From: Mycolicibacterium lutetiense
GTDB taxonomy: Bacteria > Actinomycetota > Actinomycetes > Mycobacteriales > Mycobacteriaceae
Direction: 5' to 3'
NCBI RefSeq assembly: GCF_017876775.1
Contig: NZ_JAGIOP010000002.1
Span: 2,976,001 to 3,040,000, forward strand
DNA length: 64,000 nucleotides
Positions 1 to 64,000 of this stretch are shown here, one piece after another; the first letter of the stretch is position 1, and every line of letters begins with the position of its first letter. The position numbers and the translations under genes are program-made. The notes under the pieces were generated by a model. The model did no database searches and was not told the DNA's origin. It was given only the letters and a program-made list of their open reading frames with translations.

Positions 1-1529
1 TCGCCGATCAGATCCTGGCGGACACCGACGGCGCCGGCGTGGACGTGGTGCTCAACAGCCTGACGAGTGAGGGCTTCATCGAGGCGACGCTGAAGGCCAC
101 CGCCCAGAACGGGCGCTTCGCCGAGATCGCCAAGCGCGACATCTGGTCACCGGAGAAGATGGCCGAGGCCCGAGCCGACATCGACTACGAGATCGTCGCG
201 TTGGACACGGTGATGTTCACCGAGCCCGATCGCATTCGCGACTTGCTCGTTGAAATTTCGGAGGGACTGGCCAATGGCCAGTGGACGCCGCTGCCGGCGG
301 AGATCTACCCACTGACCGAGGCGAGGGCCGCGTTCCGCCGCATGCAGCAGGCTCGGCACATCGGCAAGATCGTGGTGCAGATCCCGAATCCGCTGCAGCC
401 CAAGGCTGATCGGAGCTATCTGATCACCGGTGGCCTCGGTGCCATCGGCCTACATACGGCGTCCTACCTGGCCCAGCTCGGTGCCGGCGACATCGTGTTG
501 ACCAGCCGGCGCGCACCCGATGCGGACGCGCAGAAGTTGATCGAGGAGATCACCGAGCGGTGCAAGACCCGTATCCACGTGTTCACCGCCGATGTCGGCG
601 AGGAATCCGAGGTGGCGAAGCTGTTGGAGCGGATCCGTACAGAGGTCTCGCCGCTGGCCGGCGTGGTCCATCTGGCGGGTGTGCTCGACGACGCGTTGCT
701 GGGTCAGCAGAGCATGGAACGGTTCCGGACGACACTGGCGCCCAAGGCCTTCGGCGCCGAGCATCTGGACCGGTTGACCAAGGACGACGAACTGGACTTC
801 TTCATCGTGTCCTCCTCGGTGTCCAGCTTGTTCGGTTCACCCGGGCAGTCCAACTACGCGACGGCCAATGCATTGCTCGACGGCCTGATCGCGCAGCGCC
901 GGGCGCAGGGCTTGCCGGCCACCGGCATCAATTTCGGCCCCTGGGGTCAGGGCGGCATGGCCTCTTCGGAGGCGGCCACCGCCAATATCAGTGCGCAGGG
1001 CCTGATTCCGCTGGATCCTTCGGGGGCGCTCTCCGCCCTCGCCGAAGTTGTCGCCAACGGCACCGGCCAGGCGGCCGTCATCAAAGCCAACTGGCAGCGG
1101 GCCGCGAAGGTGCTGGGAAGTTCGCGTCCACCGATCCTCGATCTGGTGTTGCCGAGTGCTGTCGGTGAGATCGTCGGCGACAGCGAGGTTCTCAAGCAGC
1201 TGCTCGAGATCCCGGTGCCGCAGCGGGCCGGGTTCGTGACCGAGTTCCTGCAGAAGGAGGTGCAGAACTTCCTGCGCCTCGCCTCTCCGCCTGCCGCGAC
1301 CAGCCGCTTCCTGGATCTCGGCACGGACTCGCTGATGGCGATCGAACTCCGCAACCGGCTGCACACTCAGTTCGGCGGAAAGTTCACGCTCAACGCGACC
1401 GCGGTGTTCGACTACCCGAGCATCGGAGGGCTGGCCGAGTACCTCGTGGGTCAGCTGCCCGATGCGGAGCCGGCGGAGGCTCCAGCTGAACAGGAAGCGC
1501 CGCAGGAACCGGCCTCAGTAGGGACCTAG
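1..1529 (+). CDS. Type I polyketide synthase, C-terminal part (ER end, KR, ACP); 5' end outside window
   Basis: The frame is open from base 3, so only the last ~508 residues of a large multidomain synthase are visible. In order they hold the end of an enoyl-reductase domain (VDVVLNSL), a ketoreductase with the NADP loop GGLGAIG at visible residues ~143-149 and an SSSVSS/SNYATANA active-site region, and an acyl carrier protein whose LGTDSL motif places the phosphopantetheine serine at base 1329. There is no thioesterase after the ACP, only a Pro/Ala/Glu-rich tail, as is usual for mycobacterial lipid synthases that hand chains to separate acyltransferases. An ER-KR-ACP end means the last module fully reduces its chain, so a long-chain lipid acid is the likely product. 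In other fast growers a pks gene lies close to fadE5 in the glycopeptidolipid/trehalose-polyphleate region; this could be that gene, but the loading and KS domains needed to decide are missing. Confidence 0.93.
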   Translation, partial: ADQILADTDGAGVDVVLNSLTSEGFIEATLKATAQNGRFAEIAKRDIWSPEKMAEARADIDYEIVALDTVMFTEPDRIRDLLVEISEGLANGQWTPLPAEIYPLTEARAAFRRMQQARHIGKIVVQIPNPLQPKADRSYLITGGLGAIGLHTASYLAQLGAGDIVLTSRRAPDADAQKLIEEITERCKTRIHVFTADVGEESEVAKLLERIRTEVSPLAGVVHLAGVLDDALLGQQSMERFRTTLAPKAFGAEHLDRLTKDDELDFFIVSSSVSSLFGSPGQSNYATANALLDGLIAQRRAQGLPATGINFGPWGQGGMASSEAATANISAQGLIPLDPSGALSALAEVVANGTGQAAVIKANWQRAAKVLGSSRPPILDLVLPSAVGEIVGDSEVLKQLLEIPVPQRAGFVTEFLQKEVQNFLRLASPPAATSRFLDLGTDSLMAIELRNRLHTQFGGKFTLNATAVFDYPSIGGLAEYLVGQLPDAEPAEAPAEQEAPQEPASVGT

Positions 1530-1533
1530 CCTC

Positions 1534-1592
1534 GCGAGCAGACGCTGCGGTACCCGACAACGCGAGTTGTCGGGTACCTATGCGCCTGCTCG
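1534..1592. terminator. Bidirectional hairpin terminator between convergent genes, with repeat-type outer arms
   Basis: The inner stem GGTACCCGACAAC (1549-1561) pairs perfectly with 1566-1578 around a GCGA loop. An outer stem CGAGCAG-A-CGC (1535-1545) pairs with 1582-1592 with one mismatch. The polyketide synthase stop (1527-1529) sits just left, and the stop codon of the leftward DUF3556 gene (1578-1580) lies inside the structure. There is no clear U-tract, which is common in mycobacterial terminators. The outer arm recurs at 52782-52841. Confidence 0.75.
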
Positions 1593-3326
1593 GCGGACGG
1601 GGCGGCGAGGGTCGACGCGCACTGGAAGGTCATCCGCCCAGGGCTGATTGACCACCATGTCGTCGACGTCGACGCAGCCCCGCTCGAACTCGCCGGTGGC
1701 GGCATCGACGAGCCGGTACTGCTGTCGCCTGACGTGAATCGGTTGTGAATCGAGGATCACCACGCGGACCTCTCCAGGGTCGAACCCGCAGCGCCGCTGC
1801 ATCGCCTCGATCAGTCCCTCGTTGTGCATGTGGCCGTCACCGAAGTTCCAGCCGAGGAGCATCGCGCAGACCTGCTCGCCCTCACACAGGTTGTAGTCGG
1901 CTTCGACATGGTCGGCCATGGCCCGATGCGCCAACGTGAACAATGCGCGCCCGTGGGTGTTCATGCCGCGGAAGGCGTAGCCGAGATAGGTGATGATCTG
2001 GGGTGATTCGCCGTCGTCGTACAACCGCTCCAGTTGCAGGTGGTACATCGGGCCGAGCGCTCGCGACCCCGTGCGCAACTTCTCGTCGGCCGACGGCTTC
2101 ACGCACCACACCGTGGTGTCCCAGTTACCCGCGTAGTACCTCATGCCGGGCAAGAAGGAAATCTTGTGCGGGAACAGGTTTCCGAGCACCACAATGCCCA
2201 CGAGCACGACGAACAGGGTCGCCACCGGCCAAGGTTCGCCAAGATCGGACAGCCCGATGCCCGCATGGCCGACGAACAGCCACAGCACCCCGAAGATCAT
2301 GAAGACATTCCATTCGAGCGGAACACCCATCGGGAACGACAACAGGATGTTCAGGTGGAACATGACCATCACGAACGCCGCGATCGCGGTGGGCCAACCG
2401 CCGTGGGAGAAGAACAGCACCAGCGGCACCAACCCTTCCACTGCCGTCGAGAAATGCGCGATGATGCCCGCGGCACGGCTGGGTCTCAGGTCGTCCGGAT
2501 ATCGCTTGAACATCGAGCGCTTCAGAATCCCTGGCGGGACAAAGGGATTGTTCGCCAACATCGTCGAGATCACGAAGGGAAAATGAGCGTTGAGCTTGCT
2601 GGTGGCGGCGCCCAGCCAGAGGACCAGGAAGACCACCTTTGCGCCGACGACGATGTCCGTCCCGACGAACAGGAACACCAACGCCAGTGGCGCGTACACC
2701 TCGCCGCGGGCCGCGAGATAGATGACTTTGTCGCGCAACCCGAGCAGCGCCAGAACGGACAGCACCGCGACGGTGTGCCACCACGGCAGCACACCGATCT
2801 CGGTGTCCAGGGCGGGAATTGGGCCGGCCCCATCGGACAGCAGCGCCGTCACGAGCAACATGAGCAGGCCAGCGTACAGCGCCACATCGATCAGGGATCT
2901 GTTGTCGCCCCTGGTCAACGGCATCCGTGCCGGCCATGGCGGCAGCCGTACGGTGCCGGGCCGCAACCAGTACAGGATCGATCCCATCGGCGGGAAGTAG
3001 CGGCCCGCCAAAGGTCCGAAACAGCAACCGAGCCCGACGACTTCGAACAACATTGTGAACAGGACGGCCTTCTGGAAGACGATCGGCTCCGACCACCAGG
3101 ACGCGACGTTGGCGAATCCGTCAATGCCCCGCGTCGACAACGCGAACAACCACGCGCCGAGGACGTACAGCACGATCTTCACGCCGTACATCAGCGGCAT
3201 CACCAACGGTGTGCCGAAACCGTTCTCTGCGATGTGCCGCGCCATCGGCACGATCCGCTCGGCGCGGGTGCCCTTGCTCCACTCGGCGGCATCGACGACC
3301 GGCAGGTTCGGCTGGAGAAACCCCAT
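1578..3326 (-). CDS. DUF3556 family multi-pass membrane protein
   Basis: The 582-residue protein matches the usual length of the actinobacterial DUF3556 family, whose function is unknown. The first ~45 residues are soluble (MGFLQPNLPVVDAAEWSKGT). Then come about ten hydrophobic segments between residues ~45 and ~400, and a ~170-residue C-terminal soluble part starting around YYAGNWDTTVWC that is rich in charged and aromatic residues. The hydrophobic core has repeated Gly/Phe/Pro turns (GCCFGPLAGRYFPP) like those of membrane enzymes, but no catalytic motif can be named. It is transcribed leftward, 107 bp after the oxidoreductase at 3434-4513, so the two may share a transcript. Nearness to a lipid polyketide synthase and fadE5 suggests a role in envelope lipids, by context only. 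Confidence 0.85.
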   Translation of the reverse strand: MGFLQPNLPVVDAAEWSKGTRAERIVPMARHIAENGFGTPLVMPLMYGVKIVLYVLGAWLFALSTRGIDGFANVASWWSEPIVFQKAVLFTMLFEVVGLGCCFGPLAGRYFPPMGSILYWLRPGTVRLPPWPARMPLTRGDNRSLIDVALYAGLLMLLVTALLSDGAGPIPALDTEIGVLPWWHTVAVLSVLALLGLRDKVIYLAARGEVYAPLALVFLFVGTDIVVGAKVVFLVLWLGAATSKLNAHFPFVISTMLANNPFVPPGILKRSMFKRYPDDLRPSRAAGIIAHFSTAVEGLVPLVLFFSHGGWPTAIAAFVMVMFHLNILLSFPMGVPLEWNVFMIFGVLWLFVGHAGIGLSDLGEPWPVATLFVVLVGIVVLGNLFPHKISFLPGMRYYAGNWDTTVWCVKPSADEKLRTGSRALGPMYHLQLERLYDDGESPQIITYLGYAFRGMNTHGRALFTLAHRAMADHVEADYNLCEGEQVCAMLLGWNFGDGHMHNEGLIEAMQRRCGFDPGEVRVVILDSQPIHVRRQQYRLVDAATGEFERGCVDVDDMVVNQPWADDLPVRVDPRRPVRRAGA

Positions 3327-3388
3327 GCCGGAATGTTCCGCCTCAGCGCATAATCGCGCGGCCCTTTCTCTGCGCGGGCCGAGGAGTT

Positions 3389-3404
3389 GCTTGCGTCAGC
3401 AAGC
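3389..3404 (-). terminator. Small hairpin between two leftward genes
   Basis: GCTTGC-gtca-GCAAGC is a perfect 6-bp stem with a 4-base loop, 30 bp past the stop of the leftward oxidoreductase gene and 60 bp before the DUF3556 start. It could be a weak terminator or a pause site. It lacks a U-tract. Confidence 0.35.
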
Positions 3405-3433
3405 GCGCCGCCCCTGTTGGTCGAGCAGGAGCG

Positions 3434-4513
3434 TCAAATCCAGCGGGTGGCCTCGACCTCGGCGGGCAGCGGCGGGTGCAACGGCACGTCGAGGCCGTCG
3501 TAGATGCCGGGCTTCTGGGTGGCCAGCCAATCGATCGCGCCGAGCAGCCGGTTGGCCGCGGTGGTGTTGCCGCCGTCGGCGCGAGTCCCGCCCGGCACAT
3601 CGGCGCGCACCACCATGGTCAGCTGCGGATCGCCGTCGATGATGACGCGATGGTCGCCGACGCCCTCGTCAGGCTCCGGCCAATCGGGTGCGCAGGCCGG
3701 GTCGATGCGGGTGATGTGCTCGATGATGACCCGCTCGACGCCGTTGGCCCAGCCGATGACCTGGAGCCGGAACGCCCCCTGGGTGCCGGCCTCGAACCGG
3801 CCCATGACGTTGTCGACGGCCTCGGTCAGCGGCAGCCGTTCGACCGTCTCGGTGATGTCGTCGATCTCCAGGCCCAGCCCGCGGCCGATGAGCCGGACAT
3901 TGCCGCCCCAGACCATGGTGGGGATGGACGGCAGCAACATCATCGGCGTCTCGTCCATCGGCCCGCCGAAACCGCAGAGCACCCGCACCGAGTGCGGCTG
4001 GTTGTAGGTGGAGTAGTCGAAGATCTCCTGACACCGGACGGTGCGGATCCGGGTACACAGCCCGGCGGCGATGACCGCCAGTGCGTCGTTGCCCCAACCC
4101 GGGTCGACGCCGCTGACCAGAAGCGCGGAGTTGCCGGTGGCCGCGGCGTCGGTGAGCCGCTCGACCCACTCGGCGGGGGCCGACGCCGGGTCATAGAGCA
4201 AGTACAGCGACGGCGTCACCACGTGTTTGCCCGCGCGCAGGCATTGCTCGATTTCGGCGAGGGCTTCCTCCGGACGGATATCGCCGGAGGACATATAGGC
4301 AACCGCGTCGCACTGGGCGAGGGCCGCGTCGACATCGGTGGTGGCGGTGACTCCCGTCGGGGCGTCGAGGTTGGCGAACGTCGCAGCATCGCGACCAGCC
4401 TTGTCCTCAGATGAGGTGATGACTGCCGCCAGTTCGAGCCCCGGGAATGCCGTGGCCGATCGGATAGCCGTTGCACCCATGTTTCCTGTACCCCACACCG
4501 CGATTCGACGCAT
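3434..4513 (-). CDS. Dihydrodipicolinate reductase-like NAD(P)-dependent oxidoreductase
   Basis: The protein has 359 residues and opens with a Rossmann dinucleotide loop, VWGTGNMG (residues 5-12). A DapB-like domain follows, with AAVITSSEDKAGRD and an AGKHVVTP segment, then a long C-terminal substrate domain (VSGVDPGWGNDAL, DYSTYNQPHSV). This is the family often labelled dihydrodipicolinate reductase or 2,4-diaminopentanoate dehydrogenase-like. True lysine-pathway DapB is about 245 residues, so a role in lysine synthesis is unlikely and the substrate is unknown. An Rv0926c-like gene of this type is recalled in the glycopeptidolipid region of other fast growers near fadE5, which fits its position here, divergent from fadE5. 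The ATG start leaves a ~235 bp shared promoter region. Confidence 0.85.
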   Translation of the reverse strand: MRRIAVWGTGNMGATAIRSATAFPGLELAAVITSSEDKAGRDAATFANLDAPTGVTATTDVDAALAQCDAVAYMSSGDIRPEEALAEIEQCLRAGKHVVTPSLYLLYDPASAPAEWVERLTDAAATGNSALLVSGVDPGWGNDALAVIAAGLCTRIRTVRCQEIFDYSTYNQPHSVRVLCGFGGPMDETPMMLLPSIPTMVWGGNVRLIGRGLGLEIDDITETVERLPLTEAVDNVMGRFEAGTQGAFRLQVIGWANGVERVIIEHITRIDPACAPDWPEPDEGVGDHRVIIDGDPQLTMVVRADVPGGTRADGGNTTAANRLLGAIDWLATQKPGIYDGLDVPLHPPLPAEVEATRWI

Positions 4514-4650
4514 CCGCCCACCCTAATGGCGATATTCGTGAGGATCGTCACAATGTGATGAAACCGCAGGCCAAAGACATTTCGGCGAGGGGGTACAAGC
4601 CTCGATCAACCGCTGGGTTGGTTGGCCTCCAAAAATTGCTCGCAGTCTCT

Positions 4651-4678
4651 TTGCGTTGAAGTTACCGAACGGTATAGT
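4651..4678 (+). promoter_or_regulatory. Candidate sigma-A promoter of fadE5
   Basis: TTGCGT (4651-4656) and TATAGT (4673-4678) are spaced by 16 bp, about 70 bp upstream of the fadE5 start. The -10 box is overlapped by the palindrome at 4663-4674, so the site could be repressed there. Confidence 0.45.
4663..4674. promoter_or_regulatory. TetR-type operator candidate upstream of fadE5
   Basis: TACCG-AA-CGGTA is an inverted repeat of 5-bp half-sites with a 2-bp centre that overlaps the proposed -10 box. The same half-sites and spacing occur at 7971-7982 in front of mmpS, next to a TetR gene. Confidence 0.5.
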
Positions 4679-4738
4679 TGGCCGCAGTTACTGGTGGGTA
4701 ACTTATCCCGAGTACCCAACCTCAGGTGGCAGTCTCAC

Positions 4739-4745
4739 AAGGAGG
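4739..4745 (+). promoter_or_regulatory. Strong ribosome binding site that fixes the fadE5 start
   Basis: AAGGAGG lies 4 bases before GTG 4750. An in-frame start at 4726 lies upstream of this site and lacks one, so GTG 4750 is preferred. The resulting N-terminus ([10 protein letters not shown]) matches what is recalled for M. tuberculosis FadE5. Confidence 0.8.
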
Positions 4746-4749
4746 AAAA

Positions 4750-6585
4750 GTGGGCCACTACAAGAGCAACGTGCGTGACCAGGAATTCAACCTGTTCGAT
4801 GTCTTCGGCATCGACAAGGTGTTCGGCACCGGCGCGTTTGCAGATCTCGACCAGGATTCGGCGCGCGAGATGCTCGCGGAGATCGCCCGACTGGCCGAGG
4901 GGCCCATCGCCGAGTCGTTCGCCGACGGTGACCGCAACCCCCCGGTGTTCGATCCCAAGACTCACACCGTCGCGCTGCCCGAGCCCTTCAAGAAGTCGAT
5001 GCGCGCGCTCCTCGAGGGCGGCTGGGACAAGGTGGGCCTTTCCGAGGAACTCGGCGGCATGCCGGTGCCTCGCGCCCTTCAGTGGGCCGTGATTGAGCAC
5101 GTCCTCGGCGCCAACCCGGCGGCCTACATGTACGCGATGGGCGCGGGCATGTGCGAGATCTTCTACAACAACGCCACCGAAGAGCAGAAGAAGTGGGCCG
5201 TGCTGGGCTCCGAGCGCGGCTGGGGCGCCACCATGGTGCTCACCGAGCCCGACGCGGGCTCTGACGTCGGCGCCGGTCGCACCAAGGCCGTCAAGCAGGA
5301 AGACGGCACCTGGCACATCGACGGCGTGAAGCGCTTCATCACGTCCGCCGACTCCGACGACCTGTTCGAAAACATCATGCACCTGGTGCTGGCCCGCCCC
5401 GAGGGCGCCGGCCCCGGCACCAAGGGCCTGTCGCTGTTCTTCGTACCGAAGTTCCACTTCGACCACGAGACCGGCGAACTGGGTGAGCGCAACGGCGCTT
5501 TCGTCACCAACGTCGAGCACAAGATGGGCCTGAAGGTCTCCACCACGTGTGAGCTGACCTTCGGCCAGCACGGCACCCCCGCGGTGGGCTGGCTGGTCGG
5601 CGAGGTCCACAACGGCATCGCGCAGATGTTCGACGTCATCGAGCAGGCTCGAATGATGGTGGGCACCAAGGCCATCGCGACCCTGTCGACCGGTTACCTC
5701 AATGCTCTGGAGTACGCCAAGGAGCGCATCCAGGGCGCTGACCTGACCCAGATGATGGACAAGACCGCCCCGCGCGTCAGCATCACCCATCACCCCGACG
5801 TGCGTCGCAGCCTGATGACCCAGAAGGCCTACGCCGAGGCACTGCGCGCGCTGTACATCTACACCGCGACGTTCCAAGATGTCGAGGTTGCCAAGGCCGT
5901 GCACGGCATCGAGGGCGAGCTGGCTGCCAAGGTCAACGACCTGCTGCTCCCGATCGTCAAGGGTGTGGGCTCCGAGCGCGCATACGAGAAGCTGACCGAG
6001 AGCCTGCAGACCTTCGGTGGTTCCGGCTTCCTGCAGGACTACCCGGTCGAGCAGTACATCCGCGACGCCAAGATCGACTCGCTCTACGAAGGCACCACCG
6101 CCATCCAGGCGCAGGACTTCTTCTTCCGCAAGATCATCCGCGACAAGGGTCAGGCGCTGGCGTTCGTGGCCGGTGAGATCGAGCAGTTCATCAAGAACGA
6201 GACCGGCAATGGCCGCCTCAAGACCGAGCGTGCCCTGCTGGCCACCGCGCTGGAGGACGTCCAGGGCATGGCCGCCACCCTCACCGGCTACCTGATGGCC
6301 GCGCAAGAGGACCAGGCCGCAATCTACAAGGTGGGTCTCGGTTCGGTCCGCTTCCTGATGTCGGTCGGCGACCTGCTGCTCGGCTGGCTGCTGGCCCGCC
6401 AGGCCGCCGTAGCCATCGAGAAGCTCGACGCCGGTGCCACCGGGGAGGATCGCACCTACCTCGAGGGCAAGATCGCCGCGGCATCGTTCTTCGCCAAGAA
6501 CATGCTGCCGCTGCTGACCAGCACCCGTCAGGTCATCGAGACCATCGACAACGAGGTGATGGAGCTCGACGAGGCTGCATTCTAA
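4750..6585 (+). CDS. fadE5: Acyl-CoA dehydrogenase FadE5
   Basis: With the GTG start the protein has 611 residues, the length recalled for M. tuberculosis FadE5 (Rv0244c), and the sequence is strongly similar along its length. FadE5-type enzymes are large FAD-dependent acyl-CoA dehydrogenases that put a trans-2 double bond into medium- to long-chain acyl-CoAs in the first step of beta-oxidation. Visible landmarks are the flavin/substrate region [20 protein letters not shown], the [10 protein letters not shown] segment, and [11 protein letters not shown], in which E447 is at the position of the known catalytic base. The C-terminal ~150 residues form the extra helical domain of this subfamily. 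It stands alone, between a promoter with a palindromic operator and a strong terminator. In M. tuberculosis it is next to fadA2, whereas here ~9 kb separates them. Confidence 0.96.
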
Positions 6586-6596
6586 AAGTTCGTGTG

Positions 6597-6628
6597 AAAT
6601 CGCCCCCGGGTCCGCCCGGGGGCGATTT
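6597..6628 (+). terminator. Intrinsic terminator of fadE5
   Basis: AAATCGCCCCCGGG (6597-6610) pairs perfectly with 6615-6628 around a TCCG loop and is followed by TGTTT. This 14-bp GC-rich stem ending in a T-run, 12 bp after the stop codon, is the clearest classical terminator in the window. Confidence 0.9.
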
Positions 6629-6655
6629 TGTTTCTGCGACAGGCAAACTGGTCCC

Positions 6656-7288
6656 ATGATCGAAGCCCGCGGCATCCTGCTGGTCGTCTCCCTGATGGCG
6701 ACGACCGCGCTCACCCTGGCCCTTGGGATCACCGACCCGGCCGCACCGATGTCCTATCCGACCAAGTTCCTGGTGTGGAACCTGGTGCTGGCATGGATCC
6801 CGATGGTCTTCGCGATCGCGTTCGATCTGGTCGAGCGCAGGCTGTGGCTACTGCCGCTGGGCCTCGCCTGGTTGGCGTTCCTGCCGAACGCGCCGTACCT
6901 GGTGACCGATCTGGTCCACCTCGGCGAGGGCTACGAGCTGTGGCGCCACGTGCTGCAATACGGGTTCGCCGCCTGGACCGGCATCCTGCTGGGGGTGGTG
7001 TCACTGCTGCTGGTGCATCAGCGCCTGGACGACGAATTCGGCCCATTCTGGGGCTGGCTGGCCGTCGTGCTGTCGGTTGCCGGCTGCGCCGTCGGCGTGG
7101 TCATCGGCCGCTTCCAACGATGGAACTCCTGGGACCTGGTCACCCGCCCCGATGCGGTGGTCGCGGCGACATTCGACTGGATGCGCTCACCGCTGTCCTA
7201 CGTGCAGTCCACGGGCGTAGCGGTAGCGGTCGCGGCGTTCTTCGGCTTGGCCTATCTGACGATCTGGGCGCTGCGCGGATTGCGTTGA
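6656..7288 (+). CDS. DUF1361 integral membrane protein
   Basis: The protein has 210 residues with about six membrane spans. The motif FLPNAPYLVTDLVHL (residues ~79-93), followed by a GRFxRWNSWD segment (~154-163), is the signature of DUF1361, a bacterial membrane family with no known function. It follows the fadE5 terminator closely, so it is probably transcribed on its own. The gene to the right is convergent (TetR, 7307-7903), with only 18 bp between stops. Nothing in the sequence suggests an enzyme. The conserved polar motifs inside the membrane region could be a binding site. Confidence 0.85.
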   Translation: MIEARGILLVVSLMATTALTLALGITDPAAPMSYPTKFLVWNLVLAWIPMVFAIAFDLVERRLWLLPLGLAWLAFLPNAPYLVTDLVHLGEGYELWRHVLQYGFAAWTGILLGVVSLLLVHQRLDDEFGPFWGWLAVVLSVAGCAVGVVIGRFQRWNSWDLVTRPDAVVAATFDWMRSPLSYVQSTGVAVAVAAFFGLAYLTIWALRGLR

Positions 7289-7306
7289 GCGGTTAGCGGT
7301 GTGAGC

Positions 7307-7903
7307 TCAGAAGCGGGTCAGGCTGGGCATCAAGACGTCGTCGACCAATGCCCGAACCGTCTCCTCCGTCGGCGGACGCCCGGGGATCAGGGAGCGAAAC
7401 ACCAGGTATCCCGGCATCACATCCCATAGTTCGTCATGGATCGCTGCGGCGTCGATCTCGCCACGCGCAACCGCCTCGGCCAGAACATCCGTCATGAGTT
7501 TCTTGCGTTCCAGTACGAACTGATTCTGCATGGCCGCACTCAGTTCCGGGCTGTGCGCAATCTCGCTCATGATCGCGCTCATCGTGCTGGCGTGCTCGCG
7601 TGCCTGTGCGCACACCGAAGCGCCGATACTCAGGAGATCGGTTCGTAGACAACCGGTGTGGGGCGGGACGAGCTGCACCCGGGTGCCCTCGATGAACGCC
7701 GCCAGCACCAGATCCGTCTTCGAGGGCCAGCGGCGGTAGATGGTGGCCTTGCTCGACTTCGCCTCGGTTGCCACGGCTTCCACGGTCAACCGGTCGTATC
7801 CCTGCTGCTGCAATAGTCGCAGGGTCACCGCCAGCAACTCGGCCTCGCGCTCGGTCCACGGCGAGCCATGACCCGAGACATCGTGCGTTGAAGCGGGAGA
7901 CAC
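7307..7903 (-). CDS. TetR family regulator divergent from mmpS-mmpL
   Basis: The start is taken at GTG 7903, because an AAAGG ribosome site lies 8 bases upstream and the longer frame extends without sense into the divergent promoter. This gives 198 residues. The N-terminal helix-turn-helix reads REAELLAVTLRLLQQQGYD, then TVEAVATEAKSSKATIYRRW, with a KTDLVLAAF third segment. The C-terminal ligand domain is of TetR_C type (HSPELSAAMQNQF). It lies 154 bp from mmpS and faces away from it, the usual arrangement of a repressor that controls itself and an exporter. TetR control of MmpS5/MmpL5-type pumps is established in M. abscessus. Operator candidates are at 7970-7986. Confidence 0.88.
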   Translation of the reverse strand: MSPASTHDVSGHGSPWTEREAELLAVTLRLLQQQGYDRLTVEAVATEAKSSKATIYRRWPSKTDLVLAAFIEGTRVQLVPPHTGCLRTDLLSIGASVCAQAREHASTMSAIMSEIAHSPELSAAMQNQFVLERKKLMTDVLAEAVARGEIDAAAIHDELWDVMPGYLVFRSLIPGRPPTEETVRALVDDVLMPSLTRF

Positions 7904-7969
7904 CGCGGAAACCTTTCGGTAGGTGGAAGTCAGATCAACCGGCCTGAAACTCTTGCCCTCGATTGGACT

Positions 7970-7986
7970 GTACCGTACGGTACCGT
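7970..7986. promoter_or_regulatory. TetR operator: two overlapping perfect palindromes
   Basis: GTACCGTACGGTAC (7970-7983) is a perfect 14-bp palindrome that overlaps a second one, ACGGTACCGT (7977-7986). The site sits midway between the divergent tetR (start 7903) and mmpS (start 8058). Downstream in the leader are small inverted repeats at 7983-8003 (CCGTTC/GAACGG) and 8013-8028 (CTCGC/GCGAG). Confidence 0.75.
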
Positions 7987-8057
7987 TCAGGTGCTTGGAA
8001 CGGCCGAAGTCTCTCGCTTCAAGGCGAGTTGTGCGCTTGTTCTCGAAAGGCTCTGAG

Positions 8058-8504
8058 ATGCAGGGGATCTCGGTAAGCAGACTGGTCAGGCGGCGCTGGA
8101 CGGTGATCGTGGCCGTACTGGTGGTCGCCGTCGTCGCCTTCACCGTCAGTCGACTGCACGGCATATTCGGTTCCGACAACGAGGTGTCGCGCCCCAGTGC
8201 CGACACCCTGGAGAACACGGGATACAACCCGAAGCGGGTGCTGTTCGAGGTGTTCGGCCCACCGGGTTCGGTCGCCACGGTCAACTACCTCGACATCGAC
8301 GCCCAGCCCCAACGGGCCGAGGACGTGACGCTGCCATGGTCACAGACGCTGGTCACCGATGACCCGACCATGTTCGCCGACCTTCGCGCACAGGGCGACG
8401 GTGACTACATCGGCTGCCGCATCACGGTCAACGGTGTGGTCAAGGACGAAAGGTCCACCGACAACGTGAACGGCTACATCGCATGCTTGGACAAGTCGGC
8501 ATGA
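8058..8504 (+). CDS. MmpS family membrane/periplasmic accessory protein (MmpS4/5 type)
   Basis: The ATG at 8058 is preceded by AAAGG with good spacing, giving 148 residues. One N-terminal membrane span ([17 protein letters not shown], ~residues 13-30) is followed by the MmpS domain. This carries the family landmarks [22 protein letters not shown] and IGCRITVNG, plus a C-terminal Cys (YIACLDKSA) that pairs with the Cys of IGCR in known structures. MmpS proteins assist MmpL pumps in exporting lipids, siderophores or drugs across the envelope. The stop overlaps the mmpL start as ATGA, so the two are translationally coupled. The spacing and sequence are closest to the MmpS4/MmpS5 group. Confidence 0.92.
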
Positions 8505-11404
8505 GCGGGCAGCACGACGCCGAAGACGGCGCACATACCGGTTCGCGGACGGCGCGCACCATCCGCGTGCTCGCCGTACCGATCGTGCTGGTGTGGGTGG
8601 CCATCGCTGCCCTGACGAACATCCTTGTGCCACAACTGGAAGTCGTCGGCGCCGCCCGCTCCGTAGGTCTGAACGCGCCCGACGCGCCGTCGACCATGGC
8701 GATGCGACACATCGGCCAGGTCTTCGACGAGTTCAACTCCGACAGCGCAGCCATGATCGTGCTCGAAGGCGACCAACCCCTCGGCGACGAAGCCCACCGC
8801 TTCTACGACACCCTGGTGAAACGGCTGGCCGAGGACACCAAGCACGTCGAGCACATTCAGGACTTCTGGGGAGACCCCCTCACGGCGGGCGGCTCGCAGA
8901 GCAAGGACGGCAAGGCCGCCCTGGTGCAGGTGTACCTCGCAGGCAACCAGGGCGAGGCGTTGTCCAACCAATCCGTCGACGCCATCCGCAACATCGTGGC
9001 AAGTGTCCCGCCACCGCCCGGGGTCAAGGCCTACGTCACCGGCGCCGCACCACTGATCACCGACAACTTCGAAGTCGGCAGCGAGGGCACCCACAAGGTC
9101 ACCGCCATCACCTTCCTGGTCATCGCGGTGATGCTGCTCGTGGTCTACCGCTCGCTGGTCACGATGCTCATCATGCTCGTCACGGTGGCCGTCGAGCTGG
9201 CCGCCGCTCGTGGCGTCGTGGCCGCACTGGCGCATTCCGGCATCATCGGACTGTCCACGTATTCGACGAATCTGCTGACGCTGCTGGCGATCGCCGCGGG
9301 CACGGACTACGGCATCTTCATCATCGGCCGATATCACGAAGCACGTAGCCGTGAGATGGACCGGGAGGCAGCCTATTACGACATGTTCCGTGGAACCGTA
9401 CACGTCATCGTCGGCTCGGGACTGACCATCGCCGGCGCGGTGGCCTGCCTGTACTTCACCCGACTGCCCTACTTCCAGACCCTGGGCATCCCCGCCGCCA
9501 TCGGCGTGCTCGTGACGTTGGCGGCGGCGCTGACCCTGGGCCCCGCGGTGCTGACCATCTTCAGCCGGTTCGGACTGCTGGAGCCGAAACGCAACCCACG
9601 GGCGCCGCGATGGCGCCGCATCGGTACCGCGATCGTGCGTTGGCCCGGTCCCATCCTGGTGGTGTCGTGTCTGATCGCGCTCATCGGCCTGCTCGCCCTG
9701 CCGGGGTACAAGACCAGCTACGACGGCCGCCCCTACCTACCGGAATCGGCGCCGGCCAACATCGGCTATGCCGCCGCCACCCGCCACTTCTCAGAGGCCC
9801 GGCTGAACCCCGAGCTGCTGATGATCGAAACCGATCACGACATGCGCAACCCCGCGGACATGCTCGTCCTCGAACGCGTTGCCAAAGCTGTTCTGCACAC
9901 CCGCGGCATTGCCCTCGTCCAGTCGATCACCCGCCCACTGGGCACGCCGATCAAGCACAGCTCCATCCCATTTCAGATCAGCGCCCAAAGCGCCAGCCAG
10001 ATCATGAATCTGGGCTATCAGCAGGACCGCGCGGCCGATCTACTCAAGCAGGCCAACGAGCTGTCGAACACGATCAATATCCTCAAGCAGCAGGTTACGT
10101 TGCAGCAGGCCAGTGCTGCGGCCACCCATGAGCAGACCCAGGCGTTCCACGACACCGTCGCGATCGTGAACGACCTGCGCGACAAGATCGCTAATTTCGA
10201 CGATCAGTTCCGGCCCCTGCGCAATTATTTCTACTGGGAGCCACACTGTTTCGACATCCCCATGTGCGCGGCGTTGAGGTCAGTGTTCGACGCGCTCGAC
10301 GGGATCGACAAGCTCAGCGACCAGTTCGGACAGATCACCGCAAGCTTGGACAAGCTCGATGCGCTTCAGCCGAAACTCGTGGCGCTGCTGCCACCGCAGA
10401 TCGCCATCCAGGAGCGCAACCGTGACCTGACGCTGTCGAACTACGCGACCACGTCCGGTACCAATGCGCAGTCGGAGGAGGCTCTGCAGAATTCGACCGC
10501 GATGGGGCAGGCCTTCGACTCCGCCAAGAATGACGATTCGTTCTATCTTCCGCCGGAAGCCTTCGACAACCCCGACTTCAAGCGCGGCCTGAAACTGTTC
10601 ATGTCGCCCGACGGCAAAGCCGCCCGCATGATCATCACCCATGAGGGCACTCCCGCTACGCCCGAAGGCATTTCACACATCGACGCGCTCAAGGACTCCG
10701 CGTTCGACGCGATCAAAGCGACTCCCCTGTCAGACGCCAAGATCTACGTGGCCGGAACCGCTTCGGCATACAAGGACATTCAGGATGGGGCCAAATACGA
10801 CCTGATCATCGCCGCGTTGGCGGCGATATCGCTCATCCTGCTCATCATGATGTTCATCACCCGCAGCATTGTCGCGGCGCTGGTCATCGTCGGCACCGTC
10901 GTGCTGTCGCTGGGAGCATCGTTCGGCTTGTCAGTTCTGGTGTGGCAGTACATCTTCGGCATCCAGCTGTACTGGATCGTGCTGGCCCTGGCCATCATCC
11001 TGCTACTGGCGGTGGGCGCCGACTACAACCTGCTGCTGATATCCCGATTCCAGGAAGAGATCGGGGCCGGTCTCAAAACCGGCGTCATCCGCGCCATGGC
11101 CGGAACCGGCCGGGTGGTGACCGCGGCCGGTCTGGTGTTCGCGGCCACCATGTCCTCGTTCATCTTCAGCGATCTGATCGTCCTCGGTCAGATCGGCACC
11201 ACGATCGGCCTCGGTCTGCTCTTCGACACCTTGATTGTGCGGTCGTTCATGACACCGTCGATCGCGGCACTCCTCGGCCGGTGGTTCTGGTGGCCGCAGA
11301 TCGTGCGGCCCCGGCCGGCCAGCCGGATGCTGCGCCCCTACGGATCGCGCACCTCGGTTCGCGAACTGCTCGAACCGGAACCCGAGCCGACAACATCGAA
11401 TTAG
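8501..11404 (+). CDS. MmpL family RND transporter (MmpL4/5 type)
   Basis: The start is the ATG that overlaps the mmpS stop, giving 967 residues, the normal MmpL length. There is an N-terminal span (~30-50), a first periplasmic domain, and a five-helix bundle at ~200-370 with the charged motif [17 protein letters not shown] large second periplasmic region (~410-760) has a long helical hairpin ([20 protein letters not shown]) and the [11 protein letters not shown]ys pair typical of MmpL4/5. The second bundle (~770-935) carries [15 protein letters not shown]. These Asp/Tyr/Arg motifs make up the proton relay of RND pumps. Possible cargo is siderophore, lipid or drug. The TetR gene and operator next door suggest an inducible efflux role. 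Its place beside fadE5 recalls the mmpS4/mmpL4 genes of the glycopeptidolipid locus. Confidence 0.94.
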
Positions 11405-11425
11405 ATCTCCGGTGGGCGCCGCGTG

Positions 11426-12364
11426 TCACACCAGGTTCGCTCGGGCCCATTCCTCGGCGGTCGTGGTCCTGATACCGCGAACGGCGTTGTATGACTGATC
11501 CTTCGGCCAGGCAACACCATTGGTGCGGGCGAACACCGCCCGGTACTTGCTCATCGTGCCCTCCGGATCCTGCCGTAGTCGGTCGATCAGGAGGTCGGTG
11601 GTCCACAGGGTGCGGGTAACCGATGTCGCACGGACCCGGTCGACGATATCGGCGAGTTCGCGGTAGCTGACGGTGTCCCCCGCGAGATAGACGACAGTGT
11701 CGCGAATACGCGGTTCGGCGAAGACGATGTCGGCGGTGAGCACGCCAATATCTTCGGGGGTGGTGAGGGTGACCTGGTTATCCCAGCTTCCCAACGCATG
11801 CACGGTATTGGCATCCAGATCCACGACGGCGAACTCGGGTTCGAACAGGAAACTGGTGAACATGCCGGTGGAGATGATCACCCACTCCGTGGCGTGCTGG
11901 CTGCGGAGCAGGTCGCGCACGTCGAGCTGCTCGTCGAACAGCGTCTGCGCGCTACCGCGCCCTATCTCGTCGTAGTCGACGCCGAACTGCCACGGGAAGA
12001 ACCGCGATACCCCGGCGGTGAGGGCCGCTTGAGCGAGTTTGCGCTGCGTGCCCGGCCCGGCCGCGAAGCCGACACAGCTGATGACCGTGTGATAGCGCCC
12101 CATGATCGCGGCGAGCTCGGCCACCGACGCCGACGCGACGTCGGCCTGCTCGATGGTGATACCCGCCTTCGTCAGTTCCTTGCTGCGCGCATCGTGTTTC
12201 ACATCGGCACCTGCTGCCGGTGGCCGCAGCAGCACCGCGATACTTGCTGCGCCGGGATGGATTCCGAGGTGACGGGTGAGAGCGGCCAACACACTGGCAC
12301 CGAGTTCGCCGGTCCCGATGACGAGAATGCTCAGACTGTCCGCCGTTGGTGGCGTTGCGGGCAC
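11426..12364 (-). CDS. NmrA-like / isoflavone-reductase-like NAD(P)-binding protein
   Basis: The protein has 312 residues. A Rossmann loop ILVIGTGELGASVL (13-26) is followed by a phosphate-binding RPP segment, VISCVGFA and SRFFPWQFGVDYDEIG, features of NmrA/isoflavone-reductase atypical short-chain proteins. Members either reduce aromatic alcohols or quinones or act as redox-sensing regulators, and the substrate here is unknown. The C-terminal third (DVSYRELADIVDRVR-like helices) forms the substrate cap. It is convergent with mmpL (21 bp apart) and lies 70 bp upstream of nothing on its own strand except the regulator gene behind it. It could be co-transcribed downstream of the two-component genes at 12434-14364. 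Confidence 0.82.
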   Translation of the reverse strand: MPATPPTADSLSILVIGTGELGASVLAALTRHLGIHPGAASIAVLLRPPAAGADVKHDARSKELTKAGITIEQADVASASVAELAAIMGRYHTVISCVGFAAGPGTQRKLAQAALTAGVSRFFPWQFGVDYDEIGRGSAQTLFDEQLDVRDLLRSQHATEWVIISTGMFTSFLFEPEFAVVDLDANTVHALGSWDNQVTLTTPEDIGVLTADIVFAEPRIRDTVVYLAGDTVSYRELADIVDRVRATSVTRTLWTTDLLIDRLRQDPEGTMSKYRAVFARTNGVAWPKDQSYNAVRGIRTTTAEEWARANLV

Positions 12365-12433
12365 TGTGGCCTCCGTTTCTGCGGTGATACATGGGTTGCA
12401 ACCGACAGATCGGCGACAATCATCCCGGGCCGC

Positions 12434-13081
12434 TCAGGAGTTCAGGTAGGTGACGACCGCCAACACGCGGCGGTGATGCGCGGTCGACGGCGGCAGGTCG
12501 AGCTTGGTGAAGATGCTTCCGATGTGTTTCTCCACGGCACGTTCGGAAACCGAAAGATGTTCGGCCAGGGCACTGTTCGAGTGCCCCTCCGCCATCAGGG
12601 CGAGAACTTCACGCTCGCGGGGAGTCAACCGGGCCAGCGCATCACCGCTGCGCCGAGTTCCCATCAGCTGGCGCACCACTTCCGGATCCAGCGCGGTGCC
12701 GCCGGCGGCGACCCGCCGCACCGCGGCGTCGAACTCGGCGATGTCGGCCACCCGGTCCTTGAGCAGATAGCCCACCCCTTCCGGGTTCCCGGCCAACAAC
12801 TCAGCGGCATAACGGGTCTCGACCCACTGTGAGAAGACCAGGACACCGACATCGGGATGTGAACGCCGCAACGAGACCGCCGCGATCAGCCCCTCGTCAG
12901 TGAACGTCGGCGGCATGCGGATGTCGATGACGAACACTTCCGGCCGAAGCGTCTCGGCGATCTCCCGGATCCCCTCGGCCGTGCCCACCTTGGCCACGAC
13001 ATCATGCCCGCGCTCGACGAGCAACTGGGTCAGGCCGTCACGCAGGATCGCATTGTCCTCGGCGATCGCCAAGCGGGTCAC
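12434..13081 (-). CDS. NarL/LuxR-type response regulator
   Basis: The protein has 215 residues. The receiver domain has acidic residues E8/D9, phospho-acceptor D53 in VIDIRMPP, and K105-like LLKDR near the end of the fold. The LuxR helix-turn-helix begins at LTPREREVLALMAEGHSN and continues through LSVSERAVEKHIGSIFTKL. Its start codon overlaps the histidine kinase stop by 4 bp (ATGA), so the two form a co-translated two-component pair. Targets are not evident. The nearest candidate is the NmrA-like gene directly downstream. Confidence 0.93.
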   Translation of the reverse strand: MTRLAIAEDNAILRDGLTQLLVERGHDVVAKVGTAEGIREIAETLRPEVFVIDIRMPPTFTDEGLIAAVSLRRSHPDVGVLVFSQWVETRYAAELLAGNPEGVGYLLKDRVADIAEFDAAVRRVAAGGTALDPEVVRQLMGTRRSGDALARLTPREREVLALMAEGHSNSALAEHLSVSERAVEKHIGSIFTKLDLPPSTAHHRRVLAVVTYLNS

Positions 13082-14364
13082 CGCTGTGCTCCAGACGGTA
13101 CGACGGCAGTCACCGTGGTGGGCCCGCCGGCCGGACTGTCGACGTCGAGCCGGCCGTCGACCATCCGCAGCCGATCGGCCAATCCCGTCAACCCCGAGCC
13201 ATTGGCCGGTTCCACTCCACCGGACCCGTTGTCCGCCACGGTGATCCGCAATTCGTCGGCATCGCTGTGCAGCTGCACCGTGGCCTGAGTGGCACCGGAA
13301 TGCTTCGATACGTTGGCGAGCAACTCGGCGACACAGAAGTACGCCAGCGTCTCCACACCCAACGACGGCCGCACGGCGAGATCGTCGACCAGCTCGACGG
13401 GGATCGGGTTGCGCGCCACCAATGTCTGCACGGCCGGCACCAGGCCGAGATCCAATGCAGGCGGCCGGATTCCGCGGACCAGATCACGCAATTCGGTCAG
13501 GGTGTCCTTGGTGTTCGCCAGCGCGTCGGACACCAGTTGCCGTGCCCGGTCAGCCTTGTCAGGGTCAGTCAACTGCTCCTCGGCACGCGCCAGTGTCATC
13601 GCCACAGCGATCAGCCTGGCCTGGGTGCCGTCGTGCAGGTCGCGCTCGACGCGACGCAGCCTCGCTGCCGAATCGTCGACCACATCGGCACGCGCCCGCT
13701 CCAGTTCGCCGACCCGGCGTTCACGGTCGGTCGGCGCGAGCAGGGCTTCGGCCAGCCAGACATGGGTACGCCCGATACCGATCATGGCCCACGCCAACAG
13801 GTACAGAGCGAGCAGTCCGCCCGCCGACAGCAGGAGGTAAATGCCGAGCGAGTCGACGGGTTCGCCGAAACTGATTACCGCTACTCCGCACAACCAGATC
13901 ACCGGGGAGACCACCAGGACTGCCGATATCACGACCCCCAGCACGACCCCATATCCGACAGGTGTCATCACGACGCTCTGCAGAAGTAGGAACCCCAGGC
14001 TGCGCCAGCCGACAACATCGGTCAGGGCCGAGGCCAGTGTCTGCGGCCAGCCGGGCCGCCGGGCGAACGGCGCCGGCGGGTCGATCGTGACTCCGACCAG
14101 CCGGGCCAGCGCTCGGTACAGCGCGTTCCACCTCCGACCCGACAGCACCACGAGCGCCAGCAGCGGTATGCCGACCAGGGTGACAAGCAACAGCCCCGAG
14201 GTCAGGCCGGTCGCGAACAGGTAGACCACACCGACTACGGCAAGGACGCTCACCAGCAGGAAATAGAGATAGCCACGGCAGGCTGCCGCGGTGAACGGGG
14301 TCCGCAGTGTTCGGCGCCGGTCGTCGGAGGTGGAGGTGATTGCGGTGGTGGTCACGGTCATCAT
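13078..14364 (-). CDS. Membrane sensor histidine kinase (NarX/DesK-like, HisKA_3)
   Basis: The protein has 428 residues. The N-terminal half has four to six membrane spans (~30-75 and ~125-195), with no large extracytoplasmic sensor domain, so the signal is probably sensed in or near the membrane. The dimerisation helix carries H244 in ERDLHDGTQARL, and the ATPase domain has ELLANVSKHSGA (N box) and VADNGSGG (G1 box). Kinases of this build pair with NarL-type regulators, and the gene overlaps the regulator start by 4 bp. The leading ~20 residues are Thr-rich and may include a late true start, since M1 and M2 are adjacent. Confidence 0.92.
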   Translation of the reverse strand: MMTVTTTAITSTSDDRRRTLRTPFTAAACRGYLYFLLVSVLAVVGVVYLFATGLTSGLLLVTLVGIPLLALVVLSGRRWNALYRALARLVGVTIDPPAPFARRPGWPQTLASALTDVVGWRSLGFLLLQSVVMTPVGYGVVLGVVISAVLVVSPVIWLCGVAVISFGEPVDSLGIYLLLSAGGLLALYLLAWAMIGIGRTHVWLAEALLAPTDRERRVGELERARADVVDDSAARLRRVERDLHDGTQARLIAVAMTLARAEEQLTDPDKADRARQLVSDALANTKDTLTELRDLVRGIRPPALDLGLVPAVQTLVARNPIPVELVDDLAVRPSLGVETLAYFCVAELLANVSKHSGATQATVQLHSDADELRITVADNGSGGVEPANGSGLTGLADRLRMVDGRLDVDSPAGGPTTVTAVVPSGAQR

Positions 14365-14433
14365 CGTTGCCGGTTACGTTGGCACCGGACGATGGTGCTG
14401 TCCAGCCAATATGGGGTGTGGCTGGCCACACCG

Positions 14434-15345
14434 TCAGCTGTCGAGCGAGCGCAGCAGTGCCCTGGTGCGGGCCCTGGTTTCGGGCGATGCGTCGAACACC
14501 ACCCCGACATATTCGTCCACACCGACCGTGCCGAGTGCCCGAATCCGTTCTGCCACAGTGCTTTCGTCACCGATGATCGCGGCATCCTCCGGTCCGGCGT
14601 AACCCTCCCGGTCCAGCATCGCCCGGTAGGACGGCAGATACCCGTACATCGCGAACTGCTCGGCGGCCTGGGCGCGGGCGCCGTCGACGTCATCAGTGAC
14701 GCTCACCGGAAGCGCAGCGACGACGCGGACCGGCCGACCGTCGGCGCCCTCCCGCAGGGTCGGCGCAACATGCTCGGCAAGCGTCTTCGGCCCTGTCATC
14801 CAGGTGACGGTGCCCGCCGTGCGACGGCCGGCCAGCTTGAGCAGCTGAGGCCCCAATGCGGCGATGTACACATCGGGCGCCGACGCCCCCGGAATCTGCA
14901 GGGCGCCGCGCGTGGTCACCGTCTCACCCGGCGCATCAGCGGGTTCGCCGGCCAACAGCGGCTGCAGCCCATCGAGGTACTCCCGCAGACGTCGCACCGG
15001 CTTGTCCCACGGAATGCCCCACATGCCCTCGGTCACCGCGGCATGCGTCATGCCGAGGCCCAGCAGGAACCGGCCGCCGCTGATCAAGCTGAGCGTGAGC
15101 GCCCGCTGGGCCAACAACATCGGGTGCTGATTCTGGATCGGGATCACGCCGGTGCCCACCTCGATCCCGTCAACCTCACGGAACGCGACCGCAAGGACGG
15201 TCAGGAGGTCGGGTTCGTAGGGCATCTGCGTCATCCAGACCCGCCGGAAACCCTCGTCGTGCAGTTGCGCGAGATTCTCTACCGTGGCGTCGACCGGTGA
15301 ACGGCCGCCAGTGTCACTGAGTGAGGCGATGAGGCTGATCTGCAT
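14434..15345 (-). CDS. LLM-class flavin oxidoreductase, probably F420-dependent
   Basis: The protein has 303 residues with the luciferase-like TIM-barrel fold: ENLAQLHDEGFRRVWMTQ, then the TGVIPIQNQHPMLLAQRAL strand-turn, then SGGRFLLGLGMTH. This is the subfamily often predicted to use coenzyme F420, which mycobacteria make. No substrate can be assigned. It is monocistronic by position: 68 bp separates it from the kinase gene downstream on the same strand, so the kinase and regulator could also be read from its promoter. The 350 bp upstream region holds inverted repeats (15382-15478). Confidence 0.85.
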   Translation of the reverse strand: MQISLIASLSDTGGRSPVDATVENLAQLHDEGFRRVWMTQMPYEPDLLTVLAVAFREVDGIEVGTGVIPIQNQHPMLLAQRALTLSLISGGRFLLGLGMTHAAVTEGMWGIPWDKPVRRLREYLDGLQPLLAGEPADAPGETVTTRGALQIPGASAPDVYIAALGPQLLKLAGRRTAGTVTWMTGPKTLAEHVAPTLREGADGRPVRVVAALPVSVTDDVDGARAQAAEQFAMYGYLPSYRAMLDREGYAGPEDAAIIGDESTVAERIRALGTVGVDEYVGVVFDASPETRARTRALLRSLDS

Positions 15346-15695
15346 GACATCAGGCTAGGCGCCCCGAAAGGCAAAAAGGGGCGGGTTCGGGAGGACACTT
15401 GGGGGCGTTGCAATTCGTCTCACGCAGCCGGTCTTTCACCCCTGTACCGACTCTTTGGATCAGTCACTCCCGAACCCGTCGTAGGCTCGATCGTACGCCT
15501 CGGGTACCCCTCAAACCAGAGGAAAATACGGCCGATTTCTGCCCGAATTCGAAGCTAGGTTGCTCCGTGTTGCCGTCGGGTCGGGGGGTCAGACGGCAAC
15601 ACGGAGCTATCCCATGTATCGACCTCTATGCCGCGACCGTTACACATCCACCAAACAAACTTTTCGAATGTTTTCGCCGCGGCGGTCAAGCCCTA
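15346..15695. other. 350 bp gene-less gap with paired inverted repeats
   Basis: No coding frame of convincing composition was found. CGGGTTCGGGAG (15382-15393) is repeated inverted at 15467-15478, 73 bp apart, upstream of the leftward oxidoreductase gene. This may be a pair of regulator half-sites or a looped structure. A separate large hairpin lies at 15562-15607. Confidence 0.5.
15562..15607 (-). terminator. 16-bp perfect stem downstream of fadA2
   Basis: GCTCCGTGTTGCCGTC (15562-15577) pairs perfectly with 15592-15607 across a G-rich 14-base loop. It starts 88 bp beyond the fadA2 stop in the direction of fadA2 transcription and is the likely terminator for that gene. There is no clear U-tract. 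Confidence 0.6.
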
Positions 15696-16997
15696 CTACG
15701 CCTCCAAAATGGCCGTGACGCCCTGTCCCCCAGCCGCACAGACGGAGATGAGGCCGCGGACCGGCTGCCCGGTCTGCTTCTTCTTCTCCGCCAATTGCTT
15801 GGCCAATTGCGCCACGATCCGGCCACCGGTGGCCGCGAACGGGTGACCCGCCGCGAGCGAGGAACCGTTGACGTTGAGCTTGGCACGGTCGATGCCGCCC
15901 AGTGCCTTGTCCAACCCCAGCCGGTCCTTGCAGTACTCGTCGGATTCCCACGCCGCCAGCGTGGCCAGCACCACCGAGGCGAACGCTTCGTGGATCTCGT
16001 AGAAATCGAAATCCTGCAGTGTCAGCCCGTTGCGGGCGAGCAGGCGCGGAACCGCGTACGTCGGCGCCATCAGCAGGCCGTCGGGCCCGTTGACGTAGTC
16101 GACGGCGGCGGTCTCCGCATCGACGAAATACGCCAGCGGTTCGTGGCCGTGCGCCTGGGCCCAGTCCTCACTGGCCAGCAGCGCCACCGAAGCGCCGTCG
16201 GTCAGCGGGGTCGAGTTACCCGCGGTCATGGTCGCGTCACCGGCCTTGACGCCGAACACCGGCTTGAGCTTGGCGAGCTTCTCCGGCGAAGAGTCCGCCC
16301 GCAGGTTGTTGTCGCGGTACAGCCCGAGGAACGGCGTGACCAGATCGTCGAAGAAGCCGCTGTCGTAGGCGGCGGCCATGTTCCGGTGGCTGGCGGCGGC
16401 CAGTTCGTCCTGGTCGACGCGCTTGACGCCCATCTTCTTGGCGGTGACGGCGGCGTGCTCGCCCATCGACATGCCGGTGCGCGGCTCACTGTTGACCGGG
16501 ATCTCCACACCGAGGGCGGCCGGCAGCTTGCCGACCAGCTTGAGCCGGTCGAGGTTGGACCTGGACCGGCGCAGGCCGAGCAGCACCTGGCGCAATTCGT
16601 TCCCGAACGCGATGGGGGCATCCGAGGCGGTGTCCACGCCCCCGGTTGCGGCGGACTCGTATTGCCCCAGCGCAATGGCGTTGGCGGCCACGGCGGCGGC
16701 CTGCAGGCCGGTGCCGCAGGCCTGCTGCAGGTCGAAGGCCGGCGTGTAGGGGGACAATGCGCTGCCCAGCACGCATTCGCGCATCAGATTGAAGTCACGG
16801 CTGTGCTTGAGCACCGCGCCGCCGATCACCGCCCCGAGCTGCTCACCGGCCAGATCGAAGCGCTCGATCAGCCCGTCCAGCGCGGCGGTGAACATGTCCT
16901 GATTGGAGGCGTTGGCATAGGCGCCGTCGGACCGTGCGAACGGAATCCTGTTGCCACCCAAAACGGCAACGCGTCGCCGGGTCGTGTTGTTGGCCAT
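15696..16997 (-). CDS. fadA2: Acetyl-CoA acyltransferase (thiolase) FadA2
   Basis: The start is placed at ATG 16997, which follows a GGAGGG ribosome site. This gives 433 residues, close to the 440 of M. tuberculosis FadA2 (Rv0243), and the protein is very similar along its length. Thiolases cleave 3-ketoacyl-CoA in the last step of beta-oxidation. The nucleophile C94 is in DLQQACGTGLQ, the catalytic histidines are in DFYEIHEAF and SLAAGHPFAATGGR, and the second cysteine is in SVCAAGGQG. It is divergent from fabG4-htdX, with a palindromic operator between. The arrangement fadA2 / fabG4 / htdX is conserved with M. tuberculosis and suggests one lipid-processing module with FadE5. Confidence 0.95.
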   Translation of the reverse strand: MANNTTRRRVAVLGGNRIPFARSDGAYANASNQDMFTAALDGLIERFDLAGEQLGAVIGGAVLKHSRDFNLMRECVLGSALSPYTPAFDLQQACGTGLQAAAVAANAIALGQYESAATGGVDTASDAPIAFGNELRQVLLGLRRSRSNLDRLKLVGKLPAALGVEIPVNSEPRTGMSMGEHAAVTAKKMGVKRVDQDELAAASHRNMAAAYDSGFFDDLVTPFLGLYRDNNLRADSSPEKLAKLKPVFGVKAGDATMTAGNSTPLTDGASVALLASEDWAQAHGHEPLAYFVDAETAAVDYVNGPDGLLMAPTYAVPRLLARNGLTLQDFDFYEIHEAFASVVLATLAAWESDEYCKDRLGLDKALGGIDRAKLNVNGSSLAAGHPFAATGGRIVAQLAKQLAEKKKQTGQPVRGLISVCAAGGQGVTAILEA

Positions 16998-17046
16998 CTG
17001 TTTGCCCTCCACTGTCGGGTTGTCCGGGGCCATATTACCCACTGTT

Positions 17047-17062
17047 CTTACTCTGGAGTAAG
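17047..17062. promoter_or_regulatory. Palindromic operator between fadA2 and fabG4
   Basis: CTTACTC-TG-GAGTAAG is a perfect 7-bp inverted repeat with a 2-bp centre. It lies 50 bp from the fadA2 start and 45 bp from the fabG4 start, so one repressor could control both directions. The half-site differs from the TACCG type at fadE5 and mmpS. Confidence 0.65.
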
Positions 17063-17106
17063 TTCGGTATGGACAACGCAGTACTGCGAAGCGAAAGGCA
17101 GCTTAA

Positions 17107-18459
17107 GTGGCTTCCGACCTGTTCTCCCAAGTGGTCAACTCCGGGCCGGGATCGTTCCTGGCCAAGCAGCTGGGCGTGCCGCAGCCTGAGACCCTGCGCC
17201 GCTACCGCCCCGGACAGCCGCCGCTGGCCGGCTCCCTGCTGATCGGCGGGGATGGCCGCGTCATGGAGCCTCTGCGCGCCGCGCTGGCAGGTGACTACGA
17301 CGTGGTGTCCAACAACATCGGCGGCCGCTGGGCCGATTCGTTCGGCGGCGTGGTGCTCGACGCCACCGGCATCCCCGACGCCGCCGGGCTCAAGGAGCTC
17401 TACCAGTTCTTCACCCCGGTGCTGCGCAACCTCGCCTCGTGCGCCCGCGTTGTCGTCATCGGCACCACGCCCGAGGAGGCCGGCAGCGTCGACGCCCAGA
17501 TCGCGCAACGCGCGCTGGAAGGCTTCACCCGTTCGCTGGGCAAGGAGCTGCAGCGCGGCGCCACCGCGTCACTGGTGTACCTGGCGGCCGACGCCAAGCC
17601 CGCCGCGACCGGCCTGGAGTCCACCCTGCGCTTCATCCTCTCGGCCAAGTCGGCCTACGTCGACGGGCAGGTGTACCGGGTCGGTGCCGATGATTCGACG
17701 CCGCCGGCGGACTGGGACAAGCCACTGGCCGGCAAGGTGGCCGTGGTGACCGGCGCTGCCCGCGGCATCGGCGCGACCATCGCCGAGGTGTTCGCGCGGG
17801 ACGGCGCCACGGTCGTGGCCGTCGACGTTCCCCAGGCCGCCGAGGATCTCGGCAAGGTCGCCGAGAAGGTCGGCGGCAGCGCCCTGACCCTGGACGTCAC
17901 CTCGGAAGATGCAGTCGACGCCATCGTCGCCCATGTCACCGCACAGCACGGCGGCAAGGTCGACGTGCTGGTCAACAATGCCGGTATCACCCGCGACAAG
18001 CTGCTCGCCAACATGGACGAGAGCCGCTGGGACTCCGTGATCGCGGTGAACCTGCTTGCCCCGCAGCGACTCACCGAGGGTCTGGTGGCCAGCGGCACGC
18101 TCGGCGACGGCGGCCGGGTGATCGGGCTGTCCTCGATGGCCGGCATCGCCGGTAACCGCGGACAGACCAACTACGCCGCCACCAAGGCCGGGATGATCGG
18201 GCTGACCGAGGCATTGGCACCGGTGCTGGCATCGAAGAACATCACCATCAACGCGGTGGCCCCCGGCTTCATCGAGACCAAGATGACCGATGCCATCCCG
18301 CTGGCCACCCGCGAGGTCGGCCGCCGGCTCAACTCGCTGTTCCAGGGCGGCAAGCCGGTGGACGTGGCCGAGCTGATCGCCTACTTCGCCAGCCCGGCGT
18401 CGAATGCGGTCACCGGCAACACGATCCGGGTCTGCGGCCAGGCCATGTTGGGGGCCTGA
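17107..18459 (+). CDS. fabG4: High-molecular-weight 3-oxoacyl reductase FabG4
   Basis: The GTG start with AAAGG upstream gives 450 residues, the two-domain FabG4 type rather than the ~250 of ordinary FabG. Residues 1-~205 are the flavodoxin-like N-terminal domain. The SDR domain follows, with TGAARGIG at 215-222, NNAG at 290-293, and catalytic S342/S343, Y356 and K360 (NYAATKAG). FabG4 (Rv0242c) is reported to be an NADH-dependent ketoacyl-CoA reductase. The C-terminal family tail carries VCGQAMLGA. It is the first gene of a two-gene operon with htdX, 4 bp apart. Confidence 0.95.
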
Positions 18460-18463
18460 GCAC

Positions 18464-19288
18464 GTGAACAACATGCTGCGCGCCGTCGTCGGCGCCCTAC
18501 CGATCATCCGGCGCGACGACACCCTGCCGGCGCGCACCGTCACGGTCGACAACCTGCCGATAGACCCGGCCAACGTGGCCGCCTACGCGCAGGTGACCGG
18601 GCTGCGGTTCAGCGACACCCTGCCGCTGACCTACCCGTTCGCGCTGACCTTCCCAACCGTGATGTCACTGGTCACCGGCTTCGACTTTCCCTTCGCCGCA
18701 ATGGGTTCGGTGCACCTGGAAAATCACATCACCCAGTACCGGCCGATCAAGGTCACCGATGCCGTCAGCGCGGCCGTGCACGCGGAGAACCTGCGTGAGC
18801 ACCGCAAGGGCCTGCTGGTGGACATCGTCACCGAACTCAAGGTCGGCAACGACACGGTGTGGCATCAGGTGACGACGTTCCTGCACCAGCAGAAGACCAG
18901 CCTGTCCGGTGAGCCCAAGGCGGAGCCGCAGAAACAGCCGAAGCTGCCGCCACCGAACGCCGTGCTGAACATCACGCCGGGACAGATCCGGAACTACGCA
19001 TCGATCGGCGGGGACCACAACCCCATCCACACCAACGGTATCGCCGCCAAGCTGTTCGGCTTCCCCACCGTGATCGCACACGGGATATTCAGTGCGGCAG
19101 CGGTACTGGCGAACATCGAGGGGCAGCTCCCCGACGCCGTCAAGTACTCGGTGCGGTTCGCCAAGCCCGTGGTGCTGCCGGCCAAGGCCGGGCTCTACGT
19201 CGAGCGCGACGCCGACGGCTGGGATCTGACCCTGCGCAACCTGTCGAAGGGCTACCCCCACCTGACCGCGACGGTCAGGCCGCTCTGA
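18464..19288 (+). CDS. htdX: 3-hydroxyacyl-thioester dehydratase HtdX
   Basis: The GTG at 18464 lies 4 bp after the fabG4 stop and gives 274 residues, like Rv0241c. The double hot-dog fold of MaoC-like (R)-hydratases is seen. The N-terminal half carries FALTFPTVMSLVTGFDFPF, a Pro-rich linker (QKQPKLPPP) lies at ~157-164, and the C-terminal catalytic hot dog has GGDHNPIHTN, where D184 and H189 match the hydratase dyad. It would hydrate or dehydrate 3-hydroxyacyl-CoA alongside FabG4. A long hairpin follows as terminator. Confidence 0.94.
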   Translation: MNNMLRAVVGALPIIRRDDTLPARTVTVDNLPIDPANVAAYAQVTGLRFSDTLPLTYPFALTFPTVMSLVTGFDFPFAAMGSVHLENHITQYRPIKVTDAVSAAVHAENLREHRKGLLVDIVTELKVGNDTVWHQVTTFLHQQKTSLSGEPKAEPQKQPKLPPPNAVLNITPGQIRNYASIGGDHNPIHTNGIAAKLFGFPTVIAHGIFSAAAVLANIEGQLPDAVKYSVRFAKPVVLPAKAGLYVERDADGWDLTLRNLSKGYPHLTATVRPL

Positions 19289-19300
19289 CTCTCACACACC

Positions 19301-19354
19301 GAGTCTGCGTACAGATCGCGTTCTCGCGCTAAATCGCGATCTGTACGCAGGCTC
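19301..19354. terminator. Bidirectional hairpin between htdX and mksB
   Basis: Sixteen perfect base pairs join CTGCGTACAGATCGCG (19305-19320) to 19335-19350. Outer GAG/CTC pairs and one G-T pair extend the stem to 20 bp. The loop contains CTCGCGCTAAA (19323-19333), an 11-mer that also occurs at 52837-52847 in another convergent hairpin. Confidence 0.75.
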
Positions 19355-19363
19355 AACGCAATA

Positions 19364-22300
19364 TCAGGCGCTGGGTACCGCGTCCCCCGAAGCGCGTCGC
19401 AGATCGGCGAATTCGGAGATCGATGCCGAGGTGACCGAGGCGACCGGCCGGGCATTGGGTGCCGACGCATCAGACTTGGACACCATCACCACGTTGTCGA
19501 TGTAGGGCTGGATCGTCGTGCTGTTCTGCACGGTCGACACGATCACCAGCTGGAACCCGAACTTGCGGAACGCCGACAAAGCCTGCTGAGCGAACTGCGG
19601 ATCCGACTTCGAGAACGCCTCGTCCAACATCAGCTGGGCGAACAGCGGCCGGGTGTCATTGCTGTCGGGGCTGGCCAGGTTGAAGCTCAACGCCCCGGCC
19701 AGGCAGAACGCCATGAGCTTCTCCTGCTCACCACCCGAGTTGTCACCGGAATTGCTGTAGGTCCGGATCACCTCGCCGGTCTCGGCGTCGCGCTCCTCGC
19801 AGTACAGCACGAACCGGTTACGCACATCCAACGCATCGCGGGTCCATTGACGATCCTCGGGTGTGTTGCCGGCCAACAACTTCCGCAGCTGCAGGATGTC
19901 GGTGTACTGCTCAAACATCGCGGTCTCGTCGCCGAAACTCACCAGCGACACCCGGGAGGAGATGCGCTGAGCCTTCTCGTTGAGTTCGTCGACCGCAGCC
20001 AGGTGCCGGGTACCGGCATGCAGGGTCAGCCGGGTGCCGCGGTTGAACTCCACCGCGCCCAGTCCGGTGTTGACTCGGGCGATCTGCTCGGTGATCCGCC
20101 GCGCCTCGTTGTCGGCGATCATGTGCAAGTTCAGGATCGCTCCCGGCGCCTGCTCGGTGATCAACCGCTGCATACGCTCGTAGGCGTCGGGCAACTCACG
20201 CTCGTCGATACGACGGCACAATCCGACATAGTCGTGCACTCGCTCGTCGAACACATCGCTGTCATTGGGGATGGCATCGGGGAACGAGCTGTCGTAGGCG
20301 GCCATGATGCCGGCGAGCTCGTCATGTGACCGGTTGCGGTCCGCCCGCAGCCGGTCCCGCTCGCGGCTGATGACGCGGTTCAGTTCGCTTCGGTACGGCT
20401 CGGATTCGAGCAACTCGAGGGTCAGTGCGATGTCTGCGGCGTAGCTGTCGATGGTGTCACGGGTGTGCTGCGGTAGCGCGCCGGACCCGAGCCGTTCGGT
20501 CAGGACCTCGGCGAGTTCCAGCAGCGCGGTCCGCCTGCGGTCCAGCGTGGACTCGCGTTCGTTGAGCGAACCGATCTGCTGGATCACCTTCTCGACCCGT
20601 TCCCAGCATTCATCGGCCCGCAGTTGCAGCCGTTCGGCGTCGGGGTTGTCCGAGACCAGCAACTCGTGTTCGTCCTGCAGCCGCTCCAGCATCTCGTCGA
20701 CCGAATCTGAGTCGATATCGCTCCACTGCATGAACTGGTCACACAGCGCCCGGCAGGCACGCTCGCGGGACTGTAGCTGGCCACGGTGCTCGTCGAGGCG
20801 CTCGCGGGAGTTACGCGCCACCTGGTACAGATCCTGGGCAGCAGCCAGATCATCCTGCAGGGCTTCGACTTTGGCTGCGGTACCGCCGAGGAAGATGTAG
20901 TCCGACGGACGTAGCCGCGACCGGTCGTCCTTGATCGACAGTCCGCCGCTGTCTTTGCGCAGGCCCTGGTCGGTGACGGCGCGAGACTGTTCGGTGAACT
21001 CGCCCGGCCCGTCGACACATACGTAATCACCGATGCGTGCGATCACGTTGAGCGCCTCGACCGCACTGTCATGTGTCGGATCGGCGAGCTGGAGTTTGGT
21101 GGCCAGCGTGTGCGGTGGCGGGGTGTGCAACTGTGCGCCGTGCTGGACGTGCTGCAACTGGATCCGGCCACGCATGTCGTTCTCATTGACGAAGCGCAGC
21201 GCGCGTTCCATGTAGGTATCGGGGACCAGCAAGCGTAATCCAGCCCCGCGCAACACCTTTTCGACGGCCAGCCGCCATCGTGTCTCGTCGGGCTTGAGTT
21301 CCATCAGCTCCGCGACATAGACCAGGTCACGCTCGGAGATGTCGAGCGCCCGGGCGATCCGTGCCCGCATCTCGTATTCGGTCCGCGGCAGCGGGGAGCC
21401 CAACCGCTGCACCCGCTCCAGCTCGGACTCCACGCTCTCGCGCGCCTCCCGGGCCCGCACCTCCTTGGCCGAGGCCTCGACGTAGGGCTGGTTCCCGGTG
21501 AACAGCTCCCGATGCAGCCGGTCGGCCTCGTCCATCAATGTCTCACGCAGCGACCAGAATTCCTCGCCGTTGTCCGGCGGGGTCAACCCCAGTGCGGTGA
21601 CCTTGTCCTCGTAGCCGCTGCGCCGGCGCGACACCTCTTCGCTGATCCGTTCGGCCTCGGTCAGACGCTGCTGCAGCGGCACCAGATCCACCGTGACCGT
21701 GTTGATCTGGGCCATCAGCGAGTTGTGCTCGTTCTTGAGCTGACGCTGCTGTGAACCGAACTCGTCACGCTGGGCACCGAGCTGAGTGATTTGGTCGTCG
21801 AGATTGTCGATCTCCGGGCCGGCCTGGGCCAACCGCAGGTGATCGACGTAGTCGCGGACCAACGCGTTGTCGACCGTGTCGATCACGCCGAACTTGGCTG
21901 CCTCTTCGGCATAACGCGCCTGCACCGCAGCGATGTTTCCCAGCGTATTGCGCTTGCGCCGGGCCACATCCAGCAGCCCGCGGGCTTCGACCAGCGGGTT
22001 GATCTGCTCCAGAGCCTCCTCCACGCCACTGAGGCTGACGGGCTCGTCGAGCATGAATTCACGCACGAATTGCTCAAGCCCACCAACGCTTTTCAGTGAT
22101 TTCGCCTTGCCGAGAAGCTGCTGCGCGGCCTCCGAGGCGCGGATGCCGATGCTGGCGTACAACTGGGCCAGATACTGACTCTCGCTGCGACCACCGGTCC
22201 AGCCGTCGTCGCGGAACACCGCGGCGTCATAACCGTTGGACGCCCACCGATTGCACAGGCCGAAGATGTCGCGGTCGTCATCGATCAGGTAGTAGCGGCT

Positions 22301-22738
22301 GCCCGGATCCGACGTCTTCTCGGCGGCAAGCCATTTGAGTACCAACCCGGTGACCGAGCGCCCGGTGCGGTCGCTGTAGGTGACCGAAACTGCCGACCAG
22401 GCCGGGCCCGTCCCACGCAGGTACATGATCTGCCGGTTGGCGCCCTCCCGCCGCTCACCCCAGGCGCCACGGACGTACTTGTCGACGGTCCGTTTTCCGG
22501 TGCCTGCTCCCGCGGCGGTCGTGTCGCCGGAAGCGTTGAAGTTACGCCGGTGCGAAGGCAGGAACGCCAGCGAGATCGCGTCCAGCAGTGAGGATTTACC
22601 GCTACCCGAGGATCCGGTGATCAGCGTGCCGTGCTGACTGAACGGGATCGAGTGATACCCGTCGAACACCCCCCAATTGATGACCTGCAGGCGCGACAAC
22701 GAGAACTGGTTGGTCGGTTCAGCCATGTGCGTCCACAT
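19364..22738 (-). CDS. mksB: SMC-like condensin ATPase MksB (JetC/EptC type)
   Basis: The protein has 1124 residues. Walker A is GSSGSGKS at 42-49, the ABC signature begins SGGEQEKLM at 1001, and Walker B is LMLDEAF with D1039/E1040. Between the head halves lie long charged coiled-coil stretches (~240-450 and ~650-830) around a globular mid-region (~470-620, [16 protein letters not shown]). This is the MukB-like SMC of the MksBEF/Wadjet group, shorter than true SMC. Such complexes extrude DNA loops; Wadjet versions recognise and cut small circular plasmids. The start could be M1 (22738) or M5 (22726). Both overlap mksE, so the genes are coupled. M. smegmatis has an MksB recalled next to htdX in the same place. 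Confidence 0.95.
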
Positions 22739-23471
22739 CGTCGGAGAGCCGTTCGGATACGTCCATGTCGTCGGAATCGTCGGTGGCGGTGCCGTTCGCA
22801 GCCCGCTTGAGTTGCTCGAACTGCTGTTGCAACTCGGTGATCATCGAAGCCGTCATGATCGCGTTGACCACCGGGTTGATGGTGAAGCTGTCCTCGTCCT
22901 CCCGGTTGCGCGAGAGCATCTCGATATCGGTGAGCCGCTCGATCGCGTTGTCGATCCGCTTGTCGAACGAGGCGATGTCGCGGTCGGTGTCGTTGTTCAC
23001 CCCGGCGAACAGCTCATGGATCTCGTCACGGCTGATCAGCACGTTCTCGTCACGGGATGCGGCACGCATGAGCTTGGCCAGGTGCAGTGCCAGGATCGAG
23101 TCGTAGGTGTTGAGGGTCTCGCGGCGTAGCAACCGGCGCCGCCACTGCGACTCATAATCGGCCGTCTCGACGTAGGCGATGTCGTGATCGTCCGAGATAC
23201 ACAGCCGCAGATCGAGTTCCGAGAGCCGCACGGTGATCTCGGTGCGGTACCGGGTGACCCACGCCCACAGCTCGGAGTGGTTGTCCTTGCTGATGTAGCG
23301 CCGCGCCAGCAGGTGCTGCAGTGCCCAGCAGGCCCGGTCGGGCAACTCGCTGACGTCGCCGTCGAAGCGGGGTGCGCGACGCTGTTCGGTGGTCCGCTCG
23401 ACGGCGTCGATGCTCGGCAGGGCATCGAAGTCGACCCCGGTGTCAAACGTGGGGTCGGGGGTCTCGGTCAT
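22719..23471 (-). CDS. mksE: Condensin kite subunit MksE (JetB, DUF4194)
   Basis: The 250-residue protein fits the DUF4194 winged-helix kite subunit. The first ~45 residues are acidic and disordered. The helical core follows with [20 protein letters not shown] and [19 protein letters not shown], then [18 protein letters not shown], and it ends in another acidic tail. Kite dimers bind the kleisin MksF and DNA inside the condensin ring. Its ATG overlaps the mksF stop by 4 bp (ATGA), and its end overlaps the mksB start, so F-E-B are translated as one unit. Confidence 0.92.
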
Positions 23472-24934
23472 AGCATGCTCTCACTGGCAGTAGGGATCGG
23501 CTCGGTGAAAACCAGTCGGGGTATCTCGATTTCGCGATCGGCACCCTCCAGAGACCGGAAGCGCACCCGCACAGATTCAGCGTTTTCGGCGGGGTGCTGC
23601 TTGAGGGCCCAGGACCACAGCACGATCACATGCCCGAGATACGCCGAGTCCAGCATGCTGATCGCGTCGGGCAGCGACACCGGCCCGACCGCCACCGCGC
23701 CGTTGACCAACTCGGCCAACTCAGCGGCGTCGACCTGGGACGCCAATGCCGAGAATGCCGACAGATTGACCTCGCCCTCGGAGGACTCGGCCGGTGACGG
23801 CGGGATCGCGTCACGAATCTTGAAGGCCACGGCGCCAATCGAATTGAGATCGGTGCGGGCCAGCGGAACCTCGATACCGATGCGACTGTCGGCCAGGGAG
23901 ACGCTGAGGAGGTCGTGCGCGCCGGCCAGTGCCTCGTTGAGCTGACGGGTGACACCGCGACTGTGTTCCAGCGTGCCGGAGGCGACAAAACGCTTGATCC
24001 GGCGGGCGCAGCGCTGACGAGTCCGCCCGACCTCGGCCGTCTGCGCCGACACCAGGCTGAAGAACCCGGTCATCACCTCACGCAGGTCCGGGTCCAGGTG
24101 CGGTAACTCACGGGTCACCGCCTCGATGTCTGTCACCAAGGCGGCCCGCTGCTCGGGGTCCTGGATCATGCGGGTGAAGGCGGTGTAGGAGGCACTCTCA
24201 CGGGAAGCGAACAGTGACTCGTAGTCGTCGAACAACTGGCGCTGACGTTCCCGGTAGCCGAGGTCGGTATCGGCGGAGGCGTCCAGCAGTCGGGTAGTGA
24301 TCCGGTTGAGCATGGCGCCGTACTGCCCGATGTCGGAGACGATCTGCTCCATCTGCAAGGCGATGGCCCGCGCGTCGTCCTCGACGTCGACCAGGTCGGG
24401 CTCAGGCCGCTGCCCCTGCTCGAGGGCATCGAGTTCGTCACGCAGCCTGGCGATCTCGGCTTCGATGTCGGCGCGGATACGGTCCGGGTCGTTGCTGACC
24501 TGGCCGGCCACCCGGCGCAGCCCGGCCGCGATACCGGTGATCGAGCCGCCGGTCGCGACCGTGTCCTCGCGGCGCATGCGGCGCGCGAAATCCAGCACGG
24601 CCCGGGCCTCGTAGGTCAGGTAGCAGACGTTGCGTTCAGCGTCACCGGACTGCTCGGTGATCCGGTGCAGCCAGCCCTGGCTGGCCCAGTATTTGATCAG
24701 GGCGAGGCCGGACTGCTCGGTCTCGGAGCCCAGATCGGTCAGGTCGCGTTCCAGCCGGACCACCAACTCGGTCTCGGTGAGCTTGGCGCCCCGGTCCAGG
24801 TGGCGTTCCATCAACGTGACATAGGTGGCCAGATTGTTCGTCACCAGCAGCCGGGCCGACCGTGACTCGGCGACCTCGCGGTTGAGCTGGTAGAGCTGGT
24901 CCAGCGACGAGCCACCGATGCCTGCGTCAGGCAT
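23468..24934 (-). CDS. mksF: Condensin kleisin subunit MksF (JetA, DUF3375)
   Basis: The start is taken at ATG 24934 ([20 protein letters not shown], 488 residues). Upstream sequence in the same frame reads as arginine/cysteine-rich non-coding DNA. The protein matches DUF3375: an N-terminal helical domain ([20 protein letters not shown]), a winged-helix segment ([14 protein letters not shown]), a long coiled coil at ~145-260 ([18 protein letters not shown]), and a C-terminal domain. It is the first gene of the operon, with a ~118 bp upstream region shared with a divergent methyltransferase. The canonical fourth gene (JetD/MksG nuclease) does not follow mksB. Confidence 0.92.
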
Positions 24935-25052
24935 TACCGGGGTCTTCCGTCGCGATCGACATTCGCACCACTCTAGGCGGCCCACGCGACAGGTTCCGAC
25001 CCCAGTTCGGTTTGCTGTTCCTACCTTGAACAACCTGCCCTAGAGTTGTCCG

Positions 25053-26141
25053 GTGACTCCCGCCAAGGTGCCACCCGCTCGATTGGTTCGCGTGGTCGAA
25101 CGGGTCCGCCACCACCTGCGTCGCGTGCATCAACGCGCCGTGCCACCGCCCGCGGCGATGCTGGAGATGATCCTGAGCGCCTGGGTCGCCCAGGGCATCG
25201 CGGCCGCCGCACAGCTCGGGGTGGCCGACGCGCTGGCCGACGGGCCGCTGCGCCCCGATGAGCTGGCGCGCCGCGTCGCCGCCAACCCCGACACGCTGGA
25301 CAGGCTGATGCGAGCCCTGGTCAGCGAGGGCGTCTTCCGCCGTACCCGTGACGGACGCTATGCACTGAACCCGCTGGCCGACACCCTGCGCACCGATGCG
25401 CCGGTGTCCGTCGGGGCGATGGCGAAACTCGTGGGCTCACCGCAGCATCGCGAGCACTGGAGCCATCTCGACGACGCGGTCCGCACCGGTGAGGCCGTCA
25501 TCCCCAAGCTCCGTGGCCAATCCGCGTTCGACTACATGGGCTCGGTGCCCGAACTCGCCGCAATCTTCAACGACGCCATGACGAGCATCTCCGAGCTCGC
25601 GATCGCGCCGGTGGCGGCCGCCTACGACTTCACCCGGTTCGGCACCATCGCCGATGTCGGCGGCGGACACGGCCGGCTGCTGGCCGCCGTGCTGACGGCC
25701 GCCCCCGCAGCCCGCGGCATGCTCTACGACCTGCCGCACGTGGTCGAGGGGGCGCCGGCAATGTTAACCAAATACGAAGTGGCCGAACGGGTCCGCGTGA
25801 TCCCCGGGTCCTTCTTCGACAATGTCCCCGCGGGCGCCGACGCCTACGTGCTGAAAAACATCATTCATGACTGGCCCGACGAAGAGGCCCTGACGATCCT
25901 GCGCAACGTGCGCGCCGCCGCCGCCCCGGGAGCAACCCTGCTGCTGATCGAGGCCGTCATCCCAGACCATGACCGTGAGTTCCTCGGCAAGTGGGTCGAC
26001 ATGGAGATGTTGATCGGCATCGCCGCCCGGGAACGCAGCGAGGACGACTACCGTCGGCTCTACCAACAGGCGGGTTTCCAACTCACCCGCGTGGTGGAGA
26101 CCGCCTCGCCGTTCAGCGTGGTGGAGGGTACGGCGGTCTAG
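25053..26141 (+). CDS. SAM-dependent O-methyltransferase (plant COMT/hydroxyindole type)
   Basis: The protein has 362 residues from a GTG start. The N-terminal dimerisation winged helix (~35-110: MILSAWVAQGIAAAAQLGVADAL and DTLDRLMRALVSEGVF) precedes a methyltransferase domain. That domain has the SAM loop TIADVGGGHGRLLAAVL, then VLKNIIHDWPDEEAL, with the His of IIHDW at the position of the catalytic base of this family. It would methylate a hydroxyl of a small, probably aromatic or polyketide, substrate. It is divergent from the mks operon, and its stop codon overlaps that of the convergent lipoprotein gene (shared CTAG, 26138-26141). Confidence 0.88.
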   Translation: MTPAKVPPARLVRVVERVRHHLRRVHQRAVPPPAAMLEMILSAWVAQGIAAAAQLGVADALADGPLRPDELARRVAANPDTLDRLMRALVSEGVFRRTRDGRYALNPLADTLRTDAPVSVGAMAKLVGSPQHREHWSHLDDAVRTGEAVIPKLRGQSAFDYMGSVPELAAIFNDAMTSISELAIAPVAAAYDFTRFGTIADVGGGHGRLLAAVLTAAPAARGMLYDLPHVVEGAPAMLTKYEVAERVRVIPGSFFDNVPAGADAYVLKNIIHDWPDEEALTILRNVRAAAAPGATLLLIEAVIPDHDREFLGKWVDMEMLIGIAARERSEDDYRRLYQQAGFQLTRVVETASPFSVVEGTAV

Positions 26142-26647
26142 TCGTCATCCGCACACGGCGAGGTCGCGGACACGTCGAGTCCGTAGGTACCGGCCGGACT
26201 GACTTCAGCCTGTACCGAGACGCTGTACCCGCGACTGTCCTCGTAGGCTTTGCTGTTCGGCGGTTCCGGCTCCGGGCGGGTCCAGGGGATCGGTTTGAAC
26301 CCCTGATCGAGCAGGGTGTCGATACGGGTGAGGGCTGCCTGGACTAGCTCGGGTGCGGGATCGGGAATCGAGGCAGTGCGGTACACCCGCCAGGGCGGCC
26401 CGTCCGGCATCAAACCATCGTTGGTTCGGCAGCCGTGCAAGGCCGCGAAGGCGGGATCGGGATCGATCGGCCTGCCGGCGATCATCGACACGTAGCCGGC
26501 GACCTCCCGTGCCGCCTCGGTGACCGTCAATGAGTTCGGCTCCGTCGCCGCCTCATCTTCGGTAGCAGACCGATCTTTTCGGAAGAATCCGCATGAACTC
26601 GTGAAGACCAACAGCGTCGTCACGAAAACCGTTGCGATCAGCTTCAT
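26138..26647 (-). CDS. Small secreted lipoprotein of unknown function
   Basis: The protein has 169 residues. The signal peptide ends in a lipobox-like TSSC with C19 as the predicted lipidated residue. A charged segment (FRKDRSATEDEAATEP) follows, then a compact domain with two Cys (LHGCRTND and SATSPCADDD) that could form a disulfide. No named family is recognised. It lies 34 bp after the TetR gene on the same strand and may be read with it. Confidence 0.75.
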   Translation of the reverse strand: MKLIATVFVTTLLVFTSSCGFFRKDRSATEDEAATEPNSLTVTEAAREVAGYVSMIAGRPIDPDPAFAALHGCRTNDGLMPDGPPWRVYRTASIPDPAPELVQAALTRIDTLLDQGFKPIPWTRPEPEPPNSKAYEDSRGYSVSVQAEVSPAGTYGLDVSATSPCADDD

Positions 26648-26681
26648 TTCACCGGTATCCGGGGCCGCTTGCCGGGACTGT

Positions 26682-27305
26682 CTAGCCGGCGGTGGCCGAC
26701 TGCGTTCCCGCGTCCGACGGCGCGCCCTTCAGCCCGCGCCAGAACAGGTTGATCATCAGCTCGGCGGCCTCGTCGACGTCGGCATCCCCGGTGCTCACCC
26801 GGCCGGCGATCGCCTCACCGGCGCCCACGAGCGCCACCGCCATCATCTCGAAGTCGCTGTCGGGCTGAGGATTACGCGTACCGGTACTGAGCAACCGGGC
26901 CACCAGGTCGATGATCCGCTCGCGACCCTCGCGGACGGTGTGCGCGAACGCCTGCGAGCTGGTGGCCTGGGTGTAGAGCACCATCCAGGACGCCCGGTTG
27001 GCGTCGATGTAGGTCAGGAACGCCAGCACCGCGCTCCGCAGCAGCTCCTTGGGGCTCTGGGTGAAGTCGATCTCCCCACGAACCACGTCCACGAACCGGG
27101 TCAGCTCGCGGTTCAGGCAGGCGCCGAACAACTCCTCCTTGGAGCCGTAATAGAGGTACAGCATCGGCTTGGAGATCTCGGCCTCCGCGGCGATCGCGTC
27201 CATCGAAGTCTCGTGATAGCCGTTGACCGAGAAAATCTGCACCGCAGCATCGAGCATCTGCTGTTCGCGGACGGCCCGCGGCAGCCGCTTGGTTCCACCT
27301 GCCAT
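26682..27305 (-). CDS. TetR family regulator (Rv0238 type)
   Basis: The protein has 207 residues. The helix-turn-helix is clear: MLDAAVQIFSVNGYHETSMD followed by AEISKPMLYLYYGSKEELF. The helical ligand domain is of the TetR_C type. It sits next to lpqI, as Rv0238 sits next to Rv0237 in M. tuberculosis, so orthology is likely. The target is unknown. The lipoprotein downstream and lpqI upstream are both on the same strand. Confidence 0.9.
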   Translation of the reverse strand: MAGGTKRLPRAVREQQMLDAAVQIFSVNGYHETSMDAIAAEAEISKPMLYLYYGSKEELFGACLNRELTRFVDVVRGEIDFTQSPKELLRSAVLAFLTYIDANRASWMVLYTQATSSQAFAHTVREGRERIIDLVARLLSTGTRNPQPDSDFEMMAVALVGAGEAIAGRVSTGDADVDEAAELMINLFWRGLKGAPSDAGTQSATAG

Positions 27306-27356
27306 CCGAACAGAATAAGCGTCCGGTGGACGGTCAGACAGCAGCTCGGTGCGCTC

Positions 27357-28499
27357 CTAGCAGTGCACGCCGCCCTTGGCATCCACATTGCGTTGCACCG
27401 AGGCGTCCACCGCAGCCTGGTTCAGCTGACCGTCGGCCAGTGCCCTCTCCAGGCCGTCCAGCACCGCGGGCACCTCGTCAGTGGTGATCCACAACGCGTT
27501 GTCGGCCCCGGCCTGGAACGACTTGAGCACTGCAGCCGCCACTCCGTAACGCTGGTTGATCGCGGCCATGCTGGACAGGTCGTCGGTGTAGACCAGACCG
27601 TTGAAGCCCGGGCCGCCGTATTCGCCCGAGCGCAGCAGCTGGTACGCGGCGGGGCTGAGGCTGGCCGGATCGGAACCGGTCAGGTCCGGTACCTCCAGGT
27701 GTCCGAGCATCACGGCCACCGGGCCCTGCGTGGTGAGGGTGGCGTAGGGCACCAGATCGTTGGCCTTCAGATCGGCCAGCGGCGGGGTGGTCACCGAGCC
27801 GGTGTGCGAATCACCCGAGCCGTGACCGTGACCCGGGAAGTGCTTGAGCACCGGGAGCACCCCGGCATCGCGCAGCCCGCGGGCGTAGGCGCCCGCGTAG
27901 TCGGTGACCGTGGCCGGATTGTCGCCGAAGGACCGGTCACCGATGACGGTGTCGTCGGCGTCCGAGGTGACATCGACGACCGGTGCGAAGTCGACGGTGA
28001 TGCCGAGTCCGCGCATCTTCTGACCGCGGTCCAGCGCGATGCCGTACACCTCGTCGACGGATTTGGTCTGGGCGAGGACGCGGGCCGACGGCTGCTCGCC
28101 GATCAACGAGGACAACCGCGACACCCGACCGCCCTCTTCGTCCACGCTGACCGCCAGTGGCAGGGGACCGGCGGCCGAGATCTCGCGCAGCGATCCTTCG
28201 TTGACCATCGACAGGTCGGTCCAGCTGCCGATCATGATGCCGCCGACGTGCTGGCTGCTCACCACGGCACTTGCATCGGCCGCATCCTTGACCCCGACGG
28301 TCAGCAGTTGGGCGAGCTTGTCCCGGGGCGACAGGGCAGCCAGGTCACATACCGGCGTCGCCGGGAGCGGCGCAGTGGTCGACATCGGCTTCGTATCCGG
28401 GGATTGAGACTCGGGTGCCGACGACGGGGTGCTCGGGGAGCACGCCAGCAACAGTCCGGACAACGCTGCGAAACCTGCGACAAGACGCGGAGAAGCCAT
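27357..28499 (-). CDS. lpqI: Lipoprotein beta-N-acetylglucosaminidase LpqI (GH3, NagZ-like)
   Basis: The protein has 380 residues. The signal peptide ends in a lipobox LLLAC with C20 lipidated, then a Ser/Pro/Thr-rich linker runs to residue ~50. The glycoside hydrolase 3 domain has VDEEGGRVSRL, the family motif LKHFPGHGHGSGDSH (with the His that acts as acid/base in NagZ-type enzymes) and a nucleophile aspartate in VYTDDLSSM. LpqI is anchored outside the membrane and releases N-acetylglucosamine from peptidoglycan fragments for recycling. Position and sequence match Rv0237. Confidence 0.94.
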   Translation of the reverse strand: MASPRLVAGFAALSGLLLACSPSTPSSAPESQSPDTKPMSTTAPLPATPVCDLAALSPRDKLAQLLTVGVKDAADASAVVSSQHVGGIMIGSWTDLSMVNEGSLREISAAGPLPLAVSVDEEGGRVSRLSSLIGEQPSARVLAQTKSVDEVYGIALDRGQKMRGLGITVDFAPVVDVTSDADDTVIGDRSFGDNPATVTDYAGAYARGLRDAGVLPVLKHFPGHGHGSGDSHTGSVTTPPLADLKANDLVPYATLTTQGPVAVMLGHLEVPDLTGSDPASLSPAAYQLLRSGEYGGPGFNGLVYTDDLSSMAAINQRYGVAAAVLKSFQAGADNALWITTDEVPAVLDGLERALADGQLNQAAVDASVQRNVDAKGGVHC

Positions 28500-28602
28500 G
28501 GGGCCCGACCTTAGCCGCTGGGCAAGAGGTAATCGATTTTATGCGTGTCGGCCCACGTCCACCACGCACAGATCGGTGGGGTTGCCATGCTAGGTTGGCC
28601 GG

Positions 28603-28776
28603 GTGAACCGGTTCGTCATCCCCTCCGCGGCCAGCATTGTCGTCGGGCTGCTGTTGGGGGCGGCTGCCGTTTTCGGTGTGACGCTGATGGTGCAGCAGGA
28701 CACGAAGCCTCCGCTGCAGGCGGGCGACCCGGCGTCATCGGTGCTCAACAGGGTCGAGTACGGCGACCGGTCCTAG
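28603..28776 (+). CDS. Small DUF2613 membrane/secreted peptide (Rv0236A type)
   Basis: From GTG 28603 the frame codes for 57 residues. One hydrophobic helix (SIVVGLLLGAAAVFGVTLMV) is followed by a short tail with NRVEYG and GDRS, as in Rv0236A. The function is unknown. It ends one base before the TTG proposed for aftD, so it may couple translation of the giant enzyme. It is too short for routine gene calling but is conserved in mycobacteria in this exact place. Confidence 0.9.
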   Translation: MNRFVIPSAASIVVGLLLGAAAVFGVTLMVQQDTKPPLQAGDPASSVLNRVEYGDRS

Positions 28777-28777
28777 C

Positions 28778-31700
28778 TTGGATGTGCCGCTCACGCGGCG
28801 GGCAGCTGACCCGCCACTGGCGCGGCGTTGGCTGTGGGTCGTCGCCGCCGCCACACTGCTCCTGACTTTCGCCCAGTCGCCCGGAGAGATCTCACCCGAT
28901 ACCAAGCTGGACCTCACCGCCAATCCGCTGAGGTTTCTGGCTCGCGCCTTCAATCTGTGGAACAGCGACCTGCCGTTCGGGCAGGCACAGAACCAGGCCT
29001 ACGGCTACCTGTTTCCCCACGGTGCGTTCTTCCTGGCCGGCGATCTGCTGGGGATTCCCGGCTGGATCACCCAGCGGCTGTGGTGGGCCCTGCTGCTGAC
29101 CGTGGGCTTCTGGGGAATGCTGCGCCTGGCCGAGACCCTTGGCATCGGCAGCACCAGTTCGCGGGTCCTCGGTGCCCTCGCGTTCACCCTGTCACCGCGC
29201 GTACTGACCACCGTCGGTGCGATCTCCTCCGAGACGCTGCCGATCATGCTGGCACCGTGGGTGCTGTTGCCGGTCATCCTGGCCTTTCGCGGGGACAGGA
29301 ACCTACGTCTCATGGCCGCCCGGTCCGCGGGCGCTGTGGCGTTGATGGGTGCGGTCAACGCGGTCGCGACACTGACCGGCTGCCTGGCCGCGATCATCTG
29401 GTGGGCCTGTCACCGGCCGAACCGGCTGTGGTGGCGATTCACCGCGTGGTGGTTCGGCTGCACCGCACTGGCCATCGCCTGGTGGGTCGTGGCCCTGGTG
29501 ATGTTGGGCCGGATCAGCCCGCCGTTTCTGGACTTCATCGAATCCTCGGGTGTCACCACACAGTGGATGTCGCTGACCGAGATGCTGCGCGGCACCCACA
29601 CCTGGACCCCGTTCGTCGCCTCCTCCGCCACCGCGGCGGCATCAATGGTGACAAGCACCGTCGCGGTGCTGGCCACCACCTTGGTGGCGGCGGCCGGATT
29701 GGCCGGGCTGGCGCTGCGCTCGATGCCGGCGCGGGGCCGCCTGATCACCATGCTGTTGATCGGCGTGGTGCTGCTCGGCCTGGGCTATTCCGGGGGGCTG
29801 GGCTCCCCGGTGGCGACGGCCGTTCAGGATTTCCTGGACGGAACGGGCACGCCGCTGCGTAACCTGTCCAAGCTCGATCCGGTGCTGCGACTGCCGCTGG
29901 CGCTGGGTGTGGCTCATCTGTTGGGCCGGATCCCATTGCCGGGCAGCGTCCCCCGGCCGGTGTGGTTGCGGGCCTTCGCCCGGCCCGAACGCGACAAGCG
30001 CGTCGCGGTGGCGATCGTGGTGCTCGCCGCTCTGGCAGCCGGTACGTCGCTCGCCTGGACCGGCCGGATCGCCCCCACCGGAACGTTCACCGCAATCCCG
30101 CAGTACTGGCACGACACCGCGGACTGGCTCGACGAACACAACACCGACCGGGGCCGGGTCCTGGTCGCACCCGGCGCCCCGTTCGCCACCCAGACCTGGG
30201 GCAACAGCCACGACGAGCCGTTGCAGGTACTCGGGTCGAGCCCGTGGGGCGTGCGGGATTCGATCCCACTGACACCGCCGGAGACGATCCGCGCGCTGGA
30301 TTCGGTACAGCGCTTGTTCGCTGCCGGCCGCCCTTCCGCTGGGCTGGCCGATACCCTTGCCCGGCAGGGTATCTCGTATGTCGTACTGCGCAACGATCTG
30401 GAGCCCGACGCGTCCCGGTCAGCCCGCCCGGTGCTGGTGCACCGTGCGTTGGAAGGATCCCGCGGGGTCACCAAAGTCGCCGAGTTCGGCGACGCATCGG
30501 GACCTGGGATGTTGGAAGGCTTCGTCGCCGACAGCGGCCTGCGCCCGCACTACCCCTCCGTCGAGATCTACCGGGTGGACACCGGCGGGATCAACCCGGC
30601 CGCACCGTATCTGGTCGACGCCGACGCGATGACCCGGGTGGCCGGCGCACCCGAGGCCCTGCTGCGGCTCGACGAACGCCGCCGCCTGGCCGGCCAGCCC
30701 CCGCTGGGGCCGATGCTGCTGACCACCGACGCCGAGCGCGCCGGCCTGCCGGTACAACCGGACGGATCCGCCGGGGTGATCGTCACCGACACCCCGACCG
30801 CCCGCGAAATCGACTACGGCCGCGTCGACGACCACGCCTCGGCGATCCGTGCCCCCGACGATGCCCGCCACACCCACAACCGTGTCCCGGACTACCCGGC
30901 AGGCGACGCCGCGCCGGTCTACGGAAAGTGGAGCGGCGGAAGGGTATCGGTGTCGAGTTCCGCGGCGGACTCCACCGCACTGCCCAATGTCGCACCGGCC
31001 ACCGGGCCGCCCGCGGCAATCGACGGCGACGGTTCGACGTCGTGGGTGTCCAATGCTCTGCAGGCGGCCGTCGGCCAGTGGTTGCAGGTCGATTTCGATC
31101 ACCCGGTCACCAACGCCACGCTGACGATCACTCCCAGTGCAACGGCGGTCGGCGCCCAGGTGCGGCGCATCGAGGTGGCCACCGCGACCGGTACGAGCAG
31201 CCTGCGCTTCGACACCGCCGGCCAGCAGTTGACCATCCCGCTGCCGGTCGGCGAGACCCCGTGGGTGCGGGTCACCGCAACCGCCACCAACGACGGTTCT
31301 TCCGGTGTGCAGTTCGGCATCACCGATCTGTCCGTGACCCAGTACGACGCCTCGGGATTCGCCCATCCGATCAACCTGCGCCACACCGTCGAAGTACCGG
31401 CACCTCCGGCAGATTCGGTTGTTGCGCAATGGGATCTGGGAACTGAACTACTGGGCAGACCCGGGTGCGCCGACAGTCCGGCCGGGGTGCGGTGCGCGGC
31501 AGCGCTGGCGCTGGCCTCCGAGGAGCAGGTCAACCTGAGCCGCACGCTCACGGTGCCGACGCCCACCGATGTCGAGCCGACGGTGTGGATCCGGTCCCGT
31601 CAGGGGCCCAACCTCGCCGATCTGGTCGCCCAACCCGGGACCACCCGCGCCTCCGGTGACGCGGACCCGATCGACGTGCTCGGGTCGTCCTATGCCGCGA

Positions 31701-32995
31701 CCGACGGTGACCCGCGGACCTCATGGACCGCGCCGCAACGCGTTGTTCAGTTCAAGGCGCCGCCCACCCTGACGCTGAAACTGCCTGCGCCGATCGAAGT
31801 CGGCGCGCTGCGCATCGATCCGGGCGCCAGCCAACCGCCCGCGCACCCGACGCTGGTCTCGATCGACCTGGGCGACGGCCCGCAGGTGCACAAGCTCACC
31901 GACAACGGCAAGGCCCAGACCGCACAGCTCAAACCGCGGGTCACCGACACCATCACGGTGTCGTTGCTGGACTGGAACGACATCATCGACCGCACCTCGC
32001 TCGGCTTCGACCAGCTCAAGCCGCCCGGGCTCGCCGAACTGACCGTCCTCGACGTCCACGGCAAGCCCGTCGCCGCCGCCGACTCCGCCGCCAACCGCAA
32101 ACGGACAGTGGCACTTCCGTGCGGGCAGGGTCCCATCATCGGCGTGGCCGGGCAGTTCATCCAGACCTCGGTGCGGACCACCGTGGGGGCACTCCTCGAC
32201 GGCGACCCGATTCCGGCCCTGACCTGCCGGACCGGTCCGGTCACCCTGCCTGCTGGTCAACAGGAACTCCTGGTCAGCCCCGGTGCCGCGTTCGTCGTCG
32301 ACGGTGTCGCGCTCAACACGCCGGCGGCCACCCAACTACGCACGGCCACAACAACTCCCGTCGACGCCCCGGTGTGGTCACCGGATCGCCGGCAGGTAGA
32401 CGTGCCCCGATCAGACCACGCACGCGTCCTGGTGGTGCCCGAAAGCGTGAACCCGGGGTGGATCGCGCGCACCGCCGATGGCGTCGCCCTGACCGTGGTG
32501 AAGGCCAACGGTTGGCAGCAGGGCTGGGTGATCCCGGCCGGCAAGGACGGGCCGGTGACGCTGTCCTTCCCGTCGAACCGTCCCTACCGGATCGGTTTGA
32601 TCGGCGGGCTCTCGTTGTTGCCGATACTGGCCCTGCTGGCACTGTGGCCGGCCCGGCGCCGCAGCCCGGAACTCGATCCGGTGCGGCCATGGCAACCATC
32701 GCCCCAGCTGATCGCGGCCGCGGTGCTCACCGCGGGGACCGCCATCGCCGGTCTGCCGGGACTGCTGGTCGCCGGTGCCACGCTCGGCGTGCGCTACCTA
32801 CTGCGTGACCGCCACCTTTGGCAGGAACGGCTGACCGTGGCCGTGGCCGCAGGCGGGCTCACGCTGGCCGGCGCGACGCTCAGTCAGTACCCCTGGCGCT
32901 CGGTCGACGGGTATGTCGGGCACTCGCCATGGGTGCAGTTGCTCGCGTTGCTGTCGATCACCTTCGTCGCGGCATCCACGATCACCTTTGACTGA
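28778..32995 (+). CDS. aftD: Arabinofuranosyltransferase AftD
   Basis: The protein has 1405 residues, the size of AftD (Rv0236c). The N-terminal ~400 residues hold many membrane spans of the GT-C fold, with an early loop containing SPGEISPDTKLDLTANP at ~30-46, where GT-C enzymes keep their catalytic acidic residue. A very large periplasmic part (~420-1270) contains several carbohydrate-binding-like beta domains (for example DGDGSTSWVSNALQAAVG and TDGDPRTSWT), and C-terminal spans follow at ~1290-1400. AftD adds alpha-1,3-arabinofuranose branches to arabinogalactan and lipoarabinomannan and is essential in M. smegmatis. The start may be TTG 28778 or GTG 28784; neither has a good ribosome site, which suggests coupling to the small gene before it. 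Confidence 0.95.
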   Translation: MDVPLTRRAADPPLARRWLWVVAAATLLLTFAQSPGEISPDTKLDLTANPLRFLARAFNLWNSDLPFGQAQNQAYGYLFPHGAFFLAGDLLGIPGWITQRLWWALLLTVGFWGMLRLAETLGIGSTSSRVLGALAFTLSPRVLTTVGAISSETLPIMLAPWVLLPVILAFRGDRNLRLMAARSAGAVALMGAVNAVATLTGCLAAIIWWACHRPNRLWWRFTAWWFGCTALAIAWWVVALVMLGRISPPFLDFIESSGVTTQWMSLTEMLRGTHTWTPFVASSATAAASMVTSTVAVLATTLVAAAGLAGLALRSMPARGRLITMLLIGVVLLGLGYSGGLGSPVATAVQDFLDGTGTPLRNLSKLDPVLRLPLALGVAHLLGRIPLPGSVPRPVWLRAFARPERDKRVAVAIVVLAALAAGTSLAWTGRIAPTGTFTAIPQYWHDTADWLDEHNTDRGRVLVAPGAPFATQTWGNSHDEPLQVLGSSPWGVRDSIPLTPPETIRALDSVQRLFAAGRPSAGLADTLARQGISYVVLRNDLEPDASRSARPVLVHRALEGSRGVTKVAEFGDASGPGMLEGFVADSGLRPHYPSVEIYRVDTGGINPAAPYLVDADAMTRVAGAPEALLRLDERRRLAGQPPLGPMLLTTDAERAGLPVQPDGSAGVIVTDTPTAREIDYGRVDDHASAIRAPDDARHTHNRVPDYPAGDAAPVYGKWSGGRVSVSSSAADSTALPNVAPATGPPAAIDGDGSTSWVSNALQAAVGQWLQVDFDHPVTNATLTITPSATAVGAQVRRIEVATATGTSSLRFDTAGQQLTIPLPVGETPWVRVTATATNDGSSGVQFGITDLSVTQYDASGFAHPINLRHTVEVPAPPADSVVAQWDLGTELLGRPGCADSPAGVRCAAALALASEEQVNLSRTLTVPTPTDVEPTVWIRSRQGPNLADLVAQPGTTRASGDADPIDVLGSSYAATDGDPRTSWTAPQRVVQFKAPPTLTLKLPAPIEVGALRIDPGASQPPAHPTLVSIDLGDGPQVHKLTDNGKAQTAQLKPRVTDTITVSLLDWNDIIDRTSLGFDQLKPPGLAELTVLDVHGKPVAAADSAANRKRTVALPCGQGPIIGVAGQFIQTSVRTTVGALLDGDPIPALTCRTGPVTLPAGQQELLVSPGAAFVVDGVALNTPAATQLRTATTTPVDAPVWSPDRRQVDVPRSDHARVLVVPESVNPGWIARTADGVALTVVKANGWQQGWVIPAGKDGPVTLSFPSNRPYRIGLIGGLSLLPILALLALWPARRRSPELDPVRPWQPSPQLIAAAVLTAGTAIAGLPGLLVAGATLGVRYLLRDRHLWQERLTVAVAAGGLTLAGATLSQYPWRSVDGYVGHSPWVQLLALLSITFVAASTITFD

Positions 32996-33020
32996 GCGCG
33001 GCCCCGGTACCGGGCGACGG

Positions 33021-33962
33021 TCAACCGGCCGTGGCCAACACCTTGGCATCCTCGTCAGCGAACGTGTCCTCCAACTGCAGCGGCGAGTAGTCGAGATCGA
33101 TCTCGGCCAGCGGACGACCGCGGGCACTGCTGATCGTGCCGAACCGGCGCATCCCCTTGTCTGCGGAGTACTGCATGAACTCGTCCACTTGAAGACCGAA
33201 CGGGACGTCGGGTGTGTACAGCGTGAACCCCTCCTCGGTGAGGCGTAGCGCCAACGGGATGAGCTCGTTCATCCGGGTTTCGAACACCGCCCAGTTGGCG
33301 TCGTCGGCGGCGACGTGCCTGCGGCAGGTGAAGGTGCCCCACGCCATGTGCCTGCGCTCGTCGTCACCGATACGACGGATCAGCTCCTGCATCCCGGGAA
33401 GAATGCCACGCCCGACACAGATGCGGTGCCAGGCGAAGTACCCGGTGAGCGCCAGCATTCCCTCGACCACGTGGTTGTACACCACCGACGCACGCACCTG
33501 CGCGGCCGGCGAGGGATCGACGAGCAGTTTCTCCAGCGACTCCGGCAGCTCCTCGTAGAAGATCTGCCGATAAGCCGGCAGCTCGTCGAAGTAGCTGTGC
33601 AGATCCTCGGTGACTCCGACGGCGTCCAGCCACATCCGGAACACCTGGGTGTGCTTGGCTTCCTCGAAAGCGAACTGCGTCAGATACATCTCGTCACCGA
33701 GGCGCCCCTCGGCGGCCATCGCGCTCATGAACGGCTGGATGTCGTTGGTGACGGCCTCCTCGCCGGCGATGAACTGCGCACACAGCCGGGTGGCGTACTC
33801 ACGTTCCCGATCGGTCAACGACTCCCAGTCCTCCCGATCCCGGGAGAAGTCGATGTCGGCCGGATTCCAGAATTTCGCATTGCCCCCGGCAAAGAGCTTC
33901 AGCGGCAAGCTGTCCCAATTGAGACCGCCCGCCGCAAGCGAACCGAAATGTGTCCTGGTCAT
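33021..33962 (-). CDS. R2-like ligand-binding oxidase (R2lox, Rv0233 type)
   Basis: The protein has 313 residues. The Mn/Fe ligands known for M. tuberculosis R2lox are all present at the same numbers: E68, E101, H104, E167, E202 and H205. V71 and Y162, which form the Tyr-Val ether cross-link, are also present. That pattern separates it from true ribonucleotide reductase R2, so the old name nrdB is misleading. Family members bind a long fatty-acid-like ligand and carry out two-electron oxidations of an unknown substrate. Its start overlaps the stop of the TetR gene by 4 bp, so regulator and oxidase are one operon. Confidence 0.95.
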
Positions 33963-34657
33963 GAAAATTGGCCTCCTTGGATGTGATGGGCTGTTTCGGT
34001 GGCCGCCGGGACTTCGGGTACCGCGAATGCGGCCTTCAATACTCCGACGAGTCTGCGTACTGCGAGTGCCGGTTGTTCGGGGCTGGGCTCGTCCAGGCCC
34101 AGGATCGGATCCATTCCACGCACATACGGCGCGAGCGCCAGGTGCGGGAAGATCATCAACAACAGGGACAGCAACGCATCGACGTCGCTGTCGGGTCTCA
34201 GATCTCCGCGGGTCTGCGCATCGCGCACCAGGGGCCGCAGCACCTCGAGGTAGTGGCGGTGGATCACGGTGCGCACGCTGACCCGGGCGTCGACGTCGAC
34301 CTCGAAACTGGCTGCGGCGTGCAGCGCCCGTTCACTGGGGTGATCGGCGAAGTAGGCCACCCAGTCGTCGAGCAGGGCCGGGAGGAACTCGAAGAACGGG
34401 CGGCCCGGATCGAGCTCGCGGATCCGGCCTTCCATATATGACCGCACCCGCTGGCTGGCCACATCGGCGATGAAGGCATACAGGTCGCGCTTGTCGGCGA
34501 AATATTGGAACAAACTGCCTTTCGCGACACCGGCCTTGCGGGCGATGACGTTGAGGCTGCCGCGGGAGTATCCGTGCGCCCCGAACTCCGCCTCGGCGGC
34601 CGCGATCACCGCAGCCCGACGAGCGGGATCCACACGTGCCCAGGTGACCGTTGGCAT
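33959..34657 (-). CDS. TetR family regulator of the R2lox operon (Rv0232 type)
   Basis: The protein has 232 residues. The helix-turn-helix ([20 protein letters not shown], then [19 protein letters not shown]) is followed by a helical ligand domain. As first gene of the operon it probably represses itself and R2lox. The palindrome at 34676-34688 is 18 bp upstream of its start, and a consensus CRP site lies just beyond. The pair matches Rv0232-Rv0233 of M. tuberculosis. Confidence 0.92.
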
Positions 34658-34675
34658 CTGCGCCTCCAGGTTGAA

Positions 34676-34688
34676 TGACCACTGGTCA
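34676..34688. promoter_or_regulatory. Palindromic operator upstream of tetR-R2lox
   Basis: TGACCA-C-TGGTCA is a perfect inverted repeat 18 bp upstream of the TetR start codon, a natural autoregulatory site. Confidence 0.65.
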
Positions 34689-34694
34689 CATTAC

Positions 34695-34710
34695 TGTGAT
34701 GGCGCTCACA
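34695..34710. promoter_or_regulatory. Consensus CRP/cAMP receptor site
   Basis: TGTGA-TGGCGC-TCACA fits the TGTGA-N6-TCACA consensus of bacterial and mycobacterial CRP exactly. It extends to an 18-bp palindrome with the flanking C and G (34694-34711). It lies 37 bp upstream of the TetR start and 1 bp after the end of the MFS gene. Confidence 0.75.
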
Positions 34711-34711
34711 G

Positions 34712-36304
34712 TCAAGGTGTTTTCACGGCGATCAGGTGGTGCGAAACCGGGTCGCCCTCGACCCACCGTTTCACCGACTGCTCGATGAGCAGGTCATTGC
34801 CGGTCAAGCGGGTGCGGTGCTGTCGCACATGCTCGTCCCAGGACCGCACCACGAACGCCTCGACGAAAACCGCGTCGCGCTCCACACTTCGGAACAACTG
34901 CCACTGCGTGGCCCCGGTGCGCTGCCGAGACCGGCCGAGCACACCCATGGCAGCGAAGAACTCGGCCTCATGCTCGGGTTGCACCCGGTAGGAGGTCAGC
35001 ACCAGGACAGGACCATCGGGCGGTGCCGGCTCGAACACCAGCGCCGGTTCGGGCCAATGCGCGGACGGCGTCAGGTCGAGATCGCCGGTGCGCGCGTGCA
35101 ACGGCCACCACCAGGCCGAGACCGCGCACAGCCCCAACAGACCGGCACTGATTAGCAGCGCCGTGACGGTGCTCGTCGCACCGGCGGCCAGGCCCCACAC
35201 GAGCGAACCGATCGCCTGGCCGCCCATGAAGGTCAGCTGATACACCGACAACCCGCGGGCCCGCACCCAGGCAGGCAGGCTCAACTGCATCGAGGCATTG
35301 ACCGTGGACAGCGCCAGCAGCCAGGCCGCGCCACCTACCACGAGCGCCACCAGCACCACGCCGAAGTTGTCGACCAGCGCCAGAACCACAGTGGCCCCGG
35401 CGAATCCGAATGCCGCGACGATCAGCAAGGCGTTCAGGCCGAACGCGAACTGGAGCCGGCCCAGGACGAGGGCACCGAGCACCGCCCCCACCCCCAACGC
35501 ACCCAGCAGCAGCCCGTATCCGGATGCCGACAACCCCAGCTGACGCTGCGCGACAACCGGCAGCAGACCCCACAGCGCACTGGCCGGCGCGATGAACAAC
35601 ACCGTCCGCAGCAGGATCCGCCGGATGATCGGTGAACTGCGGATGAAACGGCCGCCGGCGCTGAGCGCGGCCAACGGTCGCTCGGCGGGCAGCAGCTGCT
35701 CGGCCACCGGGCGACGCCATAGCAGCAGAACCACGACGATGCCGGCAAACGAGACCGCGTTGAGCGCGAACACCAGCGTCGGGCCGGACAGGGACACCAG
35801 CGCTCCGGCGATCGCCGGGCCGATCGCCCTGGCACCGTTCATGCTCATGCTGCCCAGCGCAGCAGCAGCCGGAATCTGTTCGCGTGGAACAAGATCAGGT
35901 TGTATCGCCTGCCAGGCCGGGGCGGTCAGCGCCTGCCCACAGCCGATCAGGAACAGCAAGGTCAGCAATACCGTCGGCGTGGCCAGACCGGCACCGGTCA
36001 GCGTCGCCAGTGCAGCCACGCCGGCGGCCATCGCACCCTGGGTGGCCAGCAGCAGCCTGCGCCGGTCGACCAGATCAGCGAGTACGCCCGACGGCAGAGC
36101 CAGCAGCATGACCGGCAGAGTCGTGGCGGTCTGCACCAACGGAACCAGCACCGGGGCGCGCGGATCCCCGACCAACATCCACTGCGCCCCGACCGTCTGC
36201 ATCCACGTACCGAGGTTGGAGACGAACTGCGCAACCCACAGCGCCCGATAGATCGGTGACGCCAACGGCGCCCACGTCGACGTTGCGGTGACGGCCATCC
36301 TCAT
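34712..36304 (-). CDS. MFS exporter (EntS/MFS_3 type) with extra C-terminal domain
   Basis: The start is taken at ATG 36304 (a second ATG follows at 36298; upstream frame is poor sequence), giving 530 residues. About twelve membrane spans run from residue ~20 to ~405, with the MFS loop LADLVDRRRLLLATQG between helices 2 and 3. This is the MFS_3 group that includes siderophore exporter EntS. The last ~120 residues (VLVLTSYRVQPEHEAEFFAA, SRQRTGATQWQLFRSVERDA) look like an antibiotic-biosynthesis-monooxygenase-type ferredoxin-like domain fused to the pump. Substrate is unknown. It is divergent from the GNAT gene, with only ~35 bp between starts. Confidence 0.85.
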   Translation of the reverse strand: MRMAVTATSTWAPLASPIYRALWVAQFVSNLGTWMQTVGAQWMLVGDPRAPVLVPLVQTATTLPVMLLALPSGVLADLVDRRRLLLATQGAMAAGVAALATLTGAGLATPTVLLTLLFLIGCGQALTAPAWQAIQPDLVPREQIPAAAALGSMSMNGARAIGPAIAGALVSLSGPTLVFALNAVSFAGIVVVLLLWRRPVAEQLLPAERPLAALSAGGRFIRSSPIIRRILLRTVLFIAPASALWGLLPVVAQRQLGLSASGYGLLLGALGVGAVLGALVLGRLQFAFGLNALLIVAAFGFAGATVVLALVDNFGVVLVALVVGGAAWLLALSTVNASMQLSLPAWVRARGLSVYQLTFMGGQAIGSLVWGLAAGATSTVTALLISAGLLGLCAVSAWWWPLHARTGDLDLTPSAHWPEPALVFEPAPPDGPVLVLTSYRVQPEHEAEFFAAMGVLGRSRQRTGATQWQLFRSVERDAVFVEAFVVRSWDEHVRQHRTRLTGNDLLIEQSVKRWVEGDPVSHHLIAVKTP

Positions 36305-36338
36305 GATCGTGCCAGTGCCACTGGGGCATAGTGAGGAC

Positions 36339-36659
36339 ATGGCTGAAGTCCGCAACATTCCCGAAGCACGCCATTACGAGATCACCGTCGACGGTGAGCA
36401 CGCCGGCCTTGCGGCCTACATCGACTCCGGCGACCAGCGCATCTTCCATCACACCGAGATCGACGAGAAGTTCGGCGGCCGCGGCCTGGCGGGCGAGCTG
36501 GTCTCGGCGGCGCTGGCCGATGCCCGCGCCGCAGGCAAGCGCATCGTCGCGGTCTGCCCCTTTGTCGTGAAGTACGTCAAAACCCACCACGACTTCGACG
36601 ACATCCTCGACCCGGCCACCCCCCAGGTGCTGGCCGTGGTCGAGGCCAACGCGGGATGA
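36339..36659 (+). CDS. Small GNAT-like N-acetyltransferase (YjdJ type)
   Basis: The protein has 106 residues from ATG 36339. The single short GNAT domain shows the acetyl-CoA loop FGGRGLAGELVSAALADARA (~residues 48-67) and VCPFVVKYVKTHHDF. These YjdJ-like proteins are about half the size of ordinary GNAT enzymes, and their substrates are not known. It converges on the methyltransferase (16 bp between stops). Confidence 0.88.
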   Translation: MAEVRNIPEARHYEITVDGEHAGLAAYIDSGDQRIFHHTEIDEKFGGRGLAGELVSAALADARAAGKRIVAVCPFVVKYVKTHHDFDDILDPATPQVLAVVEANAG

Positions 36660-36675
36660 CCGGCCGGACCTCTTG

Positions 36676-37299
36676 CTAGGCCTTGACTGCGGTCACCAGG
36701 AAACCAGGCATCTGCACCCGGCCGTCAGGCAGCACGGCGTGCAGCGGGGCCGGCCGGATCTCCTCGACCTCCCAGTGGCGGGAGACCACCTCGCGCAGTT
36801 GATCTTCGGTGAACTGCGTCGGCCCGGGACCCTCATGGTCGGAGAACGCCCCGGTACCGAAGGCCAGGATGTAGAGCCGCGCCCCGGGCGCGGCCGCACG
36901 ATATACCGACTGCAGGTAGCCGTCGCGGAGTTCGGCCGGCAGCGCATGCAGCAGACCGCTGTCGAAGATCGTCGAGAACCGGCCGTCGTAGCCGGTGAAC
37001 GAGGAGATGTCGGCCGCAGCGAACGTCGCGTTCTCCAGTCCCCGCTCGCGGGCGGCGTCGGCAGCGGCAGCCACGGCGGTGGGGCTCAGATCGAGTCCGA
37101 CGACGTTGTGTCCACGGGCTGCGAGCGCCAGCGCCAGTTCGGCGTGACCACAACCTGCGTCGAGCACCTCGCCGCGCACCAACCCTTCGGTGTCGATGAT
37201 CGCCGCGTATTCCGGTTGCGGCACACCGATGTTCCAGGCCGGGGTCCCCCGCTGGCGGTAGGCGTCGTCCCAATCAATGACGTGAGGCATGTCGTTCAT
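36676..37299 (-). CDS. Class I SAM-dependent methyltransferase
   Basis: The protein has 207 residues. The SAM loop VLDAGCGHAELALALA (~45-60) and acidic VVGLDLSPTAV are typical; the post-motif region FDSGLLHALP replaces the usual catalytic signature, so it probably acts on a small molecule. The N-terminus (WDDAYRQRGTPAWNIGVPQP) resembles the thiopurine/tellurite-type methyltransferase group. It is divergent from the MarR operon, with an AT-rich operator region between. Confidence 0.85.
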   Translation of the reverse strand: MNDMPHVIDWDDAYRQRGTPAWNIGVPQPEYAAIIDTEGLVRGEVLDAGCGHAELALALAARGHNVVGLDLSPTAVAAAADAARERGLENATFAAADISSFTGYDGRFSTIFDSGLLHALPAELRDGYLQSVYRAAAPGARLYILAFGTGAFSDHEGPGPTQFTEDQLREVVSRHWEVEEIRPAPLHAVLPDGRVQMPGFLVTAVKA

Positions 37300-37310
37300 C
37301 CCGTCTTTTA

Positions 37311-37324
37311 GTTAAAATTTGTAC
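37311..37324. promoter_or_regulatory. AT-rich imperfect palindrome, likely MarR operator
   Basis: GTTAAAATTTGTAC matches its reverse complement at 10 of 14 positions and lies in an unusually AT-rich stretch (37306-37332) between the divergent methyltransferase and MarR genes, with TATATT nearby as a possible -10. Confidence 0.5.
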
Positions 37325-37411
37325 TATATTGACTGTAGGTCGGGTTCCCGCGAATGGCAAGGCGATCCTTCACACTGTTGAAATCTGAATGAGTTCGCCG
37401 ATTGGAGGAAT

Positions 37412-37897
37412 ATGGCGCGCAGACTGTCCGCCGCCGAGGAGCGGGCCTGGCGGCCCTATATCGAGTCCAGTGTGCGACTGCAAACGCTGCTCGACGAGCG
37501 TCTCCGCGAGGCTGCAGATCTCACCCTGATCGACTACCACCTGCTGATGATGTTGGCCAACGCCACCGATCACCGCCTGCGGATGAGTGAACTCGCCGAG
37601 AAGATGGTGTTCTCCCGTAGCCGGATCACCTACCAGATCAACTCGATGACCAAGCGCGGCCTGGTACTGCGCGAACCGGTCCCCGAGGACCGCAGGGGCT
37701 ATTGCGCGGTGCTGACCGCCACCGGTGCCGACGTACTGCGCATCGCCGTACCGCTGCACAGCGAGTCGGTGCGCGAACTGTTCTTCGACCACATCGAGTC
37801 CGACGAACTCGACTGCATCGAACGGGTATTCACCCGGCTACACGACTCCCTGCAGCACGACGAGCTGCAACCCGACGACGAAAGACAGACACCATGA
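37412..37897 (+). CDS. MarR family regulator
   Basis: The protein has 161 residues. The winged helix is seen in LIDYHLLMMLANATDHRLRM, then FSRSRITYQINSMTKRGLV with a REPVPEDRRGYCAVLT wing. GGAGG precedes the ATG. The stop overlaps the next start (ATGA), placing it at the head of a four-gene operon. Regulators of this type usually sense phenolic or lipophilic acids and autorepress. Confidence 0.92.
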   Translation: MARRLSAAEERAWRPYIESSVRLQTLLDERLREAADLTLIDYHLLMMLANATDHRLRMSELAEKMVFSRSRITYQINSMTKRGLVLREPVPEDRRGYCAVLTATGADVLRIAVPLHSESVRELFFDHIESDELDCIERVFTRLHDSLQHDELQPDDERQTP

Positions 37898-38310
37898 CCT
37901 TCACCGCTGCCGAACTGGCCTACCTGCGCGAGCAACCGATCGGTCGCCTGAGCACCGTCGGTCGCAATGGCGATCCGCAGATCCGCCCGGTCGGGGTACA
38001 CCTCGGCCCCGACGACGCCACCGTCGACATCGTCGGCCACGCCCTGGCATCGACGCAGAAGTGGCGCAACGTACTTGGCAACCCGCAGGTGTCCTTTATC
38101 GTCGACACCGTGCTCTCGGTGCGCCCACCCGAGGCCCGCGGAATCGAAATCCGTGGCACCGCAACGACACTTCCCGGTGCAGGCACGACCGACGGCGGCC
38201 TGTCCGGCGACATCATCCGGATCGTGCCGCGCCGGATCATCAGCTGGGGACTCGACGGTGCGGGCACCACCGCCAGGGACTGGAGTGAATCCCCGCACAC
38301 AGCCGGCTGA
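37894..38310 (+). CDS. PPOX-class (FDOR-B) F420/flavin-binding protein
   Basis: The protein has 138 residues in a split-barrel fold: YLREQPIGRLSTVGRNGDPQ, RPVGVHL, and VSFIVDTVL. It belongs to the pyridoxamine-oxidase-like family, whose mycobacterial members often use F420. The C-terminal IIRIVPRRIISWGLDG strand is typical. It overlaps the MarR stop by 4 bp and lies 19 bp before the lactonase gene. The substrate is probably an intermediate of the same pathway. Confidence 0.88.
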   Translation: MTFTAAELAYLREQPIGRLSTVGRNGDPQIRPVGVHLGPDDATVDIVGHALASTQKWRNVLGNPQVSFIVDTVLSVRPPEARGIEIRGTATTLPGAGTTDGGLSGDIIRIVPRRIISWGLDGAGTTARDWSESPHTAG

Positions 38311-38329
38311 TCCGCCTAGCATCGGTGCG

Positions 38330-39301
38330 GTGCCGACTGTGAATACCGCGCGTGGCGCCATCGATACCGCTGACCTCGGGACCACGCTCATGCACGAGCA
38401 CGTCTTCATCATGAGCACCGAACTGAACCAGAACTACCCCGAGTCCTGGGGCGACGACGCCAGCCGCGAAGCCGATGCGATCACCCGGCTCACCGAACTC
38501 AAGGCCGGCGGCGTCGACACGATCGTCGACCTCACGGTGATCGGTCTGGGCCGCTACATACCGCGCATCGCCCGGATCGCCGAGGCCACCGACCTCAACA
38601 TCGTCGTCGCCACCGGCTTCTACACCTACAACGACCTGCCGCTGACCTTCCACTTCAGCGGACCAGCGGTGGGCCTGCCCGAACCGATGACCGAGATGTT
38701 CGTCCGCGACATCGAAGACGGCATCGCCGACACCGGGATCAAGGCGGCGATCCTCAAGTGCGCCACCGACGAACCGGGCGTCACCCCCGGCGTCGAACGG
38801 GTCCTGCGAGCTGTCGCGCAGGCCCACCGGCAGACCGGGGTGCCCATCTCGACCCACACCCACGCCGAAAGCCGCCGCGGCCTCGAGCAGCAGCGCGTCT
38901 TCGCCGAGGAGGAGGTCGACCTGTCCCGCGTGGTGATCGGCCACTGCGGTGACACCACCGACATCGACTACCTCGAAGAGTTGATCGCCAACGGCTCCTA
39001 TATCGGCATGGATCGGTTCGGAGTGGACGTCTTCCTGCCGTTCGAGGACCGGGTGGCAACCGTCGCGACCATGTGCGAGCGCGGCCACGCCGAGAAGATG
39101 GTGCTCTCGCACGACACCTGGTGCTACTTCGACGCGCTGCCCGACGAGCTGACCGCCACGGCCCTGCCCAACAGTCACTATCTACACATCCACAACGACG
39201 TACTGCCCGCCTTGCGGGGGCGCGGGGTCACCGAGGAGCAGATCACGACGATGCTCGTCGACAATCCGCGCCGGATCTTCGACCGTCAGGGTGGGTACTG
39301 A
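38330..39301 (+). CDS. php: Phosphotriesterase-like lactonase (Rv0230c/php type)
   Basis: From GTG 38330 the protein has 323 residues, close to Rv0230c. The amidohydrolase metal site is complete: HEH near the start (LMHEHVF), the carboxylated lysine in AAILKCATD, His in STHTHAES and VIGHCGDT, and Asp in LSHDTWC. In other mycobacteria these PLL enzymes hydrolyse lactones, with weak organophosphate activity. It is third in the MarR operon, with the acyl-CoA ligase starting 1 bp after its stop. Confidence 0.94.
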   Translation: MPTVNTARGAIDTADLGTTLMHEHVFIMSTELNQNYPESWGDDASREADAITRLTELKAGGVDTIVDLTVIGLGRYIPRIARIAEATDLNIVVATGFYTYNDLPLTFHFSGPAVGLPEPMTEMFVRDIEDGIADTGIKAAILKCATDEPGVTPGVERVLRAVAQAHRQTGVPISTHTHAESRRGLEQQRVFAEEEVDLSRVVIGHCGDTTDIDYLEELIANGSYIGMDRFGVDVFLPFEDRVATVATMCERGHAEKMVLSHDTWCYFDALPDELTATALPNSHYLHIHNDVLPALRGRGVTEEQITTMLVDNPRRIFDRQGGY

Positions 39302-39302
39302 G

Positions 39303-40787
39303 ATGACCGAGGCCATCCCGCCGATCCCCACCCAGCTCAGCCAGTTGGCAGCGGCCGGTCCTGACCGGCCCGCGGTGACCTGCCAAGGCCGTACCCTCAC
39401 CCGGGACGAGCTCGATCGCTCCAGCAATCGGCTGGCCCGCGCCTACGCCGAACTCGGTGTACGACAAGGTGATTACGTAACTATCAGCCTGCCGAACTCG
39501 ATCGAGTGGGCGCAGGCCACGCTCGCCACCTGGAAACTCGGCGCAGTACCGCAACCCTTGTCACCTCGACTGCCGGACGCCGAGTTCGCCGGGATCCTCG
39601 CGCTGCGTCCAAGGTCCCTGGTGGTCGGCCGCGATGCCGGCGAAACCCCCTGGGTACCTGCCGGTTTCACCCCGGATGCCGCCCTGTCCGATGCACCGCT
39701 TCCCGAGGCGGTCGCGCCGACGTGGAAGTCGATGGCTTCGGGCGGCAGTACCGGACGCCCGAAGCTGATCGAAGCCGGCGGAGACAGCCGGGTGCCCGCC
39801 CTGATCGGCGTCCCCCTGGGCGCCCAGCCCGGTGACGTCACGCTGATGTCGGTACCGATGAGCCACAACACCGGTTTCACCACCTTCGCCCTCGCGCTGC
39901 TCCAGGGCCACCACCTGGTGCTGATGCCGCGCTTCGACCCGAGCGAGTTCTTGGCACTGGTCACCGAACACCGCGTGACGTTCCTGACCACGGTGCCCAC
40001 CATCATGCAGCGGCTGCTGCCGGTGTACCGCGCCGACCCGAAAGCCTATGACCTGTCCAGCATTCGGCGGTTCTGGCACGTCGGCGCACCCTGCCCGCCC
40101 GCGGTCAAGCAGGCCTGGATCGATCTGCTCGGCCCCGAGGTGCTGTGGGAGCTGTACGGGGGCACCGAACTGCAGGCGCTGACCTTCATCTCCGGCGAGC
40201 AGTGGCTGCGACATCCGGGATCGGTCGGGGTGGTGGTGGCCGGCGAGATGAAGGTGCTCGACGACGCCGGCCAAGAGTGCCCGCCCGGCGTGACCGGTGA
40301 GATCTACATGCGGCCCGGCCCGGGCAGTGCACCCACCTACCGCTACGTCGGCAGCACGGCCAAGAGCCGCGACGGCTGGGACTCCCTCGGAGATCTGGGG
40401 TATTACGTCGACGACGGCCCTGATCGCTTCTTCTACCTCAACGACCGGCGGGTGGACATGCTCACCGTCGGCGGCAAGAACGTCTACCCGGCCGAGATCG
40501 AGGCCGCGCTGGCGGCCCACCCCGACGTGTTGTCCTGTCTGGTCGTCGGCGTGCCGCACCAGGATCTCGGCCAGGTGCCGCACGCCCTGGTGCAGACGTG
40601 CGACGGGTCGGACCTGGACGCGGCGGCGATGCAGGCCTTCCTACGTGAGCACCTGTCGGGCTACAAGGTGCCAGACACCATCGAATTCGTCGACGCCCCG
40701 CTGCGCGATGACGCGGGCAAGGCACGTCGCGCCGCGGTGCGCGACGACGTCATCGCGCGGCTGGAGCAGGTTCGGGCTCGTCGGTGA
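39303..40787 (+). CDS. AMP-dependent acyl-CoA ligase (bile-acid/benzoate-CoA ligase-like)
   Basis: The protein has 494 residues from ATG 39303. The P-loop-like SGGSTGRPKLI (~150-160), the YGGTE motif (~284-288) and the hinge VGGKNVYPAEIEAAL mark the ANL adenylating family. The catalytic Lys lies in the C-terminal ARR..RDDV region that is slightly changed (DAGKARRAAVRDD). The sequence is nearer to cholate/bile-acid-type CoA ligases than to FadD fatty-acyl ligases. It follows the lactonase by 1 bp. Its 3' end overlaps the convergent acyltransferase by 38 bp. Confidence 0.87.
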   Translation: MTEAIPPIPTQLSQLAAAGPDRPAVTCQGRTLTRDELDRSSNRLARAYAELGVRQGDYVTISLPNSIEWAQATLATWKLGAVPQPLSPRLPDAEFAGILALRPRSLVVGRDAGETPWVPAGFTPDAALSDAPLPEAVAPTWKSMASGGSTGRPKLIEAGGDSRVPALIGVPLGAQPGDVTLMSVPMSHNTGFTTFALALLQGHHLVLMPRFDPSEFLALVTEHRVTFLTTVPTIMQRLLPVYRADPKAYDLSSIRRFWHVGAPCPPAVKQAWIDLLGPEVLWELYGGTELQALTFISGEQWLRHPGSVGVVVAGEMKVLDDAGQECPPGVTGEIYMRPGPGSAPTYRYVGSTAKSRDGWDSLGDLGYYVDDGPDRFFYLNDRRVDMLTVGGKNVYPAEIEAALAAHPDVLSCLVVGVPHQDLGQVPHALVQTCDGSDLDAAAMQAFLREHLSGYKVPDTIEFVDAPLRDDAGKARRAAVRDDVIARLEQVRARR

Positions 40788-41988
40788 TCGAACTGTCCAG
40801 CGGCGGCACCGGACTCTCGTTCCGGTACTCCCAGCGGCGCAACGCCTCCCGGCACGGCGACTCGACCAGCGCGTAGCTCACCGCGGCCAGCGCGAAGCCG
40901 AAGACCAGCGTCAGCACCAACACCACCAGCATCTGCCCGTTGAACAGGAACTCCCCGATCATCGGGAACACCATGGCCAACGCCGCCAGGTGCCACACGA
41001 ACAACCCGTAAGACCAGCGGCCCAGCGTGACCATCACCCGGTTCCCCAGAATCGGGTGTGCGGTGCCCGGACGATCGAGGACCAGCGGGGCCAGCAGCGC
41101 GCCCGCGACGATCGCCCCCATAGCGGTCTTCAGCGTCACCTGGCCGACCGAGCCCGGCCGCAGGCCTTCCAGGCCGGCCAGCGGCGAGGCCGCGATCCCG
41201 AACGCCACCGCGGCGATGACCGCCATCAACACCCGGCGCCGGGCCAGCCGGTGCACCCAGCCGAAAGGACTCACCGTGAGTTCAGCCAGCACCATCCCCG
41301 CGGCGAACCAGGAGAAGAACGCCGGCGGCCAGTTCCACGGGTTGAGCCCGGTGGTACCGGAGAACGGAATGCGCACCCACAACAGGCTCAGCGCCGCCAG
41401 CGCGATGATCACGCCGATGCGTGCCCGCACCGGTAGCCGCCGCGCCAGCAGGGCCAGGACCGGCAGCACCAGATAGAAACTGACCTCCACCGACAGGCTC
41501 CACATCTGGGTGAGCCCCGCGGTCAGCGTCAGCGGCACGTATATCTGGGCCAGGGTCAGGTTGGCCAGCCACACCGTCAGATCGGCCTTGGCCTCCGGGA
41601 GCAGCAGGATGATCACCACGACCGCCACCACATAGCCGGGCATGATGCGCACGACGCGGGAGCGCAGGTAGTGGCCGGTGCGCGGGCGGGGCCGCAAGCC
41701 TCGGGCAGCGGCCGCATGGCCGCGCCACAGCAGGAACCCCGACAGCGCGAAGAACACCGCGACCGCCAGGTCGAACCGGCCGAAGAACCGGCCGCCCACC
41801 CCGGTGGTGTGCCCGGTCTGGAACGCGACGTGGGTGAGGACCACGCCCATGGCGGCGCAGGCGCGCATACCTTCGACAGCCGGCAGGAAGCTACGTGTCC
41901 CGCCGACCTGAGTTTCCGTTCCGGTTTCCGGGTTCGGTGCTCCGGTGGCCACGGCGACCAGTGTGCCGCCCGGTGGCAACCCCGCCAA
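40750..41988 (-). CDS. Membrane acyltransferase 3 family protein (Rv0228/TmaT type)
   Basis: The protein has 412 residues with ~10 spans. The acyltransferase-3 landmarks are FLPAVEGMRACAAMGVVLTH (~33-52), which holds the catalytic His, then FFALSGFLLWRG and a SLSVEVSFYLVLPVL segment. Its place next to DUF3068 matches Rv0228. The corynebacterial orthologue TmaT acetylates trehalose monomycolate for MmpL3-type export, which is the best guess here. The 5' end is Thr/Gly-rich. Divergent from DUF3068. Confidence 0.9.
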   Translation of the reverse strand: MAGLPPGGTLVAVATGAPNPETGTETQVGGTRSFLPAVEGMRACAAMGVVLTHVAFQTGHTTGVGGRFFGRFDLAVAVFFALSGFLLWRGHAAAARGLRPRPRTGHYLRSRVVRIMPGYVVAVVVIILLLPEAKADLTVWLANLTLAQIYVPLTLTAGLTQMWSLSVEVSFYLVLPVLALLARRLPVRARIGVIIALAALSLLWVRIPFSGTTGLNPWNWPPAFFSWFAAGMVLAELTVSPFGWVHRLARRRVLMAVIAAVAFGIAASPLAGLEGLRPGSVGQVTLKTAMGAIVAGALLAPLVLDRPGTAHPILGNRVMVTLGRWSYGLFVWHLAALAMVFPMIGEFLFNGQMLVVLVLTLVFGFALAAVSYALVESPCREALRRWEYRNESPVPPLDSSITDEPEPAPAAR

Positions 41989-42092
41989 ACTGCGGGTTAA
42001 CGCCCCCGGGAGATGTCACCGGAGTAAGCAATGGCCTTAGATAGTGCTGTTAGGGTCGAACGGGTTTGCCTCACGGCGAGTTGCCCACACTG

Positions 42093-42099
42093 AAGGAGG
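42093..42099 (+). promoter_or_regulatory. Ribosome binding site that supports a TTG start
   Basis: AAGGAGG, a perfect anti-16S match, is 6 bases before TTG 42106. No ATG or GTG with comparable spacing exists, so the DUF3068 protein begins at TTG. Confidence 0.75.
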
Positions 42100-42105
42100 C
42101 ACGGC

Positions 42106-43296
42106 TTGAACCGCGCAGTGGCGCTACGTATCGCGGCATGCGGACTGATGGGGCTGGGTGCGGCCCTGCTGATTGCCGCACTGTTGCTGACCACGTACAC
42201 CAAGGGCAAGATCGCGAAGATCCCGCTCAACCTGGATACCAGCCTGGTCAGCGATGGGACTGCGACCGCTTTCGATCCGAAATCGCTGGTGGCCGAGAAG
42301 TTCTCGGTGGACCGCAACGTACCGGTGGCATTGCAGCAACAGGTCAGTGTGGAATCACCGTCGAACGCCGAGGTGGTGACGCTGCAGGTGGGCAGCACGC
42401 TGCGGCGCACCGACCAGCAGAAGGACGCCGGCCTGCTGTTGGCGATGGTGGATACCGTCACCATGAACCGCAACACCGCGCTGGCAGTGTCCAGCGACAA
42501 CAACCCGGGCGGTGCCCTGCAGAAGCCGCGGGCCATCGAGGACGAGAAGCCGCCGACCAACGTCGCGCTGCCGCACGAGGGCCTGACCTACCGGTTCCCG
42601 TTCGATACCGAGAAGAAGACCTACCCGTTCTTCGACCCGATCGCGCAGAAAGAGTACGACGCGAACTACGACGGTGAAGAAGACGTCAACGGGCTGACCG
42701 CCTACCGGTTCATCCAGAACGTGGGCTACGACTCCAACGGCAAGCTGGCCGATCCGGTCAAGTATTCGTCGCTCTACGAGGACGACGCCGACAGCACTGT
42801 CACCGCGGGCCCCGAGATGTGGGGTGTGCCCGGCGAACCCGACGAGCGGATCACGATGGACCGCTTCTACGCCGCGCAGCGCACCTTCTGGGTCGACCCG
42901 GTGTCGGGCACCATCGTCAAGGCCCAGAATCACGGCTACCAGTACTACGCACGTGACGCGCTCAAGCCTGAGGTCACCTACGTCGACTACAAGGTCACCT
43001 ACAACGAAGAGACCGTGGAATCCCAGGTCGCGACCGCTCAGGATGAGCGGGACCGGGTGTCGCTGTGGACCCGCATCCTGCCGATCACGTTCACCGCACT
43101 GGGCCTGTTGGCCCTGGTCGGCGGCGCGGTGGTGGGTTCGTTCGCGATCCGCGCGGAATCCACGCTCATCGATCCCGGGCTCGACACCGCCGATCACGGC
43201 TTCTTCGACACCCAGGGTTTCCAGGTGCCCGGCGCTGAGGCCAAGACCGAGAAGTTGCCCGCCCAACGGCCATCCGATCTGCCACCGGACCGGTGA
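42106..43296 (+). CDS. DUF3068 membrane protein (Rv0227c type)
   Basis: The protein has 396 residues. An N-terminal span (~12-30) and a C-terminal span (~328-348, ILPITFTALGLLALVGGAVV) flank a large periplasmic domain. Mycobacterial orthologue MSMEG_0317 and corynebacterial NCgl2760 are reported to be needed for lipomannan maturation and LAM synthesis. The domain has no enzyme signature; it is rich in aromatic/acidic motifs (YPFFDPIAQKEYDANYDGEE). Start is TTG with a strong ribosome site. The next gene begins directly after the stop. Confidence 0.93.
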   Translation: MNRAVALRIAACGLMGLGAALLIAALLLTTYTKGKIAKIPLNLDTSLVSDGTATAFDPKSLVAEKFSVDRNVPVALQQQVSVESPSNAEVVTLQVGSTLRRTDQQKDAGLLLAMVDTVTMNRNTALAVSSDNNPGGALQKPRAIEDEKPPTNVALPHEGLTYRFPFDTEKKTYPFFDPIAQKEYDANYDGEEDVNGLTAYRFIQNVGYDSNGKLADPVKYSSLYEDDADSTVTAGPEMWGVPGEPDERITMDRFYAAQRTFWVDPVSGTIVKAQNHGYQYYARDALKPEVTYVDYKVTYNEETVESQVATAQDERDRVSLWTRILPITFTALGLLALVGGAVVGSFAIRAESTLIDPGLDTADHGFFDTQGFQVPGAEAKTEKLPAQRPSDLPPDR

Positions 43297-43297
43297 T

Positions 43298-44926
43298 CTG
43301 AGCCTGCGCTCTGCCCTGCTGCCGGCCTACGCGCTGGCACTGTCGTTATTGGTAACCGGGCCCCTCTTGGGGCCCGGTTACCTGCTTTTGCGGGACGCTG
43401 TCTCCACCCCACGCTCGTATCTGACAGATGCCGCCCTGGGATTGACCGAGGCGGCACCCCGGGCGCTGCCGCAGGACTTCTTCGTCGCCGTGACCTCGAC
43501 CGTGCTGGACGGCGGGATTGTGGTCAAGGTCCTGCTCGTGGCGGGCCTGTGGCTGGCCGGTTGGGGCGCCGCACGACTGGCCGCGACCGTGCTGGGATCC
43601 GGTATGCCCGGCCAGTTCCTCGCGGCGACGCTGGCCGTCTGGAATCCGTACGTGGGCGAACGGTTGCTGCAGGGGCACTGGAGCCTGCTGGTCGGTTACG
43701 GCTGCCTGCCCTGGGTGGCGCTGTGTGTGCTGCGGCTACGGAGCGGGGCAGGCCCCGCGGCGATATGGGGTCTGTTGTTCTGGATCGCGCTGGCCGGCCT
43801 GACACCGACGGGCCTGATGCTGGCCGCGACAGTCGCCCTCGTCTGCAGTGCGGTTCCTGGCGACGGTTGGCGACGTCTGCGCGTGGCCGCGATCGCGTCG
43901 GGGACTTCGGTGGCGGCCGCGATGCCGTGGCTGGTGGCCGCGGCTGTCGGTGGCGCGGTGTCAGCTCCGTCATCGGCAGCCGGGGTTCACGCGTTCGCCG
44001 CGCGCGCCGAGCCGGGGCTTTCCACCCTCGGCAGCCTGGCCGGCCTGGGTGGCATCTGGAACAGTGAAGCGGTACCCGGTTCACGCACAATGCTTTTCGC
44101 AGTGGTGGCCACCGCGGTACTGCTCGGAATCGTCGCACTCGGGCTTCCCGTGGCGGTGCGCAACCGGACCGCGCGACCGCTGCTGATCCTGGCCGCGGCG
44201 GCGGTGCTGATCCCGGCAGCGATGGCCACCGGCCCCGGTCTGGCGTTCGTCGAGGCGGCGATCCGGGCCGTGCCCGGCCTCGGCGTGGTGCGCGACGGGC
44301 AGAAATGGGTGGCCCTGGCCATGCCCGGCTACGTCCTGGCCGCTGCCGCTGCCCCGTTGACCCTGCAGCGACTGCGGGTGCCGTTGGCCGCGTCGGCCGC
44401 GGTGGGCTGTGCGGCGCTGATCGCGGTGTTGCCCGATCTCGCCTGGGGTGTGGGCAATCAGATGCGCGCCGTGCAGTATCCGTCGGGTTGGGCGGCGGCG
44501 GCAGCGCAGATCAACGCCGACCCGCGGCCCGTGGTGGCGCTCCCCCCGGACAGCATGCGCGAATTCTCCTGGGCGCCCGGCGCTCCGGTCCTCGACCCGC
44601 TACCCCGCTGGCTGCGTGCCGAGGTGCTGACCACCGGGGACCTGTCCATCGGTGGTCAGACCGTGCCGGGAGAAGGGGTACGTGCACGGGTCGTGCAGGA
44701 TCTGGTGCTCTCGGGTGCCACCGGTCAACAGCTGGCCGAGGCCGGGGTGGGCTGGGTGGTGCGCGAATCCGACCGCGATGTCGCGGTGCAGTACGTCGGC
44801 GGCTCGGCGCCCGCGGCGACACAGCGGGCAGTGATGATCGCCGCGCACCTGGTGTGGCTTCTGGTTCTGGTCGGCGGGGCGGTCGGGATGGCCGTCAGCG
44901 CCTGGCGAGCACGACGCCGAGAGTGA
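43298..44926 (+). CDS. Large polytopic membrane protein (Rv0226c type)
   Basis: The frame is clear from about 43298 and would give ~542 residues. Roughly twelve hydrophobic segments alternate with short loops (LLPAYALALSLLVTGPLL at the start), followed by a ~130-residue periplasmic part near the end (VVALPPDSMREFSWAPGAP) and a last span. This GT-C-like layout fits a lipid-linked sugar or polyprenyl-phosphate enzyme, but no motif proves it. No ATG, GTG or TTG stands at the junction with DUF3068; the candidates are CTG 43298, CTG 43304 or TTG 43349, and the last would remove most of the first span. It is read with DUF3068. Confidence 0.85.
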   Translation: MSLRSALLPAYALALSLLVTGPLLGPGYLLLRDAVSTPRSYLTDAALGLTEAAPRALPQDFFVAVTSTVLDGGIVVKVLLVAGLWLAGWGAARLAATVLGSGMPGQFLAATLAVWNPYVGERLLQGHWSLLVGYGCLPWVALCVLRLRSGAGPAAIWGLLFWIALAGLTPTGLMLAATVALVCSAVPGDGWRRLRVAAIASGTSVAAAMPWLVAAAVGGAVSAPSSAAGVHAFAARAEPGLSTLGSLAGLGGIWNSEAVPGSRTMLFAVVATAVLLGIVALGLPVAVRNRTARPLLILAAAAVLIPAAMATGPGLAFVEAAIRAVPGLGVVRDGQKWVALAMPGYVLAAAAAPLTLQRLRVPLAASAAVGCAALIAVLPDLAWGVGNQMRAVQYPSGWAAAAAQINADPRPVVALPPDSMREFSWAPGAPVLDPLPRWLRAEVLTTGDLSIGGQTVPGEGVRARVVQDLVLSGATGQQLAEAGVGWVVRESDRDVAVQYVGGSAPAATQRAVMIAAHLVWLLVLVGGAVGMAVSAWRARRRE

Positions 44927-45089
44927 CGCAAACGTCGCTGAACCTCACTTGAAACCGCCTCACCCGCAGCGACCTTTACGTCACTTTCGCGGCTGGTTGA
45001 CGGGATCGACAAAAATCGTTCCCCTGACAACTATCTGCATGTAGCCTCACCGCTCGTACCTGAACCCTGGCGGCATCGGAGGTCGCGTC

Positions 45090-46949
45090 GTGACGACGGT
45101 CAAGCAGATATGTCTCGGCGTGGCGGTGGCCGGAGCGGTGGTCGGTGCCGGATCGGCCGTGGGTACCGCGGTTGCCTACGCCGAGCCGACGGCGTCTGAT
45201 TCGCGAGCGTCCGCCGCCGCGGACAAGCCGTCCGGCACCTCGCTGGGCCCCGCCAGAAAGGCCACCAGGAACGGCACCGCCGGCAAGCCCGGCATCAAGG
45301 CGCGCACTGAGGTACCGAAGCTGAGCCAGCGCTTGTCCGCGGCGGTCGAGACCGCCCGCTCGGCCAAGGACCGCGACATCGACGCCCCACTGAAGGACGT
45401 GGGCGGAAAGTTTGCCCACACAATCGATTCCATCACCGAAGCCACGACCAACCTCGGTCGGACCGTCCAAGTGCGCGTGGCCGACGCCAAGCCGCCACAG
45501 CCCCTGGTGTCGCGCAAGACCGCCAAAGCCATCACCGATTCCCTGGCGGCGGTACCGAAGCTGCCGACGCCCAAGGCGCCGTCGCTGCCCACGCCGCTGC
45601 TGCCCACGCCGCTGCTGCCCATGACCGTGGCCGGCGCCTCCACCCCAGTCGGCTCCACCACCAGGCAGACTGCCGGTACGCCGCCGTCGGCAGTTCAAAC
45701 CACTGCTGCCCCAAGGCAACGCGTGTTGGTGATCGGTATCGATGGAACCAATCTGGGCTCGGTCCTGGAAGATCCCGACACCAACGACAATTTCATCAGG
45801 ATCATGAACAGCGGCACCACCAGCGTGTCCAGCATCGCGGGGCACACCACGATGTCCAACCCGTCTTGGACCGCCATTCTCACCGGGGTGTGGGACAACA
45901 AGAGTGGCGTGATCAACAACGTCTTCACTCCGGGGACGTACGACAGGTGGCCGACCCTGTTCGATCAGCTGGAGGGCGCCAACCCGGCCCTGGTGACCAA
46001 GGTCATCGCTGACTGGGACGTCGTCGCCGGCATCGGTGGCGCGGGCCGGTTCGGGGCCGACGACGTCGAGTTCATCGGGCGGGTCGAAGGTGACACCGAT
46101 TGGTCGCAGACCGACGCCGAGGTCACCGAAGAGACCATCAAGGCGATCCGAGGCGAGGGCGAGGAGATCCCGGACGTCCTGTTCACCTACCTCGTGCAGG
46201 TCGACGAGGCCGGGCACGCGAACGGCGGCGATTCCCGTGAATACGCCGCGGCCATCGCACGCACCGACGATAACCTCGGCGCCATCTTGGACGCCGTCGC
46301 CGCACGAGAGGCGGCCAGCTGCGCGGCGGGCGCATGCGAAGAGTGGACCGTCATCGTGGTCACCGACCACGGACACCAACCGCAGCAGAGCTTGTTGGGT
46401 CACGGCTTCCAATCACCGCGAGAGACATCGGCTTTCGTCATTGCCGACGGCCCGGGCTTCAAAGCCGGCGAGATGAACACCGGTTACGAGATCGTCGACG
46501 TCACGCCTACGGTCGTCAAGATTTTCGGGATCCAGCCAACTCGCGACGCCGACGGTGTGCCACTGCAGGATCAGGGTGCAACCCAGGTGAAACCCGAAAA
46601 TCTGCAGCAGGCGCTCAAACAACAGATCGCCAGCTACGGCTGGCCCGATCCCGGCACCACCCTGGCGCTGACCGTGCGCACCGTCGTCGCGACCGTTCCG
46701 TATGCCGTGGTCCTTGTCACCAACGAAATCACCGCCCAGTTGCAGGACATCGCGGGCCAGGACATCTTCCTGGTCAGCACGTTGGCGGCGGCATCCCTGA
46801 GCCCGATCCAGCTCATCGGTGACGGCCTTTATGCGGTGACGGACGTGATTTCGCAGATCGTCGGCCAGTTGACCGGGGCGGGAGTTATCCCGCCGTCAGG
46901 GTCGACGGTGCAGCCGCGCATCGCACCGGAGCTGTCGATCGCGGTCTGA
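45090..46949 (+). CDS. Secreted alkaline-phosphatase-superfamily (type I phosphodiesterase) protein
   Basis: The protein has 619 residues from GTG 45090, with GGAGG upstream. A signal peptide (VAVAGAVVGAGSAVGTAVAYA, cleaved ~AYA-EP) is followed by a ~180-residue Pro/Ala/Thr/Lys-rich low-complexity region with PTPLLPTPLLP repeats. The catalytic domain has a metal-binding VLVIGIDGTNL and SSIAGHTTMSNPSWTAIL, where the Thr-Met-Ser turn includes the nucleophile, and VTDHGHQPQ near the end. The C-terminal ~110 residues are amphipathic and may contact the envelope. It would hydrolyse phosphodiesters or pyrophosphates outside the membrane. It sits inside an envelope-glycan cluster. Confidence 0.88.
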   Translation: MTTVKQICLGVAVAGAVVGAGSAVGTAVAYAEPTASDSRASAAADKPSGTSLGPARKATRNGTAGKPGIKARTEVPKLSQRLSAAVETARSAKDRDIDAPLKDVGGKFAHTIDSITEATTNLGRTVQVRVADAKPPQPLVSRKTAKAITDSLAAVPKLPTPKAPSLPTPLLPTPLLPMTVAGASTPVGSTTRQTAGTPPSAVQTTAAPRQRVLVIGIDGTNLGSVLEDPDTNDNFIRIMNSGTTSVSSIAGHTTMSNPSWTAILTGVWDNKSGVINNVFTPGTYDRWPTLFDQLEGANPALVTKVIADWDVVAGIGGAGRFGADDVEFIGRVEGDTDWSQTDAEVTEETIKAIRGEGEEIPDVLFTYLVQVDEAGHANGGDSREYAAAIARTDDNLGAILDAVAAREAASCAAGACEEWTVIVVTDHGHQPQQSLLGHGFQSPRETSAFVIADGPGFKAGEMNTGYEIVDVTPTVVKIFGIQPTRDADGVPLQDQGATQVKPENLQQALKQQIASYGWPDPGTTLALTVRTVVATVPYAVVLVTNEITAQLQDIAGQDIFLVSTLAAASLSPIQLIGDGLYAVTDVISQIVGQLTGAGVIPPSGSTVQPRIAPELSIAV

Positions 46950-46984
46950 CGGCTCGGGTTCGCGTACTCGAAGGACCCGGAGAA

Positions 46985-48154
46985 CTACACCAGCCCGCTG
47001 ACGTACTGGCCGTCGTGTACCGATTCCAGCACCACCCGCATCGCATCCGCGCTGAGCGTCCACGAGAACTCGTCACTGCGGGCCTGCGCCTTGCTGCCCA
47101 GCTGCACACGCAGCACCGGGTCACTCAACAGTTGATGCAGTCCGGCGGCCAGGGCGTCACGGTCCTCCACCAGCAGCCCGGTGACCCCGTCGACGACCGA
47201 GTCGGTCAGCCCACCGGATGCGCGGTAACCGATGGTCGGCACCCCGTGCTGGGCGGCCTCGGTGACCGCAAGCCCCCAGCCCTCTTTCCGCGACGGCAGC
47301 ACATGTACCCAACTCCGCTGCAGCACACGGTGTTTGGTCTGTTCGTCGACGTGCCCGTGGAACGTCACCGAATCGGAGATGCCCAGCAGCTCGGCGTGCT
47401 CGACCAGTCGCTTTCGCCACCAGCCGCCACCCAGGATGTCCAGGTGCAGCCCGGGAATGTCGGCACGCAGTGCCGCGACGGCTTCCAGGGCGTCTTCGAT
47501 CTGCTTGTGCGGCACCAGCCGCGACAGCACCACCAGGCGCGGACTGGTCGACCGCGGCAGCTCCAGCGTGGGGCCCGGGGCCTCGTCAAGCCCGTTGCGT
47601 ACCACCGCAATCCGGCCGGAGTCGACCCCGAGCTCGTTCAGATCGCGTGCCGAGGGCAGGGATACCGTGACGTACTGATTGCGACGGTGCAGTCGCGGGG
47701 AGAGTTTCGACTCGACGAACCAGCCGATCCGGCCCTTCATCGGGCCCGCCACCGGCCACAGTTCCCGGTGACAGTGGTGCACGAGCACCGCGACCCGGCG
47801 GCCGAATGCGAGGCGGGCCAGGAACGGCAGCCCGTTCTGGGTGTCGACGACCACATCGGGCCGGACCTTGCGCAGCGGTCCGAGACCAACGCGGGAAGCC
47901 ACCATGGCCAGCCCGGCCCAGATGTACACGCTGTAGGCCCCGCCGGCCCGATTGATCTGCACGCCGTCGACCACTTCGCGCCGGGCCGCCCCCGGGTAGC
48001 GCGCGGTGCGCAACGTGACGTCGACTCCGTCGTCGGCCAGGCATGCGCCGATCCGCTGCAGATAAGCCTCGCTGCCGCCGCCCTGGGGGTGTCCGGTGTC
48101 GCGCCAGCACAAGAGCAGAACGCTCCGTAGGCGAGGGTCGGGACGGGCAGACAT
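46985..48154 (-). CDS. GT-B glycosyltransferase (Rv0225 type)
   Basis: From ATG 48154 the protein has 389 residues, matching Rv0225 (384). The N-terminal Rossmann domain begins LLLCWRDTGHPQGGGSEAYL, with a Gly-rich donor loop. The C-terminal GT4 domain shows VVLSRLVPHKQIEDALEAV and EGWGLAVTEAAQHGVPTIGY, with the E-x7-E pair. It probably transfers mannose or arabinose in LM/LAM or arabinogalactan assembly, judged by neighbours. It is convergent with the phosphodiesterase (35 bp). The TnpB element begins just upstream of its start. Confidence 0.92.
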   Translation of the reverse strand: MSARPDPRLRSVLLLCWRDTGHPQGGGSEAYLQRIGACLADDGVDVTLRTARYPGAARREVVDGVQINRAGGAYSVYIWAGLAMVASRVGLGPLRKVRPDVVVDTQNGLPFLARLAFGRRVAVLVHHCHRELWPVAGPMKGRIGWFVESKLSPRLHRRNQYVTVSLPSARDLNELGVDSGRIAVVRNGLDEAPGPTLELPRSTSPRLVVLSRLVPHKQIEDALEAVAALRADIPGLHLDILGGGWWRKRLVEHAELLGISDSVTFHGHVDEQTKHRVLQRSWVHVLPSRKEGWGLAVTEAAQHGVPTIGYRASGGLTDSVVDGVTGLLVEDRDALAAGLHQLLSDPVLRVQLGSKAQARSDEFSWTLSADAMRVVLESVHDGQYVSGLV

Positions 48155-48434
48155 CGAGTTGAGGGTAGCGAACTGTTGCCGGCGGGGTGCCCGTGAGTGT
48201 GTATGGGGTGTGTGGGCGTGGTGAGTCTGGCCGATCCGCACGGCAATGGCGGGTTGCGTCGAGGTTGGTGGGCGCGCCGGTTGCGGCGGTGGTGAACCGT
48301 GGCGTGGGTTTGTTGTCGGACCCTGGTGGCAGGGTGATCGACATGCGGGATCGTGGCTTGTTGATCGGAGTGCGCAGGTCGAGGCATGCGCTGATGGTCG
48401 GCACGGCGGCCGCATCTGGGCAGGGTCGGGCGCC
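48155..48434. other. 280 bp without a recognised gene, left flank of the TnpB element
   Basis: No serine- or tyrosine-transposase TnpA remnant was found in any frame. Composition is G-rich, with short open frames that lack family motifs. It may hold the left end of the element and the promoter of the glycosyltransferase gene reading left. Confidence 0.5.
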
Positions 48435-50090
48435 ATGATTGTCGGGATGCGCACACGCCAGCAGGCCGCGACGGTGGCCGGGCTCACCGGTGGCGTGCAC
48501 CTTGTGGGCAAGCCGAACCGTGATGGCAGCCCGAGCTTGTCGCGGTATGTCGATGTGGGTGCAGATTTCGAAGTCCACCGGGCCGTGGTGGAGTCGGTCT
48601 CGGTGCTGTTCAAGCTTTTCAACGGCGACGCCGACGGCTACGGGGCCACGGGTTCACCGGGTGAGTCGTTGCCGACCGGGTGGATGGTCGCCGGGGCGAA
48701 ATTCGAAGTGGAATGGCCGACGGATCCCGAGCGGGCGGGGTTGGTGCGCTCGCATTTCGGGGCCCGGCGGTTCGCGTTCAACTGGGGCCTGGCCCAGGTG
48801 AAAGCTGATCTGGACGCCACAACGGTTGACCCCGACCATGTATCGGTGGGCTGGGATCTGGCGTCGCTACGCAAGGCGTGGAACCGTGCCAAAGGCGAGG
48901 TAGCGCCGTGGTGGGCCGACAACTCGAAAGAGGCCTACTCATCGGGCCTGGCAGACCTGGCCCGGGCGTTGAGCAATTGGGAGACCAGTCGCAACGGCAC
49001 CCGCAAAGGCCGGCGGGTGGGTTTCCCCCGGTTCAAATCCGCGCGGCGGGATAGGGATCGGGTGCGGTTCAACACCGGCACCATGCGGGTCGAGGCTGAT
49101 CGGCGTACCCTCACGGTTCCCGTGATCGGCGCTCTTCGGGCCAAGGAAAACACCCGCCGCCTGCAGCGCCACCTCGCGTCAGGACGTGCCCATATTCTCA
49201 ATGTGACGGTGTCGCAGCGGTGGGGGCGGTTGTTCGTGTCGATCAGCTACGCCCTGCGCACCCCCACCACCCCGCGCACGGTGGCCCACCCGACGGTTGT
49301 CGCCGGGGTGGATCTCGGCGTGCGCATCCTGGCCACCGTGGCCACGATCGACAGCGTCACCGGTGAGCAGACCATCACCGAGTTTGAGAATCCGGCCCCG
49401 CTCAAAGCCACACTTGCCGCTCGACGCAGGGCTGGTCGTGAACTTTCCCGTCGTATCCCCGGATCGCGCGGTCATCGGGCAGCGAAAGCCAAGCTGTCCC
49501 GACTGGACCGGCGATGCGTGCATCTGCGGCGGGAAGCTGCCCATCAGCTCACCTCTGAGTTGGCGAGCAGCTATGGCCACATCGTGATCGAGGATCTTGA
49601 TGTGGCCGCGATGAAACGCGGCATGGGACGGCGCGCCTTTCGGCGCGCCGTGTCTGATGCGGCGATGGGGGTGGTCGCGCCGATGCTGGCCTACAAAACC
49701 ACCAAATATGGCAGCACGCTGACCAAGGCGGATCGCTGGTTTCCCTCGAGCCAGCTTCACCACGGTCATATCGCACCCGACGGCGACCCGTGCCGCCTGG
49801 TCGGCAAGGGGCGTATCGACAAGTTGTTGGCGTGCCCATCCACCGGTGAGGTGGTTGATCGGGATCGCAATGCTGCCTTGAATCTCCGTGACTGGCCGGA
49901 ATCTGCCAGTTGTGGTCCAGTCGGGACCACGGCCCCACCGGTACCCGGGCCGACCACCATGGTGGTCGGTACAGGCCATGGCGCGGACGCCGGATCATTC
50001 GGCGCCGGCGGAGCGTCCGTAAGACCCCACCTCGGTGAGGCCGGACGCGGCGAGGCCAGAACCCAAACCCCGCAAGGGGACGCCGCATGA
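48435..50090 (+). CDS. tnpB: TnpB-type RNA-guided nuclease (IS607/IS605-associated), solitary
   Basis: From ATG 48435 the protein has 551 residues. The ~80 N-terminal residues before LPTGWMVAGAKFEVEW are an unusual extension. The HTH/WED part (ARRFAFNWGLAQVKADL) and the OrfB_IS605 core follow: the RuvC Asp D293 in AGVDLGVR, the Glu E386 in IVIEDLDV, and the Asp pair in VVDRDRNAALNL (475/477). The zinc ribbon is altered: HHGH and CPST replace the usual CxxC pairs, as in some mycobacterial IS1535-like copies. The catalytic triad is complete, so the nuclease may be active. There is no partner transposase. It splits an Rv0225/Rv0224c-type gene pair. Confidence 0.88.
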   Translation: MIVGMRTRQQAATVAGLTGGVHLVGKPNRDGSPSLSRYVDVGADFEVHRAVVESVSVLFKLFNGDADGYGATGSPGESLPTGWMVAGAKFEVEWPTDPERAGLVRSHFGARRFAFNWGLAQVKADLDATTVDPDHVSVGWDLASLRKAWNRAKGEVAPWWADNSKEAYSSGLADLARALSNWETSRNGTRKGRRVGFPRFKSARRDRDRVRFNTGTMRVEADRRTLTVPVIGALRAKENTRRLQRHLASGRAHILNVTVSQRWGRLFVSISYALRTPTTPRTVAHPTVVAGVDLGVRILATVATIDSVTGEQTITEFENPAPLKATLAARRRAGRELSRRIPGSRGHRAAKAKLSRLDRRCVHLRREAAHQLTSELASSYGHIVIEDLDVAAMKRGMGRRAFRRAVSDAAMGVVAPMLAYKTTKYGSTLTKADRWFPSSQLHHGHIAPDGDPCRLVGKGRIDKLLACPSTGEVVDRDRNAALNLRDWPESASCGPVGTTAPPVPGPTTMVVGTGHGADAGSFGAGGASVRPHLGEAGRGEARTQTPQGDAA

Positions 50091-50100
50091 ACGTGTCACC
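49950..50100 (+). ncRNA. Candidate TnpB guide RNA (omega-RNA) scaffold at the 3' end of tnpB
   Basis: A run of stem-loops overlaps the end of the gene: CCGACCACCATGGTGGTCGG (49950-49969, a perfect palindrome), GGACGC/GCGTCC (49985-49990 with 50013-50018), CCTC-ggt-GAGG (50030-50040) and CCCC-gcaa-GGGG (50068-50079) with a GNRA loop. In characterised TnpB systems the guide RNA scaffold is made from exactly this region, with the guide lying past the right end. The position of the 3' boundary is not known. Confidence 0.5.
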
Positions 50101-50143
50101 AAACACACTCAACGGCAACGGTACCGGTCAGTAGGTTGGACAG

Positions 50144-50917
50144 GTGCAGCCCAGCGACATCTCGGCACGCTTCGCCCGCCGGGCAACCCTGAACCGGTCA
50201 GTACGCCTACTGGCGCAGTTCCGGTTCGAGCAGACCGACCCGGCCCGTTTCTACGGCGCGCTGGCCACCGATACCGTCGCCATGACCACCGACCTGTGGA
50301 CGGCGGCCACGGGCGAATCCCCTACCGGGCGCACCGTGCTCGACGTGGGCGGCGGGCCCGGTTACTTCGCCTCAGCCTTCGATGCCGCGGGTATGCACTA
50401 CATCGGGGTCGAGCCCGATCCTCGGGAAATGCACGCCGGACCCGCTGCGGACGCAACCGAGGGCACGTTCGTGCGGGCATCAGGGATGGCGTTGCCGTTC
50501 GCCGACGACAGCGTCGACATCTGCCTGTCGTCGAACGTCGCCGAGCATGTGCCGCACCCGTGGCGGCTCGGCAACGAGATGCTGCGGGTCACGAAACCGG
50601 GCGGGCTGGTGGTGTTGTCGTACACGGTGTGGCTCGGCCCGTTCGGCGGCCACGAGATGGGGTTGACGCACTATCTGGGCGGAGCCAGGGCCGCCGAGCG
50701 CTACACCCGCAAACACGGCCATCGACCCAAGAACGACTACGGCTCGTCGTTGTTCGCGGTGTCGGCAGCCGACGGCCTGGAATGGGCGGCCGGCACCGGC
50801 GCTCTGATCGCCGCTTTTCCGCGCTACCACCCGCGATGGGCCTGGTGGATGACCGCGATGCCAGGGTTGCGGGAGTTCCTGGTGAGCAATCTGGTGCTGG
50901 TCCTGAAGCCGTCCTGA
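50144..50917 (+). CDS. SAM-dependent methyltransferase (Rv0224c type)
   Basis: The protein has 257 residues from a GTG start. It carries the SAM loop VLDVGGGPGYFASAF (~65-79), acidic YIGVEPD, and ALPFADDSVDICLSSNVAEH, with the C-terminal WAWWMTAMPGLREF segment as in Rv0224c. Methyltransferase_11 type. The true substrate is unknown; neighbours suggest an envelope lipid or glycan. Read rightward, 46-55 bp before the aldehyde dehydrogenase. Confidence 0.9.
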   Translation: MQPSDISARFARRATLNRSVRLLAQFRFEQTDPARFYGALATDTVAMTTDLWTAATGESPTGRTVLDVGGGPGYFASAFDAAGMHYIGVEPDPREMHAGPAADATEGTFVRASGMALPFADDSVDICLSSNVAEHVPHPWRLGNEMLRVTKPGGLVVLSYTVWLGPFGGHEMGLTHYLGGARAAERYTRKHGHRPKNDYGSSLFAVSAADGLEWAAGTGALIAAFPRYHPRWAWWMTAMPGLREFLVSNLVLVLKPS

Positions 50918-50972
50918 CCAACCACTGGAACAGGTTCTCGTTTTTCTGGGAAATCTAGGTAATGTGACGCTC

Positions 50973-52442
50973 ATGACACAGAGCACGGCATTGAAAACCA
51001 CGTGGGACAAGCTGTTCATCGGCGGTCAGTGGACCGATCCGTCGACCAGTGACGTCATCGAGGTCTTCTCCCCCGCCACCGGCGAGAAGGTCGGGCAGGT
51101 GCCGCTGGCCGCCAAGGCCGACGTCGACGCCGCCTGCGCCGCGGCCCGCAAGGCCTTCGACGAGGGCCCGTGGCCGCGGATGACGCCGAAGGAACGCGAG
51201 GCCGTCGTGGCCAAGGCGACCGCGCTCATCGAGGCACGCGCCGACGACTTCAAGGCACTCCTGGCACTGGAGACCGGCCAGCCGCCGACCATCGTCGACA
51301 TGATGCAGTACGGCGCCGCGATGTCGACGCTGAACTTCTATGCATCGGCAGCCGACAAGTTCGCGTGGAAGGACATCCGCGACGGTCTCTACGGCCAGAC
51401 TCTGGTCCTGCGGGAGCCGGTCGGTGTCGTCGGCGCCGTCGTCGCCTGGAACGTGCCGTTCTTCCTGGCCGCCAACAAGCTGGGCCCGGCCCTGCTGGCC
51501 GGCTGCACCATCGTGCTCAAGCCCGCCGGCGAGACCCCACTGACCACCAACCTGATGGCCGACATGTTCGCCGAGGCCGGTCTGCCCGAAGGCGTGCTGT
51601 CGGTCGTCCCCGGCGGCCCGGACACCGGTCGCGCGCTCACCGACAACCCGGCGCTGGACAAGTTCACCTTCACCGGCTCCAGCGCGGTCGGCAAGGAGAT
51701 CGGCAAGATCGCCGCCGAGAAGCTCAAGCCGTGCACGCTGGAGCTGGGCGGCAAGTCCGCGGCGATCATCCTCGAGGATGCCGACCTGGACTCCACCCTG
51801 CCGATGCTGATCTTCTCCGGCCTGATGAACGCCGGCCAGGCCTGCGTGGGCCAGACCCGCATCCTGGCGCCCCGGTCGCGGTATGACGAGGTCGTCGAGA
51901 AGGTCGCCGCCGCCGCCGGGGCCATGCAGTGCGGCCTGCCCGACGATCCGGCCTCCATGATGGGTCCGCTGATCAGCGAGAAGCAGCGCGAGCGGGTCGA
52001 GGGCTACATCAAGAAGGGCGTCGAGGAGGGTGCCCGCATCGTCACCGGCGGTGGCCGGCCCGAGGGCCTGGACGGCTGGTTCGTGCAGCCGACGGTGTTC
52101 GCCGATGTCGACAACTCGATGACCATCGCCCAGGAGGAGATCTTCGGGCCCGTGCTGGTCGTGATCCCGTTCGACGACGAGGCCGACGCAGTGCGGATCG
52201 CCAACGACTCGGTGTACGGCCTGGCCGGTTCGGTGTACACCACGGACTTCCCCAAGGCCATCGAGATCGCCTCGCAGATCCGGACCGGCACGTACGGCGT
52301 GAACATGTACGCCTTCGACCCGGGCGCCCCGTTCGGCGGGTACAAGAACTCCGGCATCGGCCGCGAATGTGGACCGGAGGGCATCTCCGGCTACTGCGAG
52401 TCCAAGAGTGTGCTGCTGCCGTTCGGCTACACCCCGGAGTAA
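50973..52442 (+). CDS. NAD(P)-dependent aldehyde dehydrogenase (Rv0223c type)
   Basis: The start at ATG 50973 (MTQSTALKTTWDKLF) is chosen over GTG 50964, giving 489 residues. The cofactor loop FTGSSAVGKEIG (~227-238), the Glu of LELGGKSA and the nucleophile Cys in NAGQACVGQTR are all present, as is the C-terminal PFGGYKNSGIGRE. The sequence matches Rv0223c closely. It oxidises aldehydes of unknown origin to acids. A terminator follows. Confidence 0.93.
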   Translation: MTQSTALKTTWDKLFIGGQWTDPSTSDVIEVFSPATGEKVGQVPLAAKADVDAACAAARKAFDEGPWPRMTPKEREAVVAKATALIEARADDFKALLALETGQPPTIVDMMQYGAAMSTLNFYASAADKFAWKDIRDGLYGQTLVLREPVGVVGAVVAWNVPFFLAANKLGPALLAGCTIVLKPAGETPLTTNLMADMFAEAGLPEGVLSVVPGGPDTGRALTDNPALDKFTFTGSSAVGKEIGKIAAEKLKPCTLELGGKSAAIILEDADLDSTLPMLIFSGLMNAGQACVGQTRILAPRSRYDEVVEKVAAAAGAMQCGLPDDPASMMGPLISEKQRERVEGYIKKGVEEGARIVTGGGRPEGLDGWFVQPTVFADVDNSMTIAQEEIFGPVLVVIPFDDEADAVRIANDSVYGLAGSVYTTDFPKAIEIASQIRTGTYGVNMYAFDPGAPFGGYKNSGIGRECGPEGISGYCESKSVLLPFGYTPE

Positions 52443-52459
52443 ATCTCTTCGAATGTCGC

Positions 52460-52495
52460 AAAGGCGCCCTGGGACTGCGGTCTCAGGGCGCCTTT
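52460..52495 (+). terminator. Intrinsic terminator of the aldehyde dehydrogenase gene
   Basis: AAAGGCGCCCTG (52460-52471) pairs with 52484-52495 around a 12-base loop. It ends in TTTCGTT, 18 bp after the stop. Confidence 0.85.
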
Positions 52496-52587
52496 CGTTC
52501 GGGTGAGTTCGCACCGACAGTCAATATTCAGGTTCGCCAACTAGCGTGGCGCGGGTTCATCCGGCACTGAGACGCAAGGAGAATCCC

Positions 52588-52815
52588 ATGGCAGTTTCCG
52601 TTGATCTGACCAAGTCGCTCGACAAGGCGTACGAGGACAAGGCACTCAAGGAGATTCTGGATGCGTCGCCGGCGGCCCTCGCCGGGGTCACCGACGCCGA
52701 CGCGGAGCATCTCGCCGCGGCGTTCAACACCAAGACCGTGCGCCAGTTGGGCTCGAACAAGTTCCCCGCGGCCTATCCTCGGCGAGCAGACACAAACCTG
52801 CGCCTTTTCGCGTGA
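52588..52815 (+). CDS. Small helical protein, probably 3'-truncated by a hairpin repeat
   Basis: From ATG 52588 (AAGGAG upstream) the frame gives 75 residues. The first ~60 (SLDKAYEDKALKEILDASPA, then GVTDADAEHLAAAFNTKTVR) are charged and helical, like small mycobacterial proteins with a helix-hairpin-helix-like fold. The last ~15 residues (PRRADTNLRLFA) are encoded by the repeat at 52782-52841 and look artificial. Related proteins appear to continue with an aromatic helix after GSNKF, so this copy may be truncated. Function unknown. Confidence 0.7.
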   Translation: MAVSVDLTKSLDKAYEDKALKEILDASPAALAGVTDADAEHLAAAFNTKTVRQLGSNKFPAAYPRRADTNLRLFA

Positions 52816-52841
52816 AAAGGGACAGGTTTGCGTCTGCTCGC
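52782..52841. repeat. Long hairpin repeat / convergent terminator
   Basis: GCGAGCAGACACAAACCTG (52782-52800) pairs with 52823-52841 with one mismatch. Inside it a second stem, CCTTTTC (52803-52809) with GAAAAGG (52814-52820), continues the same hairpin around GCGT. It lies between convergent genes and supplies the 3' codons of one and, at its edge, the stop of the other (TAG, 52843-52845). The outer arm recurs at 1534-1592. Confidence 0.8.
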
Positions 52842-52842
52842 G

Positions 52843-53373
52843 CTAAACGGCTGCGGCCCTGACCCAGCGGGCGCAGACGAAGTCGCCGTTGCGCGCGCAT
52901 TCGGCCAGCGTCCACTCGGATCGGACCGGCAGCACCGGTGACCCCGCCCCCAGGGAGCAGGGTGCGTAGCTGACGATCATCTCGTCGATCAGCCCGGCCG
53001 TGACGAACTGGGCGGCGACCTCCCCGCCGCCGACCACCCAGACGTCTTTGCCCGCCGCGGCAGCCGCCAGCTGGGGGTGCAGTTCGGCTACCTCGCCGGA
53101 GAACAGCTCCACCGGGTGCTCGGCCGACACGATCTCCGGACGGTGGGTCAACACCCACGTCGGTTGCTCGTACGCCCACTCGTTGGGCTGGTCCTTGACG
53201 ATCCACTCGTAGGTCGACGACCCCATCACCAGTGCGCCAATGGTTTTGATGAATTCGTCGTAGCCAAACGGGCCGTCCTGGTCAATGTCCCGCGAGATCA
53301 GCCAATCCAGGCTGTCTGCGGTGTCGACGATGAAACCGTCCAGGCTCGATGCGGTGTAGTACACGGTCTTCAC
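52843..53373 (-). CDS. Dihydrofolate-reductase-like (RibD C-terminal) protein
   Basis: The protein has 176 residues. It shows YTASSLDGFIVDTADSLDWL at the start, GALVMGSSTYEW, and the cofactor strand DVWVVGGGEVAAQF, all features of the RibD_C/DHFR-like family seen in many actinobacteria as stand-alone proteins of unknown role. It is not the folate enzyme DHFR. It starts 3 bp after the stop of the AraC-like gene, so the two are co-transcribed. Confidence 0.88.
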   Translation of the reverse strand: MKTVYYTASSLDGFIVDTADSLDWLISRDIDQDGPFGYDEFIKTIGALVMGSSTYEWIVKDQPNEWAYEQPTWVLTHRPEIVSAEHPVELFSGEVAELHPQLAAAAAGKDVWVVGGGEVAAQFVTAGLIDEMIVSYAPCSLGAGSPVLPVRSEWTLAECARNGDFVCARWVRAAAV

Positions 53374-53376
53374 CGG

Positions 53377-54300
53377 TCAGTCCCTCCTCATCCATTCAAG
53401 TGGGTCACCCCGGTCGACTTCGATGCCATGGCGGGCCAACATGGTCCGCGCCAGGGCACGTCGGTGCGCCGAGTAGGTCAGTACATGCGCGACAATCCCG
53501 TACAGCTGAAAGGACTCGGGCGGATCGCACAGCGCGTCGATCACAGTGTCGCCCAGCCGTACCGCCGCCGAGTACTCCGATATCAGTGTGGTCCAACGCT
53601 TTCCGATGACGCGGTGGTGCGCCGCGAGTTGCCCGGCCGTCACCTGACTGGTGGTGGACCGCGACGGAAAGTCCCGGCCCTCGATGGTCGCCAGCCAGAC
53701 CTCTTTGGTCCACACGATCGCCCCGAGCACGTCCGCGACGGTGGGTTCCGGGCCGTCCCAGTCCAGCACCACCTGGCCCGGTGAAACCTCTTGTACCCAT
53801 TGCTGTTCGGAGAGCGCAGCGGCGGCACCGATCAGGTACTCGGTGTCGGCGACATCGTGTACGAGCATGAACTGGGCGATATCGGGACCGGATGACTCCC
53901 CCGGGTCGGCATCACACCACAACGACTGTGGTGGATGGAAGTGCACCCCGTTGAGAGCGGTCAACCGGAATCCGACGTCGCCGGCACGTGAGGGCGGCAC
54001 GCCGAAGGCGCGGCGAAACGCCCGCGAGAACACCTCGGCCGACGACCAGCCCTCCGCCTCGGCCACCTCAGCGACCCCGGTACCGCGCTGCAACCGCCAG
54101 GCCGCGCGCTCGAGCATGACCCGTCGGCGCAGCGCCGCAGGTGGTTCCCCGGTGAGCCTGCGCACCTCCCGGGAGAAGTGAAACTCTGATGCGTAACTGC
54201 TGCGGGCCATGTCGCCGACGCCGGAGTTGTCGTCGTCGACGACGGCGTCGAGCAGTTCCCGCAGCCGGTCACGCCCGTTCGGTTGAACCTCCACGGTCAC
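53377..54300 (-). CDS. AraC-type HTH fused to a DinB-like domain
   Basis: The protein has 307 residues. Residues ~28-110 form an AraC HTH pair (SEFHFSREVRRLTGEPPAAL, ERAAWRLQRGTGVAEVAEAE and VFSRAFRRAFG). The remaining ~190 resemble a DinB/mycothiol-transferase four-helix protein (DIAQFMLVHDVADTEYLIGA, VWTKEVWLATIEGRD, LYGIVAHVLTYSAHRRALA) with His residues at the metal positions. Such fusions look like stress or electrophile sensors. No inducer is known. It is the first gene of the pair with the DHFR-like protein. Confidence 0.83.
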   Translation of the reverse strand: MTVEVQPNGRDRLRELLDAVVDDDNSGVGDMARSSYASEFHFSREVRRLTGEPPAALRRRVMLERAAWRLQRGTGVAEVAEAEGWSSAEVFSRAFRRAFGVPPSRAGDVGFRLTALNGVHFHPPQSLWCDADPGESSGPDIAQFMLVHDVADTEYLIGAAAALSEQQWVQEVSPGQVVLDWDGPEPTVADVLGAIVWTKEVWLATIEGRDFPSRSTTSQVTAGQLAAHHRVIGKRWTTLISEYSAAVRLGDTVIDALCDPPESFQLYGIVAHVLTYSAHRRALARTMLARHGIEVDRGDPLEWMRRD

Positions 54301-54363
54301 CGAGTATGGTCCGCCACCCGCCCCGGGACCATGACATTTCCTGCTGTGATCGCCCCGCCTGCC

Positions 54364-55221
54364 TCAGCTGTCCAACACCTGCGCCACCCGGGCCTCGACG
54401 TCGACACCGTCGAGATCGGACAGGTTCACCCCGAACCGTTCGGTGAGCGCATCGAGAACCTGTGCGGCGGTGTCGAATCGGATGCGTTCGGTCTCACCGC
54501 CGCGGTGGATGGCCAGGTTCCTGCCGCGCAGGTTGATCCGCGCGTCGTCGGTGACCAGCGCCGCCGACAGTCCGACGACAAAGACTCCACCGGGATGTGT
54601 TGACACATACCAGCTTCCGACTTCGAGGTCGATGCGCGGCTGCGGCACGGTGGTGAATCGGTACAGCGGCTGCCACTGGCCGCGGACCTGCGCGGCCAAT
54701 TCGTACTCCGGCTCATGGCGGGTGGGCAGCTCGATCAGGCGGTAGGGCTCGTGGCGGGTCTGCTGCACCGCGCCGGCCTGCAGCCGGATGGGCGACGATA
54801 ATGTCTGCCCGCCGAAGCCGACGTCGACCAGGTAGCGCCCGGCCTCACCGGGAACCGTCACGGCAAGCACGTTGTGGGTGAGCGCGGGCAACGGGGCGTC
54901 AGGTTCCTTCATCCAGACCACCCGCCCGGCCAGCCGTTCGACGCCGTACCCCAGCTCATCGAGGGCGTAGCCGAGGAGTCCGTTGTGCTCGTAGCAGTAG
55001 CCACCACGGCGCCGGGTGATCAGCTTGTCCGTCAATGCCGCTGCACCGAGATCGGCAACCGGCATGCCCAGCAAAGGGTCGAGGTTCTCGAACGGGATCG
55101 ACCGGCCGTGCGCGGCGACGATGGCCCGCAACGTGTCGGAGTCCGGTTGCGTAGAACCGTGGTAGCCGATCCGGCCGAAGTAGCCGGGCAGATCGAATGC
55201 GTCAGATGGCGATGAGCCCAT
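54364..55221 (-). CDS. nat: Arylamine N-acetyltransferase
   Basis: From ATG 55221 the protein has 285 residues, the usual NAT size; the upstream frame adds little. The triad is complete: C76 in RRGGYCYEHN, H116 in LTHNVL and D133 in LVDVGFG. NATs acetylate arylamines such as isoniazid, or use propionyl-CoA from sterol breakdown. M. tuberculosis nat (Rv3566c) lies in the sterol cluster, so this may be a second, unlinked copy. The 219 bp upstream gap contains a KstR-like site that belongs to the divergent gene. Confidence 0.93.
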   Translation of the reverse strand: MGSSPSDAFDLPGYFGRIGYHGSTQPDSDTLRAIVAAHGRSIPFENLDPLLGMPVADLGAAALTDKLITRRRGGYCYEHNGLLGYALDELGYGVERLAGRVVWMKEPDAPLPALTHNVLAVTVPGEAGRYLVDVGFGGQTLSSPIRLQAGAVQQTRHEPYRLIELPTRHEPEYELAAQVRGQWQPLYRFTTVPQPRIDLEVGSWYVSTHPGGVFVVGLSAALVTDDARINLRGRNLAIHRGGETERIRFDTAAQVLDALTERFGVNLSDLDGVDVEARVAQVLDS

Positions 55222-55392
55222 GGCGGCCAATGATGCTGCCTCAACCGGGGTACAGGTCAACTCGACTGTGACGAATCCGTCGGAGCCATAGCCACGCCGC
55301 GCGACCGGTGGTTTTGAGAGGATGGACGGCAGCTACCCGGCAGTAGGGAAATGAACCCGCGAAGCAAATGGGTTTTTCGCCCGCTACCTGGG

Positions 55393-55420
55393 TACACTGG
55401 CAAAACTAGAACACGTTCCA
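55393..55420 (+). promoter_or_regulatory. Promoter -10 with KstR-like operator
   Basis: A possible -10 TACACT (55393-55398) is followed by TAGAACACGTTCCA (55407-55420). This fits TnnAACnnGTTnnA, the operator recalled for the cholesterol repressor KstR, at every fixed position. It would cover the transcription start of the acyltransferase operon. Confidence 0.65.
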
Positions 55421-55440
55421 ATCCACATCAGGGGGACCCT

Positions 55441-56250
55441 GTGGCCGCGACCGACATCGACCCGTCCGAAATCACCAAGTGGGATCCGGGCCTGACCGAA
55501 AAGGTCATGGGCTTCCTGCGGCCGCTGATCAAGGGCTACCACCGCGCCGAGGTGCGTGGGCTGGACAGCTTCCCCAACGGCGGCGCCCTGGTGGTGTCGA
55601 ACCACTCAGGCGGCCTGTTCGCGCTGGACATCCCGGTGTTCGCGACGGGGTTCTACGAGAAGTTCGGCTACACCCGCCCGGTGTACACCCTCAGCCACGA
55701 CATGCTGATGGTCGGCCCGACCGCCGCCTTCTTCAAGAAGACCGGCTTCATCCGGGCCAATCATGAGAACGCCGACGAGGCACTGCGCTCGGGGGGCGTG
55801 GTCGTGGTGTTCCCCGGCGGTGACTACGACGTGTATCGGCCGACCCTGTCGGCAAACAAGATCGACTTCGCCGGACGCACCGGATACATCAAGGCCGCGA
55901 TCAACGCCGGTGTCCCGATCGTGCCGATGGTCGGTATCGGCGGCCAGGAGACCCAGCTCTACCTGTCCCGTGGCACCGGGATCGCCAAGGCACTCGGACC
56001 GATCGCACGGTTGGCGCACACCAAGGTCGTTCCGCTGTCGTTCGGTTTCCCGTTCGGGCTCTCGGCGGTGCTGCCGCTGAACGTCCCGTTACCGACCAAG
56101 ATCGTGATGAAGACGCTGGACCCGATCGACATCGTCGCCGAATTCGGCGAGAACCCCGACATCGACGAGGTCGACGCGCATGTCCGCCAGGTCATGCAAC
56201 GCGCGCTGGACGAGTTGGCCGAAGAGCGCCGCTTCCCGGTGATCGGCTGA
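55441..56250 (+). CDS. LPLAT/MGAT-like acyltransferase (Rv1428c type)
   Basis: From GTG 55441, with AGGGGG upstream, the protein has 269 residues. The acyltransferase block SNHSGGLFALDIPVF (the HSGG form, not the HX4D of PlsC) and VVVFPGGDYDVYRP belong to the monoacylglycerol/diacylglycerol acyltransferase-like group. One hydrophobic membrane-association stretch is seen near VVPLSFGFPFGLSAVLPL. It would acylate a glycerol or sterol acceptor with a CoA thioester. It is the first gene of a three-gene run with fadD12 and lipO, the order recalled for Rv1428c-Rv1427c-Rv1426c. Confidence 0.87.
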   Translation: MAATDIDPSEITKWDPGLTEKVMGFLRPLIKGYHRAEVRGLDSFPNGGALVVSNHSGGLFALDIPVFATGFYEKFGYTRPVYTLSHDMLMVGPTAAFFKKTGFIRANHENADEALRSGGVVVVFPGGDYDVYRPTLSANKIDFAGRTGYIKAAINAGVPIVPMVGIGGQETQLYLSRGTGIAKALGPIARLAHTKVVPLSFGFPFGLSAVLPLNVPLPTKIVMKTLDPIDIVAEFGENPDIDEVDAHVRQVMQRALDELAEERRFPVIG

Positions 56251-56256
56251 GCACCG

Positions 56257-57915
56257 GTGAATCCGCTTGATCTGCTGACGGGGCCGCTGGACCGGGTCAC
56301 CGACGCGGCCGGCCTCGTCACCACGATGCGCCGGGCCGGAATCATCACGGCGATGCGCCCGGACAAGTACCTGCGCATCGCTTCGGCGATGGCCCGCGAA
56401 AACATGGGCATCACTTCGGGTTTCGCGGCCTCAGCCCAGCGTTGCCCGAACCGGCCCGGCCTGGTCGACGAGCTCGGCATGCTGACCTGGCAGCAGGTCG
56501 ACCAACAGGCCGACGCCCTGGCCGCCGGGCTGCAGGCGCTGCCCGGTGGTGAACCCAAGGTGCTCGGCATCATGGCCCGCAATCACCGTGGCTTCGTGCT
56601 GTCGCTGATCGCCGCCAACCGCATCGGCGCCGACGTGCTGCTGCTCAACACGTCCTTCGCCGCACCGGCCATGGCCGAGGTGGTCAACCGCGAGTCCGTG
56701 GACGCCGTCATCTACGACGAGGAATTCACCGGCACCGTCGATCAAGCACTTGCCGACCGGCCCGGCGCCGCACAGATCGTGGCCTGGACCGACACCCACA
56801 CCCACGACGTGACCGTCGCCAAGCTCGTCGAGCAGCACCGCGGCCAGGAACCGCGGCGCGCGGGTGAGAAGGCGCGCAAGAAAAGTCAGGTGATCCTGCT
56901 GACCTCGGGCACCACCGGAACTCCTAAGGGCGCCAAGCATTCCGGTGGCGGGCCCGAGGTACTCAAGGCGATCCTGGATCGCACCCCGTGGCACACCGAA
57001 GATCGGGTCGTGATCGTGGCGCCGATGTTCCACGCCTGGGGATTCTCCCAGCTGGCGTTCGCGGCGTCGATGGCCTGCACCATCGTCACCCGGCGCAAGT
57101 TCGATCCCGAAGCCACGCTCGAGCTCGTCGACCGGCACCGGGCCAAGGGCCTGTGCGTGGTGCCGGTGATGTTCGACCGGATCATGGACCTGCCCGAGAA
57201 CGTGCTGAATCGCTACGACGGCCGTTCGTTGCGGTTCGCCGCGGCGTCGGGATCGCGGATGCGTCCCGACGTCGTCACCGCCTTCATGGACCGGTTCGGC
57301 GACATCATCTACAACAACTACAACGCCACCGAGGCCGGCATGATCGCCACCGCGACCCCGGCCGACCTGCGCGCCGCACCCGATACCGCCGGTAAACCCG
57401 CCGAGGGCACCGAGATCCGGATTCTCGACGGTGAATTCCAGCAGGTTCCCACCGGAGACGTGGGCACCATCTACGTCCGCAACTCGACGCAGTTCGACGG
57501 TTACACCGGGGGCCCCACCGTCAAGGGCAAAGCCTTCCACGAGGGCTTCATGTCCTCGGGCGATGTCGGTTACCTCGATGAGGCGGGCCGACTCTTCGTG
57601 GTGGGCCGCGACGACGAGATGATCGTCTCCGGCGGTGAGAACGTGTACCCGATCGAGGTGGAAAAGGTCCTGGCCGGCAATCCCGATGTCGCCGAGGCTG
57701 CGGTCATCGGCGTCGACGATGAGAAGTACGGTCAGCGACTCGCGGCGTTCGTGAAGCTCTCCGGTGCCGCCACGGCCGACGACCTCAAGGCATACGTTCG
57801 GGAGAACCTCGCCAATTACAAAGTGCCGCGGGAGATCACCGTGCTCGACGAGCTACCGCGCAACAGCACCGGCAAGATCGACCGCCGCCAACTCCAGGAG
57901 ATGGTGAATGGCTGA
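56257..57915 (+). CDS. fadD12: Long-chain acyl-CoA synthetase FadD12
   Basis: The protein has 552 residues from GTG 56257, 6 bp after the acyltransferase stop. The N-terminal ~35 residues (LLTGPLDRVTDAAGLVTTMR) are amphipathic. The ANL motifs are LLTSGTTGTPKGAKHS (~213-228), NNYNATEAG, SGDVGYLDEAGRLFVVGRDD, and ELPRNSTGKIDRRQL with the catalytic lysine near the end. FadD enzymes activate fatty acids as acyl-CoA; here the product may feed the acyltransferase before it. It overlaps lipO by 8 bp. Confidence 0.88.
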   Translation: MNPLDLLTGPLDRVTDAAGLVTTMRRAGIITAMRPDKYLRIASAMARENMGITSGFAASAQRCPNRPGLVDELGMLTWQQVDQQADALAAGLQALPGGEPKVLGIMARNHRGFVLSLIAANRIGADVLLLNTSFAAPAMAEVVNRESVDAVIYDEEFTGTVDQALADRPGAAQIVAWTDTHTHDVTVAKLVEQHRGQEPRRAGEKARKKSQVILLTSGTTGTPKGAKHSGGGPEVLKAILDRTPWHTEDRVVIVAPMFHAWGFSQLAFAASMACTIVTRRKFDPEATLELVDRHRAKGLCVVPVMFDRIMDLPENVLNRYDGRSLRFAAASGSRMRPDVVTAFMDRFGDIIYNNYNATEAGMIATATPADLRAAPDTAGKPAEGTEIRILDGEFQQVPTGDVGTIYVRNSTQFDGYTGGPTVKGKAFHEGFMSSGDVGYLDEAGRLFVVGRDDEMIVSGGENVYPIEVEKVLAGNPDVAEAAVIGVDDEKYGQRLAAFVKLSGAATADDLKAYVRENLANYKVPREITVLDELPRNSTGKIDRRQLQEMVNG

Positions 57916-59152
57916 CCGCCATCCTGGACTAAGAAGGCGGCTGTTGGCTGCCGCCGCCGAGTTGCTCAACGCTGCCAACGCAGTGAAACCGCTGGGGCGC
58001 AGGGGTTACAGCACCGTCCAGTCTTTCGCGTTCGGCTGGCCGACCTCGGAGAACGCCCCCCTGGTGATCACCGTCTCGGTGCTCGATGCGCTGCGCCGCG
58101 GTATCCGGGGCGACTACCGCTCCGCGGGCGGCCGAATCTCGTTGCTGCTCAAGGCGATTTCCTGGGGACTGCTGGTGCTGGTGCACCGGCGCGGTGTGCA
58201 ATCACGGCCCTACTTCGAGAATCCGGTACACGAGGCCCTCGGCGACGAATACCCGTCGTCGCTGCGGCCCCTGCGTCGCGGCGAGGTGTACTCCACGTCG
58301 ATGAGCCGGCGCCGCTACGCCCGTAAGACCATCCACTACGGCCCGCACCGGGCCAACCTCGCCGATATCTGGATGCGCCCCGACCTGCCGCGGGACGGCA
58401 AGGCACCGGTGCTGGTACAGATCCCGGGCGGCGCCTGGATGATCGGCATGCGCCGGCCGCAGTCGTATCCGCTGATGAGCCACCTGGCCGAGCAGGGCTG
58501 GATCTGCGTGTCGATCGGCTACCGGATCAGCCCGCGCCACCCGTGGCCCAATCACATCATCGATGTGAAACAGGCCCTGGCCTGGGTGAAGGCCAACATC
58601 GCCGAGTACGGCGGCGACCCGGACACGGTGTGCATCACCGGTGGATCGGCGGGCGGGCATCTGACCGCACTCGCCGCGCTCACACCCAACGACCCCAAGT
58701 GGCAGCCGGGATTCGAGGACGCCGACACCTCGGTGGCCGCCGCGGTACCGGTCTACGGCCGCTACGACTGGTTCAGCACCACCGGTCCCGGGCGCAAAGA
58801 ATTCATGGAGATCCTGCAGCGGCTGATCGTCAAGGCGCCGCTGGCCACCAATGACCAGGTGTACCGGGACGCCTCGCCGATCACCCTGGTGCACCCCGAT
58901 GCACCCCCGTTCTTCGTGCTGCACGGGACCAACGACTCACTCATCCCGGTGGTCGAGGGTCGTGATTTCGTCGCAGCGTTGCGGAAGGTCTCCAAGTCCC
59001 CGGTCATCTACGCCGAGATCCCGCACGCCCAGCACGCATTCGATTTCTTCGGCTCACCCCGCGGCCACTACACCGCCGATGCCGTCTCGGAGTTTCTGAC
59101 CTGGGCAAGGGCCCGAGCCCAGCTCACCGCGGACTCCGCTGCCGGCCGGTAA
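57908..59152 (+). CDS. lipO: Hormone-sensitive-lipase-family esterase LipO-like
   Basis: The protein has 414 residues. A long N-terminal region (~1-130) holds one hydrophobic helix (ISLLLKAISWGLLVLVHRRG) that may anchor it in the membrane. The alpha/beta-hydrolase domain has the oxyanion HGG variant IPGGAWM, nucleophile TGGSAGGHLTAL, Asp in LHGTNDSLIP and His in PHAQHAFD. It would cleave an acyl ester. Its start lies inside the end of fadD12, so the three genes act together in acyl ester turnover. Confidence 0.87.
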   Translation: MADRHPGLRRRLLAAAAELLNAANAVKPLGRRGYSTVQSFAFGWPTSENAPLVITVSVLDALRRGIRGDYRSAGGRISLLLKAISWGLLVLVHRRGVQSRPYFENPVHEALGDEYPSSLRPLRRGEVYSTSMSRRRYARKTIHYGPHRANLADIWMRPDLPRDGKAPVLVQIPGGAWMIGMRRPQSYPLMSHLAEQGWICVSIGYRISPRHPWPNHIIDVKQALAWVKANIAEYGGDPDTVCITGGSAGGHLTALAALTPNDPKWQPGFEDADTSVAAAVPVYGRYDWFSTTGPGRKEFMEILQRLIVKAPLATNDQVYRDASPITLVHPDAPPFFVLHGTNDSLIPVVEGRDFVAALRKVSKSPVIYAEIPHAQHAFDFFGSPRGHYTADAVSEFLTWARARAQLTADSAAGR

Positions 59153-59162
59153 ACTCCTGACG

Positions 59163-60536
59163 ATGTCCGCACCGGACACCGAGATCGCCACCCTCGCCGC
59201 TGACCTGCCCGACGGCGCGGTAGTCACCGACCCTGCCGTGATCGAGGGATATCGCCGCGACGCCGCTCTCGATCCCGAGGCGGGCGTGCCGCGAGCCGTG
59301 GTGCGGGCCACCGGCACCGAGGACGTGCAGACCGTACTGCGGTGGGCGAGCGCGCACCACGTCGCCGTAGTGCCCAGGGGCGCGGGATCGGGGCTCGCCG
59401 GTGGCGCCAACGGCGTCGACGGCGGCATCATCCTCAGCACCGAACGGATGCGGCAGATCCGCATCGACACCGCGAACCGCACCGCCGTGGTGCAACCCGG
59501 CCTGCTGAACTCCGAGGTGAAGCGGGCCGCCGCCGAGCACGGCCTGTGGTACCCGCCGGATCCCGGTTCAGTCGAGATCTCCTCGATAGGCGGGAACGCG
59601 GCGACCAATGCGGGCGGACTGTGCTGTGTGAAGTACGGGGTCACCAGTGACTACGTGCTCGGCATGGAGGTGGTGCTGGCCGACGGCACCGCAGTCCGGC
59701 TGGGCGGCCCGCGACTGAAAGATGTCGCCGGCCTGTCGCTCACCAAGTTGTTCGTCGGCTCTGAAGGCATCCTCGGGGTGATCACCGAACTCACACTGCG
59801 GCTGATCCCGGCCCAGCCTCCGGCGTCGACCGTGGTGGCGGTGTTCGCCTCGGTGGAGGACGCCGCGGACGCGGTCGTGGCGATCACGGCCAAAGTCCGG
59901 CCGGCCATGTTGGAGTTGATGGACCACGCCACCATCAACGCGGTCGAGGACTACCGCCGGATGGGCCTGGACCGCTCGGCACAGGCATTGCTGCTGATCC
60001 AGTCGGATGCACCGGGCGCGGCAGCCGAGGAGATCGCCCACATCGTCGAGGCCTGCGAAAAATCCGGGGCCACCGAGGTTTACGCGACCGACGACCCCGA
60101 GGAAGGGGCAGCCTTGACAGCGGCCCGGCGACTCGTGGGCCTGGCCCTGATGCAGCTGGGCACGTTCTATCTCGAGGACGTGACGGTGCCGATACCCGAC
60201 CTGCCGGCATTGGTGGCCGGGATCAAACGCATCGCCGATGACTGCGACGTGCTGATCTGCGTCGTCGCCCATGCCGGCGACGGGAACACCCACCCGGTGG
60301 TGGTGTTCGATGCCGAGGATCCGGACATGAGCGAGCGGGCCCGCCAGGCATTCGCCCGGGTCATGGAGTTGGCGATCGCCATGGGCGGCACCATCACCGG
60401 CGAACACGGCGTCGGCCGCCTCAAGAGGGATTGGCTGCCACTACAACTCGGCGACGATGTGATGGCGTTGACCCGTCGCATCAAGGACGCCCTCGACCCG
60501 CTCGGCATCCTCAGTCCGGGCTCGGTGCTGCGCTGA
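59163..60536 (+). CDS. FAD-linked oxidase, glycolate-oxidase GlcD / D-lactate dehydrogenase-like
   Basis: The protein has 457 residues. The PCMH-type FAD domain shows VVPRGAGSGLAGGANG (~72-87), PPDPGSVEISSIGGNAATNA and KYGVTSDYVLG. The C-terminal FAD-oxidase domain ends ITGEHGVGRLKRDWL, with His residues that bind metal or substrate (VVAHAGDGNTHP). These enzymes oxidise 2-hydroxy acids such as D-lactate or glycolate. It follows lipO by 10 bp and may be read with it, or stand alone. It converges on the VWA gene. Confidence 0.92.
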   Translation: MSAPDTEIATLAADLPDGAVVTDPAVIEGYRRDAALDPEAGVPRAVVRATGTEDVQTVLRWASAHHVAVVPRGAGSGLAGGANGVDGGIILSTERMRQIRIDTANRTAVVQPGLLNSEVKRAAAEHGLWYPPDPGSVEISSIGGNAATNAGGLCCVKYGVTSDYVLGMEVVLADGTAVRLGGPRLKDVAGLSLTKLFVGSEGILGVITELTLRLIPAQPPASTVVAVFASVEDAADAVVAITAKVRPAMLELMDHATINAVEDYRRMGLDRSAQALLLIQSDAPGAAAEEIAHIVEACEKSGATEVYATDDPEEGAALTAARRLVGLALMQLGTFYLEDVTVPIPDLPALVAGIKRIADDCDVLICVVAHAGDGNTHPVVVFDAEDPDMSERARQAFARVMELAIAMGGTITGEHGVGRLKRDWLPLQLGDDVMALTRRIKDALDPLGILSPGSVLR

Positions 60537-60549
60537 TTCGGGGAGGCTT

Positions 60550-62241
60550 TCACCGCCCCCTGGGTGCGGCCAGTTCTTGCAAGGCCGACAAGAACAACTC
60601 ATCCATCCGCGGACTCAATTCGGCCAGCGTCGCCGCACTGGCATGGCTGGCCGCGCCGAAGACCTGATCGAGTGCGTCGGCGTCAGCATCCGCACCGATG
60701 GACAGACACAGGCAGGCCACCCCGTCGGCGCGGAGTTCCTCGAGGGCCTTGGCGGCGTCGGCCTGGGCGTAGCGACCCTCATAGCCGTCATCGTAGGGAT
60801 AGCCGTCCGAGAGCACGACCAAGAGCCGGTTCGGCGTTCCCGCTTGGGTTTTGAGGATCTCACCGGCGCCGCGGATACCGGCGCCGAGCCGGGTGTAGCC
60901 GAACGGCTGCAGCTGACTCAGGCGGGCCCGACCGGCAACTCCGAAGCGTTCCCCGAATGTCTTGATCGCAAGCAGGTGCACCGCAAGCCGACCCTGTGAG
61001 CGAAACCCGTAGACGGCGACGCGGTCTCCGAGTTCCTCGAGCGTCACGCCGAGCGTTGCGGCCGCGCGGCGTTGGTGATCGTGGACGGCGAGGCCGTCGC
61101 CGTCGGCATCGGTCGCCGATCCGGAGGCGTCGACGAGGATGAGCACACCGAGGTTGCGGGCGAGCTTGCGCCGCTCCGTGTACACGTGCTCCGGTGGTGA
61201 ATAGCCGGAGCGCAGATCGACGAACAGGTCGATCAAGGCCTCGTTGTCCACGTCGTCGCCGTCGGCGCGGGCACGCAACACTTTGGGGCCGAGGCCGACT
61301 CGGGCCAGTCTGCGTCGCAGCACCGGGTCACGTGTCACACCAACGGCTGAGACGTCCACCGCGGCGGTGATCGGAAAATCGATGACGCGGCACCAATTCT
61401 CGCGATACCGGTCACCGAAGACGTCCCATTCCGGATACATGGCGCCACCGACTGCGATTGCCGCACCAGGCTTCTCGGCGCCGGTGAAGTGGATCGGGGT
61501 GGGTACCGGCCGCGCATTCACGCCGGCGTGCGACGTCCGTCGGATCGAGCCGACTCCCAATTCCCCTCCGGCGCCCTCGCTTCCGGACGAGCGGGAGCCG
61601 CCGAACAGCGTGCGCAGGAATTTCGCGGGCGTCTGCGTGCCGATGGGAACCTCGAACAGTTTGAGGATCCAGCTCTTCTCTGCCGGTCCGTCGTCGTCAT
61701 CGTCCTCGTCCATCTCGGACGTGTGCTCGGCGTCCATCCGGACGTCGGTGTCGGTGGCCCGCGACCCCGACTCGCCGCGGCCACGGCCGCGGCCGCGGCT
61801 CAGTTTGGACGGTTTGATCGTCCCGAACCAATCCGGTGGTGCGTCGAGTTTTGCTCTGCCCAAGGCGATCTGCAACGACTCCTCGGAACTCGCCGACTGC
61901 GCAGCGGAGGCCGTGCCGACCGCTGCCGCCAGAGAAATCCGCGGACCGAGTTCGGCCAGGACCCGGTGGCCTTCGAGCGCCAGGTAGCGGCGGGCAGGCA
62001 GGGGGCGCGCCCGCAGTCGCTTGACGTAGTGACCGTCGAGGCTTCCGGCTCCGAGAAGTGCGCTCTGGACCAGCACTTCGCGTCGCTGCCGGTCCGGATC
62101 GGCGTTTGCCGACACAAAGACGACCTGCCCATCGGTGTACGCCAACTCGTCCGCGCGGGCCACCGCGACGTCGACGGGCCGCCCGGCGAGGAAACCGGCC
62201 AGAAACCGGAAGTCGTGTGGTTCCGGGCGACCGGTGCTCAC
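60550..62241 (-). CDS. VWA-domain protein, NorD-like
   Basis: The protein has 563 residues. The N-terminal ~150 are helical. A charged middle part (RGRGRGRGESGSRATDTDVR and the acidic EMDEDDDDDG, ~150-190) is a flexible linker. The VWA domain at ~370-555 has the MIDAS motif LVDASGSATDA, a Thr-containing TRLGAGIRGAG, and VLSDGYPYDD. Proteins of this build (NorD/CbbO type) work with a NorQ/CbbQ AAA+ ATPase to fit metal cofactors or remodel a target enzyme. Its start overlaps the AAA+ gene stop by 4 bp. Confidence 0.9.
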   Translation of the reverse strand: MSTGRPEPHDFRFLAGFLAGRPVDVAVARADELAYTDGQVVFVSANADPDRQRREVLVQSALLGAGSLDGHYVKRLRARPLPARRYLALEGHRVLAELGPRISLAAAVGTASAAQSASSEESLQIALGRAKLDAPPDWFGTIKPSKLSRGRGRGRGESGSRATDTDVRMDAEHTSEMDEDDDDDGPAEKSWILKLFEVPIGTQTPAKFLRTLFGGSRSSGSEGAGGELGVGSIRRTSHAGVNARPVPTPIHFTGAEKPGAAIAVGGAMYPEWDVFGDRYRENWCRVIDFPITAAVDVSAVGVTRDPVLRRRLARVGLGPKVLRARADGDDVDNEALIDLFVDLRSGYSPPEHVYTERRKLARNLGVLILVDASGSATDADGDGLAVHDHQRRAAATLGVTLEELGDRVAVYGFRSQGRLAVHLLAIKTFGERFGVAGRARLSQLQPFGYTRLGAGIRGAGEILKTQAGTPNRLLVVLSDGYPYDDGYEGRYAQADAAKALEELRADGVACLCLSIGADADADALDQVFGAASHASAATLAELSPRMDELFLSALQELAAPRGR

Positions 62242-63059
62242 CGTGGTGGCAGGACGGCGTCGACGAGTTCTCCGAGGCCCCGGATCACATCGGGATCGTC
62301 GGACAGCACCTCCACCACGGCGGACTGGACAGCGTCGCGCAGGCTGAGTCCTTCGGCGACGAGGCCGCCGGCGAGAATCAGCATCCGGGTCGAGGCCACC
62401 TCGCTCAGTGCCGACCCGTCCAGACCCCGCACGGCATTTCCGAGGACGACCAGTGATGCAGCGGTGGATGAGTCGATCCCGGCCTCAAAGGCCACGATCT
62501 CGGTTTCGATCTCGGGAGCCGGGAAGTCGAGGCTGATCGCGACGAAACGCTGCCGGGTCGAGTCTTTGAGGCTCTTCAGGATGCTCTGGTAACCGGGGTT
62601 GTAGGAGATCACCAGTTGAAAGCCCGGCGCCGCCGACAAGGTGGTACCCAGCCGGTCGATCGGCAGTTCGCGCCGGTGGTCGGCAAGCGGATGGATGACC
62701 ACAGTCGTGTCCTGACGCGCCTCCACGATCTCGTCGAGATAGCAGATGGCGCCCTCGCGCACCGCCCTGGTCAACGGGCCGTCCACCCAGACGGTTTCGC
62801 CGCCCTTCAGCAGGAACCGGCCCACCAGATCGGCCGATGTCATGTCCTCATGACCGGCGACGGTGATCAGCTCACGACCGAGTTCGTGCGCCATCGCCTC
62901 GACGAAACGGGTCTTTCCGCACCCGGTGGGCCCTTTGAGCAGCACCGGTGCACCGCGGCGGGCGGCGGCCCGGAAGATCTCGACCTCCCCGCCCGCGGCA
63001 CGGAAGAACGGCGGCGTTGACACCGAATCTTCCAGCTGCGGAAAACTATTGAGCGTCAT
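62238..63059 (-). CDS. MoxR-type AAA+ ATPase, NorQ/CbbQ-like
   Basis: From ATG 63059 the protein has 273 residues. Walker A is LLKGPTGCGKT (~40-50), Walker B is ICYLDEI, the sensor is VISYNPGYQ, and the C-terminal lid carries RQRFVAISLDFP. NorQ/CbbQ proteins form hexamers and partner with a VWA protein. It overlaps both neighbours: 4 bp with the VWA gene and 14 bp with the membrane protein gene before it. That tight coupling implies all three act on one target. Confidence 0.92.
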   Translation of the reverse strand: MTLNSFPQLEDSVSTPPFFRAAGGEVEIFRAAARRGAPVLLKGPTGCGKTRFVEAMAHELGRELITVAGHEDMTSADLVGRFLLKGGETVWVDGPLTRAVREGAICYLDEIVEARQDTTVVIHPLADHRRELPIDRLGTTLSAAPGFQLVISYNPGYQSILKSLKDSTRQRFVAISLDFPAPEIETEIVAFEAGIDSSTAASLVVLGNAVRGLDGSALSEVASTRMLILAGGLVAEGLSLRDAVQSAVVEVLSDDPDVIRGLGELVDAVLPPR

Positions 63060-64000
63060 CGCGGTCGGGTACCTGGATCGGAACAACGGTCGGCATCTGC
63101 ACCCCGTCGGGCAGCACAAGTTCACCGTCGTGGTTGATGAACCCGGAGTGCTTGGTCGGCAGTGGCAGATCAGGATTTGGGCACGGTCGATCGGTGCCCT
63201 CGCCGCAGATGCCAGGGTTGAAGTACGAACGCTTCTGCACGTCTTCGGGCCACGGATCGGCGTGCATGCCGAGCCACGTCGCGGGAACGTTGTAGAACAG
63301 GAAGAAGCATGCGCTGACACCGCCGAAGATCGCCAGGAAGCGGACGAACTGTTGCTTGATGAACCCGCCGCGGAGCCGATCGATTCCGCGCTCGACCACG
63401 GTGTGGCCTTTGTCATCGGTGAAGAAGCGCAGGCAGACAAGCGCCGTCTGGACGCCACCCCACATCAGCCCCTCGTAGATCGGCCACTGGTAGTAGGTGC
63501 CGGCGTTGAACGACAACGACTGAATGGCGCCGGGGTAGGAGTAGAACCCGATCGGCAGCATGATCAGGGCTTCCATCACGAAATCGAAGACGAAGGCGAT
63601 CGCATAGGTGACCAAGATCAGCCGCAGGTTGCTGATCCCAGGCCAACGGTTCTTGATCTTTCGCATGATCAGGCATCCGACGATGGTGAGCAGCAGGACG
63701 CCGTACGCATAGCCGGGGATGTTGGTCAGCAGCGGTTCGGGCACGGTGTGGCCCGGCTCCTCGTGCGCCACCCAGCCCGGAATGTGCGGTGCCCATGACC
63801 CCTGGTTGAACAGCCAGGCGTTGTACGTACACCAGGTGCTGTAGTAGTTGAGCATCGGATCCTGGAACATCATCAGGCCCATCGACACCAGCAGCATGCC
63901 GTCGAGCGTGATGCGCCTCTCCCGCACCCAGGGCCGAATGATGAAGAACCACAAGGCAACCGGCAGGCCGATCCAGAGCACGACAGCGTTGGCCATCAGC
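63046..64000 (-). CDS. AveC-like spirocyclase family membrane protein; 5' end outside window
   Basis: The frame is open to the right edge; the ATG at 63996 looks internal (ANAVVLWIGLPVALWFFIIR reads as a mid-protein span). At least ~317 residues are seen with six to seven membrane spans, aromatic loops (DPMLNYYSTWCTYNAWLFNQ, PIGFYSYPGAIQSLSF) and a ~70-residue soluble tail with two Cys (PGICGEGTDRPC). This matches the mycobacterial AveC family, named after the avermectin spirocyclase; the reaction in mycobacteria is not known. It is the first of the three genes seen. Confidence 0.8.
   Translation of the reverse strand, partial: LMANAVVLWIGLPVALWFFIIRPWVRERRITLDGMLLVSMGLMMFQDPMLNYYSTWCTYNAWLFNQGSWAPHIPGWVAHEEPGHTVPEPLLTNIPGYAYGVLLLTIVGCLIMRKIKNRWPGISNLRLILVTYAIAFVFDFVMEALIMLPIGFYSYPGAIQSLSFNAGTYYQWPIYEGLMWGGVQTALVCLRFFTDDKGHTVVERGIDRLRGGFIKQQFVRFLAIFGGVSACFFLFYNVPATWLGMHADPWPEDVQKRSYFNPGICGEGTDRPCPNPDLPLPTKHSGFINHDGELVLPDGVQMPTVVPIQVPDRDDAQ

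Follow-up and report, generated by a model that had tools for sequence, protein, structure and literature searches.

In the window, by which we mean the whole 64,000-nt stretch of Mycolicibacterium lutetiense DNA analysed here, an mksF-mksE-mksB (JetA-JetB-JetC) operon occupies positions 19364-24934 of the minus strand, with all three frames open and with overlaps of 20 bp between mksB and mksE and 4 bp between mksE and mksF (Table 1). The three subunits JetA, JetB and JetC are thus encoded in a single operon, as in type I Wadjet, a DNA-looping machine that works with a DNA-cutting partner and destroys plasmids; kite and kleisin are encoded together with the SMC gene, as in complexes of the nuclease-free MksBEF type.

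Table 1 Features of the mksFEB locus in window coordinates
Feature	Position	Strand	Remarks
htdX-like MaoC dehydratase gene	18404..19288	+	Convergent neighbour downstream of mksB, outside the complex; Pfam MaoC_dehydratas 9.7e-23
Inverted repeat	19301..19354	.	In the convergent mksB/htdX gap; 27-nt arms, 85% complementary, no spacer
mksB / jetC	19364..22738	-	SMC-like ATPase; 1124 aa
MksB Walker B	19613..19633	-	LMLDEAF, intact
MksB ABC signature	19718..19738	-	SGGEQEK, intact
MksB Walker A	22592..22615	-	GSSGSGKS, intact
mksE / jetB	22719..23471	-	Kite subunit (DUF4194/MksE); 250 aa
MksE RFDGD motif	23355..23369	-	Residues 35-39; possible counterpart of JetB IFDR
mksF / jetA	23468..24934	-	Kleisin (DUF3375); 488 aa from ATG at 24934

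MksF matches Pfam DUF3375 (5.9e-105) and PADLOC JetA (842 bits), MksE matches Pfam DUF4194 (4.7e-40) and MksE (9.1e-08) as well as PADLOC JetB (371 bits), and MksB matches Pfam AAA_29 and SbcC_Walker_B together with PADLOC JetC (1977 bits); an NCBIfam search of the three proteins gave no match above cut-off. Among PDB entries, MksB finds JetC of 8as8 (4.3e-61) and 8dk2 (1.6e-51), and an MksE profile finds JetB of 8dk1 (1.3e-7), 9qxt and 8as8, where MksE alone reaches only E 0.05. For MksF, an AlphaFold2 model of moderate confidence (mean pLDDT 72.4, pTM 0.37) matches, with low TM-scores, five chains of JetABC/JetABCD entries at the top and MukBEF in sixth place. By exclusion the matched chains are presumably JetA, since in 8as8 chain A is JetC and chain C is JetB.

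The mksF frame stays open upstream of its ATG as far as a TTG at 25033, and a simple sigma-70-like promoter scan of positions 24800-25120 upstream of mksF found no promoter. At the other end, the dehydratase gene, which following the initial annotation we take to be htdX, ends 75 bp from the end of mksB (19288 to 19364), just as had been described. Of the terminator also described there, the inverted repeat is present; from its sequence it could possibly act as a two-way terminator. The htdX gene follows mksB, in convergent orientation, in 17 of 18 distinct window-clade loci, a fixed position within that clade.

JetD in the genome and among relatives

The initial annotation had claimed a three-gene operon without the nuclease JetD/MksG, and coordinates, Pfam, PADLOC and JetD searches agree. 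A home-made JetD HMM, which in a control found the JetD of a Pseudomonas and of a Stenotrophomonas plasmid at 1.4e-63 and 3.6e-62, detected none anywhere in the window with the cut-off relaxed to E<10. The whole-genome profile search that had been proposed as a check returned 0 JetD_C and 0 DUF3322 matches and upheld the absence of the nuclease; each profile was positive in 1 of 14 control genomes, that of C. glutamicum. By genome and window searches the operon lacks both the JetD/MksG TOPRIM nuclease of type I Wadjet and the four-gene arrangement, with JetD beside the MksB gene, of EptC/EptABCD.

Two sources of a nuclease had been considered in advance, another locus and a frameshifted jetD at this one. 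For a JetD-type nuclease the former is not supported, both profiles being empty across the genome, and the latter found no support from the JetD HMM. A second Mks operon supplying JetD was rejected, MksB being single copy in the genome at E 0.001. JetD acting in trans is therefore unlikely, given that neither JetD_C nor DUF3322 matches the genome and no remnant is found at the locus. We consider it extremely improbable that a JetD is present yet was missed, whether unassembled or too diverged: the assembly is in 3 contigs and profiles could overlook a strongly diverged JetD, but genome completeness is 100, two profiles with a working positive control were both empty, and the HMM that reaches gammaproteobacterial JetD at about 1e-63 stays silent in the window. 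A jetD remnant downstream of mksB was also sought in the window-clade loci L066, L068 and L061, and the JetD HMM was silent in all three. The spacing between mksB and htdX is 2.8 kb in L066 and L068 and 0.3 kb in L061; the inserts of L066 and L068 contain ORFs of about 100, 611 and 172 aa.

Comparison of the mks locus in related mycobacteria, which had likewise been suggested, revealed that the absence of JetD is lineage-wide and not a local oddity. Near full-length MksB of the window class (57-100% identity) occurs in 90 of 198 genomes of the genus; JetD_C adjoins it in 0 of the 90 and is absent genome-wide in 79 of them, which speaks further against a missed JetD. Where MksB is JetD-linked in the genus, it shares 25-30% or 50-52% identity with window MksB. 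In 84 of the 198 genomes there is no MksB match, with the three best candidates per genome scored, and a few relatives carry broken copies (G031, G158, G028, G114); MksBEF of this class is therefore dispensable. Among 18 loci of the 57-60% members that we looked at, the chromosomal places vary, more as for an accessory than for a housekeeping gene.

In a family survey of 401 genomes, 150 listed MksB matches were binned by identity to window MksB. Among these listed matches, JetD_C lies within 4 kb in 0/7 at 86-100% and 0/55 at 57-63% identity (0/62 for the window class), in 2/2 at 50-54%, in 2/38 at 31-35%, and in 47/48 at 25-30%. The JetD-linked mycobacterial MksB of the last class we take to be EptC-like, a label of our own. 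Three other genera carry MksB of a lineage that is JetD-free separately, in 16/16, 9/9 and 8/8 genomes, and none of these 33 genomes is among the JetD_C-positive ones.

Changes of JetD state and selection on the motor

On an MksB tree of 33 representatives, JetD state must have changed three times or more, each change being required by starred branches; the trees have long branches (according to a tool warning), and the direction of change depends on the chosen outgroup. With 30 rows, grouping all JetD-free MksB in one clade is rejected, at p-AU 2.6e-05 overall and 1.4e-95 inside the 50-100% clade. Across 14 loci, JetD and MksB patristic distances correlate (Spearman 0.80, 0 of 999 permutations equally high), and because they agree, JetD looks old in these operons. 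The changes would then be losses, and JetD has probably been lost at least three times with the motor kept under purifying selection. The lost cutter and kept motor with intact motifs, pointed out originally for this one operon, thus extend to the lineage and, by the trees, recur.

Walker A, signature and Walker B are all kept in 143 of 144 tested JetD-free MksB proteins (146 JetD-free loci minus 2 split copies), including 22 of 22 window-clade loci tested, in addition to the window itself. Median dN/dS over 18 distinct window-clade loci is 0.050 for mksB, 0.094 for mksE and 0.107 for mksF, and for the neighbouring fatty-acid genes of the same loci it is 0.067 (fadA2), 0.095 (fabG4) and 0.150 (htdX). 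Window-clade mksB, mksE and mksF are under purifying selection. That the operon is a decaying Wadjet remnant without present function, as the broken copies and the many mycobacteria lacking a match might suggest, is contradicted by this selection measure, with medians no higher than the range spanned by the neighbouring genes, and by the retained ATPase motifs; we regard it as highly improbable. The corresponding values of the JetD-positive EptC-like set (medians 0.41-1.04, dS near 1) were left unused because they are saturated.

The idea that MksF and MksE evolve faster than MksB where JetD is missing was considered and set aside, JetD-positive pairs being too few for comparison: F/B and E/B were 1.35 and 1.14 (30 JetD-free pairs) versus 0.90 and 0.66 (4 JetD-positive) at 3-20% MksB divergence, 1.04 and 0.98 (98) versus 0.86 and 0.52 (4) at 20-45%, and 0.97 and 1.07 (13) versus 0.90 and 0.98 (6) at 45-55%.

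Possible roles of the nuclease-free complex

We lean towards the reading that the operon encodes a nuclease-free MksBEF descended from type I Wadjet, in which JetD was lost repeatedly and which would serve as an accessory chromosomal condensin beside Smc. From a JetABCD ancestor, JetD would have been lost (i) in an ancestor common to other mycobacteria and at least one further genus and (ii) independently in two or more further lineages. Judging from the family, an MksB ATPase dimer together with its kleisin (MksF) and kite (MksE) most likely loads on DNA and most likely extrudes loops by ATP hydrolysis. Once JetD is absent, extrusion would not be followed by cutting, and the complex would therefore work on the chromosome as an accessory condensin, alongside canonical Smc; the genome carries one canonical SMC hinge. 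Chromosome organisation in place of plasmid cutting, one of the two options raised in the initial annotation, is a plausible but putative role.

Several observations count against a chromosomal condensin, the dispensability of this MksBEF class among them. Passages of PMC6135046 report that in an M. smegmatis SMC triple deletion (MSMEG_2423, EptC, MSMEG_0370) the nucleoid condenses with and without fusidic acid. C. glutamicum MksBEFG, in which MksG is present, is described in part of PMC7083940 as affecting plasmids and not the chromosome, which weighs in the same direction, as do the varied loci of the 57-60% members. Retention of the MksE motif RFDGD also counts against it, being unexpected if the motif merely held JetD.

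Plasmid effects of this kind could also point to plasmid control without cutting, in which MksBEF would reduce the maintenance of small circular DNA through topology alone, by compacting or mis-segregating it. According to passages of PMC6135046 citing Panas 2014, M. smegmatis EptC acts on plasmid segregation via DNA topology, and C. glutamicum MksB is said in PMC7083940 to control the copy number of low-copy plasmids. Both examples, however, are four-subunit systems with JetD/MksG, the title of PMC10123090 calls MksG the executing part of plasmid defence, and a 220 kb M. fortuitum plasmid is known, though it is large and maybe no substrate. We consider this explanation quite unlikely.

The RFDGD motif is exact in 140 of 146 JetD-less loci, and the remaining 6 vary at the third residue only; the expected loss of a JetD-docking motif from JetD-free MksE was not found. 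In type I Wadjet, JetD is contacted through an IFDR motif in the N-terminal part of JetB, as stated in PMC10586767, and the JetB of a P. aeruginosa plasmid carries LFDQ close to its start. On this basis RFDGD may be the equivalent of IFDR. EptC-like MksE with adjacent JetD mostly lacks RFDGD (LFDGD in 2/8), so the motif is no dedicated JetD site. A substitute for JetD (a different nuclease, a topoisomerase or a polar scaffold) might dock there, with DNA processed in trans, and Topo IV binds MukB according to part of PMC10123090. Of 20 loci fetched from the 31-35% lineage, 12 have an AlkZ-like DNA glycosylase gene immediately after mksB on the same strand, but this gene is found in that lineage only, and gene clustering yielded no extra gene recurring beside most of 18 loci of the 57-60% members or of 17 clustered loci of g9 and g31. 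With the equivalence of the two motifs itself presumptive, we judge a replacement partner unlikely. A PIF1-like helicase was discarded as replacement gene; it occurs in 9 of 86 loci of the 57-60% members. Of the 10 loci having the helicase, one of which is EptC-like, 2 encode it on the mksB strand no more than 800 bp downstream of mksB.

Joining the trees to the retained motif, we tentatively suggest, as a possibility we hold to be doubtful, that Wadjet was domesticated at least three times in the family by nuclease loss and that the N-terminal docking segment of the kite now recruits a cellular client. If so, these operons are a natural nuclease-minus set showing what Wadjet extrusion alone does.

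Relation to known complexes

The question addressed is how SMC complexes of defence and those of the chromosome interconvert. One bacterial family with JetD-positive and JetD-negative sister clades, at least three changes and a retained motor allows the conversion to be followed, and the sister clades are matched pairs for asking whether loop extrusion can organise chromosomes when no cutting follows, and which residues have changed. The relatives suggest repeated loss of the cutter and careful retention of the motor, which would probably serve the cell's own DNA.

MSMEG_0370 of M. smegmatis is described, in passages of PMC6135046, as a second MukB-like protein in addition to EptC and distinct from it. 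In an excerpt of PMC10699116, MSMEG_0372 and MSMEG_0373 are the fabG4 and fadA2 orthologs; by this locus-tag order MSMEG_0370 would sit where window mksB lies, and window mksB is probably its counterpart, a likeness by tag order. EptABCD of M. smegmatis and MksBEFG of C. glutamicum, described in passages of the literature as restricting plasmids, belong to the same complex family as the window MksBEF but carry a fourth subunit that the window operon lacks. The type I Wadjet JetABCD of the E. coli and P. aeruginosa PA14 structures is matched by the window operon for JetA, JetB and JetC by profile, for JetC also by sequence and for MksF by fold (with low TM-scores), and differs in having JetD. 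P. aeruginosa MksBEF, known from part of PMC10586767, is also JetD-less but belongs to another phylum, and we assume a separate origin. JetD-less MksBEF is thus already known as a kind, and the noteworthy part is the repeated loss of JetD.

The mksFEB operon and searches for JetD

The initial annotation described a three-gene MksFEB operon with intact motor motifs in MksB, a description upheld by Pfam, PADLOC and a check of the ATPase motifs. PADLOC assigns MksF, MksE and MksB to type I JetA (842 bits), JetB (371 bits) and JetC (1977 bits). In PDB sequence searches, solved JetC chains aligned to nearly the full length of MksB (8as8, 4.3e-61; 8dk2, 1.6e-51), MksE matched JetB at E 0.05 with a single sequence and 1.3e-7 with a profile, and MksF returned no match. 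The predicted model of MksF is of moderate confidence (mean pLDDT 72.4, pTM 0.37); its best five matches in a structure search are JetABC/JetABCD chains and the sixth is MukBEF (E 9.4e-10 and 1.2e-4), the subunit identity of the matched chains being assigned by exclusion. Since TM-scores of these six are low (0.15–0.36 on the query) and rmsd is high, the modelled fold supports family membership and not close structural likeness.

Coordinates of the operon and of features at related loci
Feature	Location	Strand	Description
mksF (DUF3375), mksE (DUF4194/MksE), mksB (SMC-like)	window:19364-24934	-	three overlapping genes, Pfam
Inverted repeat	window, within the 75 bp separating mksB from convergent htdX		
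Insert between mksB and htdX, window clade	L066:11443-14116		2.8 kb; ORFs of ~100, 611 and 172 aa
Insert between mksB and htdX, window clade	L068:5885-8564		2.8 kb; ORFs of ~100, 611 and 172 aa
AlkZ-like gene, 31–35% lineage	L238:8458-9852		PF06224, 1.6e-74
jetA (annotated as two genes), jetB, jetC	L250:2773-8342		220 kb M. fortuitum plasmid CP089609.1

Scanning the window at E<10 with an HMM derived from mycobacterial JetD sequences gave no match, although the model recovers JetD of a Pseudomonas and a Stenotrophomonas plasmid at ~1e-63 and ~4e-62, and the locus is confirmed as JetD-less. The initial annotation had also considered that a nuclease might act from another locus. Profile searches speak against a JetD in that role: JetD_C and DUF3322 each gave 0 matches in the genome (6,345,289 bases, 3 contigs, completeness 100), with each profile positive in 1 of 14 control genomes, C. 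glutamicum, and MksB is present as a single copy. One canonical SMC hinge is encoded elsewhere in the genome. Across the genus, JetD_C is present in 30 of 198 genomes.

JetD-free relatives in the genus and the family

We found an MksB-like match in 114 of the 198 genomes of the genus, scoring the three best candidates per genome; judging by named relatives, this genus is Mycobacterium in the broad sense. Near full-length MksB occurs in 11 genomes at 86–100% identity to the window protein (the window clade, window counted) and in 79 at 57–60%, where one copy has a stop (G045) and one lies in two pieces (G019). Comparison of the mks locus in related mycobacteria, as the initial annotation proposed, shows the JetD-free state to be common to all 90: JetD_C adjoins mksB in none, and 79 of the 90 lack JetD_C anywhere. 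For the 11 holding any JetD_C, coordinates were matched by eye, and the domain lies away from mksB (10/79 genomes at 57–60%, 1/11 of the window clade). JetD adjoins mksB in four genomes with 50–52% copies (G172, G180, G086 and G163, the last with a split copy), and the 25–30%, or EptC-like, copies of the genus are mostly JetD-linked. In one genome, G088, a JetD-free MksFEB coexists with another operon that bears JetD (L092, L093).

Among 80 of the 138 confirmed loci, relatives at 89–96% comprise M. septicum, M. senegalense, M. peregrinum, M. houstonense, M. setense, M. fortunisiensis, M. wolinskyi and strains without species name, which we take to be the fortuitum group. The order of the window, with mksB facing htdX, then fabG4 and fadA2, is found at 17 of 18 distinct window-clade loci, M. 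wolinskyi being the sole exception; the 57–60% copies (18 loci inspected) occupy other chromosomal places with varied surroundings. Gaps of 2.3–2.8 kb between mksB and htdX also occur in L106, L107 and L166. At L098 (G145) the operon is spread out, with spacings of roughly 2.9 and 2.6 kb between mksB, mksE and mksF, and at L131 a 1.8 kb gap separates mksF from mksE.

The family survey covered 401 genomes with two MksB candidates scored per genome. Among the 150 stronger matches listed, JetD_C lies within 4 kb of 0/7 at 86–100%, 0/55 at 57–63%, 2/2 at 50–54%, 2/38 at 31–35% (two of these 38 matches being fragments) and 47/48 at 25–30%; it occurs elsewhere in the genome for 12/55 (57–63%) and 1/7 (86–100%). 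A 61–63% form is found in 37 of 59 genomes of genus g9. The 31–35% lineage is present in every genome examined of three further genera (16/16 of g30, 9/9 of g11, 8/8 of g19), in pieces in 2 of the 16 g30 genomes and with the match crossing one TGA in 5 of the 33; the family JetD_C search, which covered all 33, was positive in none. Genus g30 is probably Tsukamurella, since the MksE of locus L228 resembles one encoded in a T. tyrosinosolvens record.

Inspection of 161 loci with mksB, including the window, gave 15 with JetD and 146 without. The JetD-free loci (window clade 22 plus the window, 57–60% 86, g9 16, g31 1, 31–35% 20) represent 138 distinct MksB, and at least 3 kb downstream of mksB is covered in 143 of the 146. 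At 12 of 20 fetched 31–35% loci, an AlkZ-like DNA glycosylase gene (PF06224) lies within 800 bp downstream of mksB in the same orientation, in the slot where JetD would stand. The jetC of the M. fortuitum plasmid has about 28% identity to the window MksB, and the JetD HMM found no JetD within the 13 kb fetched.

Changes of JetD state on the MksB tree

Two trees, a FastTree of 149 distinct MksB and a quick IQ-TREE run on 33 representatives, have broadly the same shape. One JetD-free group (FastTree support 1.0) unites the window clade, g9 and most of the 57–60% copies, and g31 is weakly attached to it (FastTree 0.04; SH-aLRT 92 in the 33-representative tree). A small JetD-free mycobacterial group (L093, L096, L097) falls with JetD-bearing L218 and L082, and JetD-bearing L219 and L220 are sister to the 31–35% lineage. 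At least three changes of JetD state are forced by the starred branches. AU tests on 30 rows, with three long branches omitted and a tool warning of long branches, rejected the grouping of all JetD-free rows into one clade (p-AU 2.6e-05) and likewise that of the JetD-free rows of the 50–100% group, picked after tree inspection (p-AU 1.4e-95). The JetD tree (15 loci) tracks the MksB tree (Spearman 0.80, a value reached by 0/999 permutations, 14 taxa). JetD therefore appears to be an old component of these operons, which makes loss the simpler direction; with the root set by the EptC-like copies, that direction is an inference.

Constraint on the complex and its probable function

Median pairwise dN/dS (Nei–Gojobori, pairs with 0.05<dS<1.2) across 18 distinct window-clade loci is 0.050 for mksB, 0.094 for mksE and 0.107 for mksF; an earlier run on 23 rows including near-copies gave 0.047, 0.037 and 0.095. 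Medians for neighbouring genes are 0.067 (fadA2), 0.095 (fabG4) and 0.150 (htdX) at 17 loci each, and 0.175 (O-methyltransferase) and 0.057 (tetR) at 16 each; those of other JetD-free groups are higher (0.12–0.34). All three ATPase motifs are kept in 143 of 144 JetD-free MksB tested, the other being without the Walker A pattern. Low dN/dS and retained motifs indicate that the complex is in use, yet it is not essential, since 84 of 198 genomes are without a match and some copies are broken.

According to a review (PMC10586767), JetD contacts JetB at an N-terminal IFDR motif. The window MksE carries RFDGD at residues 35–39; LFDQ stands close to the start of JetB from a P. aeruginosa plasmid, and LFDGD occurs in that of the M. 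fortuitum plasmid. Decay of this candidate docking motif was expected in the absence of JetD; instead, RFDGD is exact at 140 of 146 JetD-free loci, the other six differing in the third residue. Seven JetD-bearing sisters (50–54% and 34%) comprise four with RFDGD, two variants and one unreadable split copy. RFDGD may serve the complex itself, because the motif occurs, as LFDGD, in just 2 of 8 JetD-linked EptC-like copies and PDB alignments of MksE stop short of the IFDR site.

Titles and abstract openings in the literature gave no description of repeated JetD loss in this family; on that coverage, we only tentatively regard the pattern as undescribed so far. MSMEG_0370 of M. smegmatis is already published as MukB-like, and an SMC triple mutant is reported to condense its nucleoid normally (PMC6135046), so that any role of the complex would be subtle or redundant. 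The nuclease-free MksFEB is best read as an accessory condensin, because the cutter is gone, the motor is kept, canonical Smc is present and a comparable MksB occurs in all genomes examined of three genera. MksBEF of P. aeruginosa is likewise read as an accessory condensin (PMC10586767).
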